64,000 nt of DNA from NCBI GenBank assembly GCA_930367215.1, contig OV884059.1:238575803-238639802 (forward strand). Reading direction: 5' to 3'. Below, one piece after another: positions 1-64,000 of this stretch. Source of the DNA: Pollenia angustigena (Eukaryota > Arthropoda > Insecta > Diptera > Polleniidae). The position numbers were made by a program, and so were the translations under genes. The notes beneath the pieces are model-generated. The model did not search any database. It saw only the letters and a list, made by a program, of their open reading frames with translations, and had not been told where the DNA came from. Positions within the stretch are counted from its first letter, which is position 1. The number at the start of each line of letters is the position of its first letter.

Positions 1-37
1 GTAAATACTTCTTTCTTTTCTTTTACTACATGTACAG

Positions 38-1076
38 ATGGAGAAACGGCAACGCTGCCACATTTGCCACCTCAACCCACTACGGTATTGCAAGGCGTTT
101 CAGGGGCTGAGTGTTGCGCTCCGCTGGAAGACAGCACGGGGCAAGGGGTTTTGTCTTAACTGTTTCGCTCCTGACCATTACCGACGTCAATGTCCCTCGG
201 CCAACCGGTGCGCAGTACTGGTTAAGGGCCAGCCTTGCAACGCCCTTCACCACACTCTGCTTCACCCAGAAGTGAAGACAGATGTCCTCGCTGAACCTCA
301 TCGTGAGGACCCAATGGCAGCTAAAGCTCCTGCAGCCGTACCGGGCACACTCTCCGTGGCAACCCCGAAAGCCGCAATCCCTCAACTGGAGGACCTTCAG
401 CTGGCCGCCATGCTAGACAGGTTCGAAGTGACCATTAAAAGGACGCTTGTTGACGCAGCAACACAGACGGCCGCTCGTCCGAGCAAGGTGCTACCGAGCC
501 AAGCTACCCAGACCCCCCTGAAGAGCCACCGTGCTCCGGGGTCCCGGCCCAACAAACCGTGGCAGTCCAGACGTCAATCGTCACGTGCTGGCCAGTCGTC
601 CCCCTCATCAGAGTGAACCTCGGGTTTAAAGGTCAGAAGATGTTCACCACTTTCTTACTGGACCGAAAAGCTAAAAGTTCATCTCTTTTATGGCACGTGG
701 CCAAAGAATTGCCCGAATTCCAGCCGGTTCGAAAAGGTGGCGAAGTGTTCGGCCAATTTACCATGGAACCAGCATTCCCTCATCCTAAGCACGATTCCTT
801 CAGGATAACCCTTCCCTTGCGCGAGCGACTAGAGATTGAGGTGCCTGAGCAGATAACCGATCCGGCCTTAGCCCAACATTTCCGGCAGTACGACCCCTTG
901 GCTCACCCTTTCTTTCCCACCTGGCGCTAAATCGACGGCGTTTTAGGGGAAAAAGTTGCCCAGCACGTGCTAAAAGCAGACGTTGACCAGCCCGATCTTA
1001 ATGTGCCCATAGCCCAGGCCTCTACCTTTGGCTGGGTTGTATCTGGAGTATGGAGGGGGTGCTCCTGCCACTCGTC
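38..1076 (+). pseudogene. BEL/Pao-type retrotransposon gag-protease remnant
   Basis: Two overlapping reading frames in different phases. The first (38-616) has a zinc knuckle with C-x2-C-x4-H-x4-C spacing (CLNCFAPDHYRRQC, residues 39-52) after a CHICHLNPLRYC motif, as in insect BEL/Pao gag proteins. The second (559-930) resembles the protease/DUF1758 region and stops at a TAA (928-930). The same phase continues past it with IDGVLG and FGWVVSG, motifs typical of that region, up to about 1075. There the coding sequence runs directly into a purine tract and an LTR, so reverse transcriptase, RNase H and integrase are missing. The frame change, stop and deletion show a dead copy. BEL/Pao is inferred from motif order. 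The 5' LTR lies outside the window. Confidence 0.75.
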
Positions 1077-1087
1077 GGGGGGGAGTA
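1077..1087 (+). promoter_or_regulatory. Polypurine tract of the BEL/Pao-like element
   Basis: A run of seven G followed by AGTA sits directly before the TGTTG that begins the LTR. This is the expected position for the plus-strand priming site of an LTR retrotransposon. Confidence 0.6.
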
Positions 1088-1480
1088 TGTTGAAACGAGT
1101 TTCCTAAACGACCGGTGGCTAACCTCATCGTCCAGAGGCTATATTTTGGCTGCTTCAGTTAACAGTATTTTGCTGCTGTTCTCCTTAACTTCCAATTTTC
1201 AATTTTGTTTTATTTAATTTTGAATTTGTACTTCTTTTTTTTTTGAGTGTAGAATACTCGCTACTTTTTTTTTGGTTCCTTTTTATTTTTTCTTTTTTTC
1301 TCTTTTTTTATTGTACATATGTATATATTTGAATTTTGAGTAGTCTTTTCTTTAACTGCGAACAAGCAAGACGTTTTATAATAAAACTTTTTTGTTGTTG
1401 AATATTTTGGAAACCAACCGCGTTTTCTTTTCTATTGAACAATCCCTACCAGGCTAGGAAGCTTAGTAGCCTAAACAACA
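1088..1480 (+). mobile_element. 3' LTR of the BEL/Pao-like element
   Basis: The segment starts TGTTGAAACG and ends CTAAACAACA, giving short inverted TGTTG/CAACA ends. It is T-rich, has a TATATATT stretch near 1320 and an AATAAAAC polyadenylation-like signal near 1380. It follows a polypurine tract and a gag-protease remnant. The length (393 bp) is normal for BEL/Pao. With only one LTR visible, the ends are inferred from terminal motifs. Confidence 0.65.
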
Positions 1481-2176
1481 CGTTTATTTGTCATGATAAA
1501 TACCGCGAATAAAACTTCTGCATAGAAACAAAAAAACAAACATAATGTACAAAAATGGATTCCCCGAAAAAAGAAAGGAAAGTAAATATACAAACCAGCT
1601 AGACAAGTAAAAGACAGCGATAGAAACAAAAAAAAAAAAAAAATCAACAAAACACTTCGACAATCTTTTTAAGTGCACACAGGCGTATGATTTATTTATT
1701 TTTTCAAGTGAATTAAACAATTATACGACTTTTTATAACGAAATGGGCTGAGAAGGACAAATTTATTTTTCATTAATATGCATAAATAATTCTTTATGAT
1801 TTAAACTGAAAGACCTGATTATCTGCAATTTAAGCAGAAATAACATTTTGTGTATAGTTATTTTTCTATTTTGAACTTTCATAACGAACCCTTGTTAGCA
1901 TTAAAGCTTAAATAATTTATTATTAAATAACAAGTGAACGAACTAAAATATTATAACTTCATTCAGTTGCTATCATTTTAGCCTCTATTTGAATTAAGAT
2001 ATATACGAGTAAAAAACGGTGGCTAATTAGTTAGCTACAGCAATACTTCCTTAAGCTGATACACACAAATCATGCATGTACTCTAATGGAAATTTATTTT
2101 GAGCATCCACCCGTTATTGGCGAGAAGATATTTTGTCGAATTTTGGGAAGCGTAAGAATTCCTTTTGCTGAAGGCA
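1481..2176. other. Unassigned AT-rich DNA
   Basis: No coding similarity or terminal repeats recognised. It holds a 16-17 A homopolymer near 1628. The short reading frames show no family motifs. Confidence 0.5.
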
Positions 2177-3818
2177 CACGCAAAGAAAAAACATGGTTGT
2201 GGTAAACATATTCTAAGAGCAACATATTATGATTTGTCACCATTTTAAGATTATTATTGAATCATATTATGACTAAAAATACTCGTAATACGGCATCATA
2301 ATATTTTTCCCTTAATCATATTATTTTTCTGTTAATCATACTAAGTTAAGAAGTAATTAAATTATTATCATGTTAACCATAATAAGTTAAGAAGCAATCA
2401 AACTGTCAAAAAAATTTTAAATAAATAAAAATTTTTTTGATCGATTTTTTATTTTGTGGCTTTTTATAATTTTTCTTTATGTAAATTAAATAGCGGAGTT
2501 CAATATAAGGCTTGTAAAAGAACAAATGCAAAATCTGGGGCCACCGCGTATGTCCTTTCCGATTTGAGATATTGCATAATTTTAAACGCTCTTTACATGT
2601 TTCTAAAAATGTTTGAAAAAAGATAGATAAATTCCGATTTTTTAACGTAGTGACAAAGTTTAAAAAGTGCAATACCTAGCCCATAGTTTGAACTAGAATG
2701 GTCTTTCGGCTCTCCTGAAAAATTCGTTTTAAGACATACGCAGTTGCCCATGAAAACCACAGAAATATCGTATCACTTTTAGAAAATACCCTGCGGGAAA
2801 GTTGTGTCAATTGGTCCCACAGACTGGTCCTGGGAGTTGTGAAAATTGAAGAGGTACAAAAAGAAAGAACTCGTGACCAGTGAAAGGAGAACCAATCATG
2901 TAACTAATTTATGAAGAACAAAAAGGTAGAAAAAGTAATGAATTACAGTACAGTCTTCACCAATGTTCTGATAAATTTTTTTGTGACTTTCTAAAATTTG
3001 GCTCTTGAATTTAATTCTAGGACTTGTTTTATTGAAATAATACTACATCGTATTGAAATAATACTACATTTTAGTAACTGTCACTAAACACGTCCATTGC
3101 GAATAGATTTGTGACTGGTGAAATGGTGTCAATTGACCCCCTCCAATGGCAACCCCATGTAAAAGTGATACATCTCTTTCATATAAACTGTTAGAACTAG
3201 AACCGGTCTCTACCCCCAAAGACCTATCACGGGACTACTTTGGTGTCAGTTCGCTTCCCTCAAGGGTATAACGAAATCTCTGTGTGTTTTGTTGTTGGAT
3301 TTTACAAATAACGACGACATTTTGCATTTACACTATTAAATCACTAATACTGAATGAACTCCGCTAATATTTTAATTTTTTTAGTTTCTTTAAACTTATT
3401 TTTTTATAGGAATTTATCTTTAAATTTAATAAACCGCTGACATATAAAATAAACGACACAACTGATTCCAAATTATTTTAAAATGGCGCTAACATAATAT
3501 TTTTAGAGTAAAAATAGTTTGAATGCATCTTAGATATAATATGATAAATGTATAGAAAGTAAACATGTTATGGCTATTAAATATCATGATATGGTTGTTA
3601 GTAACATAATATGTTTTGAAAGTTATCATAATTTACTTGTTAGAAAAATAATTATTTTTCGGTCAACAATACCCAAATTTATAATTGATATGTTTACAGT
3701 AACTATAATATTGTTGATATTAAATAAAAAATATCAATTATTTGTGTACGACAACAATATATTGTTACATTAAACATAGTGTTGTTGCCGTAACCATGCC
3801 CAACCATATTTTCCATTT
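2177..3818 (+). mobile_element. Family I inverted-repeat element, copy 1
   Basis: Noncoding element sharing its whole outer sequence with 33216-34301 (same strand) and 18755-19743 (opposite strand). The left tip is CACGCAAAGAAAAAACATGG. The right end carries CCAACCATATTTT, the complement of the same tip motif, but its last bases are degenerate. It has a subterminal block of AAGTTAAGAAG-containing repeats (about 2310-2400). An inner segment bounded by AGCGGAGTTCA (2491) and its complement TGAACTCCGCT (near 3364) is about 650 bp longer than in copy 3. The superfamily is not resolved; copy 3 suggests a TA target. Confidence 0.7.
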
Positions 3819-3946
3819 TGCTCATAGAATTTTTATTTGTTTTTTATTATCTGTACAAATCTGTCTCTACCGAATACTTGTTTTTGGAAAGCATTGCAAA
3901 TAATATATTTCATTTGTTGTTGCCACCACGTGTACTTTATTCGTTC

Positions 3947-4112
3947 ACGTCAGTCAAGAATGAAAAATTATCAATAAATTTTTATTAATTTCATGTTGTA
4001 AAATTCCTTTCTTCATAAAAATAATTTAATGAAATTAGCCTGACTAAAAATATAAAAATTTCGATTAAAAACCATGAACAGTTCAATTAAATAACCATAT
4101 GTTATAGTCTTT
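3947..4112 (+). mobile_element. 3' fragment of the tRNA-like SINE family
   Basis: Starts at GTCAGTCAAGAATG and continues through the CATGTTGTAAAATTCC block and the TTCATAAAAATAATTTAATG block. Both are shared with copies near 24.0, 34.4, 50.3, 50.8 and 54.0 kb. The tRNA-like head is absent. Confidence 0.6.
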
Positions 4113-4889
4113 ATATTTATTTCAAGAATTAATATTTCTACAAACCTTGATTCAGTTTAATACTCATTTAATTTCAACTTCGTTTTTATCTAAAATTTAT
4201 GTTATGCTTTATATTGTTCAAAGCAGTTTCTCTAATTGTGGTAAACATTTGAACAACTTGCACAGCTGTCGCATGAGTGTCATTAATCTCTCATTAAGTA
4301 AATATAAATTATACGCTCTGTAGAACTAATGTAAAGATTTTTACTTAAAGTAAAGATTTTTACTTGCCCTTTGAACTCTCGCTCGTATTTCAAGTAGATA
4401 AAATTAAATTTTGTTGTGTTCACAATAACGTTAAACAGAATATTTTAATTACAAGAAAATAACTTATCAACTTCTGTGTGTCGGTAATGGCAAAACAATT
4501 CTCTGGATTTTTTCAAATGCTTTCAAAAAAAAAGTTGTGAATACACATTTTAAAGATTGATTTATGCAATTAAGTACTTTTTCTTTATGAGGTAATACAA
4601 TTTTTTATTAACTTTGTACTTAAATAGTTTACATTTAACTCATTTGTCTTCGAAATGCCATTGTTGTTTGTGTTTGTTTAAATCGGATGGAATCTGTATG
4701 TAAGCTTACATTTGTGTTTTTCTTAAATCTCAGGACACCTGCTCCTTGTAGTTGTAACCTTAATCTTCTTGCAGCGACTATCACAACATGATTACTGACA
4801 TTTAACACCACAATGGAAACATTTTACAGTTTAGATTTATATCAAGTTGATGACAACACAATTTTGTTTTAAAGGGTATTTTTTTAAGC
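4113..4889. other. Unassigned AT-rich DNA
   Basis: No recognised coding region, terminal repeats or RNA gene. Confidence 0.45.
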
Positions 4890-5156
4890 GCAAAAGAACT
4901 TATCTTTATATATAAGAGAGTTGCGTGAGTGACTGACACATTCAGCATCGCCAAGCCCAAACCGCTGACCCTAGAAACTTGAAATTTGGATAGCGGTTGG
5001 TCAATCCCCAAATCGATCCACTAAGTCGGGATTTTTCGAAGTTTGAATTTTTAGGGGGTAAAAAAGGTAAAAATAGGAAAATTCTGTAACCTTATATCTC
5101 CAAAACTAAAAGAGATGCAAAATAAATGTAAAACTTATAGCTGTTCATTAGAAAAA
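4890..5156. repeat. Noncoding repeat-like block beside the Helitron
   Basis: Contains TATATATAAGAG, then GTGAGTGACTGACACATTCA and text of the 'aaacttgaaatttggatag' type, a style common in dispersed insect repeats. A stylistically similar block follows the Helitron at 6276-6600, so the Helitron may have split one older repeat. That link is inference. Confidence 0.3.
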
Positions 5157-6275
5157 CTAGCTGACCCGGTCCGCGTTGCTGGCCCTAAGCAAACATTAGT
5201 GTTGTATTACCAGACGATTTAAATTGAGCTTTAAACGAAATTTACGGCCTTTAAAATTTTCCTTCCTTAAAAACCTAAGTTGGACCATGGCGATGATTTT
5301 AAAGAAAAAATCATCCAAATCGGTCAAGCGTTCTCAAGTTATGCGCTTAATAGAAAAAGTGGGCGAAAAAGTAGGCGTGAGACATTTTTCTTTCGATGAA
5401 AACGTAGAATGGGTTAATACGAACATTTAAAAGAAAAATTAGTCAAATCGATGTAGCCGTTTTTTGATTTTAGGTAAATCGAAAAAAGTGGGCGGGGCAA
5501 AATTTTATTTCCGTAAAAACCTAAGTTAGACCAAGGCAATCATTTTAAAGAAAAAATCGTTTGAATCGGTCAAGCCGTTCTCAACTTATGCGCTTAATAG
5601 AAAAAGTGGGCGTAAAAGTGGGCGTGGTAAATTTTTCTTTCGATGAAAACTTAAAATGGATTAATACGAACATTTGAAAGGACAATTAGTCAACTCGATG
5701 GAGCCGTTTTCTGATTTTAGGTAATTCGAAAATAGTGGGCGTAAAAGTGGGCGGGGCAACATTTTTTTTCCTCAAAACCTAAGTTGGACCATGGCGATCA
5801 TATTAAAGAAAAAATCGCCCAAATCGGTCAAGCCGTTCTCCAGTTATGCGCTTAATAGAAAAAGTGGGCGTAAAAGTAGGCGTGGTAAATTTTTCTTTCG
5901 ATGAAAACTTAAAGTTGATTAATACGAACATTTGAGAGAAAAATTAGTCAACTCGATGGAGCCGTTTTCTGATTTTAGGTAAATCGTAAAAAGTGGGCGG
6001 GGCAAAATTTTCTTTCCGTAAAAACCTAAGTTGGACCATGGCTATCATTTTAAAGAAAAAATCGTTCAAATCGGTCAAGCCGTTCTCAAGTTATGGATTT
6101 TGCCACGCCCCTCCGCCCCCAGACCGAAAATCAAAAATCAGACTACACAGTGTCACCCGCCTGAGTATTCTGAAGATTCCCTGAAAATTTCATCAAAATC
6201 GGCCTAGCCGTTTTGGAGTCCATACGTTACATACATACACACATACACACACACATCCAATTTTATATATATAGA
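5157..6275 (-). mobile_element. Non-autonomous Helitron with internal tandem repeats
   Basis: Read on the minus strand it starts TCTATATATATAAAATTGG and ends GGGTCAGCTAG. It is flanked by A on the 5' side and T on the 3' side, matching the Helitron rule of TC...CTRR inserted between A and T. The interior is about 3.5 tandem copies of a ~250-bp unit; the phrase AACCTAAGTTGGACC recurs near 5272, 5518, 5776 and 6023, alternating with AAAAAGTGGGCG blocks. There is no Rep/helicase coding. The 5' tip is shared with the mini-Helitron at 16950, and the CTAGCTGACCC end with 51319. Confidence 0.72.
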
Positions 6276-6647
6276 TAAGCGGACAGGTGTCTGGTACTTT
6301 TTTGAAATTCGACCCAATAAGGGTCAAATCTATATTTTAGTACTTTTTTGGCACCCCGTCTACTTACCACATTCGAAACTCATCAAAAAAAAAAAAAATT
6401 GGTACTTTTTCGAAATTCGAACATTTAAGGGGTGAAAATCGTAACTATTTTTGGTACTTTCATTTTCCTCCATTCATTGACATATTCGTACTAAATAATG
6501 GGCTGCCACTACAATACTGATACTTTAATGCGGGAAAAATATAGCACCCAAAAAACGAAATACGGGAAATTTTATATTTTTCTTTAGCTTTTTGGTTCTA
6601 CTAAAGTAGCGGGTTAAATGCTAGAATTTAAACAAGTTTAAAGCTAG
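6276..6647. other. Unassigned DNA between Helitron and LINE A
   Basis: Repeats the phrase GGTACTTTTT / GAAATTCGA several times (about 6297, 6400, 6455) and contains an A13 run. It is probably an older repeat. No family assigned. Confidence 0.3.
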
Positions 6648-7071
6648 AAAAATTAACTTTGGCATTCATCAGAATTATTCTGCCATGGCTAATTAAATAT
6701 TTTAAGCGCATTTTTAATACTATTATCATAACTAACTCTTTTTCCAAAGAATGGAAATACGCCAGGATCGTTCCAGTGCCAAAGGCGGGAGGTGATTTTC
6801 GTCCTATTGCCATCCTAACATACTTTTCGAAGGTTTTTGAGCACATGATTCATAAACATATATATAAATACGTGAGCGATAACAATCTATTGACTGATAG
6901 TCAATCTGGCTTATATACCTCGGCGTAGCTGTATTACGGCGTTATCCGATGTAGTAGAAGACATAAGAGGCAACTTGGATGGTGATCAAGTCACATTTCT
7001 GGTTCTACTAGACCATTCCAAGGCCTTTGATACGGTCAATCATTGTATTCTTTGTTTCGCGGTTTTTTATG
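6648..7071 (+). pseudogene. LINE A reverse transcriptase, first part
   Basis: Encodes a non-LTR reverse transcriptase start: PVPKAGGDFRPIAIL (fingers), then after a frameshift near 6925 LDHSKAFDTVNH, the palm motif with the first catalytic aspartate. The frame then enters the inverted-repeat element that begins at 7074 and resumes at 8205. The family looks like the jockey/CR1 group, but I cannot name the clade. The paralogue at 17675-18720 shares the later domains. The 5' half of the element (endonuclease) is missing, as is usual for truncated LINE copies. Confidence 0.75.
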
Positions 7072-7073
7072 TA

Positions 7074-8202
7074 CACAGAGAAAACAGATTCGTGATCAAC
7101 AACAGATATTGTTAGTTGTTAGTATGATTATTAGAAACAAAATTGTGCTTATACCCGAATAAATGATGGGTGCAACTGAATTAACACATAATTGGTGTTC
7201 ATAACAAGAGATTTGATTGTCGTTATCAACATATTTTTTTTTAACCGGTCAAATGTAGCCCATAAGGGGCAAGGACTTGTCCAAAGGTAATCTCAATGAA
7301 TGGAAAAAATGGGTTATTTTACAGTACGATGTCCTAGGGCAGGACCATATAACCCAGCTTGCATTACTAAGGGAAAGTCTAAAACTGCTCCAACGTATAC
7401 TCCAGAGGATTAGCTTTGAAATCGTTTCAAAACGAAAACATGTCGTTGAAAAACGAAGACATGTCGTTTCACTGCAAACTCGTTTTAATAATGACATGGT
7501 CCATACTTGCAGTACATTGGACCAGTCCAGGATCAAAATGGATCAAGAAGTTCAATATAATTTGCAGGGTATAAAAAATAATGCATACATTCATACATAC
7601 ATATGTATACACGTACATACATATGTTCATACCTATAAGAATACGTAAATTACTTAACCCTATTTATTAAGTTTTTCACATTTTCCATTTTTGAACGCAC
7701 ATACATATATTTTTTAAATATAATATTAAAAATTAATTTAATCTATCAAATGTTTTGACAGAAAATTTAGTAAGCAATTGGGGCTTTTAGCTATTTTTTA
7801 GTTGTGAATTCCAAATAATTATATTTTCATTTGTTGTACTCGAATTGAATCTATTCCAACAATCAATAATTAGCTGCAATAAATGAATAATCATTTATAT
7901 TACAAAATTTAGTGACGAAATCAAATTATTGATTGCAATGACCAATATTCAGTATTGCCCTATATTAAATTCAGTTGTGATTCTAACCATTTGTTCTAAT
8001 TTTTAAAACTTAATTAAATTAGTTATCATAACTAATAAAAGAATTGAAAGAATCATATTTCAGTTGGAACATCATTTTTATAATCAAGAGAATTAAAAAT
8101 CAGTTAGAACTATACATTTTTAATAGTTGCAATAATAAATCATATTACTTGATCAATATATTATTACTGCAACCGTTTCCCAACCAATTTGTTTTCTGTG
8201 TG
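7074..8202. mobile_element. Family II inverted-repeat element, copy 1, in LINE A
   Basis: Left tip CACAGAGAAAACAGATTCG, right tip CCAATTTGTTTTCTGTGTG, flanked by TA on both sides (7072-7073, 8203-8204). Removing it and one TA rejoins the LINE frame exactly (FFMYSSFSVKLIKNLSERT), so the boundaries and the 2-bp duplication are well supported. It is noncoding. A second copy is at 37086-38083. It contains a CATACA-type microsatellite near 7583-7635 absent from copy 2. TA targets suggest Tc1/mariner-like mobilisation, but that is inference. Confidence 0.85.
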
Positions 8203-8204
8203 TA

Positions 8205-9046
8205 CTCTTCTTTTTCAGTAAAACTAATTAAAAATCTATCTGAGAGAACACAATCTGTCTCCCTAAATGGGTGCATTTCTCACCTGTTGAAAGCTAAACA
8301 TGGTGTTCCACAGGGCTCGGTCCTTGGACCGCTCTTCTTTTCGCTATATTCAAATGACCTACCAAAAAATCTGCATTATTCGAAAATTCAAATGTATGCT
8401 GACGACGTTCAACTATACCTCAGCAGTCCTAGAAACTCATACCTAACAAGTGTAAACCATTTAAATTTTGATTTGGACAAAATTTTTAATTGGGCTTCGG
8501 CTAATGACTTGAAACTAAATTCGGAAAATCCAAATGTTTAGTGATAAGTAGGAAAAATGTAGTAATGAATGATGATCTGAATATTTATATTGGAGATGCT
8601 GTTGTTGCCACGGTTAAAAATCTAGGGATAACAATGAATAGGACTTTGACTTGGTCGGATCACATCAATCAGGCTTGAGGCAGGATATATGGTATGTTAA
8701 GGGGATTGTGGATCACACAATTTTTTACACCACTTAGATTAAGAACTTCAAGTGCGAAGACTTGTCTACTACCGACGCTACTGTATGCCTCTGAAATATA
8801 TGCTGGCTGCAACTCCCGGGATATGAGAAAACTCACCACTACGTATAATAACATTGTCCGCTACGTTTTTGGTTTGAAAAAATTTGATAGAATAAGTTCT
8901 TATTCCTGCCGTTTACTTCATTTACCATTTAATAATTTTCTTAAATTTAGGAGCATTATCTTCCTACACAGGATTACAATAACTATGGAACCGAAGTACC
9001 TTTACGATCGTTTACGGATCGCAAGATGGCTTAGAGGGATATCTAT
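8205..9046 (+). pseudogene. LINE A reverse transcriptase, second part
   Basis: Continues the reverse transcriptase: GVPQGSVLGPLFFSLYSND, the catalytic MYADDVQLY box (near 8391-8417), FNWASANDLKLN, then thumb and C-terminal sequence with LPTLLYASEIYAGCN and RYVFGLKKFDRIS. A TAG near 8539-8541 and an in-frame TGA near 8677 inactivate it. The 3' boundary is set by an 8-bp duplication (9039-9046) caused by the foldback element. It shares long stretches with the reverse copy at 17675-18720, which shows the two are one family. Confidence 0.85.
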
Positions 9047-11095
9047 TAGACTGGTCGCATCTTGTATGGGATTTTTTTTTTTTTAAATTTAAATGTTTGC
9101 GCTGCTTTAAATATGAGGTTTGGTGTAAGAAATCAAGTCCTAATTTTTCAGCTCAATCCGACGGTGCCTAGTTGTGCCAAGTGGGGCCCAAAGTTCCCCA
9201 TATGATAAAAAAAACATCTATTGAAGCAGATACTAGATAAAAAGCCGGTCTTAAAGACCGAAAATCGAAAATCTGGCTTCGTTACGATCTTCCGCAGAGA
9301 AAATTCTTTAAGTATGCCAAATTTCAGCTTCCTATGTCATCAGATGGCTTCAGAAAGTTGCGGAAAGAATAGGACATACATGCAAACATCCTTACATACT
9401 AAGAAATTATATATTGTACAGATAGATTAAAGTATTTGCAGTTTAATATTTTAGTATGATACGAACGAAAGATTTTTAACTAATTTAAACTAATTCGGGG
9501 TCGCTGAATCCAGTGGTGCTAGCCGTTTTTTTAGGTTAGATTTAGTTTTCGAGATATCCGTTATTTCGCAAATTAAGGATGTTGCACAACATATGTTCGC
9601 GCAACTCAAAAACGCTTTAGCTTATTGAAAAACTAAAAAAAACCGAAATTCGGCAATAAAATTTACTTTAAGAAAGTTAAAACTTTTTTCTTCATATTGG
9701 CTTTGGTTTTCGAGATATACCGTTATTTCGAAAATTAGGGAGGTTGCACAACATATGTTCGCGTAACTCAAAAACGCTTTAGTTTATTGAAAAACAAAAA
9801 AAACCGAAATTCCGCAATAAAATTTACTTTAAGAAAGTTAAAACTTTTTTCTTCATATTGGCTTTGGTTTTCGAGATATACCGTTATTTCGAAAATTAAG
9901 GAGGTTGCACAACATATGTTCGCGTAACTCGAAAACGCTTTAGCTAATTGAAAAACTAAAAAAAACCGAAATTCCGCAATAAAATTTACTTTAAGAAAGG
10001 TAAAACGTTTTTCTTATATGCGCAGTCGTTTTAGAAACATAATTTTTTTTTCTGGAAAAAAAATAATTTTTTTATTAAAATTTCGGAATTTTTGTTTTTA
10101 AAAATTCAAAAGACCAACTCCAGTCATACATTTGACCCTTCTTGAGGCATCCTAGGCACTACACGGGCCAAATATAAGAATTTCAATTATACACATATGG
10201 CGGTTTAATAAAATTCTTAAATTAATTAAAATTTTTCGTCTTTTGTGAATACATAAAATCAAAAGTTGTGAACAGATTTTAATCATTTAGAGCTTGTTTT
10301 GTTTGCAATATTGTTTTTTATATGACTCTATAAAATTGGAAGCATAGCTCCATTTTTCAATTTTTTATGAATTTTTAATAACAAAAATTCCGAAAGTTTA
10401 ATAAAAAAATTATTTTTTTTTCCAGAAAAAAAAATAATGTTTCTAAAACGACTGCGCATATAAGAAAAACGTTTTACCTTTCTTAAAGTAAATTTTATTA
10501 CGGAATTTCGGTTTTTTTTAGTTTTTCAATAAACTAAAGCGTTTTTGAGTTGCGCGAACATATGTTGTGCAACATCCTTAATTTGCGAAATAACGGTATA
10601 TCTCGAAAACTAAAGCTAACCTAAAAAAACGGCTAGCACCACTGGATTCAGCGACCCCGAATTAGTTAAGATTAGTTAAAACTCTTTCGTTCGTATCATA
10701 CTAAAATATTAAACTGCAAATACTTTAATCTATCTATACAATATATAATTTCTTAGTATGTCAGGATGTTTGCATGTATGTCCTATTGTTTCCGTAACTT
10801 TCTGAAGCCATCTGAGACAAGGAAGCTGAAATTTGGCATACTTAAAGTATTTTCTCTGCGGAAGATCGTAACGAAGCCAGATTTCGATTTTCGGTCTTTA
10901 AGACCGGCTTTTCATCTAGTATCTGATTGAATAGATGTTTTTTTTATCATATGGGGAACTTTGGGCCCCACTTGGCACGACTAGGCACCGTCGGATTGAG
11001 CTGAAAAATTAGGACTTGATTTCTTACACCAAACCTCATATTTAAAGCAGCGCAAACATGTAAATTTTAAAAAAAAAAAAATTGCGACCAGTCTA
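9047..11095. mobile_element. Foldback element 1, in LINE A
   Basis: A near-palindrome of 2049 bp. Tips are TAGACTGGTCGCA and its exact complement, and the 8-bp duplication ATATCTAT lies on both sides (9039-9046, 11096-11103). Excision rejoins the LINE frame as RGISIIQFCHRSHASE. The arms are roughly 9047-10095 and 10370-11095 around a centre of about 270 bp. The left arm is longer because a ~161-bp unit with TTTTCGAGATATACCG is present three times (about 9548, 9709, 9869) and once in the right arm. No transposase. The 8-bp duplication fits hAT- or P-like mobilisation. Confidence 0.85.
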
Positions 11096-11386
11096 ATATC
11101 TATTATACAATTTTGTCATCGAAGTCACGCATCCGAATGCCAATTTTTTTTGTTTAGTATACGTCTCTGGAATCAACTTCCAAAACATTTGCAAACCACT
11201 TGCAACGCAATAAGATTTAGAAAATTACTTAGTAATTATTTTTGCTAAAGTTTATCGTTATCATATCTGATTGTATTGCTGTCAAATTATTGCATCTACT
11301 TATTATTATTTTTTATTATTTTATTAATCTTTATGAATGTTTTTATTTCAATTGTATACCTCTTTTTTATTTTTATTATATTTTAT
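11096..11386 (+). pseudogene. LINE A C-terminus and proximal 3' UTR
   Basis: Encodes the end of the LINE polyprotein, with LWNQLPKHLQTTCNAIRF-like sequence, then a T-rich 3' UTR. The matching region of the reverse copy reads IWNELPDNLQTTSNAMRF. The segment carries the foldback target duplication at its start and TATTTTAT (11379-11386) at its end, where the next foldback element is inserted. Confidence 0.8.
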
Positions 11387-12187
11387 GGCTCCACGAAAAG
11401 CCCCCCAATGAAATAACGCCCAAACGAGAAATGAAATATTCCCCAATTTTTTTTCATATATCTTTGGTTGTTATTTCATATGAAATAACTCCCAATTTTT
11501 TTGGGCCGTTTTTCATTTATTTTTTGGAATTATTTCATTCCTCATTTGGGGTTTTCAAATTATGAAATAATCTCCAATGAAATAACACCCAACAAATTTT
11601 TTAAATTTGGGGCTTGTTTCATAGCGTCTTTAATTTGGGTGTTATTTCATTTTTTATTCGGGGGTTATTGCATTTTTAAGGCTGTTTGTTTTTGAGGGTG
11701 GAGGTAGTTGTGTAAAGGCCAAACGTAAGAGGCAAATTGTCTTCCGAACTGCAAAAATAGGGCAGGGCTACAAGGATCCGGGCGGATAAAATAACTGCAG
11801 CAATATTTTTTAACCGAATATATCCTTATTATGAAGAAGACGCCTCCGGGCCTCCACACGATTCATTTCAATAATTTTGCGACTTTGCTGTTGGTCCATA
11901 TTGACTTCATGAAATCCTTGGTGAAACTGAATCTTTTATGAATTTTGGGCATAATTTCATTTTTGTTGCTGATGGGGTTTATTTCATTTTCATCATTGGG
12001 TGTTATTTCATATGAAATAACTTCCAAATATTGGGGGTTGTTTCGTTTTCGTTTTGGGGCTTATTTCATTTATTTGTCGATGTTATTTCATTCACTGATT
12101 TTGGGTGTTATTTCCTATTTTTTGGTGTTTATTTCATGGGGGGTTATTTCCTGGGCGTTATTTCATTGGGGGGATTTTCGTGGAGCC
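11387..12187. mobile_element. Foldback element 2, in LINE A 3' UTR
   Basis: Starts GGCTCCACGAAAAG and ends with its complement, about 37 bp of terminal inverted repeat with about three differences. The 8-bp duplication TATTTTAT is on both sides (11379-11386, 12188-12195). Both arms are packed with a GAAATAACNCCCAA motif on one strand and its complement on the other. The centre (about 11690-11930) is unique and noncoding. The mosaic of short reiterated motifs and the 8-bp duplication resemble foldback-type DNA elements. Confidence 0.85.
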
Positions 12188-12195
12188 TATTTTAT

Positions 12196-12373
12196 TACTA
12201 TTATATTATTAATCTTTTTTTTATTTAGTTCAATTGTGTACCCTACTATTGCTAAATATATTATCTGTCTAGTATAACCTATATGATTCTTATACTATAA
12301 TTCATAAGATTTCATATCTTGTTGTATTAGAAATCCAACTACATTGTGATAAATAAATTAGCCTTGAAGAAAA
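12196..12373 (+). mobile_element. LINE A distal 3' UTR and A-rich end
   Basis: Continues the T-rich UTR broken by foldback element 2 and ends with AATAAATTAGCCTTGAAG followed by a short A run. AATAAA is a plausible polyadenylation signal. Confidence 0.6.
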
Positions 12374-14204
12374 AATATGTCCACATAGAAAAAGGAGAAG
12401 AAAACGAAGTAGCGGATATATGCTAGTGAAAAATATATACGCTATTCTTCTAAGTTTTAAGGAAAAGGTTTTCCTGGTTTTTTAATGAATACATTGTATA
12501 TTCTCTTGTTATTACACTTTTTTAGATCAATGTAAATATTAAATGAACGGTGAAAAACGCTTTCTTTGACATAAGCTTTTTTTATCTAGAGATTCATTTA
12601 GACGGTGATTCACTATACTATTTATGCCCATAATTTCTTCAAATAGATATCTAGTCGTGTAGTCGTACCTAACAGTTATCTTTACCTATTCGGTAACACT
12701 ATGGTGGTAATTTCAACGTTAATTTTGCCTTCGTGAATTAACTATCGAAAATCGATGGTGTAAACTATATTACACTTTAACCCGCAGGTTAGAAAAACGT
12801 TTTAAAATTATGAAAACCGTAGATACCTATACACAGCTAGATACATTTTTGTAGAAATTACTGGCATTAATCGAACTATTTGGCCAAAAAATCGTATGTG
12901 CTCACAAAGTATGATGATAGTTTGATTTTAAAATGAAATTAACTAACAGATTTTTTTGACAAGTCTGTACAACCGGCAAATGTTTATAAAAAATTTCATA
13001 AAGTTTTTATGCGATCAGGGATTGCATTTTCTTGTAAAGTAGCTAAGTCATATGCTTTTGCATTTTTTTGTATGATAGTGTAGCATTGACAACAGATTTT
13101 GGCAAGATTTATTTATGTCGAATAGAATTCAGTCAGATTTTCGTGAAAAAAGAAACGCTCAATCGTGTGGGATAGTGTGAATCCTGGTCTTTATTTTACA
13201 AATTGCTACTTTAAAATATATAAATCTAGAGTTTGACATCTGAATGTTTATAATATTAGGGATTCATACCTCTCATTTGATGCCCATTTTAAATTATATT
13301 TTCTTTCAAATTAAAGCCATTTTAAAACATATCTGATTTGATTATGAGTATGTATGTTGCCTTTGAGAACATCTATATACATAGATAGTTTTTAATTTTT
13401 GAACATTTTTGTTGCATTGTGTAGTTACTAAAAGGATTATGAAAGTTTTGGTTCTTATGATATGCTCTAACATGTAACAGAAAAATTTAATAAAGACTTT
13501 ACTGGTCAAATATTTTTTGAAAGCAGCTTAAATAATGAAAATTAATTTTAGAACACAAGACACACATGAAATAATACATTTGTTTCTTCTCTCTATAAGC
13601 TTGAAAAACATTTAAAACAAAAAAACTGTAGCATGTGCATCAATGGCATCTAGGCTTGCCAGAATTAAATTTACAAAATTATTGACCTTCACTAAAAAAA
13701 ATCATGATTTCAAAAAGAATTCTCGACAATTAAAAACTTCATAAATTAATTTTTTTACAAAAATAACACAACTTTTATATTGGACAGTCGCACAGTAGCG
13801 CCTCTTCCTAAAACCCGTGGCAAAAATATAAAATTTGATGACAAAATTTTGTGAAATAAATAAATACTTCGCATAAAGTGCTACTTACTGATCCTTAATT
13901 CGATAAAAATTGAAGGTGCTGCTCAAAGTCTAAAATTTTTTTAGAAAACCAAAAAAGGTGATTTTGAAAAAATTCACTTTATAGTTGAAGAGTTAGAAAT
14001 ACAACCGTTTGATCACTACTTTTTTGGTATTTTTATTAAAATAAGTAGTATTATCAGATTCCCTATTCTTTCGGTAGTAACCGTTTTTCCGATACTCTAT
14101 GTCTAGGTCGTTTTTACATATATAATTTTCTGTAAGCTGTTACAATCTAAAAGCAAAAATACAAAACTTCAACAACTTCATTAAATAAAAAAAAGAGTAA
14201 ATTC
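12374..14204. other. Unassigned AT-rich DNA
   Basis: No recognised protein family, terminal repeats or RNA gene in about 1.8 kb. Short frames are not supported. Confidence 0.45.
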
Positions 14205-14500
14205 AGTATTTTGGTCATAACTCGGCAATTTTTTAACCGATTTGACCGATTTCTATACCGACTTCTTAAGGAAGAAATCTACCATTTACTTTTGTAATAA
14301 AAGTTAGACTCGGGAAGATCTCGTTATTTTTAAAAATTTATATTTTGGTCAACTTGTTAGTATCTGACACGATTTTTCCGAGGTTTCAGAAGATATGTTC
14401 TACTTACTTAAAGATTGCCGATCTTTTGATATAAAAAACGCATCCGTCGGTACTATTACAGCTCTAAAATTTTTAGTAACAAAAAAAGAGTAAAAAATCG
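14205..14500. repeat. Diverged relative of the 40-49 kb tandem array
   Basis: Follows the array A unit phrase by phrase: TTTTGGTCATAACT, TTAACCGATTTGACCGATTT, ATACCGAC, GAAATCTACCATTTACTT, GACTCGGGAAGATCT, then CGATTTTTCCGAGG and ATATGTTCTACT. Spacing is conserved although many bases differ. Only one unit is present. Confidence 0.7.
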
Positions 14501-15439
14501 AAAAAGGGTTTTTCGACAAAACTCGTCTAAATACCCAAAAAAAAAACCATTTTTTTTCGAAAAAATTATAACGCCATATATTTAAAAAATTTGAGAGCGG
14601 AAAATTTTTTTTAACATTCCAACTAAATAAACATAAAAAGTCAAACACTTTAATAAATATTTTATTTTACTTCCCATAAAATTGAATTTTACACAAAATT
14701 CAACTTTGCTCTCCCATAAGAAGGCACTTAACCCTTATCGTCCCAATGTTCGATTTTTCGAACAGTAAATTTTACGCGTTTTTGTAATTTTTTTTACTCT
14801 TTTTAGGTAAGAAGAAGAACTAATATTTTTAAACAATTATATATTGTAAGTGGTTAACTACAAAAATAAAAATAAAAGTTCTTACCCACTTCAGTCCTCC
14901 CTTGTATAACAAGGGGGAAGAAAAAACCTTAATTTTAGAATAATTTTAAAAACTGAAAACTTTGTATAAAATATAAAAAAATTAAAAAAGGAAAAATGCA
15001 GTTCTATTGAAAAACGATTAAACTTTCAACAACAGCAAAAACATTTACGTGTTTTTCAATTGTCAATTATTTGACTTTAAAAAGCAGTGTTCGATTTTTC
15101 GAACACTGGTCACTATTTAGCACTTTTGTTTTTCTCTGAAAGGCTAACTGAATCATCGCATATTACCATTTTTACGCATTTGAATAAACGGAAATAAATT
15201 TATTCTGTTTTTTCTGAACAATAAAAAGCTTATGAACAAGCGGCGTTCTGTGAGAAATGTTTTTCGTGCGATTTGAGGAACTTACGGTGCCATAATCGGC
15301 CTACTACGGCTGTAGCTGAGAGTGTAACCATTGGTCCAAATTTTTTCAAAATTGAGAAAAATCAGAATTTTACCGTAATGGTAACCTCGCACCATAATTT
15401 TTTTATTAGGACCAGCATTCAGGGGATAACCCCTACTAA

Positions 15440-16090
15440 CGCATTGCATTGGGCTAGAACTAGGAAAATAGGTAATGGAAAGGAGAGAAGAGGTAGTAGT
15501 GCCTGTGAACATTCGACTTGAATTTATTCATGTTGACAGTGAGAAGGAAGGTTATTCCATATACGAACAGTCCTGCCAAAGAACGAATTTTCCCTGTAAT
15601 GCATTGTACAACTTACAGGCTAATCGACCACAAATGGATGGGGTCTTGTATCATTCATGTTCTGAAGCATAGCACCAACATCGGATTCTCTTGGTCTGTA
15701 ATCAAATGATTATGGATGGCAAAGGTTGCTGTCATTTGCAAAAGAGTAGATAGGGTTGGAAGTTTGACATAGGATGTCATTTGGAAAAATAAAAATAGAA
15801 ATAGTAGGAGAGAAAACGGAGCCTTGCGGCACCTCGGAATAAATTTTGAAATCGTTTGACGAAACCCTATCTAAAACAACTCGTATAGTGCGATCTCTGA
15901 TAAAATGCAATATAAATCGAGAGAAATTCTTACCGACAAGGGTTCACCATACCAGACTCTGTCAAACGCCTTGAAAATATCTTAAGCAATAACCTAACTT
16001 TCGTCAAAATATTAAATCAGTATAGCAACCTGAAAATCAAGCGCATGGTCGCTGTAAGATCTGTTTTCAACAAGAAGGCGCTGCGAGATA
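15440..16090 (-). pseudogene. LINE F fragment (reverse transcriptase and C-terminus)
   Basis: On the minus strand the order is LVENRSYSDHALDFQVA-like sequence, IFKAFDRVW (palm motif), RDRTIRVVLDRVSSNDFKI, VPQGSVFSPTISIF and YSFANDSNLCH, where the expected YADD-type box reads FAND. Then, after a deletion, comes GRTVRIWNNLPSHC, typical of the LINE C-terminus. Several stops and frameshifts occur. The GVPQGSVLSPTLF-like motif differs from LINE A, so it is a separate jockey/CR1-group family. Confidence 0.65.
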
Positions 16091-16094
16091 TACA

Positions 16095-16290
16095 TTTTGG
16101 CGGGCACATAATTTCATGTTTTGCTATGGTTTATTTTCCACATAGATCTTGCGATATCACACCTTAGACCATTTTCTCTGGGGATATGTAATGACTGTGT
16201 TCAGGAATAAGTGGAAGCTTTCATTACTCGTGTTATTCGCGAGATACCAGCCGCTATGCTCGAAGTCATGGCCAACATTTCCATGATATT
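16095..16290 (+). pseudogene. Tc1/mariner-type transposase C-terminal scrap
   Basis: Degenerate translation in mixed frames gives GHIISCF, HRSCDITP, DHFLWGY and IPAAMLEVMANF-like strings. They parallel GHVISRNGDVNWPPRSCDLT and LDFFLWGYLK in the better copy at 27877-28588. It contains the third catalytic-aspartate region only. Confidence 0.5.
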
Positions 16291-16949
16291 TTTCATACAG
16301 TTAATGCCATAAATTATTCTTTTAACCGATAATAAAAATTTCAAGTTTACTTTCAAATTTATGTCTTTTATTTTACATTATAATATAAACTTCACGATGA
16401 ATCACCCGATTTATCTATTAACTATTTTTTTTTATATTCAATGCTCATCCCGGTCCTGTGCGAGTCGGATAATCGAGGTTCAACTGTATATGTTTAATTT
16501 TAATAAATGCCTTGTTCTATTTTTCTTTAATAAAATAAAACTAATTAGTTTCAGTTTATAAAAAATTTAGGTTTTCTATATTTACAATCTATAGGAGCAA
16601 TAAAATAAAAATGCTAAATAGTGCCCAATGTTCGATTAATCGAACACCATTTTTTTCAAAAACCAAAAATCTAAAAAAAATTTGGACTTCAGATTCGTGT
16701 TTTCTAGTCCCAAATTATCTATTAACAACACAGTTTTATAAAGTTGATCGAAAAAAAATCGCTGGGACGAAATGGGTTAAAAGGCCAACTTTAAAAATTT
16801 ATTTCATAGGTGGACCAATTATCTATCGTACACCTTTTATATTATTTGATTATCTCATTTGGTTCAAAAGCTATTACATATGTTTGCATTTGTATTTGTT
16901 TTTGTATTTGTATTTATAAAATATGATTTTCTAACACAACAAGACATAA

Positions 16950-17185
16950 TCTATATATATAAAAATAAGTCCGTATATGTACGTCGCCGAACTACTTATA
17001 AACGCGTCGTGCGATTTCCACCAATGGTTTATATGAAGTTTGGTTGAAATCCGATAACGCATGTGTGTGCGGTGCGTATGTGAAGTGAGTGTGTTTTTGC
17101 CGCAGGAAAACCAACTTTATTAAAAACAAGTGTGTTTCTTTTCTTATTTTGTTTTGCCGTGCGAAGCAGGCAACGGGCCCGCTAG
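16950..17185 (+). mobile_element. Mini-Helitron
   Basis: Starts TCTATATATATAAAAATAAG after an A and ends GGGCCCGCTAG before a T, as Helitrons do. The 3' end contains a GC-rich, hairpin-prone stretch (CCGTGCGAAGCAGG) just before CTAG. It is 236 bp and noncoding. It shares its first 15 bases with the minus-strand Helitron at 5157-6275. Confidence 0.65.
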
Positions 17186-17282
17186 TATCTTATAAATTAC
17201 AGTATTAGAATCTGAAAAGTTAAGTTAAATAAATTTAAATTAAAATTAAATTTAAATTAAATTTAAATACGACACTTTTTCA

Positions 17283-17473
17283 TTTCTCGAATTCACTCCA
17301 CGAGCCAAACCCCAGCCATGTATCTCACAAAGCCTCTCCGCAATAGTTCCATTCCTTCAACTTTTCAGAAATGACTTTATACACTACCAGAAAAATTGAA
17401 GGAATAGAACCATTACAAAAAAGCTCCATAAAACACACAACCGAAACCCAGCCCATAGAATAAATTCGAAAAA
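17283..17473 (-). ncRNA. Long hairpin with wobble-only arm differences
   Basis: Arms 17283-17366 and 17390-17473 align over 84 positions without a gap, around a 23-nt loop. 53 positions are complementary. At all 31 others the plus strand opposes C with A, or A with C, which in the minus-strand RNA are G-U pairs. No transversion or indel occurs, so a minus-strand transcript folds into an unbroken 84-bp helix while the plus-strand RNA cannot. This asymmetry suggests selection on minus-strand RNA structure. I recognise no miRNA or known RNA family, and no promoter is visible. It lies between the mini-Helitron and the reverse LINE D. Confidence 0.65.
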
Positions 17474-17674
17474 TTAAAAAAATGTTGAATATAATATAAA
17501 GTAACATTCGGAAGGAAATAATTCCCAATTTCTATTTGTTAAATTTAAATAATTATAAAATAATGAAAAATAAATAAAAATTAAATAGCTAATTAAAAAA
17601 AAAAAAAAAAAACAAAATTAAAAAATAACGTTTTAACTATTTTTTATAGAATATTGCTACATCATTAATAAAAT

Positions 17675-18720
17675 TTACGAAAGATGTTCTTTAAGTAATT
17701 TTCTGAACCTCATTGCGTTGCTAGTAGTCTGCAAATTATCAGGGAGTTCATTCCAGATACGGATGCTAAGAATAAAGAACTGACATTCAGAAGCGTGGCT
17801 ACGATATCTAAATTGAATCAACAATTTACCTCTTGGTGATCTTGCAAATCGCAAGCGATCAAAGAGATACTTTGGTTCCTTTGTCATTATAACTTTATAA
17901 AGAAATATTAAGTTTTTGAAAATTAGGAAGTTATCAAATGTAATATTGAATATACGAATGGAGAAAAGTGACACATGATCAAATTTTCTCAGTCCGAAAA
18001 CGTATCTTTCGATGTTGTTAAATGTTGTTTTAAGTCTCCTCGTATCCCCTGAGTTACAACCAGCAAATATTTCGGATGAATATAAAAGCGTTGGTAATAA
18101 ATATGTTTTCACAAGTAATAATCTAACTTTCGGCGGAGTAAAGTATTGGGTTACCCATAAGCTCCGTAGCATGCCGTAGGTTCTACCACAGACTTGTGTA
18201 ATATGATCTGACCAAGTTAAACGTTTATTAAACGTTACACCTAAATTATTAGCCTTACTTACAATGTCAATTTTTGACCCTCCCAAGAAAATATTCACCT
18301 CATCCTCTATCCCCAATATGACTAAGCATTTAGATTTCCCTGGATTAAGTCGTAAGCCATTTGCCGAAGCCCAAACGAAAATATTATTTAGATCATAATT
18401 CAGCTCCTGCACCAAAATAGCTCCTTGGTACTACTTAGATACAGCTGAACGTCGTCAGCATACATCTGAACATTACAAAATCGGATTTGTTGGGGAAGAT
18501 CATTTGAATATAACGAATAAACTAGGGGTCCGAGTATTGAACCCTGTGGAACACCTCTTGTGACCCGTAACGGATTTGAAATAGATTCACCATTGGTGAC
18601 GGATTGAGATCTGTTTACAAGATACGACAACATCAGCCTCACAGCAAGTATGGAGAAGTTAAACATTTTTGACAATTTTAGACATAAAATTGCGACGAAA
18701 AATCTGTGACTCGGCAACGA
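17675..18720 (-). pseudogene. LINE D reverse transcriptase C-terminal half
   Basis: Minus-strand non-LTR reverse transcriptase of the same family as LINE A. It has RGVPQGSILGPLVYSLYSND, the MYADDVQLYLS catalytic box, FVWASANGLRLN, then a 246-residue open frame (18415-17675) covering thumb and C-terminus with LPTLLYSSEIFAGCN and RYVFGLRKFD. One frameshift near 18410 separates the two frames. It is 5'-truncated near family I copy 2. It is better preserved than LINE A and serves as the reference for placing the insertions there. Confidence 0.85.
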
Positions 18721-18754
18721 GTACTACGGACATCTTAGCTAAACACTTACCGTG

Positions 18755-19743
18755 CACGCAGAGAAAAAATATGGTTCGGCATGGTTACGGCAACAACACT
18801 ATGTTTATTGTAACAATATATTGTTGTCATACACAAATAATTGTTATTTTTATTTAATATCAACAATATTATAGTTACTGTAAACATATCAATGTTTATC
18901 GCAATTATAAATATTAGTATTGTTGACCGAAAAATATTTATTTTTCTAACAACTAAATTATGATAACTTTCAAAACATATTATATTACCCACAACCATTT
19001 GATTATATTTAATAGCCATAACATGATAACTTTCTATGCATTTATCATATTATGTTTAAGATGCAATCGTACTATTTTTACTCTAATAATATTATGTTAG
19101 CGCCATTTGTAAAATTATTTTGAATCAGTTGTGTCGTTTGTTTTATATGTGAGCGGTTAAACAAGAAATATTACCATAAAAAATAATAGAATTAAAGAAA
19201 TTAAAATAATTTATAATTAATAGTGCAAAATATCGTAGCCAATTCTGACAACAAATATTGAACTCCGCTATTTTATTTACATCAAGAAAAATTGTAAAAA
19301 GTCACAAAATAAAAAAACGATACATACAAATTTTAATTTATTTGCTATTGTTATGACAGTTATTCAAGGAGCTGTATCATAATATGATTGCTTCTAAATT
19401 TATTATGATTTACATAATGATAATATGATTACTTCTTAGCTTATTATGGTGAACATGACAATAATATGATTAATTTCTTAGCTTATTATGATTAACATGA
19501 TAATAATATGATTGCTTCTTAACTTATTATGATTTACATGACAATAATATGATTCCTTCTTAACTTATTATGATTAACAGAATAATAATATATTTAAGGG
19601 AATAATATTATCATGTAATATTACGAATATATTTGCCTTTGTTTGATTCAATAATAATCTTAATATGGTGACTACAATCATGAATCTTATCATAATTTCT
19701 TGCTCTTCGAATATGTTTACCACAACCATGTTTTTTCTTTGCG
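18755..19743 (-). mobile_element. Family I inverted-repeat element, copy 2
   Basis: Reverse orientation relative to copies 1 and 3. Tips are CACGCAGAGAAAAAATATGG (left) and the complement of CGCAAAGAAAAAACATGG (right). Its subterminal minisatellite is the longest of the three, about six units. The inner segment is nearly absent: only one AGCGGAGTTCA remains (as its complement near 19261). TA follows the right tip (19744-19745); the left flank is TG, so the duplication is not exact here. Confidence 0.75.
19360..19640 (-). repeat. Minisatellite inside family I copy 2
   Basis: Roughly six degenerate repeats of a 40-47 bp unit read on the minus strand as AATCATATTATNNTCATG and TTAATCATAATAAGYTAAGA. 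Copies 1 and 3 have about three and four units. Confidence 0.65.
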
Positions 19744-19859
19744 TATGGTATTATCGATAAAAGATTTTTTATAATAATTTTTATTATAACAATAAAACAA
19801 TTTTAATAAAAAAAATTTTTTTTAACAATTAGATTTAAAGTCCTCAATTTCTTTCTCTT

Positions 19860-20475
19860 CTAAATCTAATTATACCCACACCACTGATGTTTGTAACACC
19901 ATAAAATATTGGTCCGAACCCAACTTTAAGTATACCGATCGACTTAGAATCGCTTCCTGAATCGATTTACCAATGTCCGCTCGTCCAGCTGGCTGGCTGA
20001 CTGGCCATGTAAGCCTTTTGCGTAAAGTACTGGTCGAAATTCTTTAGATGAGTTGATGAAATTTGTTACATAGGTCCAATTACCACAACGCCCAAACCTT
20101 TTGCGAATCGGTCCATAATTTCAGATAGAATCCTAAAACCCTCTTTCCGGAATAGGGCCTTTGTTTCCATAAATCATCTTATTATGTTGGTATTTAGATT
20201 AAATTTGTTTCAAACTTATTTTATTGCAATTAACATCATCTTAACAAATTTTTTTCGAATCGGTCTATATTTGACCATAGCTCCCATACAAATTGTAATC
20301 CCGAAAATAGCATTAATTGCCATAGCTTCCTTATAAATGTTGCTATTAAATAACAACTGGTGATAATAGCTTTTACTACAGCTTCTATGTCCTGACAATG
20401 AATTTGGACCTGATAGGTCTAAAATTAACCATAGTTTTCATATAAACCACTGCAGTATACGTATATTTACGTACC
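19860..20475 (-). repeat. Mini-me-type dispersed repeat, reverse
   Basis: On the minus strand it ends with GCCAGCCAGCTGGACGAGCG, TCGATCGGTATACTTAAAGT, a 'ggaccaatattttatggtgt'-like stretch and TGTGGGTATAAT. The same series ends the forward repeat at 61580-61762. It is noncoding. Confidence 0.6.
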
Positions 20476-20483
20476 AAACTGTA

Positions 20484-20926
20484 CACAGAAAAAATGAAAA
20501 AGTAACTTCAATTAACGTATTTGTTAGAAATTTGTACTATACCTTAAATTCCGTACTGATTTTCCGCCTGCAAACAAATTGATCACATCAATTAACAAAT
20601 TTGCAAGTTTGAGCTTTTCTTGCTGTTCAGTTTCAATCAATAGGTTTAATTGAAATGTGACCACCAGCAAAATAGGCAATATAAAACGTAAATACAAATC
20701 AAAATATTTTTCTCAATCAACGCAGTTAATTGAAACAATTAAAAAATTGTTTGAATCGTTAAAATATTTTAAAAGTTTGTGTGTATGTTTTCAAATTTGC
20801 ATATATTCACACAAACATTAAAATTTTTATTTTCAATTAAGGCAAGTTAATTGAAACAGTTAAAAAAATTTTTTGAAACAGCATTATTGAATTAATTGAA
20901 AAAATTTTAGTGAACATTTTTTTGTG
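20484..20926. mobile_element. Family III TA-flanked MITE
   Basis: Tips CACAGAAAAAATG and the complement of CACAAAAAAATG, flanked by TA on both sides (20482-20483, 20927-20928). It is 443 bp and noncoding. The interior reiterates AATTGAAAC / CAATTAA and GTTTGTGTG. The tip resembles families I and II. Confidence 0.6.
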
Positions 20927-20928
20927 TA

Positions 20929-21639
20929 TTTTATTTTTATTGATAAGTTAAACGTCAGTACAATTGAATTTAGTTTAATGACCACTAGTGCAAAGACATT
21001 ATATGCAAGCGTCAGCACAATCAACGGCTGTTGAACATTGCTAAATGCGGAAAAAGAATCAATTCAGTTATGCTGATCGATACTTGAATTTTAGTATATA
21101 AGCTAGTATAATTTGTAAATAAAGACAGACTTTGATTTAGAACTTCAAACGGCTATAACAGCCTTCTTTTTAGTTTAAATTCTCAAAACTTTTCTGGCAG
21201 TTTCTTTGAACGCTTACACACAAGGTGATACCCTACAGCTGGATAAACATACATTGGGATATAGGGATAAGAATAACGCAAAAGTCCTAAATTATTAATT
21301 ATTTTCATAATTAATTGCACCACTATTCTTTAATCTCATATATGTGAAGATATCGAAATAATATTCGGCACAAAGAACTTTTACATGAATCTAAACCTCA
21401 TAACTAACACTCCCAAAAGGGTACACCCGCAAAAATAATTTTTATATACGGTTGCGTAGGGTATTTTCTGATCGGGCTTGTTCGGCTATACTTCTTCAAC
21501 TCTTTTACTTTGCAATTTTTACTTTAGCTTATGAGTGATTTGAAGAGTTAACAGCATTGATGCTTTTATCAAACTAAGGAAAAGTCTAGTCTCACAACTA
21601 CTTAGTCATTAACTGTTTTGAGTTTTAAAAACTAAATTA
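20929..21639. other. Unassigned; possible LTR-like promoter and poly(A) signals
   Basis: TATATAAGC (near 21097) followed 20-30 bp later by AATAAAGACAGAC resembles the core of an insect LTR, but I could not define ends or a primer site. The remainder shows nothing. Confidence 0.25.
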
Positions 21640-22105
21640 AGCATTGTTATTTAGGGTGTTAGGCGTACTATACTGTGTTCCGGGAGTAGGGCTTATATGG
21701 GACCTAGAGCAAATTATGAACGGATCTTCACGAAATTTTACAGCACGATTTCAAATAAAACGAGATCTTGCAAAATCTTATATCATTCTGTTCATTTTTC
21801 CACCATTTATGTTAGTTTTTGTAACAAAATTATCAATTATTTTTAGGTGGGGTTCCACATTTCGATTCCTAGCTCTGATCCTACTGAACCGATTTTGCTG
21901 GATTTCGATCCCAAACTGCTTAGGATAACTACAAGCAATTTGACATCAAGCTTGTTTATTTCTTTTTAGTTTTAATCGGCTTAGAATTACTCAAGGATCC
22001 AGAATATATATACTCTATGGGGTCTGAGATGAATAATAAAAAAGTTTCACACAGAAAGACAAACTTTGTATACCCTCGTCACAATTAATTGTGGTGGAGG
22101 GTATA
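21640..22105 (+). repeat. Mini-me-type dispersed repeat
   Basis: Ends CAGAATATATATACTCTATG, then ACTTTGTATACCCTCGTCAC and GTGGTGGAGGGTATAAAAA. This is the same closing series as the array units near 42.4 kb, though the GACG/GACA run is lost. The 5' limit is uncertain. Confidence 0.55.
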
Positions 22106-22196
22106 AAAATTAGAAAAATTAATACAAGAAAATATTTTAGTTAAAAAATTAAATAAAGAAAACTATATAAAACTTCAAACAGTTTTAAAATTACTG

Positions 22197-22362
22197 GGGC
22201 CTGATTCTGGTTGTCGTGATCGAGTACTTTCTCGATTCGAAAGCAATTTAATAACTTATTATTTTAGTTAATACTGAACAAATCGGAGTATCGACTGAAA
22301 TTAGAAATGAAATTGCTTTCGAATCGAGAAAGTACTCGATCACGACTGCCAGAACTATGCCC
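22197..22362. mobile_element. Small hairpin MITE
   Basis: Inverted arms of about 54 bp containing TCGTGATCGAGTACTTTCTC and TCGATTCGAAAGCAATTT. Tips are GGGCCTGATTCTGG and the complement of GGGCATAGTTCTGG, with CTG on both flanks. It is 166 bp. Superfamily unclear; the 3-bp duplication would suit PIF/Harbinger, whose usual target is TWA. Confidence 0.65.
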
Positions 22363-22901
22363 CTGGTTATTTTAAATATTTTATAAATCACCACAACAGC
22401 TAATCATGCTCCAAAATGAATTTGTTGGCTTGTTAGGATAAGTTAGATTTTCTTTTGAATTAATAGTTTTATAATTTTTTTTCTTTAGTTAATAGTAGTA
22501 GATTGCCTAAATTTGTATGACCTAATTAAATTGGAAAGCAGTGCTCGTAGTCTCCAAAACTTTAAACAAATTTTATAACTTTTTTCCAGTTGCTGTTTTT
22601 TAAAGATATACAAGGAAAAAATTCATCAAAAATTTTCTGACATTCTTTTATTTAATAGATTCATGGTTCTTTATACACAAAGACAACTATCAAACATTAA
22701 AAGAAGCTCCTTAAAGTTTAATTTAAAACTCACCGCAGTAAATGCCCTATTAGTTACCTTAGGAAGCAAAAAGCAAAATATCTAATTCATACTCAGCCAA
22801 TCTGTTAGCTAAGATGGTAGTCCCATCATTAAAATAGGATATAGTTGGCTGACCATCTGCTTATCTGAAACTCACCGATTCAATAGTATAAATAAAAACA
22901 T

Positions 22902-23755
22902 ATGTATCTCGGCTCAGGGGTTTTTGGACCTAATACACGACTCTCGATGGCAATGGGCGAATCACCGAGTGTTTTTCAGACCGAGATTTGCGCCATTGAT
23001 GTGTGTTGCAGCAACATTCTTGATAGGGGAATGGTTGGCGGCAGTGATGTGATTTCCACTGATAGCCAAGCGGCCATTAAAGAACTCTCTTCTTGGAGAA
23101 TGTCCTCGAGGCTGGTGGCGGAGTGCCGTGGAAAGCTACAGGAGCTGGGGCAAGGGCCAGATTGACGCTCTGTTGGGTGCCGGGGCACTCAGGGATCCCG
23201 GGTAATAAAATGGGTGATGAGCTGGCCAGGGCTGGTTCTAACGCGCGGATGATAGGTCCCGAGCCCTTCTGTGGACTAAGTTGGGCAGGGGTCCAGTCCG
23301 TCATGGAGGACTGGGCTCTGGGCGAACATAGGGGATACTGGGTATCGCTTCCGGGAATGCGTCAGGCAAGGAGATTTATCTCTCCCGGGAAAGTAATGAG
23401 GACGAATGGTCTCGGCAGACGGGATCTGCGACTGCTGGTGGCCTATTTGACTGGTCACCACACGATCAAATACCACCTTTTTCGGAGGAATGCAGACTAT
23501 GTCTAGACGGGGACGAGATGACGGAGCATGTACTGTGTGTCTGCCCGGCGCTGGCATGGGCCAGGAGGAGGCACTTGGGGCATGGTATAATGTGTGCGTC
23601 CCAAATCGGTAATATATCGGCAAAGGCCCTGGTTGGGTTCCTATGGGAAGCAGAGGGTCTTTTGACCAGCTAAGGGGAGTGGGTACAATAGACCTAATCT
23701 GGTCGCGGTACCTGTCACTGTGGGGAAACGTCCCCGCTCTATCGTGGAAAAAAAA
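22902..23755 (+). pseudogene. LINE G RNase H domain and 3' end
   Basis: A GC-richer island with a non-LTR retrotransposon RNase H domain. The strand-1 region is GVFGPNTRLSMAM, then the catalytic E in FQTEICAID, STDSQAAIKEL with the catalytic D, and in a second frame LCWVPGHSGIPGNKMGDELA, the final His/Asp region. After another frameshift near 23490 comes a C-x2-C-x7-H-x4-C motif (CRLCLDGDEMTEHVLC). It stops at TAA 23671-23673, followed by a short UTR with GGAAACGTCCCCG and an A run. Two frameshifts inactivate it. An RNase H-bearing LINE suggests the I/LOA group. Confidence 0.8.
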
Positions 23756-23849
23756 ATAAAATTTAGAAAATATTTGTCTTTGAAATAAACTATTTTTTTC
23801 GACCCAGCACCGACTTTAAGGTTTTAGTACTAGAGTTCCTTAGGAATAA

Positions 23850-24350
23850 TTAGTATTGTGGTTATTTTGTTGAACTATTTATGGTTTTTAATCCAAATTT
23901 TTAATATTTTTATTTAGGCTTAAGTTCATCAAATTTAATTTTCATTAAATTATTTTTATGAAGAAAGGAATTTTACAACATGAAAATTAATTAAAATTTA
24001 CTAATAATTTTTCATTCTTGACTCAATCTGGGCTCGAACCCAGGCGTTTTTACGGACAGGTTACCCTGACATGTTTCGATTGCAACCACTCAATCTCCTC
24101 AGAGGGCTTGCCGTTTAACGCTCGCAGCCATCGACGACTGCTAACGTCATTAGTCAAACATCAATCCTTAAACCAAATTGTATTTAACCTTTGGTAGATC
24201 GAAATTTTCTTTGAATGATTATCTATTTGAATTTATTTTACATGTTCTTCCTTTTACTTCTGTTTTTTCGTACTTTTGTTTTAAGTCGCTTGAGCGACTA
24301 TACTTGTTTTCTTGTTTATTTAATGCAACTATAATAAAATTGTTTTTAAT
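23850..24350 (-). mobile_element. tRNA-like SINE family, reverse copy
   Basis: On the minus strand: an upstream region shared with 50.53-50.64 kb (TTCGATCTACCAAAGGTTAA), then a tRNA-like part with an A-box-like GAGATTGAGTGGTTGCAATC and B box GGGTTCGAGCCCAG, then the common body GTCAAGAATGAAAAATTATT through CTTAAGCCTAAATAAAAAT. No cloverleaf with a paired acceptor stem is visible. Because common sequence extends upstream of the tRNA-like part, it may be a SINE embedded in a larger repeat. Confidence 0.6.
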
Positions 24351-24981
24351 TGCACATTTCCGGTTCCCCTGGTAATTATATTATTATGATTATAACAAAT
24401 ACTTTTAATTATTTTAACACAAAAGATTAAAAAAAAAAATTAAATATTTTTTTTTCAAAAGATTTTGTTATTCGTGCTTAATTCCCAGTTTAAACTAATT
24501 GTAGTTTGTTTATTTTAAACAAAAAAGTACTCAAAAATGGTTTTGGTTAAATTATTTTTCTGTTGTCAGTGGGTAAATGAAAATAAAAAAAGTTACACTA
24601 CAGTGAATGAAATTTAAAACTTTATAAAACTTTTAGTTTTATGTGGTTTAAATGCTGAAAATATTTTTTCGTAAAGCACCTGAAACAATTTTGAAATTAT
24701 GCAGTAAATTTCAATTGTAGAAAGACACACAGTGTTTTTTTAGCTCAAGTGTTTTGCATGCTGTTCAAGTAGTGTTGTAAAAGTTTGGGATTTCATTTGG
24801 GAAATGGGGATACAAAATTTAGTTTGGGTATAAATGAATTTGTTAGGAATTTGTACTTGTTTTGAAAACATTAATTTAAACTATGTTGTTGTTTTCTGTT
24901 TGGTCATAAGGTCATATATTAAAATTATTAATAAAAAATCCAAAAATTTTTTGAATTTTTAATTTTGTTTTTTTATTTTTC

Positions 24982-25024
24982 ATCCGATATTTCGACCATA
25001 CATCGATGGTCATCTTTAGGGGAT
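24982..25024 (-). ncRNA. Hammerhead-ribozyme-like motif, degenerate
   Basis: Minus strand: AUCC, then CUAAAGA (consensus CUGANGA, one core base changed), U, helix II GACCAUCGAUGUAUGGUC, GAAA, palindromic UAU, C, GGAU. The AUCC/GGAU pairing would be helix I. A-rich AAAATAAA follows, as in the other two motifs. The changed core and an extra C suggest it is inactive. Confidence 0.45.
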
Positions 25025-25042
25025 TTAAAACACTGTCAAATT

Positions 25043-25127
25043 AAAACTACAAAAAAGTTGATACCTCCTCACTGCTTGTCATATTTTCATGAAGCAGTGA
25101 GGACTTATCAACTTTTTTGTAGTTTTA
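25043..25127. repeat. Near-perfect hairpin
   Basis: Arms TAAAACTACAAAAAAGTTGA plus TCCTCACTGCTT pair across a short loop, with about two differences in 35. It looks recently formed. Confidence 0.7.
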
Positions 25128-25172
25128 ATAATTTTTATATATGACCTTAAGCCAAACAAAAAATAACAACAT

Positions 25173-26134
25173 AGATAATCGAGACAGGTCAACAATAAAT
25201 ATTGAACATTAATTTCAACTTTTTTATTATATATATTTTTTTTTTTTTGTAAATATTATTGTAAAAAAAGAAAAACTAGATTTATTAACTTTATAGAGAA
25301 TTTTTACCTATACCGATATATCGGCGATACTTCAGGTTTGCCGATATTGTCGATATATTTTTGTTGATACAACAATACTTTTTTTGAACAAACAATTAAA
25401 TTTTAAATGCTTATTTTTTGCATAACAACTAAGAGCAATAACACATTAAAAACCAGAGCATAAAATCAAAACAGAATAATAAATTGTTTCCTTTAATTCT
25501 TAAGCTGGATCTCCACGCCACGCGTTCAATGCTATTGTTACTTTTTTTGACTTCTTTTTAAGATATATACATGCATAATTAGAAAGTATTCATAATATAT
25601 GCGTTTGATAAGATTTTGTTGTGCAACACATCAATACAATTGTACACTGACTTTAATTTTTTGACAGATGTTAAAACGCATTGAATGCGTAAAAATACTT
25701 TGCTGAAAATTTTGGGTTACTTCGAAGAGGCTACATAATCCATAAGTAAAGACGGCTACGTTGTCTGACACTATTCCACTATTTACCAATCTTCAAAATA
25801 TAACCCAGCAAAAAATACTGCTTGCTCAGTAGCAGCTTTATAGGGCAAGGTCGATTGGATGGCGCTTCCGTATTCTATGAAATATAACATGTTTTTGGTG
25901 TGAAATTTCTTGCGAAGAAGGTCTGCCGTAGGAAACTAATGCGAATCACCTGGTCTTTCTATTTATACTTTAGAAGCTAAACTATTGTAAAGATTAGACA
26001 GAGCTTCATAATCTTTATATAATAATAGCTTCATAACAAACTTTTAAAAATGATTTTGAATCTACCGTGGCATTACTCCTCAAACAGAATTCATAGACAT
26101 TGCAATGTTGAACTTGTTATCGATCGTATTGGAA
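25173..26134. other. Unassigned AT-rich DNA with repeat tips
   Basis: Holds TATACCGATATATCGGCGATA (near 25312), which resembles tips of hAT-like MITEs, and GCGTTCAATGC / GCATTGAATGCG near 25523 and 25677, a possible 160-bp inverted-repeat unit. No coding region. Confidence 0.35.
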
Positions 26135-26985
26135 AAACAAGCTAGAGTGCTATATTCGGCTGTGCCGACTCTTTGATACCCTCCACCGTCAGTTCGAATG
26201 TTTTAAGAGTGGTATTTATATGATGTCTATTTATTATTAATTTATCTTTATTAAAACAGTCATCTGTATTAAAATTGGTTGCGGTTTAGAGATATATTAA
26301 ATCATTGACTGACAATCAGAAAGTTCATGACCTTTTTTTTAGCAATTTTTACTAGCTTGAGTAAAATATCATGACTCGTTACAGTTTAAGCCGAACTTAA
26401 ATGATTTTCAGGAGGGGAATTTATATTGGAGCCATGTTAAGCTACGAACCAATCATCCCCAAAATTCTGCAGAGTGATTTCTGGTATTAAAAACATAAAT
26501 TTCAATACAGCGGTGAAATTAGTTTAACCGTTTGCAGTGAATTTCAGAAAATATCACAAAATTGCATAACATTTGCATGAAGCTAAGTTGGAAGAAATTT
26601 TACCACAATATCTATATCTGCTACGGTTTTAGGCAAGGACCCAAAATAACTATTATCTTCATTTTCAAAATCGAAAAAATTGCCCATTTTGAGGAATATT
26701 TTTAAAAATTGTTTAATAATTATTATGAACGACTAAAAAAGCAATTATTTGCAAATAACGATTAATATCCAATTAATATTGTTATTTTTTGCTTTGAAAT
26801 AGTTATGCATAACAAAAAAAGTATTTGTTATGGATAGTTATTATTTTCCAATTTATATTTTAAAAATTGGTTTTTAATAGTTATTAATAAATTTTTACAA
26901 ATAATAATTAAAATTTTGCTATTTTTTATAAAAAATTCTTAAATAAAAAATCTGTATGAAACGGTTATGTAAGCCTTAAATAGAT
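26135..26985. repeat. Mini-me-type 5' end and unassigned DNA
   Basis: AAGCTAGAGTGCTATATTCG, then GCTGTGCCGACTC and GATACCCTCCACC, match the start of the element at 39914. The following body (to about 26650) has the usual noncoding style of these repeats; 26700-26985 is AT-rich TTATTTG/ATAACT sequence. Confidence 0.4.
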
Positions 26986-27423
26986 GTTCCAACTAGATGG
27001 AACTCTACATATTGCATTTTGCAATCGTTGCTTTCTCTAAAAGATGTTTGTGCAGATCATCTTAAAAATCCTCCAAAAAATGAGCAATGGGAAAGCATTG
27101 AAGAATTAGTGGAAACACTGAAACCCGTTTATGAAACAACGCTTGCACTTCAAAAAGAACAATTGTCACTAGGCGATTTTTATAAAAGTTGGCTTACTCT
27201 AAAAGCAATGATAAAAGCTAAAGCGACCGCTTTAAGTGAATATCTTCACAATTGCATTGAAAAACGACAGCCGCAGTTACTTGATAATGACGTTTTAAAT
27301 GCTGCACGCTTTTTAGATCCTCGTTTCAGACGAACTTTAAATTGCACTAAAAAAGCAAGTGCGAAACAACATCTCAAAAAACTAGCAGCAAAGATAATTA
27401 CATTGAAACAGGTTGTGCATTAA
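26986..27423 (+). pseudogene. hAT transposase fragment 1
   Basis: Open for about 146 residues from VPTRWNSTYCILQSLLSLKD, a signature of hAT transposases (the RWNSTY segment), through WESIEELVETLKPVYETTLA and LSLGDFYKSWL to AARFLDPRFR, all in the usual order for the central catalytic/insertion region. N- and C-terminal parts, including the dimerisation domain, are absent. No terminal repeats were paired to it. It is unrelated in detail to the second hAT pseudogene at 31.6-35.9 kb. Confidence 0.8.
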
Positions 27424-27790
27424 AAGTTCTTCACAGGTTTGTGTATTTAAAATTCTTAAATTTTTTTTATCATAAACTTTTCAGCGAAACGATTCTAATA
27501 GGACCTCTAACGTGAATACCTCTACATCTACAACTTTTATTCCAGTAGATGAATCAACTTACCAGAGAACAATATTGATCAAAACGTGTACATTTATAAT
27601 TATTAATTATTAATATAACAATTACGAATAATTATTATTTCACTGTCTTTCGAGTAACTATTATCGAAATAATCTATAAATAAAAATCAAGAAATAAGAG
27701 TTATTTGAAACAAATATATTTTTCCTTATCAATAATTATTATCATGCAATAAAAAAATATAAAAATTGCGAAATAATAATTAAATTTCAA

Positions 27791-28682
27791 GGGCCGATGT
27801 TGATTTTGAATAAAACACAAACTATTTAGGAAATTATTGTAATTTTATTTTATTATGATATATTGGTATTACTCAATTATGTATGGAACAAAATATCGGC
27901 CAAATGGGCGCCGCGACCATGGCGGCGCACCTCCATCCGAAGGTCCAAATTTTCGATGACCCTGAGGCATAATGGAGGTTCTATGCCGTTAATGTGCCGA
28001 ATTATCTCATCCTTTAGCTCTTGAATTGTTGCTGGCTTATCGACGTACACCTTTTCTTTCAAATAACCCCAAAGAAAAAAGTCCAACGGTGTCAAATCAC
28101 ATGATCTTGGCGGCCAATTGACATCGCCATTACGTGAGATAACATGGCCATTGAATTTGTTGCGCAAAAGAGCCATTGTTTCGTTAGCTGTGCGGCAAGT
28201 GGCACCGTCCTGCTGAAACCACATATCGTCCACATCCATATCTTCCAATTCGAGCCATAAAAAGATCGTTATCATCTCACGATAGCGAACACCATTCACA
28301 GTAACTGCCTGACCGGCCTCATTTTGGAAAAAATACGGTCCGATGATGCCGCCAGCCCATAAACCGCACCAAACAGTCACTCTTTGTGGGTGCATTGGTT
28401 TTTTGACAATCACTCTTGGATTCTCATTCGCCCAAATGCGGCAATTCTGCTTATTGACGAATACACTGAGGGGATAATGTGCCTCACACTGAATCACGAA
28501 GTGCAAGATATGCATTTTGATTTGAACGCCCATTTTCATAATAAGTCTGGATAACTTTAACACGTTGTTGGATTGTGTATCTCTCCATGGTTCAAATTGA
28601 GTAAGTCTGAAATAGAGAAATGTCAAATAAAATTCGGAAAAAAACTTGGCGTTTAGGTGTGGTTCACAGTCAACATCGGCCC
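27791..28682 (-). mobile_element. Internally deleted Tc1/mariner-type element with both ends
   Basis: Ends GGGCCGATGTTGATT and the complement of GGGCCGATGTTGACT, 892 bp apart, with a transposase remnant between. Flanking bases are CAA and TTACA; a clean TA duplication is not seen (left CA, right TA). Confidence 0.7.
27877..28588 (-). pseudogene. Tc1/mariner-type transposase, internally deleted
   Basis: The ATG at 28588 opens a true N-terminus (RYTIQQRVKVIQTYYENGRS, a helix-turn-helix region) that stops after about 34 residues near 28486. A different frame resumes with EAHYPLSVFVNKQNCRIWAN and runs to 27877. It includes GVRYREMI, FQQDGAT (second catalytic D) and PPRSCDLTPLDFFLWGYLKE (third D), with 36 residues between these two aspartates. 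The first D and the middle third of a normal ~340-residue protein are lost at the deletion point. The rest is well conserved, so the copy seems young. Fragments of relatives lie at 16095 and 62162. Confidence 0.85.
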
Positions 28683-28719
28683 TTACAATTTATAATAAGG
28701 AAAACCGAATAACAGTTAC

Positions 28720-28993
28720 AATGTAATACTTATTCCTTAACTTGGTTTTAGGCGTATTTAATAATTTTACCAGAGTGCGCTTAATATGGAGGCTATAGTA
28801 AATTATGGATCGCTCATTACGAAATTTCACAGTGTCATTTCTAGTCCCATAAATTTGTTATGATAGCATTATTAATTATGATATTTATTCTTATTTGACC
28901 TTTATTTTATAATTACTTTTAATTATTTAAGAACTAGAAATAAGACTGTACAATTTTGTTAAGATCGCTACACTATTTACCATAGGCCCCATA
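28720..28993. repeat. Mini-me-type repeat interrupted by a hAT-type element
   Basis: Noncoding text such as GAGGCTATAGTAAATTATGG and TTTACCATAGGCCCCATATA continues at 30525 with GCCCCATATAAACCC, showing one repeat split by the 28994-30524 insertion. Confidence 0.5.
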
Positions 28994-30524
28994 TAGCGTA
29001 TTCATTTAATCGACCTTTTGCTTTAATTGGTTAATCGCTCGATTAATTAACCGAGGTTTTGGTTTAACCGGTTAAAAATCGGTTAATTTAGTTTTTGATC
29101 GGTTAACCGATTAATAAAGTTTTTTTTTATAAATTAAGTAATTTCAATATATAAAAATGCATTAATTGCTTATTATTTGGAGTTTATAAGTAAAAAAAAC
29201 AATAAAATACCAAACATTCTTGAACTAAAACGAGCAAGCAAAAAAAAAAAACAATTCATAAATACATATGTAATATGCATTTTCCAATTAATGCACAAGG
29301 TGTGGTATCAAGTCATATCGTCATAATATCCTAAATAGAATTTAAAATTTTTTAAAGTAAATATTTCAAAAAAAATGAAAATTGTAATGCTGTGTTCGTT
29401 GATTTGTCACAACTGTATATTTTAATTCAAAATATAAGCAGTAGCTTACAGCAGTCATATCGTTGGCTTAATATGCAAACCTGCTAACTCACTTTCAGCA
29501 CATTTTACAGGAGAGAAAAAAAAACTTTTTATTTTTCCTATTTGAAGCTTGATAGAAAATTTAAATTACAGTCAGTTTTACACACTTCAAGACTTAAATA
29601 GAAGAAAAACAACAGGCTGGTCGACGAGGCGTATCTTTCTCTACCACACGGCATCAAAATCTCAATTTACATAAAAAGTGGATTAAGAAGGTTTGCATAT
29701 TAATCCGACGATATATATTTCCTGTAATTATTTATGACTACCTTGTGAATCCCCCAAATATTTATATATTTATACAAAAATAAACTGATATAATTTTATT
29801 AGTTATTTCAATAGTTAAAGGAGATCTTATAAAATAATCTTTAAAAAAAGTTATTTATTTTAAATGTTTAGAATTGAAGCGACTCTTTTCTCTCGTTTAA
29901 CAAAATTTGACTTGGAAAATATTATTTCACTTATCGAAGATGAATGTCTAATTTCTCAGTCCTTTTCCAGGATTTCTCTAAACATATAAAATACTCCATT
30001 ATGCCATTAAAGTTGTTTTAAATTTTTAACACTTCTAATTGTTTCGGTTAATTCTGTTAAAAGACTGATATGAGAAGAAACAAATAACTAAACAGATCCC
30101 AAAAAAGTACGTAAAACAAAAAAAGGTGTTGGCAATCAAATACTTAACCCATTTTTCGCCACATTCATGTTGATCGATGATGAAGATTAAAAAACATTGA
30201 AAAATATTGTAATTTTAGTCATCGGTCGGCGGAAAATAGGTTAAAATGAAGATAACTGAACACCTTCTTTGTTTGTATTAAAAAATATTTTCTAAACAAA
30301 TACATTTTGTTTATTAGACGAAACAAATAATTAAAAACACAAAAAAAATATGTTATAATACTACAAAATATTGAAAATTTTGTTACTTCGGTTAATCGGT
30401 TAATCGACTGAAATTAACCGGTTTAATCGTTAATCGAAAAAAGCAAATTTGAAACTAACCGATCAGTTAATCGGGTAGTAATTAATCGGTTAACCGGTTG
30501 ACGGTTAACCGAGTGAATACCCTA
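28994..30524. mobile_element. Non-autonomous hAT-type element
   Basis: Ends TAGCGTATTCATTTAATCG and the complement of TAGGGTATTCACTCGGTTAA. An exact 8-bp duplication, GCCCCATA, is on both sides (28986-28993, 30525-30532). Both ends are crowded with CGGTTAA/TTAACCG motifs (about eight to ten each), candidate transposase-binding sites. It is 1531 bp with no transposase coding. The 8-bp duplication supports hAT. Confidence 0.82.
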
Positions 30525-30532
30525 GCCCCATA

Positions 30533-30750
30533 TAAACCCTTCTCCCGGAAACAGTTTAGTACGCCTAAAATCATAAATAATAATAAGTTTTAATTATTAA
30601 AGCTTGAGGTCTTTTTTATAAAAAATTATATTTATTTTCTTCAATGGTTTTTGAAAAATTTTTTATGACAAATAGGTTTTTGAATTTAATGTCAGACAAA
30701 AATTTTTTCATAATTTTGTAATCGTTTTTTGTTATTATTAAAATTTGCTA
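30533..30750. other. Unassigned AT-rich DNA
   Basis: AAATTATATTTATTTTCTTC near 30626 is the inverse of sequence downstream of the hammerhead-like motif (30782-30808), so this is part of an inverted repeat. Confidence 0.4.
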
Positions 30751-30751
30751 A

Positions 30752-30792
30752 TTTCCTGACGATGCTAACCAAAGGTTAGCGAAATATTGAAG
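30752..30792 (+). ncRNA. Hammerhead-ribozyme-like motif, intact core
   Basis: Plus strand: UUUC, CUGACGA (core CUGANGA), U, helix II GCUAACC-AAA-GGUUAGC (7 perfect pairs), GAAA, UAU (with the preceding A gives palindromic AUAU for helix III), U as cleavage-site base, then GAAG. UUUC/GAAG forms helix I. All conserved core positions fit a minimal type-I hammerhead with a very short helix III, the form known from Penelope-like retroelements and related repeats. Confidence 0.6.
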
Positions 30793-30809
30793 AAAATAAA
30801 TATAATTTT

Positions 30810-31639
30810 ATATTGTGTTAGTTTTTATTACTTATTAAAAAGTTGAAATTCAAAAATCAACTTAACATTCAGATGAAGCTGTAAAGGATGATGCAACAAG
30901 AAACCCGACATTATAAGTTATTAAAATAAATATAAACGTGGAGTTGACGTTATCCTGTGACATTATTCTTCTACAGGTTGGAAATCACTTCACTACCAGC
31001 ATTTATCGTTTAAACTTGATGAAGCTTTACTTGAAAAAATGTAAACATACACTCATAACATTATTACAGTAACTGATTGCGGGTTAATAAATTCGTTTTC
31101 CGTACTGTTAAAATTTAAGAAAAATATAGTTTTTTTTACAAATAATTTTATTTTTTAACATTTATGTTTGATTTTTGTCGGTTAAAATATATTTTTTAAA
31201 AGTTAATACTATTCAATTTTAACGAATATGCTGTTCAATAAATAAAAATTTAAAAAATGAATGCAAAAACCATTTGTTTTAAATGAAATGTTAATGATCC
31301 GTTTTCTAAACGAATTTTAATCTGTTTAAAATGAATTTTCGTTTGAATTTAACTACATAATATTTTGAGTGTATGACTTTCTACAGAAGAAAGAAAATTA
31401 ATAATAATAAACATACACCGCAAAAAAAATTTGATTTGCATTTTTTGTAAAAATTATCTGAGATGAAAAAAGGTAAGTGCGTGTTAATTTTATTTCAAAC
31501 TCGTACTTATCAATCGAAATGGCCTTAAAGTCTTCCATGATCCTTCCAAAAAATTATACAAATTTATGTCAATGTCAGTTTCAAATTTTCGTTAGTCATT
31601 CTACTTCTATGCTTGTTTTTTATTAATTTTAATTTTGAA
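30810..31639. other. Unassigned AT-rich DNA
   Basis: Nothing recognised. ACACCGCAAAAAAAATTTG near 31416 resembles tips of TA-flanked MITEs, but no partner end was found. Confidence 0.35.
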
Positions 31640-32445
31640 AATGCACACATATATATGTACGTACTACCAAACATGGAAAAAAACTTAAAATATCCTTGTG
31701 AGGTAAAGGGTATTTATTTAGTTTTAAGGATTTCCAAAAACCAACGCCACTTAAATTAGAATTTTTAAGTTCAGAGTCGCATTGCAGATCACATAGCTCC
31801 ATTTGTAGCTCAGGCTTCTGATTGTATATGCTACATGTCATTGGAGTAAAAAAATTTTTATCATTTGCTTAATGCTGTCAAAATCTTTAGATCTTTTTTC
31901 AAAATTTGTTTTCAAATCGTCAAAATGACTTAAATATTTAAAAAAATCAAAATTTTAAATATTGTACTCATCATTTAAGATAGTTTTTAAGCATGGAAAG
32001 TGGAACATTCTATCCATATTTAAATCATATATAAAAATATCTATCTTTTTAAGAAACCCTTCGATTAGGTCAACCAAGTCAAAAATAGATTTGTTTTTGC
32101 CTTGAAGGGAAATACTGAGGTAGTTAAGGTGAGTTGTTAAGTCCGTTAAAAATGCTAAGTCTATGTTAAATGCTTGAGATTTAATTTCGGCTAAGAGCTC
32201 AAAATTTTTAAAATCCAATTCAATAAACTCAACAACTTCCTTTCGCACTTCAAAAAAACGTTCAAGGCATTTTTCTCTACTTAGCCATCTCACCTACGTA
32301 AACATAAGAAGATCTCCATACTGATTTTCGCATTCCTCAAGGAATTTCTTAATTTTGTTCACTATTTTTACCACAGCACTCATTGTGTGGACACAATTCG
32401 TCCATTTAGCACACAACGACTCTTGGTGAACCACACTGTTGAGTT
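31640..32445 (-). pseudogene. hAT transposase C-terminal half (ZBED5/GTF2IRD2-like)
   Basis: Minus strand, continuous similarity: HQESLCAKWTNCVHTMSAV and NKIKKFLEECENQYGD, a TAG near 32294, then VRWLSREKCLERFFEVRKEV, DLAFLTDLTTHLNYLSISLQ and HFPCLKTI. After a short gap comes LQMELCDLQCDSELK, typical of the C-terminal dimerisation region. The order and motifs match the hAT group that includes the domesticated GTF2IRD2/ZBED5 proteins. The N-terminal half lies 2.3 kb away at 34745-35927 on the same strand, separated by SINE and family I insertions. Confidence 0.8.
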
Positions 32446-32759
32446 TAAAATAAGATCTGGTGTACACACATCATAAACAAGATTACAATCTTGCAAGGTC
32501 GCCAGAATGTTACTTTAAACTCAACATGTGGTACGCACATTTAAATAATAATAAATACATACATGTGAGCGATCCTTTTTTTTGCTGTTGTAAACAGCAG
32601 AGTTTTGATCTCCTATTGTTGTAATAAACAGTAATGCGTTTATAACGATAGTTTAACTTTTGTTTATTTAGGCTGCATGTATGTGTTATTGTAATTTATA
32701 AAATCTAATAGGTAGGAATATTGTTATTGTTTTAGTAATAACCCAGCGGTAACTAGAAT
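32446..32759. other. Unassigned DNA within the split hAT pseudogene
   Basis: No coding similarity recognised; may include the remaining middle of the hAT gene or another insertion. Confidence 0.35.
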
Positions 32760-33169
32760 GATTAAAGAGGCCTAATAGAAGGCCTTATTTAGCAGTCAGA
32801 AGCCCTTCTCGCCGCATTCCATACTTATTTATTTTTTACACAGGTTGTCAATGGGCGCAAGGCCTTCCACACTTCCTTTAAAAACAACTTCGATCCCTTT
32901 CCAAAGAAGGGAGTAAGGAAGGTCTCTAAAAATAAAAAGTAAATAAAACTGAACACCTTCCTTTCTCCCTTCTCAAAGAAGGGAGTAGCGAATGTGTACT
33001 GAATATTTCAGAAGGTCTTTTAAAAAGAAGTTTATTCCTTCTAGTAGGCAGACTTCTGAAGGCAGGATATCATGCGAAGCGAATCTTTTAGAAAGGAGTA
33101 TAGACCCCTTCAAAAAGGCCTGCCACTTGCAATCCTTTCAATATTTACCCCTGGGAAGAATTTTAGTAT
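32760..33169. repeat. GAAGG-palindrome repeat
   Basis: Two near-identical palindromes, CCCTTTCCAAAGAAGGGAGT (32895) and CCCTTCTCAAAGAAGGGAGT (32968), plus GGCCTAATAGAAGGCC (32770) and other GAAGG/CCTTC units. It resembles the inside of a foldback or MITE; ends not defined. Confidence 0.45.
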
Positions 33170-33215
33170 TTAAGGAAAAAATTGATATTTGATTATTGAC
33201 GTCAGCAGTCGTCTA
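33170..33215 (+). mobile_element. tRNA-like SINE family, left piece split by family I copy 3
   Basis: TTGATTATTGACGTCAGCAG and TCGTC match the upstream part of the family (compare 50657-50689). The sequence continues after the insertion at 34302. Confidence 0.65.
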
Positions 33216-34301
33216 CTCGCAAATAAAAAACATGGTTCTGGTAAACATATTCTAAGAGCAACATATTATGATAAGAATTATGATTGTAGTCACCATATTA
33301 AGATTATTATTGAATCATATTATGACTAAATATACTCGTACTATTACATCATAATATTTGTTCCTTAATCATATTATTGTTCTGTTAATCATACTAAGTT
33401 AAGAAGTAATCAAATTATTGTCATGGTAATCATAATAAGCTAAGAAGTAATCATATTATCATCATGTTAATCATAATAAATTTAGAAGCAATCATATTAT
33501 GATAAGCACCTTCCATAGCTGTCATAAAAATACAAAATAAATTTAAATATTTTTGAATCGATTTTTTTTTGTGGGTTTTTACAATTTTTCTTAATGTTAG
33601 TCAAAAAGCGGAGTTCAATATAAGGCTTGCAAAAGAGCAAATGAAAAATCTGTGGTTTTCATGGGCAACCGCGTGTGTCCATTTTTTCGATTTTAAGATG
33701 TTGATGAAATATCGTAGCGCTTTTATAAAATATAACGAAATCTCTGTGTGTTTTGTTGTTGGATTTTACTTTAAAACTATGATATTTTGCATTTGCACTA
33801 TTATATCACTAAAACTTGAATGAACTCCGCTAATATTTTAATTTTTTTAATTTCTTTAAACTTATTTTTTTTATGGAACTTCATCTTTTAATTGTTTAAC
33901 CGCTCACAAATAAAAAAAACGACACAGCTGCTTCAAAATTATTTTACAAATGGCGCTAACATAATATGGTTAGAGTAAAAATAGTTTGATTGCATCTTTA
34001 ACATAATATGATAAATGTATAGAAAGTTATCATGTTATGGCTATTAATTATCATGATATGGTTGTGAGAAATATAATATGTTTAGAAAGTTATCATAATT
34101 AAGTTGTTAGAAAAATAATTATTTTTCGGTCAACAATACTCAAATTCATAATTGCGATAAACATTGATATGTTAACAGTAACTATAATATTGTTGATATT
34201 AAATAAAAATAACAATTATTTGTGTACGACAACAATATATTGTTACATTAAACATAGTGTTGTTGCCGTAACCATGCCCAACCATATTTTTTCTCTGCGT
34301 G
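33216..34301 (+). mobile_element. Family I inverted-repeat element, copy 3, in a SINE
   Basis: Tips CTCGCAAATAAAAAACATGG and the complement of CACGCAGAGAAAAAATATGG, flanked by TA on both sides (33214-33215, 34302-34303). The host SINE reads GCAGTCGTC before and TGGCTGCGAG after; an uninterrupted copy at 50671-50691 shows the empty arrangement with GA in place of TA. It is 1086 bp and noncoding, with an inner segment of only 225 bp (33607-33831). Confidence 0.82.
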
Positions 34302-34605
34302 TATGGCTGCGAGTGTAAGACGGCAAAACCCTCTGAGGAGATCGAGTGGTAGCGATCGAAACATGTCAGGGTAACTAGCCGCCTGGGTTCGAATCTCAGG
34401 CCAGCCGCCTGGGTTCGAATCTCAGGTCAGTCAAGAATGAATGATTATCAATAACAATTTTAATTAATTTTCATGTTGTAAAATTCCTTCCTTCATAAAA
34501 ATAATTAAATGAAAATTAAATTTGATGAATTAAGCCTGATTAAAAATATTGGAAATTTGGATTGAAAAAAATTAGTAAATAAAATGAGTTCTATTATTGA
34601 TTTGT
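34302..34605 (+). mobile_element. tRNA-like SINE family, right piece
   Basis: tRNA-like part with GAGATCGAGTGGTAGCGATC (A-box region) and GGGTTCGAATCTCAGG (B-box region), then the common body. A ~26-bp segment with the B box (GCCGCCTGGGTTCGAATCTC) is present twice in tandem (34379-34430), unlike the other copies. Confidence 0.65.
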
Positions 34606-34680
34606 TTAGAAAATTCTAAATCGGGCTTATTGAGGTCATGTATTCTATGCAAATAGAAAGATTATTTCATAATTTATTTT

Positions 34681-34718
34681 TCCGACGTTTCGTTGGAGAT
34701 TCCCAACATCATCAGGGA
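34681..34718 (-). ncRNA. Hammerhead-ribozyme-like motif, intact core
   Basis: Minus strand: UCC, CUGAUGA, U, helix II GUUGG-GAAUCU-CCAAC, GAAA, CGU (ACGU palindrome with the preceding A), C as cleavage base, GGA. UCC/GGA forms a short helix I. The full core consensus is present. AAAATAAA follows shortly after, as for the motif at 30752. Confidence 0.6.
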
Positions 34719-34744
34719 TATTTTATTAGATATATAATCCTTCG

Positions 34745-35250
34745 TCAATAGTCCAAGTCCAAGTACTTTTTAATTTCTTCGATTCTTCGGGTCACTGTGT
34801 TTCGTGACAAAGGAGCTGTTTCAATTGAGTCTGCCAATAAATTTCCACTTTCTCCAAAACAAGACAGCATTTCTTTGCAAACTTTTTTTATAAAAATGCC
34901 ATCAGAAAACGGTTTAACGTTCTGAGCAATTCTTAAGCTTGCAACATAGGATGCTTTTAGAGGTCCAGTATTAGCATCATTTGACTGAAAATTAAGACGT
35001 TGCATGTTAATTTCGTCACCATAACTTTCGATGTGCGCCAAGATTCGGAGCGCATCCTGAAATAAAAAAGACTTTTTGAAGTCCGCAACTTATTGTTCTC
35101 TTGATCCACCTGCTATTTTATTGGCAACGTAATCTGCATGAAATGTCTTAAAATGCCTTTCAGTATTAAACTTAGTGTTAGCTTGCATTATTTGAAAGCA
35201 TATTAAAAATTGTGCTTCAGCCTTAAAATTATTATGATGTTAATCTTCGG
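34745..35250 (-). pseudogene. hAT transposase N-terminal segment, duplicate
   Basis: Repeats 35405-35890 with about 90-95% identity at an offset of 652-653 bp. It encodes HIESYGDEINMQRLNFQSN, ASYVASLRIAQNVKPFSDG and APLSRNTVTRRIEEIKKYLD, the region before the first catalytic segment in ZBED5/GTF2IRD2-like hAT proteins. It is a local tandem duplication of the pseudogene, not a second insertion, because it shares orientation and flanks. Confidence 0.8.
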
Positions 35251-35292
35251 TTTTTATTTCTAACCTCCCGTTTACCGCATCAAAAATGTCAA

Positions 35293-35927
35293 TTACTTGT
35301 CAACCATTCTGATGGCTAATATTAGTTGACTTATGCCAGATATATCGCATGATTCATCCAATACCAGAGAGAAGTATGTACATAACTTGAATTTCTTTTT
35401 TAAAAACGAGTCCAAGTACTTATTCATTTCTTCGATTCTTGGGGTCACTGTGTTTCGTGACAAAGGAGCTGTTTCAATTGAGTCTGCCAATTAATTTCTA
35501 CTTTCTCCAAGACAAGACAGCATTTCTTTGCAAACTTTTTTTATAAAAATGCCATCAGAAAACGGTTTAACGTTCTGGGCAATTCTTAAGCTTGCAACAT
35601 ATGATGCTTTTAGAGGTCCAGTATTATTACATTTGACTGAAAATTAAGACGTTGCATGTTAATTTCCTCACCATAACTTTCGATGTGCTTCAAGATTCGG
35701 AGCGCATCTTGAAATAAAAAAGACTTTTTAATGTCCGCAACTAATTGTTCTCTTGATCCACCTGCTATTGTATTTGCAACGTAATCTGCATGAAATGTCT
35801 TAAAATGCCTTTCAGTATTAAACTTAGTGTTAGCTTGCATTATTTGAAAGCATATTAAAAATTGTGCTTCAGCCTTAAAATTATAAGTAAAAAAAAAATA
35901 ATTTTCCCATTTATTTTGCAAATCCAT
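35293..35927 (-). pseudogene. hAT transposase N-terminal half
   Basis: Minus strand from 35927: KWENYFFFT and FLICFQIMQANTKFNTERHF, a decayed BED-type zinc finger (one Cys of the CxxC changed). Then FLFQDALRILKHIESYGEEI, ASYVASLRIAQ, SRNTVTPRIEEMNKYL, and YFSLVLDESCDISGISQLIL, which carries the first catalytic Asp region (LDESCD). A TAA near 35491-35493 and frameshifts interrupt it. It joins functionally with the C-terminal half at 31640-32445. Confidence 0.8.
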
Positions 35928-37085
35928 TTTGTAAAAAATACAAAAAATTCATAAAAACGTTTTCAATTATGTAATTCACTTGTTCTTCTCGCGTTCGTCG
36001 ATTCTTGTTAAATGGCAAAAATCGATCAAAGAGCACCTATAAATACTACAAATATTTCAATATTTTACTGGCAGGTACTTATGAAATTTGTTTTCGAAAC
36101 GTTTCAAAACATGAGCGCTCATAAATGTGAGTGCATTTTCTGTAAAAAAATCAGGCAGGTAACTAACGGAAAAAACCCAAATAATTAAAAAAGGGCACTT
36201 TCCTTTTTTCATTTCAATTGTCCACGCACATTTATTACCGCTTATTACTTTGCTACCGCAATCATAAAAATCAAATAACCTTTTGTTTATTTCTTTTTTC
36301 TTAATTCTGAGAATCATAAAAAAAAGTCATCAAGGTTTTTTTCAAGCAAATTTTTGAAATTCATGCCTTTACTTAATTGCGAATAAAAGCGTTCATCGAT
36401 TTTCATGATTTATGTCTCAACTTCTTCATAGGTTATGCGACTTTACGTGAAAGTAATAGGACTTAACACTTTTTTACCGTTTTGGATTTTTTTATGAATT
36501 AAAAATAAAAAATTTATATGTTTTGGGCAAAAAATATTTTTTTTTCTTCATACATTTATTTATAACTGCGAATTGTAATTCTTAATTTTTTTAAATTTGT
36601 TTCAGCTTATTCGAACTAGTGGTTCTCGAGTTATGAAAACAAAAGAGCCTAAAACGTAACAAATTCCCCTATACGATACTTACAAACTTCAAATTAATTT
36701 TTAAATTATTATTTGATGTACCATGACCAAACTAAAGATGCAGAAGTTCTTCTTTTTTGGTCTACCATAACTCATAATTGAGTCCTGAGATCATGTGTCG
36801 TACTGTGTAGTATAAGTTTGAAATTTAAAACTTACACCAATTTTTTCAAAGTGTTTTTCAATACACACTTTGTTAAACGATATCATACGTTAAACAAAAA
36901 CAAAATCTACAATGATGATCGCTGTCGTCAATGTTTACCAGCAAAGCATACGAAAGTGTGGTTGCTTTGCACTTTCGTGTATTCAGTGAAGAACGACAAA
37001 AAAAACTAATAAGACAAAATTGTTTGTGTATTTCGTATTGCTATTGCTGAGAGCTCTCTGTGTGTATTGAAATACACAGCCTATA
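35928..37085. other. Unassigned DNA upstream of the hAT pseudogene
   Basis: A minus-strand open frame at 36057-36317 has no recognisable motif. Near 37052-37075 GTGTGTATTGAAATACACAG is a short palindrome, and CAATACACACTTTG (36860) is its partner-like start. No gene supported. Confidence 0.4.
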
Positions 37086-38083
37086 CACAGAGAAAACAGA
37101 TTCGTGATCACACCCGAATTTGGCGCCAAACAAATTTCGTCGGTTGCATGTACTATTACACAATCCGGTTCCAATTAATGAAAATTTCGTTGCTTAGCAT
37201 AATCGCTTTGATAGCATCATTTGAATTTTAGTACACTATCAGTCATAACAACAGATATTGTTAGTTGTTAGTATGATTATTAGAAACAAAATTGTGCTTA
37301 TACCCGAATAAATGATAAGTGCAACTGAATTAACACATAATTGGTGTTCATAACAAGAGATTTGATTGTCGTTATCAATATATTTTTTTTAACCGGCCAA
37401 ATGTAGCCCATAAGGGGCAAGTACTTGTCCAAAGGTAACTTCAATGAATGGAAAAATGGGTTATTTTACAGTACGATGTCCTAGGGCAGGACCATATAAC
37501 CCAGCTTGCATTACAAAGGGGAAGTCTTAAAACTACTCCATGGTATACTCCAGAGGATTAGCTTTGAAATCGATTCATAACGAAAACATGTCGTTAAAAA
37601 ACGAAGACATGTATTTACCCCTATTTATTAAGTTTTTCACATTTTCCATTTTTGACCGCAAATATATTTTTTAAATATAATATTAAAAATTCCGAATAAT
37701 TATATTTTCAGTTGTTGTAGTCGAATTGAATCTATTCCAACAATCAATAATTAGCTGCAATAAATGAATAATCATTTATATTACAAAATTTAGTGACGAA
37801 ATCAAATTATTGATTGCAATGACCAATATTCAGTATTGCCCTATATTAAATTCAGTTGTGATTCTAACCATTTGTACTAATTTTTAGAACTTAATTAAAT
37901 TAGTTATCATAACTAATAAAAGAATTGAAGGAATCATATTTCAGTTGGAACATCATTTTTATAATCAAGAGAATTAAAAATCAGTTAGAACTTTACATTT
38001 TTAATAGTTGCAATAATAAATCATATTACTTGATCAATATTTGATTACTGCAACCGTTTCCCAACCAATTTGTTTTCTGTGTG
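37086..38083. mobile_element. Family II inverted-repeat element, copy 2
   Basis: Same tips as copy 1 (CACAGAGAAAACAGATTCG; complement of CACACAGAAAACAAATTGG) with TA on both flanks. It has about 135 bp absent from copy 1 just inside the left end (37112-37248) and lacks the microsatellite and neighbouring sequence of copy 1. Noncoding. Confidence 0.85.
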
Positions 38084-38139
38084 TAGCTTAGTGTTTTTAC
38101 AAAAATAAATGAGCATCAAGAGCATAGGGGTTGGGCACT

Positions 38140-38520
38140 CTTGGTGTAAACATTCTGTTAAAGGGAAAATCCTTAGTTATCATTGAAAAACATTTTTGAC
38201 GCAAGCAGGAAAACTTTATTCAGCGAAGCCACCTGCCGCGTCCTACTGGAGGAAAAAAGCCTTAAGCACGGCCGCAGGCCGCTACGCAGAAAAAATTTAG
38301 TATGCGAAGCCAGATTTCAATACTTAAATTTAGTGTCTCCGGAACTGAAATGAGAGATAAAGCCATTTTCTAATATTGCTAATGTGAGCTAAGTCCATGA
38401 TGGCTTCATCTCCCATTCAAATGAAAAAAAAAAAAAAAACAAAAAAGGCTTTATATCCCTATTGAATGAGAGATTAATCCATCATGGCCTTTTCTCACAT
38501 GGTTTTAAAGCACCCCCCAT
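38140..38520. repeat. Inverted-repeat cluster around CCATGATGG
   Basis: The motif AATGRGAGATRAAGCCAT occurs at 38349 and inverted at 38400; AGTCCATGATGGCTT (38390) pairs with AATCCATCATGGCC (38476). These form overlapping hairpins, likely part of a MITE. Ends not defined. Confidence 0.45.
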
Positions 38521-39913
38521 ATAAAACCATCAACCTGTGCAGTCGCATTGCTTTGTTAAGCACAAAGACGTTGAACTTTATTTTTGTTGTTTGCCTTTTT
38601 AATTTAATTTATTTTTTTTTGCAACTTCGGTAAAAATTCTATCGAACAATATTTTTGTATGGCAAGTAATGGTTTATGCTAAAATAAAATTAAGCACGTG
38701 TACAAATAAACACACTTTTTCAATTTGAGCGACTACTTTTGGGTCTGATTGTACAGGGTTTAGTGAAACTTGTTATCTTTATTTTGAATTTAACAGAAAA
38801 TTTTCTTACTGTGAAGTCAAAGTACAATAACCTAGATAACTAGAAATGTTTGGTTTAAATTTTTAGTTTAATTTTCTCCACGTATTCCAAAAATCTGCTG
38901 GAAGTGTGAGTTACATAATAAAAAATATTTTTATATTAATCAAATGCTCATTCATACGTATTACCAGAGACAGCATTTGGCAATTAAACCAGTGTGCATG
39001 TGGCACACACCGGCCTTTTAGTTCATCAAGTTATTATTAATTTCTTATATAAAAGAATTTATATTTTTTTGTTACTGTCTGGAACTTTGGCCGGCCACAT
39101 TTACAAGTAATCAAAATAATCTGTCATTCGATTGAATGTGGTAGGAATGCGAGTAAGTTTCGCAACAGATTAGTCGATTGTACGTGCAACACAAAAATTT
39201 GTTAAACAAATTTTTCATTTTATTTTCGTCAGTCTGTGGAGTATCTGTGTTTGGCATATTTTACGGTTAACTTAACCTGTGTATTACATTTATATTAATA
39301 TTTGTAGTTAGATGGGTGAGTTTTATTTGGAAGCCTTTCAATATTTATTGACATTTCTTTTTGCTGGTTTTAAGTAAATGGGTTGGTTTGCTCACTTTTT
39401 GATTTATTCTAGTCGTTCAACATTTATTACTTTTGTTTGAAAAATGTACATCAAATTTGATTTTATTCGGTACATTTATTTATTTACTTTTGAAATGAAA
39501 ATATTGTAGATGAATAACATTTTATTTTGATTTTATTCATCGAAAACTCAGTTGGCGTAAATGGTTAAATTTAGAGTTTATAAAAGGTAACGAATAAACG
39601 TTTTAAATTGTTTTAATTCAAAGAGTGGTTAATTTAATCACACTTTCTGTCACTTAAATATCCCCCACACCTACATACTATATAGGTATTTTGGTTCCAG
39701 CGACCTTAAGTAATTCCTCTTGGCTACAAAAAGACTATTTAGTTGTAACAACCATGCAATATTCGTGGTAAATAATAATATGATTCTGGTGGCCATATTG
39801 GTGTAACTAAATATGGTTAAATATTTTTAGCAGTGTTCTTGCCATTTTGTATATACAAACAGCAAAATCAGTTATCGACTTCTTTAATAAGTCAAAAGAT
39901 AATTGTAATAAAA
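38521..39913. other. Unassigned AT-rich DNA
   Basis: Contains a perfect short palindrome AAAAATTTGTTAAAC-type near 39195-39217. No gene or element recognised. Confidence 0.4.
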
Positions 39914-40705
39914 ACAAGTAAGAGAGCTATATTCGGCTGTGCCGAATCTTATATACCCTTCACCATTGTGGGAGCAGAATACAGAGCAACTAGACAAAAA
40001 CTAAATAATTTTTACATATGTATACATACATAATTATAATACTTTAAACTCCATTATAAATTAAATTTAAAAAGCGAAAACTGGTAAATATTTTTTTTAA
40101 ATCGTTTTTAGAACATAAAAAAATAAAAATTAAAAAAAAATTTTCTTTTAAAAAAACCAGATTCGAACCAGAGAACTCACAGTTTCTAACTTAACCCCCT
40201 AGACAACTAAACTATGAAGGAACGTTGTTTGAATATCATTAAAATGAAATATGGCCCGTTTTATGTTCACTGTGTAGGGTTGTAATTACTTTTGTTCACC
40301 ACAATATCAAAGTTGTAAACCATAAAACTTATTTGAGTTGAGAACTGAAATATGGAAACATATTCACCAAAATAGTTTGTGGCATGTAAGTATGCGTGTT
40401 TGTTTTCTTTTATCATTTTGGGGAGTTTTTAAGTAGCAAAAAAACACACAAAAATTCCTAGTTTCGATTTGTTAAAATAATTTGGTTAAATAGATGAAAT
40501 AATATAGAAGGATGATAACGAAAATCATATTGAGCGTTATGCTAGTATATGTAAACAATTGAAGGGGGGGGGGGGGGGTAGAGGGACAACCGGATTTGAA
40601 CTTCTAAGGACCCAGAATATATCTACTTTATAGGGTGTAGGATCAATATTGTAGAAATTACAAACGGAATGACAAAGTTATATATACCCTTTTACCTTCG
40701 GTGAA
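39914..40705 (+). mobile_element. Mini-me-like element heading the array
   Basis: Starts AAAACAAGTAAGAGAGCTAT, then ATTCGGCTGTGCCGAATC and TATACCCTTCACC; ends CAGAATATATCTACTTTATA and then GGTGAAGGGTATAAAA. The outer TATACCCTTCACC / GGTGAAGGGTATA are inverse copies. It carries a tRNA-like stretch at 40153-40226 and a G15 run at 40564-40578 where the array units have a GACG/GACA run. Its last 90 bp are the same as the end of every array unit. Confidence 0.65.
40153..40226 (-). other. tRNA-like relic
   Basis: Minus strand contains TAGTTTAGTTGTCTAGGGGG (A-box-like) and TCTCTGGTTCGAATCTGG (B-box-like). No acceptor-stem pairing and a weak T stem, so it is a relic or SINE part, not a tRNA gene. 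Confidence 0.35.
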
Positions 40706-42510
40706 GGGTATAAAAAAAATAATTTTTGGGATTGCAGTATTTTGATCATAACTTAGCCATTTTTAAACCGATTTGAAAGATTTAAATACCGACGTGCTTA
40801 GGAATTTACCATTTACTTGACTTAAAAAGTTTGGACTCGGGAAGATCTATGATTCCCAAAAATGGATATTTTAATAAAAAACATTTTATTTTGGCCATAA
40901 CTTTTTTGTGTCTGAACCGATTTTCCCGAGTCTTGTGTAAAATATGTTCTACTAAAAATTTCCAATATTTTGGTATGTAAGTCGTATCCATAGGACATAT
41001 GGTAGCCTTAAAATTTAGGTTTTTATACAATTTTTAATTTTTTTTGTACGGGAGGTACCACGCCCACTTCTCCAATCCCGCCCACATTTTGTAGGATGGT
41101 GTGTATTGGCAACCTAATTTTGTGTACCTAGTTTAGAAGATTTGGCTTTTTCCGTTCACCAGATATACAGCAAAAGGTAATAAAAATACAACAACAACAA
41201 GGGATTTTTTTAAAAAATTAGAGGTAGTCGTGGTTTTTCGCTGATAACTCAGCCATTTTTTAACCGATTTGACAGATTTATATACCGACGTGTTAAACAA
41301 GAAATTTACCATTTGTTTGTGTTATAAAACTTGGACTCGGGAAGATCCATGGTTACCGAAAATGGGTATTTTTTTTTGGCCATAACTTTTTTGTGTCTGA
41401 ACCGATTTTCCCGAGTCTTGTGTAAAATATGTTCTACTAAAAATTTCCAATATTTTGGTATGTAAGTCGTATCCATAGGACATATGGTAGCCTTAAAATT
41501 TAGGTTTTTATACAATTTTTAATTTTTTTTGTACGGGAGGTACCACGCCCACTTCTCCAATCCCGCCCACATTTTGTAGGATGGTGTGTATTGGCAACCT
41601 AATTTTGTGTACCTAGTTTAGAAGATTTGGCTTTTTCCGTTCACCAGATATACAGCAAAAGGTAATAAAAATACAACAACAACAAGGGATTTTTTTAAAA
41701 AATTAGAGGTAGTCGTGGTTTTTCGCTGATAACTCAGCCATTTTTTAACCGATTTGACAGATTTATATACCGACGTGTTAAACAAGAAATTTACCATTTG
41801 TTTGTGTTATAAAACTTGGACTCGGGAAGATCCATGGTTACCGAAAATGGGTATTTTAAAAAAAAAAATTAAATTTTGGTCATAACTTTTTTGTATCTGA
41901 ACCGATTTTCCCGAGTTTTTTATAAAATATGTTCTACTAAAAATTTCCGATATTTTGGTATATAAATCATATCCATAGGACATACGGCAGCCTTAAAATT
42001 TAGGTTTTTATAAAATTTTTAATTTTTTTTGTACGGGAGGTACCACGCCCACTTCTCCAATCCCGCCCACATTTTGTAGGATGGTGTGTATTGGCAACCT
42101 AATTTTGTGTACCTAGTTTGGAAGATTTGGCTTTTTCCGTTCACCAGATATACAGCAAAAAGTAATAAAAATACAACAACCACAAGGGATTTTTGGGAAA
42201 AATTAGAGGTAGTCGTGGTTTTTTGCTCATATCTCAGCCATTTGTGGACCGATCTGGCTGAATTTCAATAGCAAAATTATAATAAGAATACCTGATAGAA
42301 AGATACCCCAACGAAGCTCCCATCATATCTGGGGGCTTCGGAAAACCCATTTCAACAGACAGACGGACAGACGGACAGACGGACAACCGGATTTTAACTT
42401 CGCTTTTCATAAGGACCCAGAATATATCTACTTTATAGGGTGTAGGATCAATATTGTAGAAATTACAAACGGAATGACAAAGTTATATATACCCTTTTAC
42501 CTTCGGTGAA

Positions 42511-45154
42511 GGGTATAAAAAAAATAATTTTTGGGATTGCAGTATTTTGATCATAACTTAGCCCTTTTTTAAACCGATTTGAAAGATTTAAAAACCGACG
42601 TGCTTAGGAAGAAATTTACCATTTACTTGACTTAAAAAGTTTGGACTCGGGAAGATCTATGATTCCCAAAAATGGATATTTTAATAAAAAACATTTTATT
42701 TTGGCCATAACTTTTTTGTGTCTGAACCGATTTTCCCGAGTCTTGTGTAAAATATGTTCTACTAAAAATTTCCAATATTTTGGTATGTAAGTCGTATCCA
42801 TAGGACATATGGTAGCCTTAAAATTTAGGTTTTTATACAATTTTTAATTTTTTTTGTACGGGAGGTACCACGCCCACTTCTCCAATCCCGCCCACATTTT
42901 GTAGGATGGTGTGTATTGGCAACCTAATTTTGTGTACCTAGTTTGGAAGATTTGGCTTTTTCCGTTCACCAGATATACAGCAAAAGGTAATAAAAATACA
43001 ACAACAACAAGGGATTTTTTTAAAAAATTAGAGGTAGTCGTGGTTTTTCGCTGATAACTCAGCCATTTTTTAACCGATTTGACAGATTTATATACCGACG
43101 TGTTTAACAAGAAATTTACGTTTGTGTTATAAAACTTGGACTCGGGAAGATCCATGGTTACCGAAAATGGGTATTTTAAAAAAAAAAATTAAATTTTGGT
43201 CATAACTTTTTTGTATCTGAACCGATTTTCCCGAGTTTTTTATAAAATATGTTCTACTAAAAATTTCCGATATTTTGGTATATAAATCATATCCATAGGA
43301 CATACGGCAGCCTTAAAATTTAGGTTTTTATAAAATTTTTAATTTTTTTTGTACGGGAGGTACCACGCCCACTTCTCCAATCCCGCCCACATTTTGTAGG
43401 ATGGTGTGTATTGGCAACCTAATTTTGTGTACCTAGTTTGGAAGATTTGGCTTTTTCCGTTCACCAGATATACAGCAAAAAGTAATAAAAATACAACAAC
43501 CACAAGGGATTTTTGGGAAAAATTAGAGGTAGTCGTGGTTTTTTGCTCATATCTCAGCCATTTGTGGACCGATCTGGCTGAATTTCAATAGCAAAATTAT
43601 AATAAGAATACCTGATAGAAAGATACCCCAACGAAGCTCCCATCATATCTGGGGGCTTCGGAAAACCCATTTCAACAGACAGACGGACAGACGGACAGAC
43701 GGACAACCGGATTTGAACTTCGCTTTTCATAAGGACCCAGAATATATCTACTTTATAGGGTGTAGGATCAATATTGTAGAAATTACAAACGGAATGACAA
43801 AGTTATATATACCCTTTTACCTTCGGTGAAGGGTATAAAAAAAATAATTTTTGGGATTGCAGTATTTTGATCATAACTTAGCCATTTTTAAACCGATTTG
43901 AAAGATTTAAATACCGACGTGCTTAGGAAGAAATTTACCATTTACTTGACTTAAAAAGTTTGGACTCGGGAAGATCTATGATTCCCAAAAATGGATATTT
44001 TAATAAAAAACATTTTATTTTGGCCATAACTTTTTTGTGTCTGAACCGATTTTTCCGAGTCTTGTGTAAAATATGTTCTACTAAAAATTTCCAATATTTT
44101 GGTATGTAAGTCGTATCCATAGGACATATGGTAGCCTTAAAATTTAGGTTTTTATACAATTTTTAATTTTTTTTGTACGGGAGGTACCACGCCCACTTCT
44201 CCAATCCCGCCCACATTTTGTAGGATGGTGTGTATTGGCAACCTAATTTTGTGTACCTAGTTTGGAAGATTTGGCTTTTTCCGTTCACCAGATATACAGC
44301 AAAAGGTAATAAAAATACAACAACAACAAGGGATTTTTTTAAAAAATTAGAGGTAGTCGTGGTTTTTCGCTGATAACTCAGCCATTTTTTAACCGATTTG
44401 ACAGATTTATATACCGACGTGTTAAACAAGAAATTTACCATTTGTTTGTGTTATAAAACTTGGACTCGGGAAGATCCATGGTTACCGAAAATGGGTATTT
44501 TAAAAAAAAAAATTAAATTTTGGTCATAACTTTTTTGTATCTGAACCGATTTTCCCGAGTTTTTTATAAAATATGTTCTACTAAAAATTTCCGATATTTT
44601 GGTATATAAATCATATCCATAGGACATACGGCAGCCTTAAAATTTAGGTTTTTATAAAATTTTTAATTTTTTTTGTACGGGAGGTACCACGCCCACTTCT
44701 CCAATCCCGCCCACATTTTGTAGGATGGTGTGTATTGGCAACCTAATTTTGTGTACCTAGTTTGGAAGATTTGGCTTTTTCCGTTCACCAGATATACAGC
44801 AAAAAGTAATAAAAATACAACAACCACAAGGGATTTTTGGGAAAAATTAGAGGTAGTCGTGGTTTTTTGCTCATATCTCAGCCATTTGTGGACCGATCTG
44901 GCTGAATTTCAATAGCAAAATTATAATAAGAATACCTGATAGAAAGATACCCCAACGAAGCTCCCATCATATCTGGGGGCTTCGGAAAACCCATTTCAAC
45001 AGACAGACGGACAGACGGACAGACGGACAACCGGATTTGAACTTCGCTTTTCATAAGGACCCAGAATATATCTACTTTATAGGGTGTAGGATCAATATTG
45101 TAGAAATTACAAACGGAATGACAAAGTTATATATACCCTTTTACCTTCGGTGAA
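42511..45154 (+). repeat. First 2.64-kb dimer of array units
   Basis: Two ~1.32-kb units that differ at diagnostic sites: the first has a deletion (AAGAAATTTACGTTTGTG, near 43110), the second the full ACCATTTGTTTGTG (near 44438) and a CGATTTTTCCGAG variant (44047). Confidence 0.8.
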
Positions 45155-47775
45155 GGGTATAAAAAAAATAATTTTTGGGATTGCAGTATTTTGATCATAA
45201 CTTAGCCATTTTTAAACCGATTTGAAAGATTTAAATACCGACGTGCTTAGGAAGAAATTTACCATTTACTTGACTTAAAAAGTTTGGACTCGGGAAGATC
45301 TATGATTCCCAAAAATGGATATTTTAATAAAAAACATTTTATTTTGGCCATAACTTTTTTGTGTCTGAACCGATTTTCCCGAGTCTTGTGTAAAATATGT
45401 TCTACTAAAAATTTCCAATATTTTGGTATGTAAGTCGTATCCATAGGACATATGGTAGCCTTAAAATTTAGGTTTTTATACAATTTTTAATTTTTTTTGT
45501 ACGGGAGGTACCACGCCCACTTCTCCAATCCCGCCCACATTTTGTAGGATGGTGTGTATTGGCAACCTAATTTTGTGTACCTAGTTTGGAAGATTTGGCT
45601 TTTTCCGTTCACCAGATATACAGCAAAAGGTAATAAAAATACAACAACAACAAGGGATTTTTTTAAAAAATTAGAGGTAGTCGTGGTTTTTCGCTGATAA
45701 CTCAGCCATTTTTTAACCGATTTGACAGATTTATATACCGACGTGTTTAACAAGAAATTTACGTTTGTGTTATAAAACTTGGACTCGGGAAGATCCATGG
45801 TTACCGAAAATGGGTATTTTAAAAAAAAAAATTAAATTTTGGTCATAACTTTTTTGTATCTGAACCGATTTTCCCGAGTTTTTTATAAAATATGTTCTAC
45901 TAAAAATTTCCGATATTTTGGTATATAAATCATATCCATAGGACATACGGCAGCCTTAAAATTTAGGTTTTTATAAAATTTTTAATTTTTTTTGTACGGG
46001 AGGTACCACGCCCACTTCTCCAATCCCGCCCACATTTTGTAGGATGGTGTGTATTGGCAACCTAATTTTGTGTACCTAGTTTGGAAGATTTGGCTTTTTC
46101 CGTTCACCAGATATACAGCAAAAAGTAATAAAAATACAACAACCACAAGGGATTTTTGGGAAAAATTAGAGGTAGTCGTGGTTTTTTGCTCATATCTCAG
46201 CCATTTGTGGACCGATCTGGCTGAATTTCAATAGCAAAATTATAATAAGAATACCTGATAGAAAGATACCCCAACGAAGCTCCCATCATATCTGGGGGCT
46301 TCGGAAAACCCATTTCAACAGACAGACGGACAGACGGACAGACGGACAACCGGATTTGAACTTCGCTTTTCATAAGGACCCAGAATATATCTACTTTATA
46401 GGGTGTAGGATCAATATTGTAGAAATTACAAACGGAATGACAAAGTTATATATACCCTTTTACCTTCGGTGAAGGGTATAAAAAAAATAATTTTTGGGAT
46501 TGCAGTATTTTGATCATAACTTAGCCATTTTTAAACCGATTTGAAAGATTTAAATACCGACGTGCTTAGGAAGAAATTTACCATTTACTTGACTTAAAAA
46601 GTTTGGACTCGGGAAGATCTATGATTCCCAAAAATGGATATTTTAATAAAAAACATTTTATTTTGGCCATAACTTTTTTGTGTCTGAACCGATTTTTCCG
46701 AGTCTTGTGTAAAATATGTTCTACTAAAAATTTCCAATATTTTGGTATGTAAGTCGTATCCATAGGACATATGGTAGCCTTAAAATTTAGGTTTTTATAC
46801 AATTTTTAATTTTTTTGTACGGGAGGTACCACGCCCACTTCTCCAATCCCGCCCACATTTTGTAGGATGGTGTGTATTGGCAACCTAATTTTGTGTACCT
46901 AGTTTGGAAGATTTGGCTTTTTCCGTTCACCAGATATACAGCAAAAGGTAATAAAAATACAACAACAACAAGGGATTTTTTTAAAAAATTAGAGGTAGTC
47001 GTGGTTTTTCGCTGATAACTCAGCCATTTTTTAACCGATTTGACAGATTTATATACCGACGTGTTAAACAAGAAATTTACCATTTGTTTGTGTTATAAAA
47101 CTTGGACTCGGGAAGATCCATGGTTACCGAAAATGGGTATTTTAAAAAAAAAAATTAAATTTTGGTCATAACTTTTTTGTATCTGAACCGATTTTCCCGA
47201 GTTTTTTATAAAATATGTTCTACTAAAAATTTCCGATATTTTGGTATATAAATCATATCCATAGGACATACGGCAGCCTTAAAATTTAGGTTTTTATAAA
47301 ATTTTTAATTTTTTTTGTACGGGAGGTACCACGCCCACTTCTCCAATCCCGCCCACATTTTGTAGGATGGTGTGTATTGGCAACCTAATTTTGTGTACCT
47401 AGTTTGGAAGATTTGGCTTTTTCCGTTCACCAGATATACAGCAAAAAGTAATAAAAATACAACAACCACAATGGATTTTTGGGAAAAATTAGAGGTAGTC
47501 GTGGTTTTTTGCTCATATCTCAGCCATTTGTGGACCGATCTGGCTGAATTTCAATAGCAAAATTATAATAAGAATACCTGATAGAAAGATACCCCAACGA
47601 AGCTCCCATCATATCTGGGGGCTTCGGAAAACCCATTTCAACAGACAGACGGACAGACGGACAGACGGACAACCGGATTTGAACTTCGCTTTTCATAAGG
47701 ACCCAGAATATATCTACTTTATAGGGTGTAGGATCAATATTGTAGAAATTACAAACGGAATGACAAAGTTATATA
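45155..47775 (+). repeat. Second 2.64-kb dimer of array units
   Basis: Repeats the same two variants in the same order (deletion form near 45752, CGATTTTTCCGAG near 46690), offset 2643-2644 bp from the first dimer. The dimer itself was therefore duplicated. It ends at a junction (47776) where the tail is cut short and joins the middle of a B segment. Confidence 0.8.
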
Positions 47776-48437
47776 TATAGAAAATGGGTATTTTAAAAAA
47801 AAAAATTAAATTTTGGTCATAACTTTTTTGTATCTGAACCGATTTTCCCGAGTTTTTTATAAAATATGTTCTACTAAAAATTTCCGATATTTTGGTATAT
47901 AAATCATATCCATAGGACATACGGCAGCCTTAAAATTTAGGTTTTTATAAAATTTTTAATTTTTTTTGTACGGGAGGTACCACGCCCACTTCTCCAATCC
48001 CGCCCACATTTTGTAGGATGGTGTGTATTGGCAACCTAATTTTGTGTACCTAGTTTGGAAGATTTGGCTTTTTCCGTTCACCAGATATACAGCAAAAAGT
48101 AATAAAAATACAACAACCACAAGGGATTTTTGGGAAAAATTAGAGGTAGTCGTAGTTTTTTGCTCATATCTCAGCCATTTGTGGACCGATCTGGCTGAAT
48201 TTCAATAGCAAAATTATAATAAGAATACCTGATAGAAAGATACCCCAACGAAGCTCCCATCATATCTGGGGGCTTCGGAAAACCCATTTCAACAGACAGA
48301 CGGACAGACGGACAACCGGATTTGAACTTCGCTTTTCATAAGGACCCAGAATATATCTACTTTATAGGGTGTAGGATCAATATTGTAGAAATTACAAACG
48401 GAATGACAAAGTTATATATACCCTTTTACCTTCGGTG
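47776..48437 (+). repeat. Truncated B-only array unit
   Basis: GTTATATATATAG joins directly to AAAATGGGTATTTT, so the tail end and A segment are missing. One GACG/GACA repeat is also missing in its tail (48300). Confidence 0.8.
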
Positions 48438-49780
48438 AAGGGTATAAAAAAAATAATTTTTGGGATTGCAGTATTTTGATCATAACTTAGCCATTTTTAA
48501 ACCGATTTGAAAGATTTAAATACCGACGTGCTTAGGAAGAAATTTACCATTTACTTGACTTAAAAAGTTTGGACTCGGGAAGATCTATGATTCCCAAAAA
48601 TGGATATTTTAATAAAAAACATTTTATTTTGGCCATAACTTTTTTGTGTCTGAACCGATTTTCCCGAGTCTTGTGTAAAATATGTTCTACTAAAAATTTC
48701 CAATATTTTGGTATGTAAGTCGTATCCATAGGACATATGGTAGCCTTAAAATTTAGGTTTTTATACAATTTTTAATTTTTTTTGTACGGGAGGTACCACG
48801 CCCACTTCTCCAATCCCGCCCACATTTTGTAGGATGGTGTGTATTGGCAACCTAATTTTGTGTACCTAGTTTGGAAGATTTGGCTTTTTCCGTTCACCAG
48901 ATATACAGCAAAAGGTAATAAAAATACAACAACAACAAGGGATTTTTTTAAAAAATTAGAGGTAGTCGTGGTTTTTCGCTGATAACTCAGCCATTTTTTA
49001 ACCGATTTGACAGATTTATATACCGACGTGTTAAACAAGAAATTTACCATTTGTTTGTGTTATAAAACTTGGACTCGGGAAGATCCATGGTTACCGAAAA
49101 TGGGTATTTTAAAAAAAAAAATTAAATTTTGGTCATAACTTTTTTGTATCTGAACCGATTTTCCCGAGTTTTTTATAAAATATGTTCTACTAAAAATTTC
49201 CGATATTTTGGTATATAAATCATATCCATAGGACATACGGCAGCCTTAAAATTTAGGTTTTTATAAAATTTTTAATTTTTTTTGTACGGGAGGTACCACG
49301 CCCACTTCTCCAATCCCGCCCACATTTTGTAGGATGGTGTGTATTGGCAACCTAATTTTGTGTACCTAGTTTGGAAGATTTGGCTTTTTCCGTTCACCAG
49401 ATATACAGCAAAAAGTAATAAAAATACAACAACCACAAGGGATTTTTGGGAAAAATTAGAGGTAGTCGTGGTTTTTTGCTCATATCTCAGCCATTTGTGG
49501 ACCGATCTGGCTGAATTTCAATAGCAAAATTATAATAAGAATACCTGATAGAAAGATACCCCAACGAAGCTCCCATCATATCTGGGGGCTCCGGAAAACC
49601 CATTTCAACAGACAGACGGACAGACGGACAGACGGACAGACGGACAACCGGATTTGAACTTCGCTTTTCATAAGGACCCAGAATATATCTACTTTATAGG
49701 GTGTAGGATCAATATTGTAGAAATTACAAACGGAATGACAAAGTTATATATACCCTTTTACCTTCGGTGAAGGGTATAAA

Positions 49781-50039
49781 AATCCCAATCATTTACGCAG
49801 TTTTTAATAAAATATATTTTTTTAGAAAACATTGAATCCACCCTAATTCGTTTTGCGTTGCCTTGACCTTGAATTTGAACACAATTTCAACGAAAGTTTA
49901 CAAAATTTGCTCTTTCTTTTAATAACATTTCGCGCAATCTATTACCATCGTATATTATTCGTTGTTATATACTTGAAATTAAATCTCTTGAAAGTAGAAG
50001 ATCAATGCAGTCAATTGTTTTCTAATATGATATAATTAA
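49781..50039. other. Unassigned DNA after the array
   Basis: No recognised feature. Confidence 0.4.
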
Positions 50040-50271
50040 TTACAACATCATTTGTTCTGATTTGCTGTCCTGTATTATTATTAATTTTCCTTCCAGGGCC
50101 TTAAGATTTCATGATTATTTTTATATTGGCTTACATAGAACTAACTATTCTTTGAATATGCCATTAGTTAAATGTCAAAATTTATATAATAAATTGAATG
50201 GAAACCATATTTTAGATTTTAGTTTTTCTAAAACTAAGTTTAAATCCAAATTTTTTAATATTTTTAATTAG
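50040..50271 (+). pseudogene. LINE E C-terminal fragment
   Basis: About 70 residues with FPSRALRFHDYFYIGLHRT, NYSLNMPLVKCQNLYNKLNG and ILDFSFSKTKFKSKFF, similar to the ends of jockey/CR1-group LINEs (HRTNY, then MxxxYN). No motif beyond this C-terminal style is present, so the assignment is tentative. It abuts the reverse SINE-like body at about 50240. Confidence 0.45.
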
Positions 50272-50430
50272 GCTTAAGTTCATCAAATTTAATTTTCATT
50301 AAATTATTTTTATGAAGAAAGGAATTTTACAACATGAAATTAATTAAAATACTGATAATTTTTCATTCTTGACTGAAGCTGGGCTCGAACCCAGGAGTTT
50401 TTTACGGACAGGGCACGAGCTCTATGTTTG
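50240..50430 (-). mobile_element. tRNA-like SINE family, reverse copy
   Basis: Minus strand: GGGTTCGAGCCCAG (B box) and the common body ending near 50240. The A-box half is replaced by other sequence at about 50415. Confidence 0.6.
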
Positions 50431-50519
50431 CATTTCTCCTTCAAGTTGTGCTGAAAAAGGTCAACAAGAAAAAGAAAGACAAAAAATGAAAAACAAAACA
50501 AAATATGTACTTTGGACTT

Positions 50520-50905
50520 CAAGAAGAATTCTTGACGAAAGTACGAAGAAACAGAAGTAAGGAAAAACATGTAAAATAAATTAAAATAGATAATCATTCA
50601 AAGCTAATTTCGATCTACCAAAGGTTAAATACAATTTGGTTTAAGGATTGATGTTTGACTATTGACGTCAGCAGTCGTCGATGGCTGCGAGTGTTAAACG
50701 GCAAGCCCTCTGAGGAGATTGAGTGGTTGCAGTCAATAATGAAAAATTATCAGTAAATTTTAATTAATTTCATGTTGTGAAATTCCTTTCTTCATAAAAA
50801 TAATTTAATGAAAATTAAATTTGATGAACTTAAGCCTAATTAAAAATATTAAAAAATTTGGATTAAATCCCATAAATAGTTCAACAAAATAACCACATTA
50901 CTAAT
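50520..50905 (+). mobile_element. tRNA-like SINE family, forward copy lacking the B box
   Basis: Upstream part (TTCGATCTACCAAAGGTTAA), then GGCTGCGAGTGTTAAACGGC and GAGGAGATTGAGTGGTTGCA, then a deletion of the B-box part, joining the body GTCAATAATGAAAAATTATC. It ends near AAATAGTTCAACAAAATAAC. It faces the reverse copy at 50240-50430. Confidence 0.65.
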
Positions 50906-51318
50906 TACTAAGTTTAAATTATATTTAAAAAATTTAATATAAGCACCACAAATAATAATATTTTTAGCGAATAATCTGTAAGGATATTTTGTAAATCCAA
51001 TAGAGTTTAAGAAAATATATAAATAAAAAATAAATAAATTTGTGGTAGATGTGAAGACATATGACAGATTTTAATTAAATCACTCACGCGTACCTCTACT
51101 TTTCATAAGCATTCAGCTTGAAATTTATATTTCAGTATAACTTATTACTTTTCATAAGCATTTAAAAAGGCAGAATTCATTTAAATGTCTAACAAAATAA
51201 ATTTTTAATATCTCTAGAGGATAAAAAAAAATTATTGATAATTGAAGAGGAGTAGTATGTACACGGACACCATTTGGAACATAAACATATCAATCGTTTT
51301 TATGGATTTTATTCATAA
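50906..51318. other. Unassigned AT-rich DNA
   Basis: Contains two nearby copies of ACTTTTCATAAGCATT (51109, 51150), a short direct repeat. Nothing else recognised. Confidence 0.35.
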
Positions 51319-51585
51319 CTAGCTGACCCGACAGACGTTGTGCTGTCCAAATTAGAAAAAATTAGAAAAAATCGTCCAAATCGGTCAAGCCGTTCGTTCT
51401 CAAGTTATGCGCTTAATAGAAAAAGTAGGCGTGGTACATTTTTATTTCGATTAAAACTTAAAATGGGTTAATACGAACATTTGAAAGAAAAATTTGTCAA
51501 ATCGATTTAGCCGTTTTCTGGTTTAAGGTCATTCAAAAAAAGTGGGCGTAAAAGTGGTCAGGGCAAAATTTTCTTTTCGTAATAT
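51319..51585 (-). mobile_element. Helitron fragment
   Basis: CTAGCTGACCCGACAGACG after an A gives a Helitron 3' end on the minus strand. The interior repeats AAATCGGTCAAGCCGTTC, TTAATAGAAAAAGTAGGCG and TTAATACGAACATTTGAAAG from the copy at 5157-6275. The TC end is missing. Confidence 0.65.
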
Positions 51586-52400
51586 GGGCCCCTAAATTGG
51601 TTGAATTTTTTTGAAAAGGCGTTTAGTATAAGTCAAAAAAATAAATTAAATATACTTCTGAGCTAAACAATAATTTCAGATGTCTTCAGTAGAATCATAT
51701 GGCGATTCTTTTCTTAGAATTTATAACCCTCCAACTCTCATTTTAAGGGATCATTTTGTTTTTTTCTTAACTCTTAAACAAAAGTATACTAATACTGCAC
51801 TTTTAGGGGTTAAAGTGTTTCACGAAAATTTTTTGCATCAAATTTTACTTGGGGTCTTCTAAGACCAAAAGTTCGTGCAATGTATCTAAAACGAATTCTC
51901 GAAATTTCGGCAATGAAATTTTTGAATTTCTTGAAAAGGCGTTTGGTACAAGTCCAAAAAACATACTAAATTTAATTCGGACCTAAACGACTATTTCAGA
52001 TGGCTTCGGTAGAAATTTATGGCTATTATTTTCATAGAATATATTAACACTCTAACGCTCATTTTAAGGGGTAATTTTTGTCATTTTTTTAACATCTACA
52101 CTAAAACGGCACGTTAGATGGTTAAAATGTTCTACGAATATGTTCTGCATCACATTTCACTAGGGGTCTTCTAAAACCAAAAAATCGTGCAATGTATGTA
52201 AAACGGGGGTTTAGAAATTCCGGCCTTGAATTTTTTTAATTTTTCGAAAACCCCTCTTACATACATTGCACGATTTTTTGGTCTTAGAAGTGAAATTTGA
52301 TGCAGAAAATATTTGTAGAACATTTTAGCGTTGCAAGTGTTGAGGCTGGCGGCGATGACCCGAATTTTGTTGCACAGTGCTATAAGCCTTAGCACGTAAT
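51586..52400. repeat. Element with ~350-bp direct repeat and inverted end
   Basis: Two direct copies of a unit beginning TTGAAAAGGCGTTTRGTA (51612, 51933) and ending RTCGTGCAATGTATNTAAAA (51873, 52190). A third partial copy is inverted (52240-52330). The right end has GCGTTGCAAGTGTTGAGGCT and TTTTGTTGCACAGTG, also found joined at 60213-60268. The tip CACTGTGCAACA looks hAT-like (inference). Confidence 0.55.
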
Positions 52401-52404
52401 CCAT

Positions 52405-52971
52405 TTACAATTAAATAAAATTGAACTCTTTTTAATTTAAACAAAAAAGAACACTGGTTTCATTAAATTTCAAATTCAATGTAATTTGCACTAGAAGGTA
52501 AATTTTCCGTCGGCAAGTGTGAATATTTTTGATATTGTTGCGAGCTGCATGCAATGTATATTATATAAAGTGAGTGCTTATATAAAATACACACAAGCTT
52601 TGTATGGTTTGTTGTTGATCACCAACGGCATATACATATATACATCATTAATTTTACGTTAATCATGACTTTGATTACTATGGCGCCACAGCAAAGTGAA
52701 CAAACATTGTTTATATGTGAAAAATCACACACGTTAGTTTTTTTGCGGATGATTTAAGGGTTAAACAATAAATTTAAATTTTGAATACTTAGAAAACAGG
52801 CAGTTTTGCTCTTAATACCTAGTAACCACGCTGCAAAATATTAATTGACTTGGCAACTGACACTTTATTACTTACTTATGTAGATGACACTTAAACTTGT
52901 TGTTGGTCTCCGCCTGTTTAAAAGTTTGATTCACGAGGGATTTTTAGATCTTCGCCTCTCGCATTCTGTAG
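52405..52971. other. Unassigned DNA
   Basis: No recognised feature. Confidence 0.4.
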
Positions 52972-53642
52972 TGCAATTCACTAATTTTTAACACTTTAAA
53001 AAGTGCTTCCTTTAACCACACATTTTGATGTTTGCACTAACCAATATGTGATTCACTAACTTATTTATAACCACGGTAAAAAGTTTTATATTTCTCTCTA
53101 TTCAAATTGATATATCTTGGCAACTCTGGATAAAATAACAAAGAAGAATAAAAAAACAAAACAAAAACCTTTTAATTTATAGACTTTAAATGAGAAGTGC
53201 GTAAAGAAAGCATTACTTAATTTTAATATTTTATAAATTTTTTTTAATTATTTTATTAATATAATTTTAATTAAATTAATTTTTTTTAATTTTTCAATTT
53301 TATTTGAGTCAAATAGTTGGATTTAGGATAAATAAATAAGAAGCTCCACGGAAAATTGGTGTGTGGCAAGAAGTGGATATATTGTAGGCTAAATACCTAA
53401 AATCCATGTTATTTATGGATTCTAAATAAACACTTCTTAGCGGATTTAACCACACCAAAAATTTTTGGTGTTAATATACCACAATTTGTTTTGTTAAAAA
53501 ATAACAGCTGACTAAAACAGCTGGCTTTAAACACCAGCAGATGTCGTTAAAAGTGTTAGTGAATAGCAAAATGGTTAATTTTGTGGTTAACATTTTCAAA
53601 AGAAACTATTCTGGTTTAAAAAGCATAGTGAATCGCACTACT
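52972..53642. mobile_element. Possible inverted-repeat element (TAGTGC tips)
   Basis: TAGTGCAATTCACTA at 52972 and its near-complement TAGTGAATCGCACTA ending at 53642. Noncoding between. No target duplication confirmed. Confidence 0.4.
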
Positions 53643-53666
53643 GGAGTATCAGCGTTATCTACATGT

Positions 53667-53915
53667 CTACACATATTTATCGATTTTGCCAGTGAATGGT
53701 ATCACAAGTTTTCGTTTCCTGGAGATGGCTTTACTGTTGAAATGGTTACTTATTTCATAATAACACCTGCTTGCAAGCATTGTCCTTCGTTTTAATTCAA
53801 GGATGATCTTATATTCCTTATTTTCAGAGGAACCAAGGTAGGAAAATTCTTCTACTCCTTCGAAATTATAATTGTCTGCTTGCACTTTGTCACCAGATCT
53901 TACTCACGTTGTTTT
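53667..53915 (-). pseudogene. RTE-like LINE fragment
   Basis: Minus strand: DKVQADNYNFEGVEEFSYLG, ILELKRRTMLASRCYYEISN and NSKAISRKRKLV. This matches the segment downstream of the reverse transcriptase palm in RTE-type LINEs (FxYLG, then EIxRRxxxAxRCYY, SxxxSRxTK). It is only about 75 residues, cut at both ends. Confidence 0.65.
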
Positions 53916-53919
53916 TTTT

Positions 53920-54015
53920 TCTTCATTTTTTTTTTCATTTTCATTAAATTATTTTCACTGAGGAAGGAATTTTACAACTTGAAATTTTTATTAAAATTTA
54001 TTGATCATTTTTCTT
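53920..54015 (-). mobile_element. SINE family body fragment
   Basis: TTTTCATTAAATTATTTTCA, then GAAGGAATTTTACAAC and TTGAAATTTTTATTAAAATT, match the SINE body in reverse. No tRNA-like part. Confidence 0.5.
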
Positions 54016-54679
54016 TGACACTAAAAGGTTGAAAAAATTAAACGATTCTTGAGACTTCTAAGGGTGTTAAGAGTAAGCTAGTCTCTCACCCAAACTACCA
54101 AGAAGAAAAAACTAGATAGACGACTGAACAAATTCTAAAATTTTTAATCTTATTAGTTCTTAAAATTGTTCTTAAATTTGTTTCATACAAAAAGGAAAAA
54201 ACGTTCATGAAGCCCTTATGACACTAAATTTTTAATGCATTGTTCAAGTTTTGGTGAACAGTAAAAATATAATGTAATATAAACATTTACCAAGTGCAAA
54301 GAGTTAAGCTGTATTAAGATAAATTGCAAACTGTCAAAAAATTTACTAAAGTTATCGATAAGAAATGAAGAAATGCCAAAAAAAAAAAATGTAAAATTGT
54401 TCAAATTAAAATTGACATTTCGAGCTTGAAATATTAAAATTGTTGCGGTTTATGGGTAAATTCAGCGATTTACCGCTTTTTGTTTGTTTTGTTTTTATGT
54501 TTCTCATAAACAAAAAGTTGACAACATTTCATAAGATAAACAAAATCATAATTAAAGAAAAAGCTTTGTTTACATTTTTTATATTTTGCTCTTTCTAACA
54601 GTTACTGTTTCTTTCTATTAATTCTATATCAATTCAATGAATAAAAAATTTAGGGTCTAAGGGCTTAACAGACAAATGA
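54016..54679. other. Unassigned AT-rich DNA
   Basis: No recognised feature. Confidence 0.4.
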
Positions 54680-55185
54680 AGCAGAGCCGCGAATAACGTT
54701 GTAAAAGCCACTTTTTGCAAAAACTGTTTTTTTGCAAATGACCGTTAACATTACTCTCGTACACTGTTTAAACCTCAAATCACCCAAAATTATGCACCTT
54801 AAAGCCTTTAAAAGGGCATACATAGAGTCAGCTAGTGGAAGAACGTTGTAAGTTACTTAAAAATGATACAAAATAAATGGTTTTAAGCGTAGAATAACGT
54901 TTTAAAAGCCATCAGTCATGATGCTTTGTGTAGTGGAAGAACGTTTTAAATGACATCGTGTTTGTGGATATGAAACGTTTTTCCACTAAAAAAAAGTTAT
55001 TAACTGTAAATTTGCATGTAATTTAATATTTAAATTTGTTGATATTTTGCATAAAAATTTTTATTATCATTATTTTTAATAGTCTAAAAAAAAATAAATA
55101 ATAATCTTGCCTGTTAAAAACGTTTTTTTGCTTTCCAGAAAAAAAAATTATTTTGTAACTTAAAACGTTATTCGCTGCTGTGCTT
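54680..55185. mobile_element. Inverted-repeat element with AATAACGTT motifs
   Basis: Left AGCAGAGCCGCGAATAACGT and right complement of AGCACAGCAGCGAATAACGT. The motif GAATAACGTTNTAAAAGCC recurs near 54692 and 54890, and GAAGAACGTTNTAA near 54840 and 54935, so the arms are built of one reiterated motif. Noncoding, about 506 bp. Confidence 0.6.
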
Positions 55186-56317
55186 CAAATATTTAAAATG
55201 TTTTTTTGTATGGAAATCGTTATTCAGTTTTCTCAGTAAATTGTGAATAAAATCAATGAAACAAACCTCATTTCAGTCGAAATTTTTTTCTTAATTAAAG
55301 ACCAAAACTGTGATTTTTGTCGCATTTCTATTTTTTATGAATTTTTAAAGAACAAAAAATTTGATTGCAAAAATAAAAACAATGTAAGAACGGCTTAAAA
55401 TTTGCTGAGTTTCGGATTTTATTTTGAACTGAATGTTGTCAACCGTTTTCAAGTTATTCCAATTATATGTAGTGTAAGTGCCTTAATTTTAGACATAATG
55501 GTAAATCTGAAAAAGCAGAGCTGATAGAGAAAAATGGAGACTAATTATGTTTTCTTTTCTAAAAAATAATGATGCATTATAGTTGTGTAATATATTTATA
55601 AGGTTACACGAACCCTTACAAAGTGATACATTTTTCTAAATTACAATGGAGCAAAATACTAGCTACGTTTAACACTCAACACTAATGTGTATTTAGCGTG
55701 TTAAATATTGAATGCAAAGTTTGTACTAAAAGCGATATTCCCCACGCTTGAAGCAATTTTCAACATTAAACTTTCTTACAATTCCAATAAGCGTTAACAG
55801 CACTGATTTTCAATAATTAATGTCAGCTGTTGTTAAAAATTTTGCGACAAAAAAAATATAATAAAAGTAAAACAAACGAAAAACATTTTTGCATATATTT
55901 TTAGAATGGAACAAAAACCCGCACGAATGGTAGCATATATGGAACATTATTGTCAGAAGAGAAAACACCATAAATTGAAATCACCGACCCCATAAAAAGT
56001 TAATTTTTTTTTTGTGCAGTATTATTCTTTTATCCAAAAAATTACTTTTTTACCTACATACATTCAGAAATAAGTAGTTATAGAAGTTGTTATAGAAGCA
56101 GTTAAAGAAGAAGTCTACCAAATAATGAGTGAGAGAAGCTATTCATTTTGAAAAAGTAAGCGAAGTTTTTACTGGATTTGAAATATTACAAAAACATCGC
56201 TTAAATTTATTTATAATTTTTAATTAAAAATTTGTTGTTTTTTAAATGTCCGTTTTTTTTTTAACAAAAAAGAAATTAAATAGTTTTATTTTCACTTTAA
56301 ATACAAATACTAACATC
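55186..56317. other. Unassigned AT-rich DNA
   Basis: No recognised feature in about 1.1 kb. Confidence 0.4.
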
Positions 56318-56474
56318 CTAGCAAAAACTTTGCTTACAAAATAAGCAGAAAAATAATGAGAATTTGACGAGCCGACTACTTACTTTTCTACTAGAAAAAG
56401 TACTAATTTTTGTTCGAGATGTCCCAAAAAAAATCCTTTATAATTTGGCCTATTATAACCTAAAAAATAATTAC

Positions 56475-57388
56475 CCCTTTTCTGCGTTTCGATTCGGATC
56501 GAAATTTTCTCCGTTTTTGGCAACTTTGGTATTTTGTGCCCATGTTCTGTAACTCCCGCGTTGAGAAACTTTTCGATTGAAATGTGACAACTGAAATAAA
56601 AATACCATAAATTGAAACAAACATGTTTTTCTCACAAAACTGTTACTGTAACATTTTTGGTGTGTAATAGCTGTAACGTAAGGAAATTACTCGCCAAAAA
56701 TGTTACAGTAACAGTTATAGCCTTTTCACACTTGTCAACATTTAACATCAATTTGCGAAAATGTTGGAATTTTCCCATAAAAAATACATAGGGCTAAAAA
56801 TCAACATTTTTACAGAATGTTACTATCTCATTTTGTTCCCTTTTACATTTTTCGATTCTTTTAGTGTAATCACTAGAAAAGTGGCAATAAATTCTGTTAT
56901 TATTGGGGCATCACTGACAAAATGGCAGTTGCTTTGAAAGCAGCGTTACCATTTCTCAAGTTTTTCCTTTTTTGCAAGCCTTATTTTGCTTAAATTATTA
57001 AACAAAATGAATTAGAAAAACATTTTGGTGTTATCTCTTAAAATGTTGGTACTTTTGTAGAAAAAAAGTATTTTAAAAAAATAAAAGTTTTTTTTTCAGA
57101 AATGGTGACATTTTTTGTTAATGGTAAATGTAAGATGTTTCAAGTGTGAACGCGTATTTCACATTTTCAACATCTTCCATGCGTTGCTCCGAAATGCATG
57201 CAAGTGTACAAAGGGTATTAAGTGAGAAAAACATGTTTGTTTCAATTTATGGTATTTTTGTTTCATTTCTCACATTTCAATCGAAAAGTTTCTCAACGCG
57301 GGAGTTACAGAACATGGGCACAAAATACCAAAGTTGCTAAAAACGGAGAAAATTTCGATCCGAATCGAAACGCAGAACAGGGCTGAAT
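56475..57388. mobile_element. Long-TIR element nested in the CCCAGCA MITE
   Basis: Inverted arms of about 160 bp (56478-56640 and 57222-57388) with TCTGCGTTTCGATTCGGATC at their tips. The interior includes a perfect 21-bp hairpin at 56640-56715. The sibling MITE at 59235 reads straight through AATAATATGTTTT at this site. Noncoding. Confidence 0.75.
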
Positions 57389-57521
57389 ATGTTTTTTTTA
57401 TACTTAAAATTTTTTTTAAAATATCTAATATTCATGAAAGTGTACACAATAATAAATTGCTCGAAATGTAAGAAAACATTTAATAAGGAGTGTTTTGCTG
57501 CACAAAATCATTTATAACTCT

Positions 57522-57838
57522 AATGGCCATTTTCTCATTAGGCGATTATCTTTTTTCCCAACGAAAAACTGCACATTAAAGAAATTTGGTTTTCTCAATG
57601 TCTCATTTGGCACTCATCTGCCAATTATTTTTTTCCCTTTTATTTGCCGTACAGATAAATTCAATCAGCTGACTCCCATCTTTTACATGTATTTTGAGTG
57701 GCGTTGCCAGCTGAAAACTTCGTTTTTTGTCGGTATATTGAGAAACCCAAAATCGTTAACGGACAGTTTATCGGTCAAATAAATTTATGTTGACATTAAG
57801 TAACAGACAGTTTGTCGATACATTGAGAAAATGACCAT
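57522..57838. mobile_element. Small MITE nested in the CCCAGCA MITE
   Basis: TGGCCATTTTCTCATTAGGCGA at the left is complemented at the right by TCGATACATTGAGAAAATGA + CCA, with a few differences. A further TTTTCTCAATGT lies inside (57591). Target duplication unclear. Confidence 0.5.
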
Positions 57839-58244
57839 AACACTGTAATACAAATATGTTAATGTAAATGTTATGTTGTTCAAAAAACATCGTTTACATT
57901 AGATCGATATAACTACAAGTGTTTTAATAACAAAAATATACTGTGAGGGTACTTTCGGAACACACTTATGTATATAGTTACATACATTTGATTGATTTTT
58001 AGATTTTCCATGATTTAACATCAAATTTTTTGTAAAAATTATATAGTATTACCGAATGTCTAACAAATATTAACGGCATATACTCCAAATTAAATTAAAT
58101 ATTTATTTAAAATCGTATAGTAATAATAATTTTTTTTGTAATGTATATTAAAGATATAATAATAAAGTTATTATTTAATATATAACTAATAATACAAAAA
58201 GTGGCGAATAAAGCTACAAAGTAATGAATTCTTGAAGCCATTAA

Positions 58245-58463
58245 GGCCCGTTTTTACGACTTACAGATAGCTAAAAGTAGACTTTAACCGGCCTTATAAA
58301 AAGTGTTTAGTTATTAAAACTTTACTTTAACCTTAAGTGAACGATTAAGTAAATTAAGGTTTATCCTATATGGTAGGTTAAAGTTAAGTTGTAATAATGG
58401 AAAACTTTTAATACGGCCGATAAAATCCTACCTTTAGCTATCGGTAAGTTGTGAAAACGGGCC
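58245..58463. mobile_element. PIF/Harbinger-like MITE with exact empty site
   Basis: Tips GGCCCGTTTTTACGACTTAC and the complement of GGCCCGTTTTCACAACTTAC, followed inward by AGATAGCTAAA / CGATAGCTAAA. TAA is duplicated on both sides (58242-58244, 58464-58466). The sibling MITE (59617) has one TAA at the same place (CATTAAAAGTAGG). The 3-bp TAA and GGCC tips fit PIF/Harbinger. 219 bp, noncoding. Confidence 0.8.
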
Positions 58464-58624
58464 TAAAAGTAGGATTGTAAATAAAGTTTTTGCTGGGAAA
58501 TGTACATATATTATAATGACTTCGGTGAACTGCTATTATATTAATACTTTAATTGATTTCCAGCTAGCATTTTGGTGATCTCTGCTAGCATTTGGAATAT
58601 CGTTTTTTCAATAATCATTGGTAC

Positions 58625-58661
58625 CCAGCAAAAACTTTACTTACAATCCTACTTTTAATGC
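58625..58661 (-). mobile_element. CCCAGCA MITE end fragment
   Basis: CCCAGCAAAAACTTTACTTA and CAATCCTACTTTTAATG are the reverse of the right end of the MITE. Nothing else of it is seen. Confidence 0.6.
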
Positions 58662-58779
58662 CAAAACCACCACCAAGACATAATTAGAACATACACAACA
58701 ACAATAACAACAATACTCGTTAGACCATATTTATCTTCAAGAAGACTTGGAAACGTAGTATTTTAAATAACTATAAACT

Positions 58780-59087
58780 CGGTGACTATTAGATCGAGAT
58801 AGTTGACACAATTATGGATCTTGGCATCTTGTTGGATGTAAAATTGGATTTTATTCAACACATAACAATGACTGTCAACAGGGCTCGTTGTACTAAGGCT
58901 TTTATTAAACGTTGGGCGAAAGAATTGAATGATCCTTTCGTCACTAAACAACTTTACACATCTCTCGTTAGACCAATCCTGGAATGCGGTTCGATTGTAT
59001 GGGATCCACATTATATGGTGCATAGTGATCAAAAATAATTCTTGCTTTTTTGCCTCCCCTCATATTCTACAAGATTATCCTTAATAC
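58780..59087 (+). pseudogene. LINE B reverse transcriptase thumb region
   Basis: DLGILLDVKLDFIQH, RARCTKAFIKRWAKELNDPF and VTKQLYTSLVRPILECGSIV, then WDPHYMV. This is the segment after the palm in jockey/CR1-group LINEs. A TAA near 59036 and loss of about ten residues precede STRLSLI. The frame is then cut by the MITE at 59088 and resumes at 59651. Confidence 0.75.
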
Positions 59088-59648
59088 CCCAGCAAAAACT
59101 TTGCTTACAAAATAAGCAGAAAAATAATGAGAATTTGACGAGCCGACTACCTACTTTTCTACTAGAAAAAGTACTTATTTTTGTTCGAGATGTCCCAAAA
59201 GTAATCCTTTATAATTTAGCCTATTATAATCTAATAAATAATATGTTTTTATTATACTTAAAATTTTTATAAAAATATGTATATAGTTACACAAAGTCAA
59301 TAAAGAATATTTTTTTTTTTTTAATTTTATTTTATTTTTTTTTTTTCTTATTTTATTTTTTTTTTCTGTCTCTGGCGGGATTCGATCGCGCAACCTCGGT
59401 GCTGATAGACTAGCTCGCTACCAGCTAGTCTACCGGGGCTGTGTAGTTTTTGTATTAAAAAAAATATGTTTTTTGACTATAATGACTAAAATTACATTTT
59501 TGTTGTCATTATGAAAATTTAAAAAGATATAATAATAAAGTTATTATTTAATATATAAGAAATAATCCAAAAAGTGGCGAATAAAGCTACAAAGTAATGA
59601 ATTCTTGAAGTCATTAAAAGTAGGATTGTAAGTAAAGTTTTTGCTGGG
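59088..59648 (+). mobile_element. CCCAGCA-type MITE in LINE B, with SINE inside
   Basis: CCCAGCAAAAACTTTGCTTA at the left and the complement of CCCAGCAAAAACTTTACTTA at the right. AC flanks both ends (59086-59087, 59649-59650). Removing it and one AC restores the LINE frame (LSLIRLPTLKSRRVM). 561 bp including a SINE. Superfamily not assigned. Confidence 0.8.
59309..59452 (-). mobile_element. tRNA-derived SINE with A-rich tail
   Basis: Minus strand: GCCCCGGTAGACTAGCTGGT (A-box region), GCGCGATCGAATCCCGCCAG (B-box region), then about 85 bases of A runs with T breaks. A perfect 10-bp stem, TAGACTAGCT...AGCTAGTCTA, replaces a normal D arm. It has no body beyond the tRNA-like part, so it is a very short SINE or a retroposed tRNA-like RNA. 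Confidence 0.65.
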
Positions 59649-59650
59649 AC

Positions 59651-60011
59651 GTTTGCCAACACTGAAAAGTCGCAGAGTTATGCTACATGTCTCATTTGTA
59701 ATTAACTTAATAAATGGAAAAGTATGCTCAAATTTTTTATTAAGTAGTTTATCTTTTAACATTCCACGACGTACGGTACGGTACTTTAATCCCTTATTTA
59801 TAAAAACTTTCCGAACTAACTATGCTATGGCAGACCCATTTAGAAAACTGTTTTGTTGCTTCAATGAAATGTTTGAATTTATGGATTTTTCTCTGGATTT
59901 AAATATTGTTAAACGTAATATTATACTTAAGTTAAATACTCATTTATATTAGGCTGTAAGGATTTATCCATAGACCTAAATATATATTAAATAAAGAAAT
60001 AAATAAATAAA
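59651..60011 (+). pseudogene. LINE B C-terminus and AAAT-repeat tail
   Basis: RLPTLKSRRVMLHVSFVINL, INGKVCSNFLLSSLSFN, then FRTNYAMADPFRKLFCCFNE and LNIVKRNIILK, ending at TAG 59950-59952. A short UTR leads to AAATAAATAAATAAAT, a typical LINE 3' tail. The C-terminal frame is open over about 100 residues. Confidence 0.78.
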
Positions 60012-60215
60012 TGTATGTATGTATGTAACGTATGGACTCCAAAACGCCAGGGAATCTTCAGAATATTCAGGTGGATGAAGTATGATTTTGGATTTTCGGT
60101 CCGCGGGAGGAGGGGCGTGGCAAAATCTAATATTAATATTGTATCACCAATGACATCTATATAATTTGGACGATTTTTTCTTTAAAATGATCGCCATGGT
60201 CCAACTTAGATTTTG
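60012..60215 (+). mobile_element. Helitron fragment
   Basis: TATGTAACGTATGGACTCCA, then GGGAATCTTCAGAATATTCA and TTTAAAATGATCGCCATGGT, match the minus strand of 6250-5770. It lacks both Helitron ends. It is joined at 60213 to a 56-bp piece of the repeat end described at 52330-52375. Confidence 0.65.
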
Positions 60216-61089
60216 CGTTGCAAGTGTTGAGGCTGTTTTTTTTTTTTTTTTTTTTTTGTTGCACAGTGTAATATAATTAATGTAGTTATCTGTCCAAAAT
60301 CTAAACTTCAGTTTCCAGTATCTAGTCCTATCCTCGGCGATCAATAGTGTGACCAGATTTTCCAATAATATAAAGCTAAATCATGTTTAAAATAGAGGTT
60401 AAAAGGGCTAAAAAAATAAAATTTAGAGCCAAAAAGTAAAGCTTAATTTTTTAATAGTTTTCTAATAGTAACTCTTAATTATTTCGATATTTTTCAAAGA
60501 CTAAATAGTGTCTATGAAGGAAAATATTTTATATAAATATATTTTTGATAGCGGTGCGGTGAATATGAGTACAAATAAAAAAATTCAACTTTGGCGAATG
60601 CGATTACTTCAAAAGATCAAAAGTCATATGCAATTAAATTTGTTTAATTATAATACAAATACATATGTACTGTATAAACGAAGGATTTATTAAATATTAA
60701 CATATTTTACATACATTTGTACTCATTTGCTGCAACACCGCCATTGCTCAAAAAAATACATCTCGAAATAAACGTGTTTCAAGTTTTTGATTTGCTCGCA
60801 GCACTTAGAAAAAATAACGACAAAATATAGATGCTTTTTAAACACAATATAAATAAAACATAGCGAACAATTTTGCACCACTAAAAATATATATAATTTT
60901 TTGAGTTAAGACGACGTTGCAGAAAATAAGCGATTTACGCATTCATACTTATTTTTAAAATACATAAAATTAAACAGAAACATTATGAAAATTAAACTTA
61001 ATCCCGTAAATACATTTAAATTTAAGGGATACAAAGCAAAAAAATTTCATTATAATAATTAAATTTAAAAAATTAGGTTCTACAAAAGT
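60216..61089. other. Unassigned DNA with a T21-22 run
   Basis: A T run at about 60236-60257 lies between GTGTTGAGGCTG and GTTGCACAGTG. The rest shows no recognised feature. Confidence 0.4.
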
Positions 61090-61765
61090 CCAGACCATAT
61101 GATAACCTACACCACAGTATTAAAAAACACATGATGCGTATATGTCCATATAAATATGGATTTCTCTATGTTTATAAACGTCATTAAAATCGGTTTGAAA
61201 GTTTGTGAGAGGCAGAAATCGCCCCCTACCTCCGCTTGTGGTCCTATTTTTGAAAAACTGTATAGTTTATGTGTCCATATAGATATGGATCTATCTATGT
61301 TTTGAGTTTCATAAAAATCGGTTTGAAGGGCAGAAATTGCCCCTGTCTTCCCTCGTGGTCTTATTTTTAAAAAATGCATCTCTTTTGTGTCCATAAAGAT
61401 ATGGTTCTATGTATGTTTTAAATTTCATTAAAATCTGTTTGATAGTTTCTGAGAGGAAGAAATTTCCCCATATCTTCCCTCGTGGTCCTTAGATTCGGCC
61501 CATTTTCAATAGGCTTGGTCCTTGTGCCAATAAGAATCTATCTACCAAATGTTATCAAATTATCTCCAAAATTGCACTTTGCGCACAAGGTTACATGGAC
61601 AGCCAGCCTGCCAGCCAGCCGGACGGACATCGTTAGTTAGACTTAGAATCACTTTTTAAGTCGATCGGTAAACTTAAAGGTGGGTCTAGGACCAATATTT
61701 TAGGGCGTTACACACATCAGCACAAATGCATAATACCCTCTCCACTATTGTAGTGTGGGTATAAT
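61090..61765 (+). repeat. Mini-me-type repeat with internal tandem units
   Basis: Three degenerate units of about 122 bp (61135-61490), each with TGTCCATAWARATATGG, ATTAAAATCNGTTTGA and CTTCCCTCGTGGTC. The end is GACAGCCAGCCTGCCAGCCA, GGACGGACATCG, ACCAATATTTTAGGGCG and GTGTGGGTATAATAC. Same family as 19860-20475. Confidence 0.65.
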
Positions 61766-62159
61766 ACAACTGTTAAACGTATAAGAATTATAAGCAACAG
61801 TTTACTTGTAACAATATCAAAGTTTAAACAAAAACATCAACAATAAACAGTCAGTTAATCTCTTCTTACATTCCCCACTACAATTGATTGGAATTCTTCC
61901 AACATTAATTGTAGTTGTAAGTGAATTACACATAGGGATGAAACGATACGAGTAAATACAAGTACATATTCGATACTTTTATATAAGTACCAACTATTTT
62001 TGTAATCGATACTTAGCAACCGAGTACCAAGTAGTATCGGTAAAAATATACTCGGTATCGGTCAAAAGTAATCGTTTTACTTTGGTATTGAAATAATTCT
62101 TAAATATTTGATTATTTTCCAAAGCTGGAGCAGCTGTAACGGTATCAAGAAACCGTTTG
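61766..62159. other. Unassigned DNA with hAT-like tip
   Basis: TAGGGATGAAACGATACGAG (61934) resembles the start of hAT-type MITEs, followed by ATCGATACT/AGTATCGGTA units to 62060. No matching right end found. Confidence 0.35.
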
Positions 62160-62625
62160 ACCAGTAAACACCTATAAACCACATATCGTCTAAGTCCATT
62201 TCCTACATTTCTTGCTATAGGAAGTCCCTTATCATCTCGCGATAGCGAACACCATTCACGGTAATTGCTTGGCCGACCTAATTTTCGAAGAAATACGGCC
62301 CAATAACGCCGCGAGCCGTAGAACTAACTGGGCGAGCATGCACATATGTTTTCCCATATTCTACAGATCCAGTTTGCTGAAATTTGCGTACAATTCTCCC
62401 GATTGTGGAAACATTTGGTCGATGGTCGATTATGCTGACCAAAAAAATCACGATGTGAACGAAATGCATTTTGATTGAACGCCCATTTTCGTAACATGCT
62501 TTAACAATCTTAACGCGCTGCTCAATTGTGCACCTCTCAATGTTAGAAGTTGATAAATACAAAGAAAGGCCAATTTAAGTTGCGCAAAAAACTTGACGTT
62601 AAGGTGTGACTTACAATTAACATCG
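62160..62625 (-). pseudogene. Tc1/mariner-type element remnant
   Basis: Minus strand: an end resembling GTGACTTACAATTAACATCG, then CTIEQRVKIVKACYENGRSI (helix-turn-helix region), DHRPNVSTIGRIVRKFQQTG with SVEY, then after a deletion GVIGPYFFEN, GQAITVNGVRYREMI. The order and residues parallel the element at 27791-28682 (IGPYFFQN, GVRYREMI), but here more of the N-terminus and less of the catalytic part survives. Multiple stops. Confidence 0.7.
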
Positions 62626-63290
62626 TGGATTATGGTTTTACCACCCTTTATTATACATCATTTTGACTTAGCTGTAAAATTTCCTTTGCACGATTTTTTG
62701 TGCAGATAAATCAAAATGCAGCTATGTTAAATTTATTTAGCTGCCTTAATGTGCAATTACGCAATTGTGGTTACCTGCATAACTAAAATAAAGTGTTTGA
62801 TAATAACAATGACGTTCAAACAAACTGTAGTCATCTGTTATGCATTTTTGTAATGAACGAGGTAACCGAATTGGTAACAATAAAGTGGGGAACAGAATTT
62901 TCGCTGTAGTAAAACGTTAAGAATAGCGCTGCAAGCTATCAAAAGCTAAAAACGCCAGTTTCAAGGTAGTGTCAACAGAATACATAGTTGTAGAAGTCGT
63001 TGCAGTTGAAACCCAAATTCGAAATTTTTAACTTAGTTGCGCTACAGAGCATTCGGCAGCTTTAGATACTACTACAACTACTTTATTCTGTTCCAGGCCT
63101 AAGATTTACGATTCCTTTCATATAATCGTGTTAAAGTTGCTGTAACCGCAAACCAAATGCATGAGTGTAGGTACATGCAAACAAAATAAATGAATTATAA
63201 TGATGCCACTTGACTTTTTTGCGATTTTTGTTTTAATAAACAGCTTAAATGAATATTTGTTATGGATAGTTATGTGTAATGGATTTTTTA
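62626..63290. other. Unassigned DNA
   Basis: No recognised feature. Confidence 0.4.
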
Positions 63291-63575
63291 TGTAAGCTGC
63301 TGACTTTGATGTTTTAAATGAAAATATTTTACAACTGCCCAAAAATATGATAAATATGCAGGTATACAAAAGGCACGTAAAAAGGATTTTGAAGAATAAT
63401 TACAGAAAATATGTATTTTGGACAGTTAAGTCAAAGTGCAGCTAACTTTGATTTTTTGTATGAAAATAATTTGAAAATGTCAAAAATTTTGGGCATTTAT
63501 CTCAAATGTGCAGATATAGAAAGTGCACTTAAAAAATAAATTTTGTATGGAATTTTAAAGAATAATGACAAATAA
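63291..63575. repeat. Diverged tandem duplication
   Basis: GCTGACTTTGATGTTTTAAA...GAAGAATAATTAC and GCTAACTTTGATTTTTTGTA...AAAGAATAATGAC align as two copies about 140 bp apart with gaps. Confidence 0.4.
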
Positions 63576-64000
63576 GAACATTAAAAAAAAATTTTTTAAG
63601 AAACGCTTTTCTTAAAAAAGAACATTTAAAAAAATTTTGCCCTCCTTGTCATCAGGAATATGTATGCCTGCAAAGTTTCATCCATTTGCATTGAGTAAAA
63701 GGCAGTTAAATTAACGTTACAAGATTTGATTTTCCGAAGTGAAGCTAAAGAAAAGGTCTTAAAAATGTTTGTCTGTCTCTCCTAAATTTAATAACAAATC
63801 TTTAGCATAAGGCTTACAAATGTTTAAGTTTGAGTGTTTAAACTGTAAGAAATGTTCAATTGAAATCGGAGTAAGTATTCAATTCAACTTGAACAGTTAA
63901 CAAGAAACATATGCAAAACAAGGATTCATTAAGGGAAGCTTGTAATATATAATATATGTAATATATTGATTTATAAAAAAAAACTTTTGTTGTAAAATTT
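63576..64000. other. Unassigned DNA to window end
   Basis: No recognised feature. Confidence 0.4.

Follow-up and report, generated by a model that had tools for sequence, protein, structure and literature searches.

A LINE lineage of Pollenia angustigena probably carries ADAR-type hyperediting of a captured palindrome as heritable DNA change

Introduction

In Drosophila, transcripts of the foldback and inverted-repeat elements FB4_DM and PROTOP are hyperedited by ADAR, with up to 50% of their A's affected (PMC5502491). Clusters of ADAR1-like A-to-G changes have been reported in the integrated DNA of BLV, with HTLV-2 and STLV-3 cited in the same report (PMC8025556), and APOBEC-type clusters of G-to-A changes have been described in retrotransposons (Zaranek et al., 2010; PMC2873906). 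In a 2016 review of retrotransposon restriction, a part of this kind for ADAR in the evolution of Alu elements is called undetermined but logical (Mob DNA, PMC4982230). RNA editing is usually taken to leave the genome untouched; here its signature sits in genomic DNA. The locus is a hairpin in the window, by which we mean the whole 64,000-nucleotide stretch of Pollenia angustigena DNA that was analyzed (contig OV884059.1, positions 238,575,803 to 238,639,802), and its changes can be polarised against unedited copies of this palindrome at other genomic places.

Results

The arms of the hairpin pair throughout in the minus-strand RNA

An earlier note on this DNA had described an inverted repeat whose arms align over 84 positions without a gap and show 31 differences, all of one type. 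Both observations were upheld: 17283-17366 pairs with 17390-17473 on the minus strand with no gap and no mismatch, and in the minus-strand RNA the 84 pairs comprise 53 Watson-Crick and 31 G-U pairs. The full ungapped run, 17282-17366 with 17390-17474, has 85 pairs (31 G-U, 18 G-C, the remainder A-U). When one bulge is allowed at 17474, the helix extends to 17272/17485, giving 101 pairs with 35 G-U, and all 101 also form in a fold of the 614-nt context. Two of the four G-U pairs outside the 84-pair core are within the loop, which is that of the unedited copies; another (17476/17281) is due to a C-to-T change private to the window copy, and the last (17482/17275) falls within an A-run whose length varies.

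Folding of the minus strand, a check proposed in the earlier note, gave -121 kcal/mol (z = -17.9; equally stable structures in 0 of 200 shuffles), compared to -33 kcal/mol (z = -4.75) for the plus-strand RNA. The note was also correct as to strand and level, in that pairing in the minus-strand RNA is the key to the pattern. As a local control, 17 other inverted-repeat alignments in the window were pooled, giving 38 A.C differences, 55 G.T differences and 144 transversions, with gaps in addition (some of these repeats overlap, and palindromes score every difference twice). At the control rate, 31 A.C differences out of 31 would have a rough probability of 2e-25, so that neutral decay, which the note had already discounted, is ruled out by these 17 controls.

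An Rfam search of the window at the gathering score gave no match and hence no hint of a structural-RNA or small-RNA role, and a tRNA or tmRNA identity for the hairpin was considered and rejected. Two more long inverted repeats in the window, at 50240-50867 and 56462-57395 (arms ~95-96% identical), are potential sources of dsRNA and are without the wobble signature.

The hairpin is a captured repeat in the 3′ UTR of a LINE

The hairpin lies within a fragment of a LINE (non-LTR retrotransposon) at 16871-18692 on the minus strand (ends approximate), which is made up of a C-terminal reverse-transcriptase region, a 3′ UTR that holds the captured hairpin, and a tail of AAATAC type. The strand on which the hairpin pairs is the LINE sense strand. 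An open frame of 246 amino acids at 17675-18415 (minus strand) represents the C-terminal part of the LINE protein; the 246-residue piece itself matched no Pfam family, and its relatives P0003-P0005 (48-50% identity) have the reverse-transcriptase domain RVT_1 (PF00078). The captured palindromic element occupies 17270-17539 (minus strand, ends approximate), as judged by its homology to unedited palindromes and to 382-bp tandem units, and contains the stem, the loop and an element-derived portion beyond the stem. In the LINE-sense RNA, 17390-17473 is the 5′ arm, 17367-17389 the loop or apex and 17283-17366 the 3′ arm, all on the minus strand.

The LINE fragment is split by a later insert of 236 bp at 16950-17185 (plus strand), with 5′ TC and 3′ CTAG, sited between A and T. 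It is absent from the other LINE copies compared, which jump from 17183 straight to 16950 and so delimit it. These ends are Helitron-like, and the insert resembles a short non-autonomous Helitron.

The window also holds a more distant LINE of this broad family (8245-9042 and 11105-11394), which has no match to the hairpin, so that capture within the present LINE lineage is the simpler order of events. Inside that other LINE is an inverted repeat of ~2 kb (9044-11098, arms ~94% identical), a transcript of which could make very long dsRNA; its arm differences are mixed, unlike those of the hairpin.

Copies of the hairpin are shared by one LINE lineage

A search of the source genome (1.37 Gb) returned at least 64 match rows, from 40 scored of 522 candidates, and copy numbers are lower bounds because of this fraction. 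The 64 rows yielded 36 stretches that were examined, plus eight loci that duplicate the window and L009-L015. The matches fall into two groups, namely near copies (L009-L018, 90-98% identity) and palindromes elsewhere (full-length ones mostly 75-83%).

At least 10 other loci (L009-L018) belong to the same lineage as the window copy, sharing both the wobble hairpin and the surrounding LINE. L009, L011, L013 and L015 are homologous to the window from 18692 to 17183, the hairpin included, and again from 16950 to ~16885, and in L010, L012, L014, L016 and L017 the shared stretches are shorter or broken. The hairpin copy of L017 is divided by an insert and that of L018 is in halves. An AAATAC-type tail followed by differing flanks was found in the window copy and in eight of the nine loci L009-L017, L014 being without the tail. 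In L018 (C5:85657000-85666900), half a hairpin and the LINE 3′ end occur three times with a spacing of ~3.37 kb; the edited copy is here amplified further as a tandem array.

Among 32 further LINE copies (97-98% identity), none has the hairpin at this site. This set is drawn from 40 matches (L045-L076; L077 is L017 again, and the other seven are the window and earlier hairpin copies). Of these copies, 27 read across the site; the other five (L046, L057, L062, L065 and L067) have an interruption, an early end or a shortening at this point. In a tree built from the LINE body, the nine hairpin rows stood apart from the 32 others (80/84; bootstrap not settled); this tree, from which L012 was omitted for its short LINE overlap, is weakly supported, and its root gives no order of gain versus loss. 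No copy with an unedited palindrome in the 3′ UTR was present among the LINE copies examined, so that the pre-edit master is missing. At L057, the place that the hairpin would occupy is taken by an unrelated insert, and BLAST matches in both orientations (L057:235-512) suggest that this hairpin-less LINE copy is closely followed, on its downstream side, by an unedited palindrome of the family.

Unedited palindromes reveal the ancestral state

At other genomic places the palindromes are near-perfect hairpins of A-U and G-C pairs, with 0-5 G-U pairs on either strand. Genome-wide, the arm motif was counted 8,873 times (4,424 + 4,449). Some unedited palindromes lie in or adjoin 382-bp tandem units; in L022, L023 and L044 the palindrome arm belongs to a unit of 382-383 bp in tandem arrays, and in L023 two such arrays stand head to head as a palindrome of ~2.6 kb (98.7%).

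A majority sequence was taken from 16 near-complete palindromes, with L030, L036 and the one-armed L037-L044 omitted. Before these 16 were found, we had written down the ancestor computed from the hairpin alone under A-to-I editing, and it equals the 16-palindrome majority over the 84-pair stem, barring the length of one T-run. One-sided wobbles can arise on the minus strand by A-to-G (A-U to G-U) or by C-to-T (G-C to U-G). The A-to-G ancestor has a stem G+C content of 21%. A C-to-T ancestor was rejected, as it would require a stem of 55% G+C against a median of 31% for 204-nt stretches of the window.

Changes are exclusively A-to-G and are confined to the stem

Relative to this majority, the 84-pair core of the window copy has 31 A-to-G changes, 10 in the 5′ arm and 21 in the 3′ arm, with one gap column in the T-run and no other substitution, and the loop shows no difference. 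Site counts were then made from 10 LINE copies (L018, with three half hairpins in its tandem array, was omitted). Of the 72 stem A's in the unedited majority, 29 read G in at least nine of the 10 copies, and 39 do so in one copy or more. No change of the 11 remaining substitution types has become fixed in the stem, which also offers 71 T, 19 C and 19 G sites. In the element beyond the stem, A-to-G changes number 0 of 23, with 22 A's unchanged and one A-to-T, and there is also one C-to-T and one G-to-T. The difference between stem and outside-stem A's is significant (p = 8e-5, calculated with 0/22; two of the 23 outside-stem A's sit at the outermost pairs of the helix).

The examined loci contain 131 arms with a length of 60 bp or more. 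Of these, 20 have five or more A-to-G or T-to-C changes, and all 20 are within L009-L018. The remaining 111, some perhaps counted twice where L078-L107 overlap, have at most two A-to-G or one T-to-C each, versus 18-23 A-to-G in the 3′ arm and, read in the sense of the 3′ arm, 9-12 T-to-C in the 5′ arm of the related LINE copies. In a wider search for an exact 32-nt match with one set G, at the best ADAR site, 54 arms were recovered, of which 11 are of this lineage (7-9 G's at A sites of the motif) and 43 have only 1-3; this search missed the lineage's own L015 and L017. With G at another motif site, 56 places were found, and none of the 12 inspected was hyperedited. At the resolution of exact matches, the genome showed one hyperedited lineage of the palindrome element. 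Viral contigs scanned with a degenerate pattern gave no matches.

Edited sites have an ADAR-like neighbour context

ADAR prefers adenosines by 5′ neighbour in the order U>A>C>G, and by a 3′ G. The share of stem A's edited in any copy follows the 5′ base, at 14/20 after U, 20/36 after A, 3/6 after C and 2/10 after G, a depletion of upstream G as expected of an ADAR product; of A's before a 3′ G, eight of nine are edited. A rank score for the ADAR order gave permutation p values of 0.001 (sites edited in any copy) and 0.0005 (core sites), and the mirrored neighbour control gave 0.997 and 0.9999. The same lean had been seen in putative A-to-G sites called from the hairpin alone, before any relative was known (p = 0.012; mirror 0.985).

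Upstream G is depleted across Metazoa (Porath et al., 2017). In the invertebrate group of that study, the downstream base is A rather than the G found here, and downstream G is tied to one enzyme residue. A review of insect editing gives the motif as upstream non-G and downstream G, which is like the 8/9 observed here, and states that insects have a single Adar, orthologous to ADAR2.

The adenosine-deaminase domain PF02137 was found above cut-off at five places in the source genome, one of them full-length and open. This domain may match ADAT1 too, so that such matches are no proof of an ADAR gene. Three of the matches, at C1:20457621-20458586, C3:132543052-132543831 and C4:227894554-227931682 (all minus strand), comprise one full-length single open frame, one with a stop and one in three pieces over ~37 kb; these are possible retrocopies of Adar, or Adat1.

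Variation among copies suggests that editing recurred

We further compared variation among the LINE copies in the stem and in the flanks (mean copies per site 9.9 and 7.7, respectively). A/G sites make up 16 of 29 variable sites in the stem versus 23 of 116 in the flank (p = 3e-4), an excess that is weaker when A/G is set against C/T alone (16:3 and 23:18, p = 0.03). Per site, A/G variation amounts to 8.7% for the stem against 1.9% for the flank, while other variation is about equal at 13/184 (7.1%) and 93/1215 (7.7%; p = 0.88). At 14 of the 16 variable A/G sites in the stem, the unedited palindromes have A. Four-gamete conflicts were found in 10 of 15 informative stem-stem pairs, 30 of 48 stem-flank pairs and three of 28 flank-flank pairs, in a test that assumes an independence the pairs do not have, and with one ‘flank’ site (17373) that lies in the loop.

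It thus seems that different copies were hit independently at the same sites of the stem, which is what one would expect if each cycle of transcription re-exposes these sites to the enzyme. The alternative is a single editing event, with the A/G variation arising afterwards through ordinary mutation, reversion or template switching. The last of these, acting between LINE copies, could likewise yield four-gamete conflicts and is the main alternative to recurrence. That 29 sites are common to at least nine of the 10 copies implies that most edits predate the radiation, and some flank pairs conflict as well, both of which favour a single event. It is nevertheless at odds with the concentration of A/G variation in the stem where other changes are about equal, with the ancestral A at most of the variable sites, and with the tree-incompatibility of most stem-stem and stem-flank pairs, so that we consider it the less probable course, while granting it some weight. 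These results suggest that editing recurred.

Discussion

We conclude, with a probability of about 0.92, that a LINE transcript with a captured palindrome was hyperedited from A to I by ADAR and reverse-transcribed, and that the edited copy founded a lineage. The location in the LINE, the exclusively A-to-G direction, the confinement to the stem, the ADAR-like context and the copies at different loci are observations; that the enzyme was ADAR and that editing came before reverse transcription, we infer from them. In the proposed sequence of events, a palindromic repeat element would have been captured into the 3′ UTR of the LINE, and upon LINE transcription (minus strand of the window) the palindrome would fold into nearly perfect dsRNA of ~100 bp. 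An ADAR-type enzyme would then deaminate ~40% of the stem adenosines to inosine, and the LINE reverse transcriptase, reading inosine as G, would insert the edited copy as DNA, from which the lineage would descend. Transcripts of this lineage were probably edited further in later cycles, as the statistics of the stem variation support. A stronger form of this proposal, in which the hairpin is a recurrent heritable mutator, each LINE cycle re-exposing it to ADAR and ratcheting a perfect A-U palindrome toward a wobble helix, we hold to be an even bet; if it is true, one may speculate that, with its helix already edited, the lineage is less readily targeted by dsRNA recognition.

The earlier note had instead explained the hairpin by selection on a minus-strand structured RNA, such that a hairpin-RNA gene, a source of small RNAs or a structural ncRNA is maintained with wobbles tolerated. 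The window copy taken by itself is in keeping with this, having G-U at 31 of 84 pairs, no mismatch, and a highly stable minus-strand fold. Selection that tolerates wobble would, however, be expected to admit C-to-T (G-C to G-U) as readily as A-to-G (A-U to G-U), and the fixed changes are only A-to-G, at 29 of 72 A sites versus none of 19 C sites (p = 2e-4). The note had named as evidence against itself related copies in which pairing is broken at the neutral rate, and such copies were found: seven of the 10 LINE copies carry 1-5 mismatches within the 84 pairs, and the frequency of sites with variation other than A/G is about equal in stem and flanks, which argues against selection for pairing. 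Moreover, the 16 unedited palindromes place the change in one lineage, and the feature is a repeat within a LINE 3′ UTR. Selection is thus unsupported, a selected ncRNA being rejected on the A-to-G-only fixation together with the equal non-A/G variation of stem and flank, and we regard it as very improbable.

Deamination of one strand at the level of DNA, acting on cytosine (RIP or APOBEC) or on adenine of an exposed strand and requiring no RNA step, appears to us just as remote. Strand-biased C-to-T change on the minus strand would likewise put C opposite A in both arms. Against this, comparison with the 16 unedited copies gives the direction as A-to-G and not C-to-T, and the putative C sites have no significant neighbour preference, CpG and CpA included, so that cytosine deamination and RIP are excluded. 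The confinement of the changes to the RNA stem speaks against either kind of DNA deamination, and deamination of adenine in first-strand cDNA would give T-to-C in the LINE sense, of which none is fixed.

RNA editing here appears to have been turned into heritable DNA mutation that marks a LINE lineage. A scan for palindromes in which every arm difference is a one-sided wobble would be a cheap route to more such fossils and to the past specificity of ADAR. A full-text literature search, which covered few subscription papers, gave no precedent for a germline-fixed ADAR-edited LINE lineage among the matches listed. What is already known, separately, is the hyperediting of foldback elements in fly transcripts and ADAR1-like clusters in integrated viral DNA; ADAR-type hyperediting that is fixed in a genome via a LINE and carried by its descendants seems to be new.

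Drosophila hairpin RNA (hpRNA) genes have a long inverted repeat in the transcript and feed siRNAs, and their pairing is thought to be selected. The present locus resembles them in its long inverted repeat within a transcript, and differs in that its pairing is without sign of purifying selection and is sited in a LINE 3′ UTR. APOBEC DNA editing of retrotransposons, reportedly also the subject of Carmi et al. in 2011, is similar in leaving enzyme-made clusters of a single mismatch type in retrotransposon DNA; it is, however, a deamination of cytosine in cDNA that results in G-to-A, whereas adenosine in RNA would have been deaminated here, giving A-to-G only in the double-stranded stem. With BLV the locus has in common A-to-G clusters within a short window of integrated, reverse-transcribed DNA, and in contrast to the three proviruses from infected animals described there, it is a lineage of genomic LINE copies spread over several loci and apparently edited further. 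Finally, as in FB4_DM and PROTOP, a palindromic mobile repeat in a longer transcript forms long, near-perfect dsRNA in which many A's are edited, but the edits reported for those elements are in RNA, and the present ones are found in genomic DNA, where the LINE copies have them in common.
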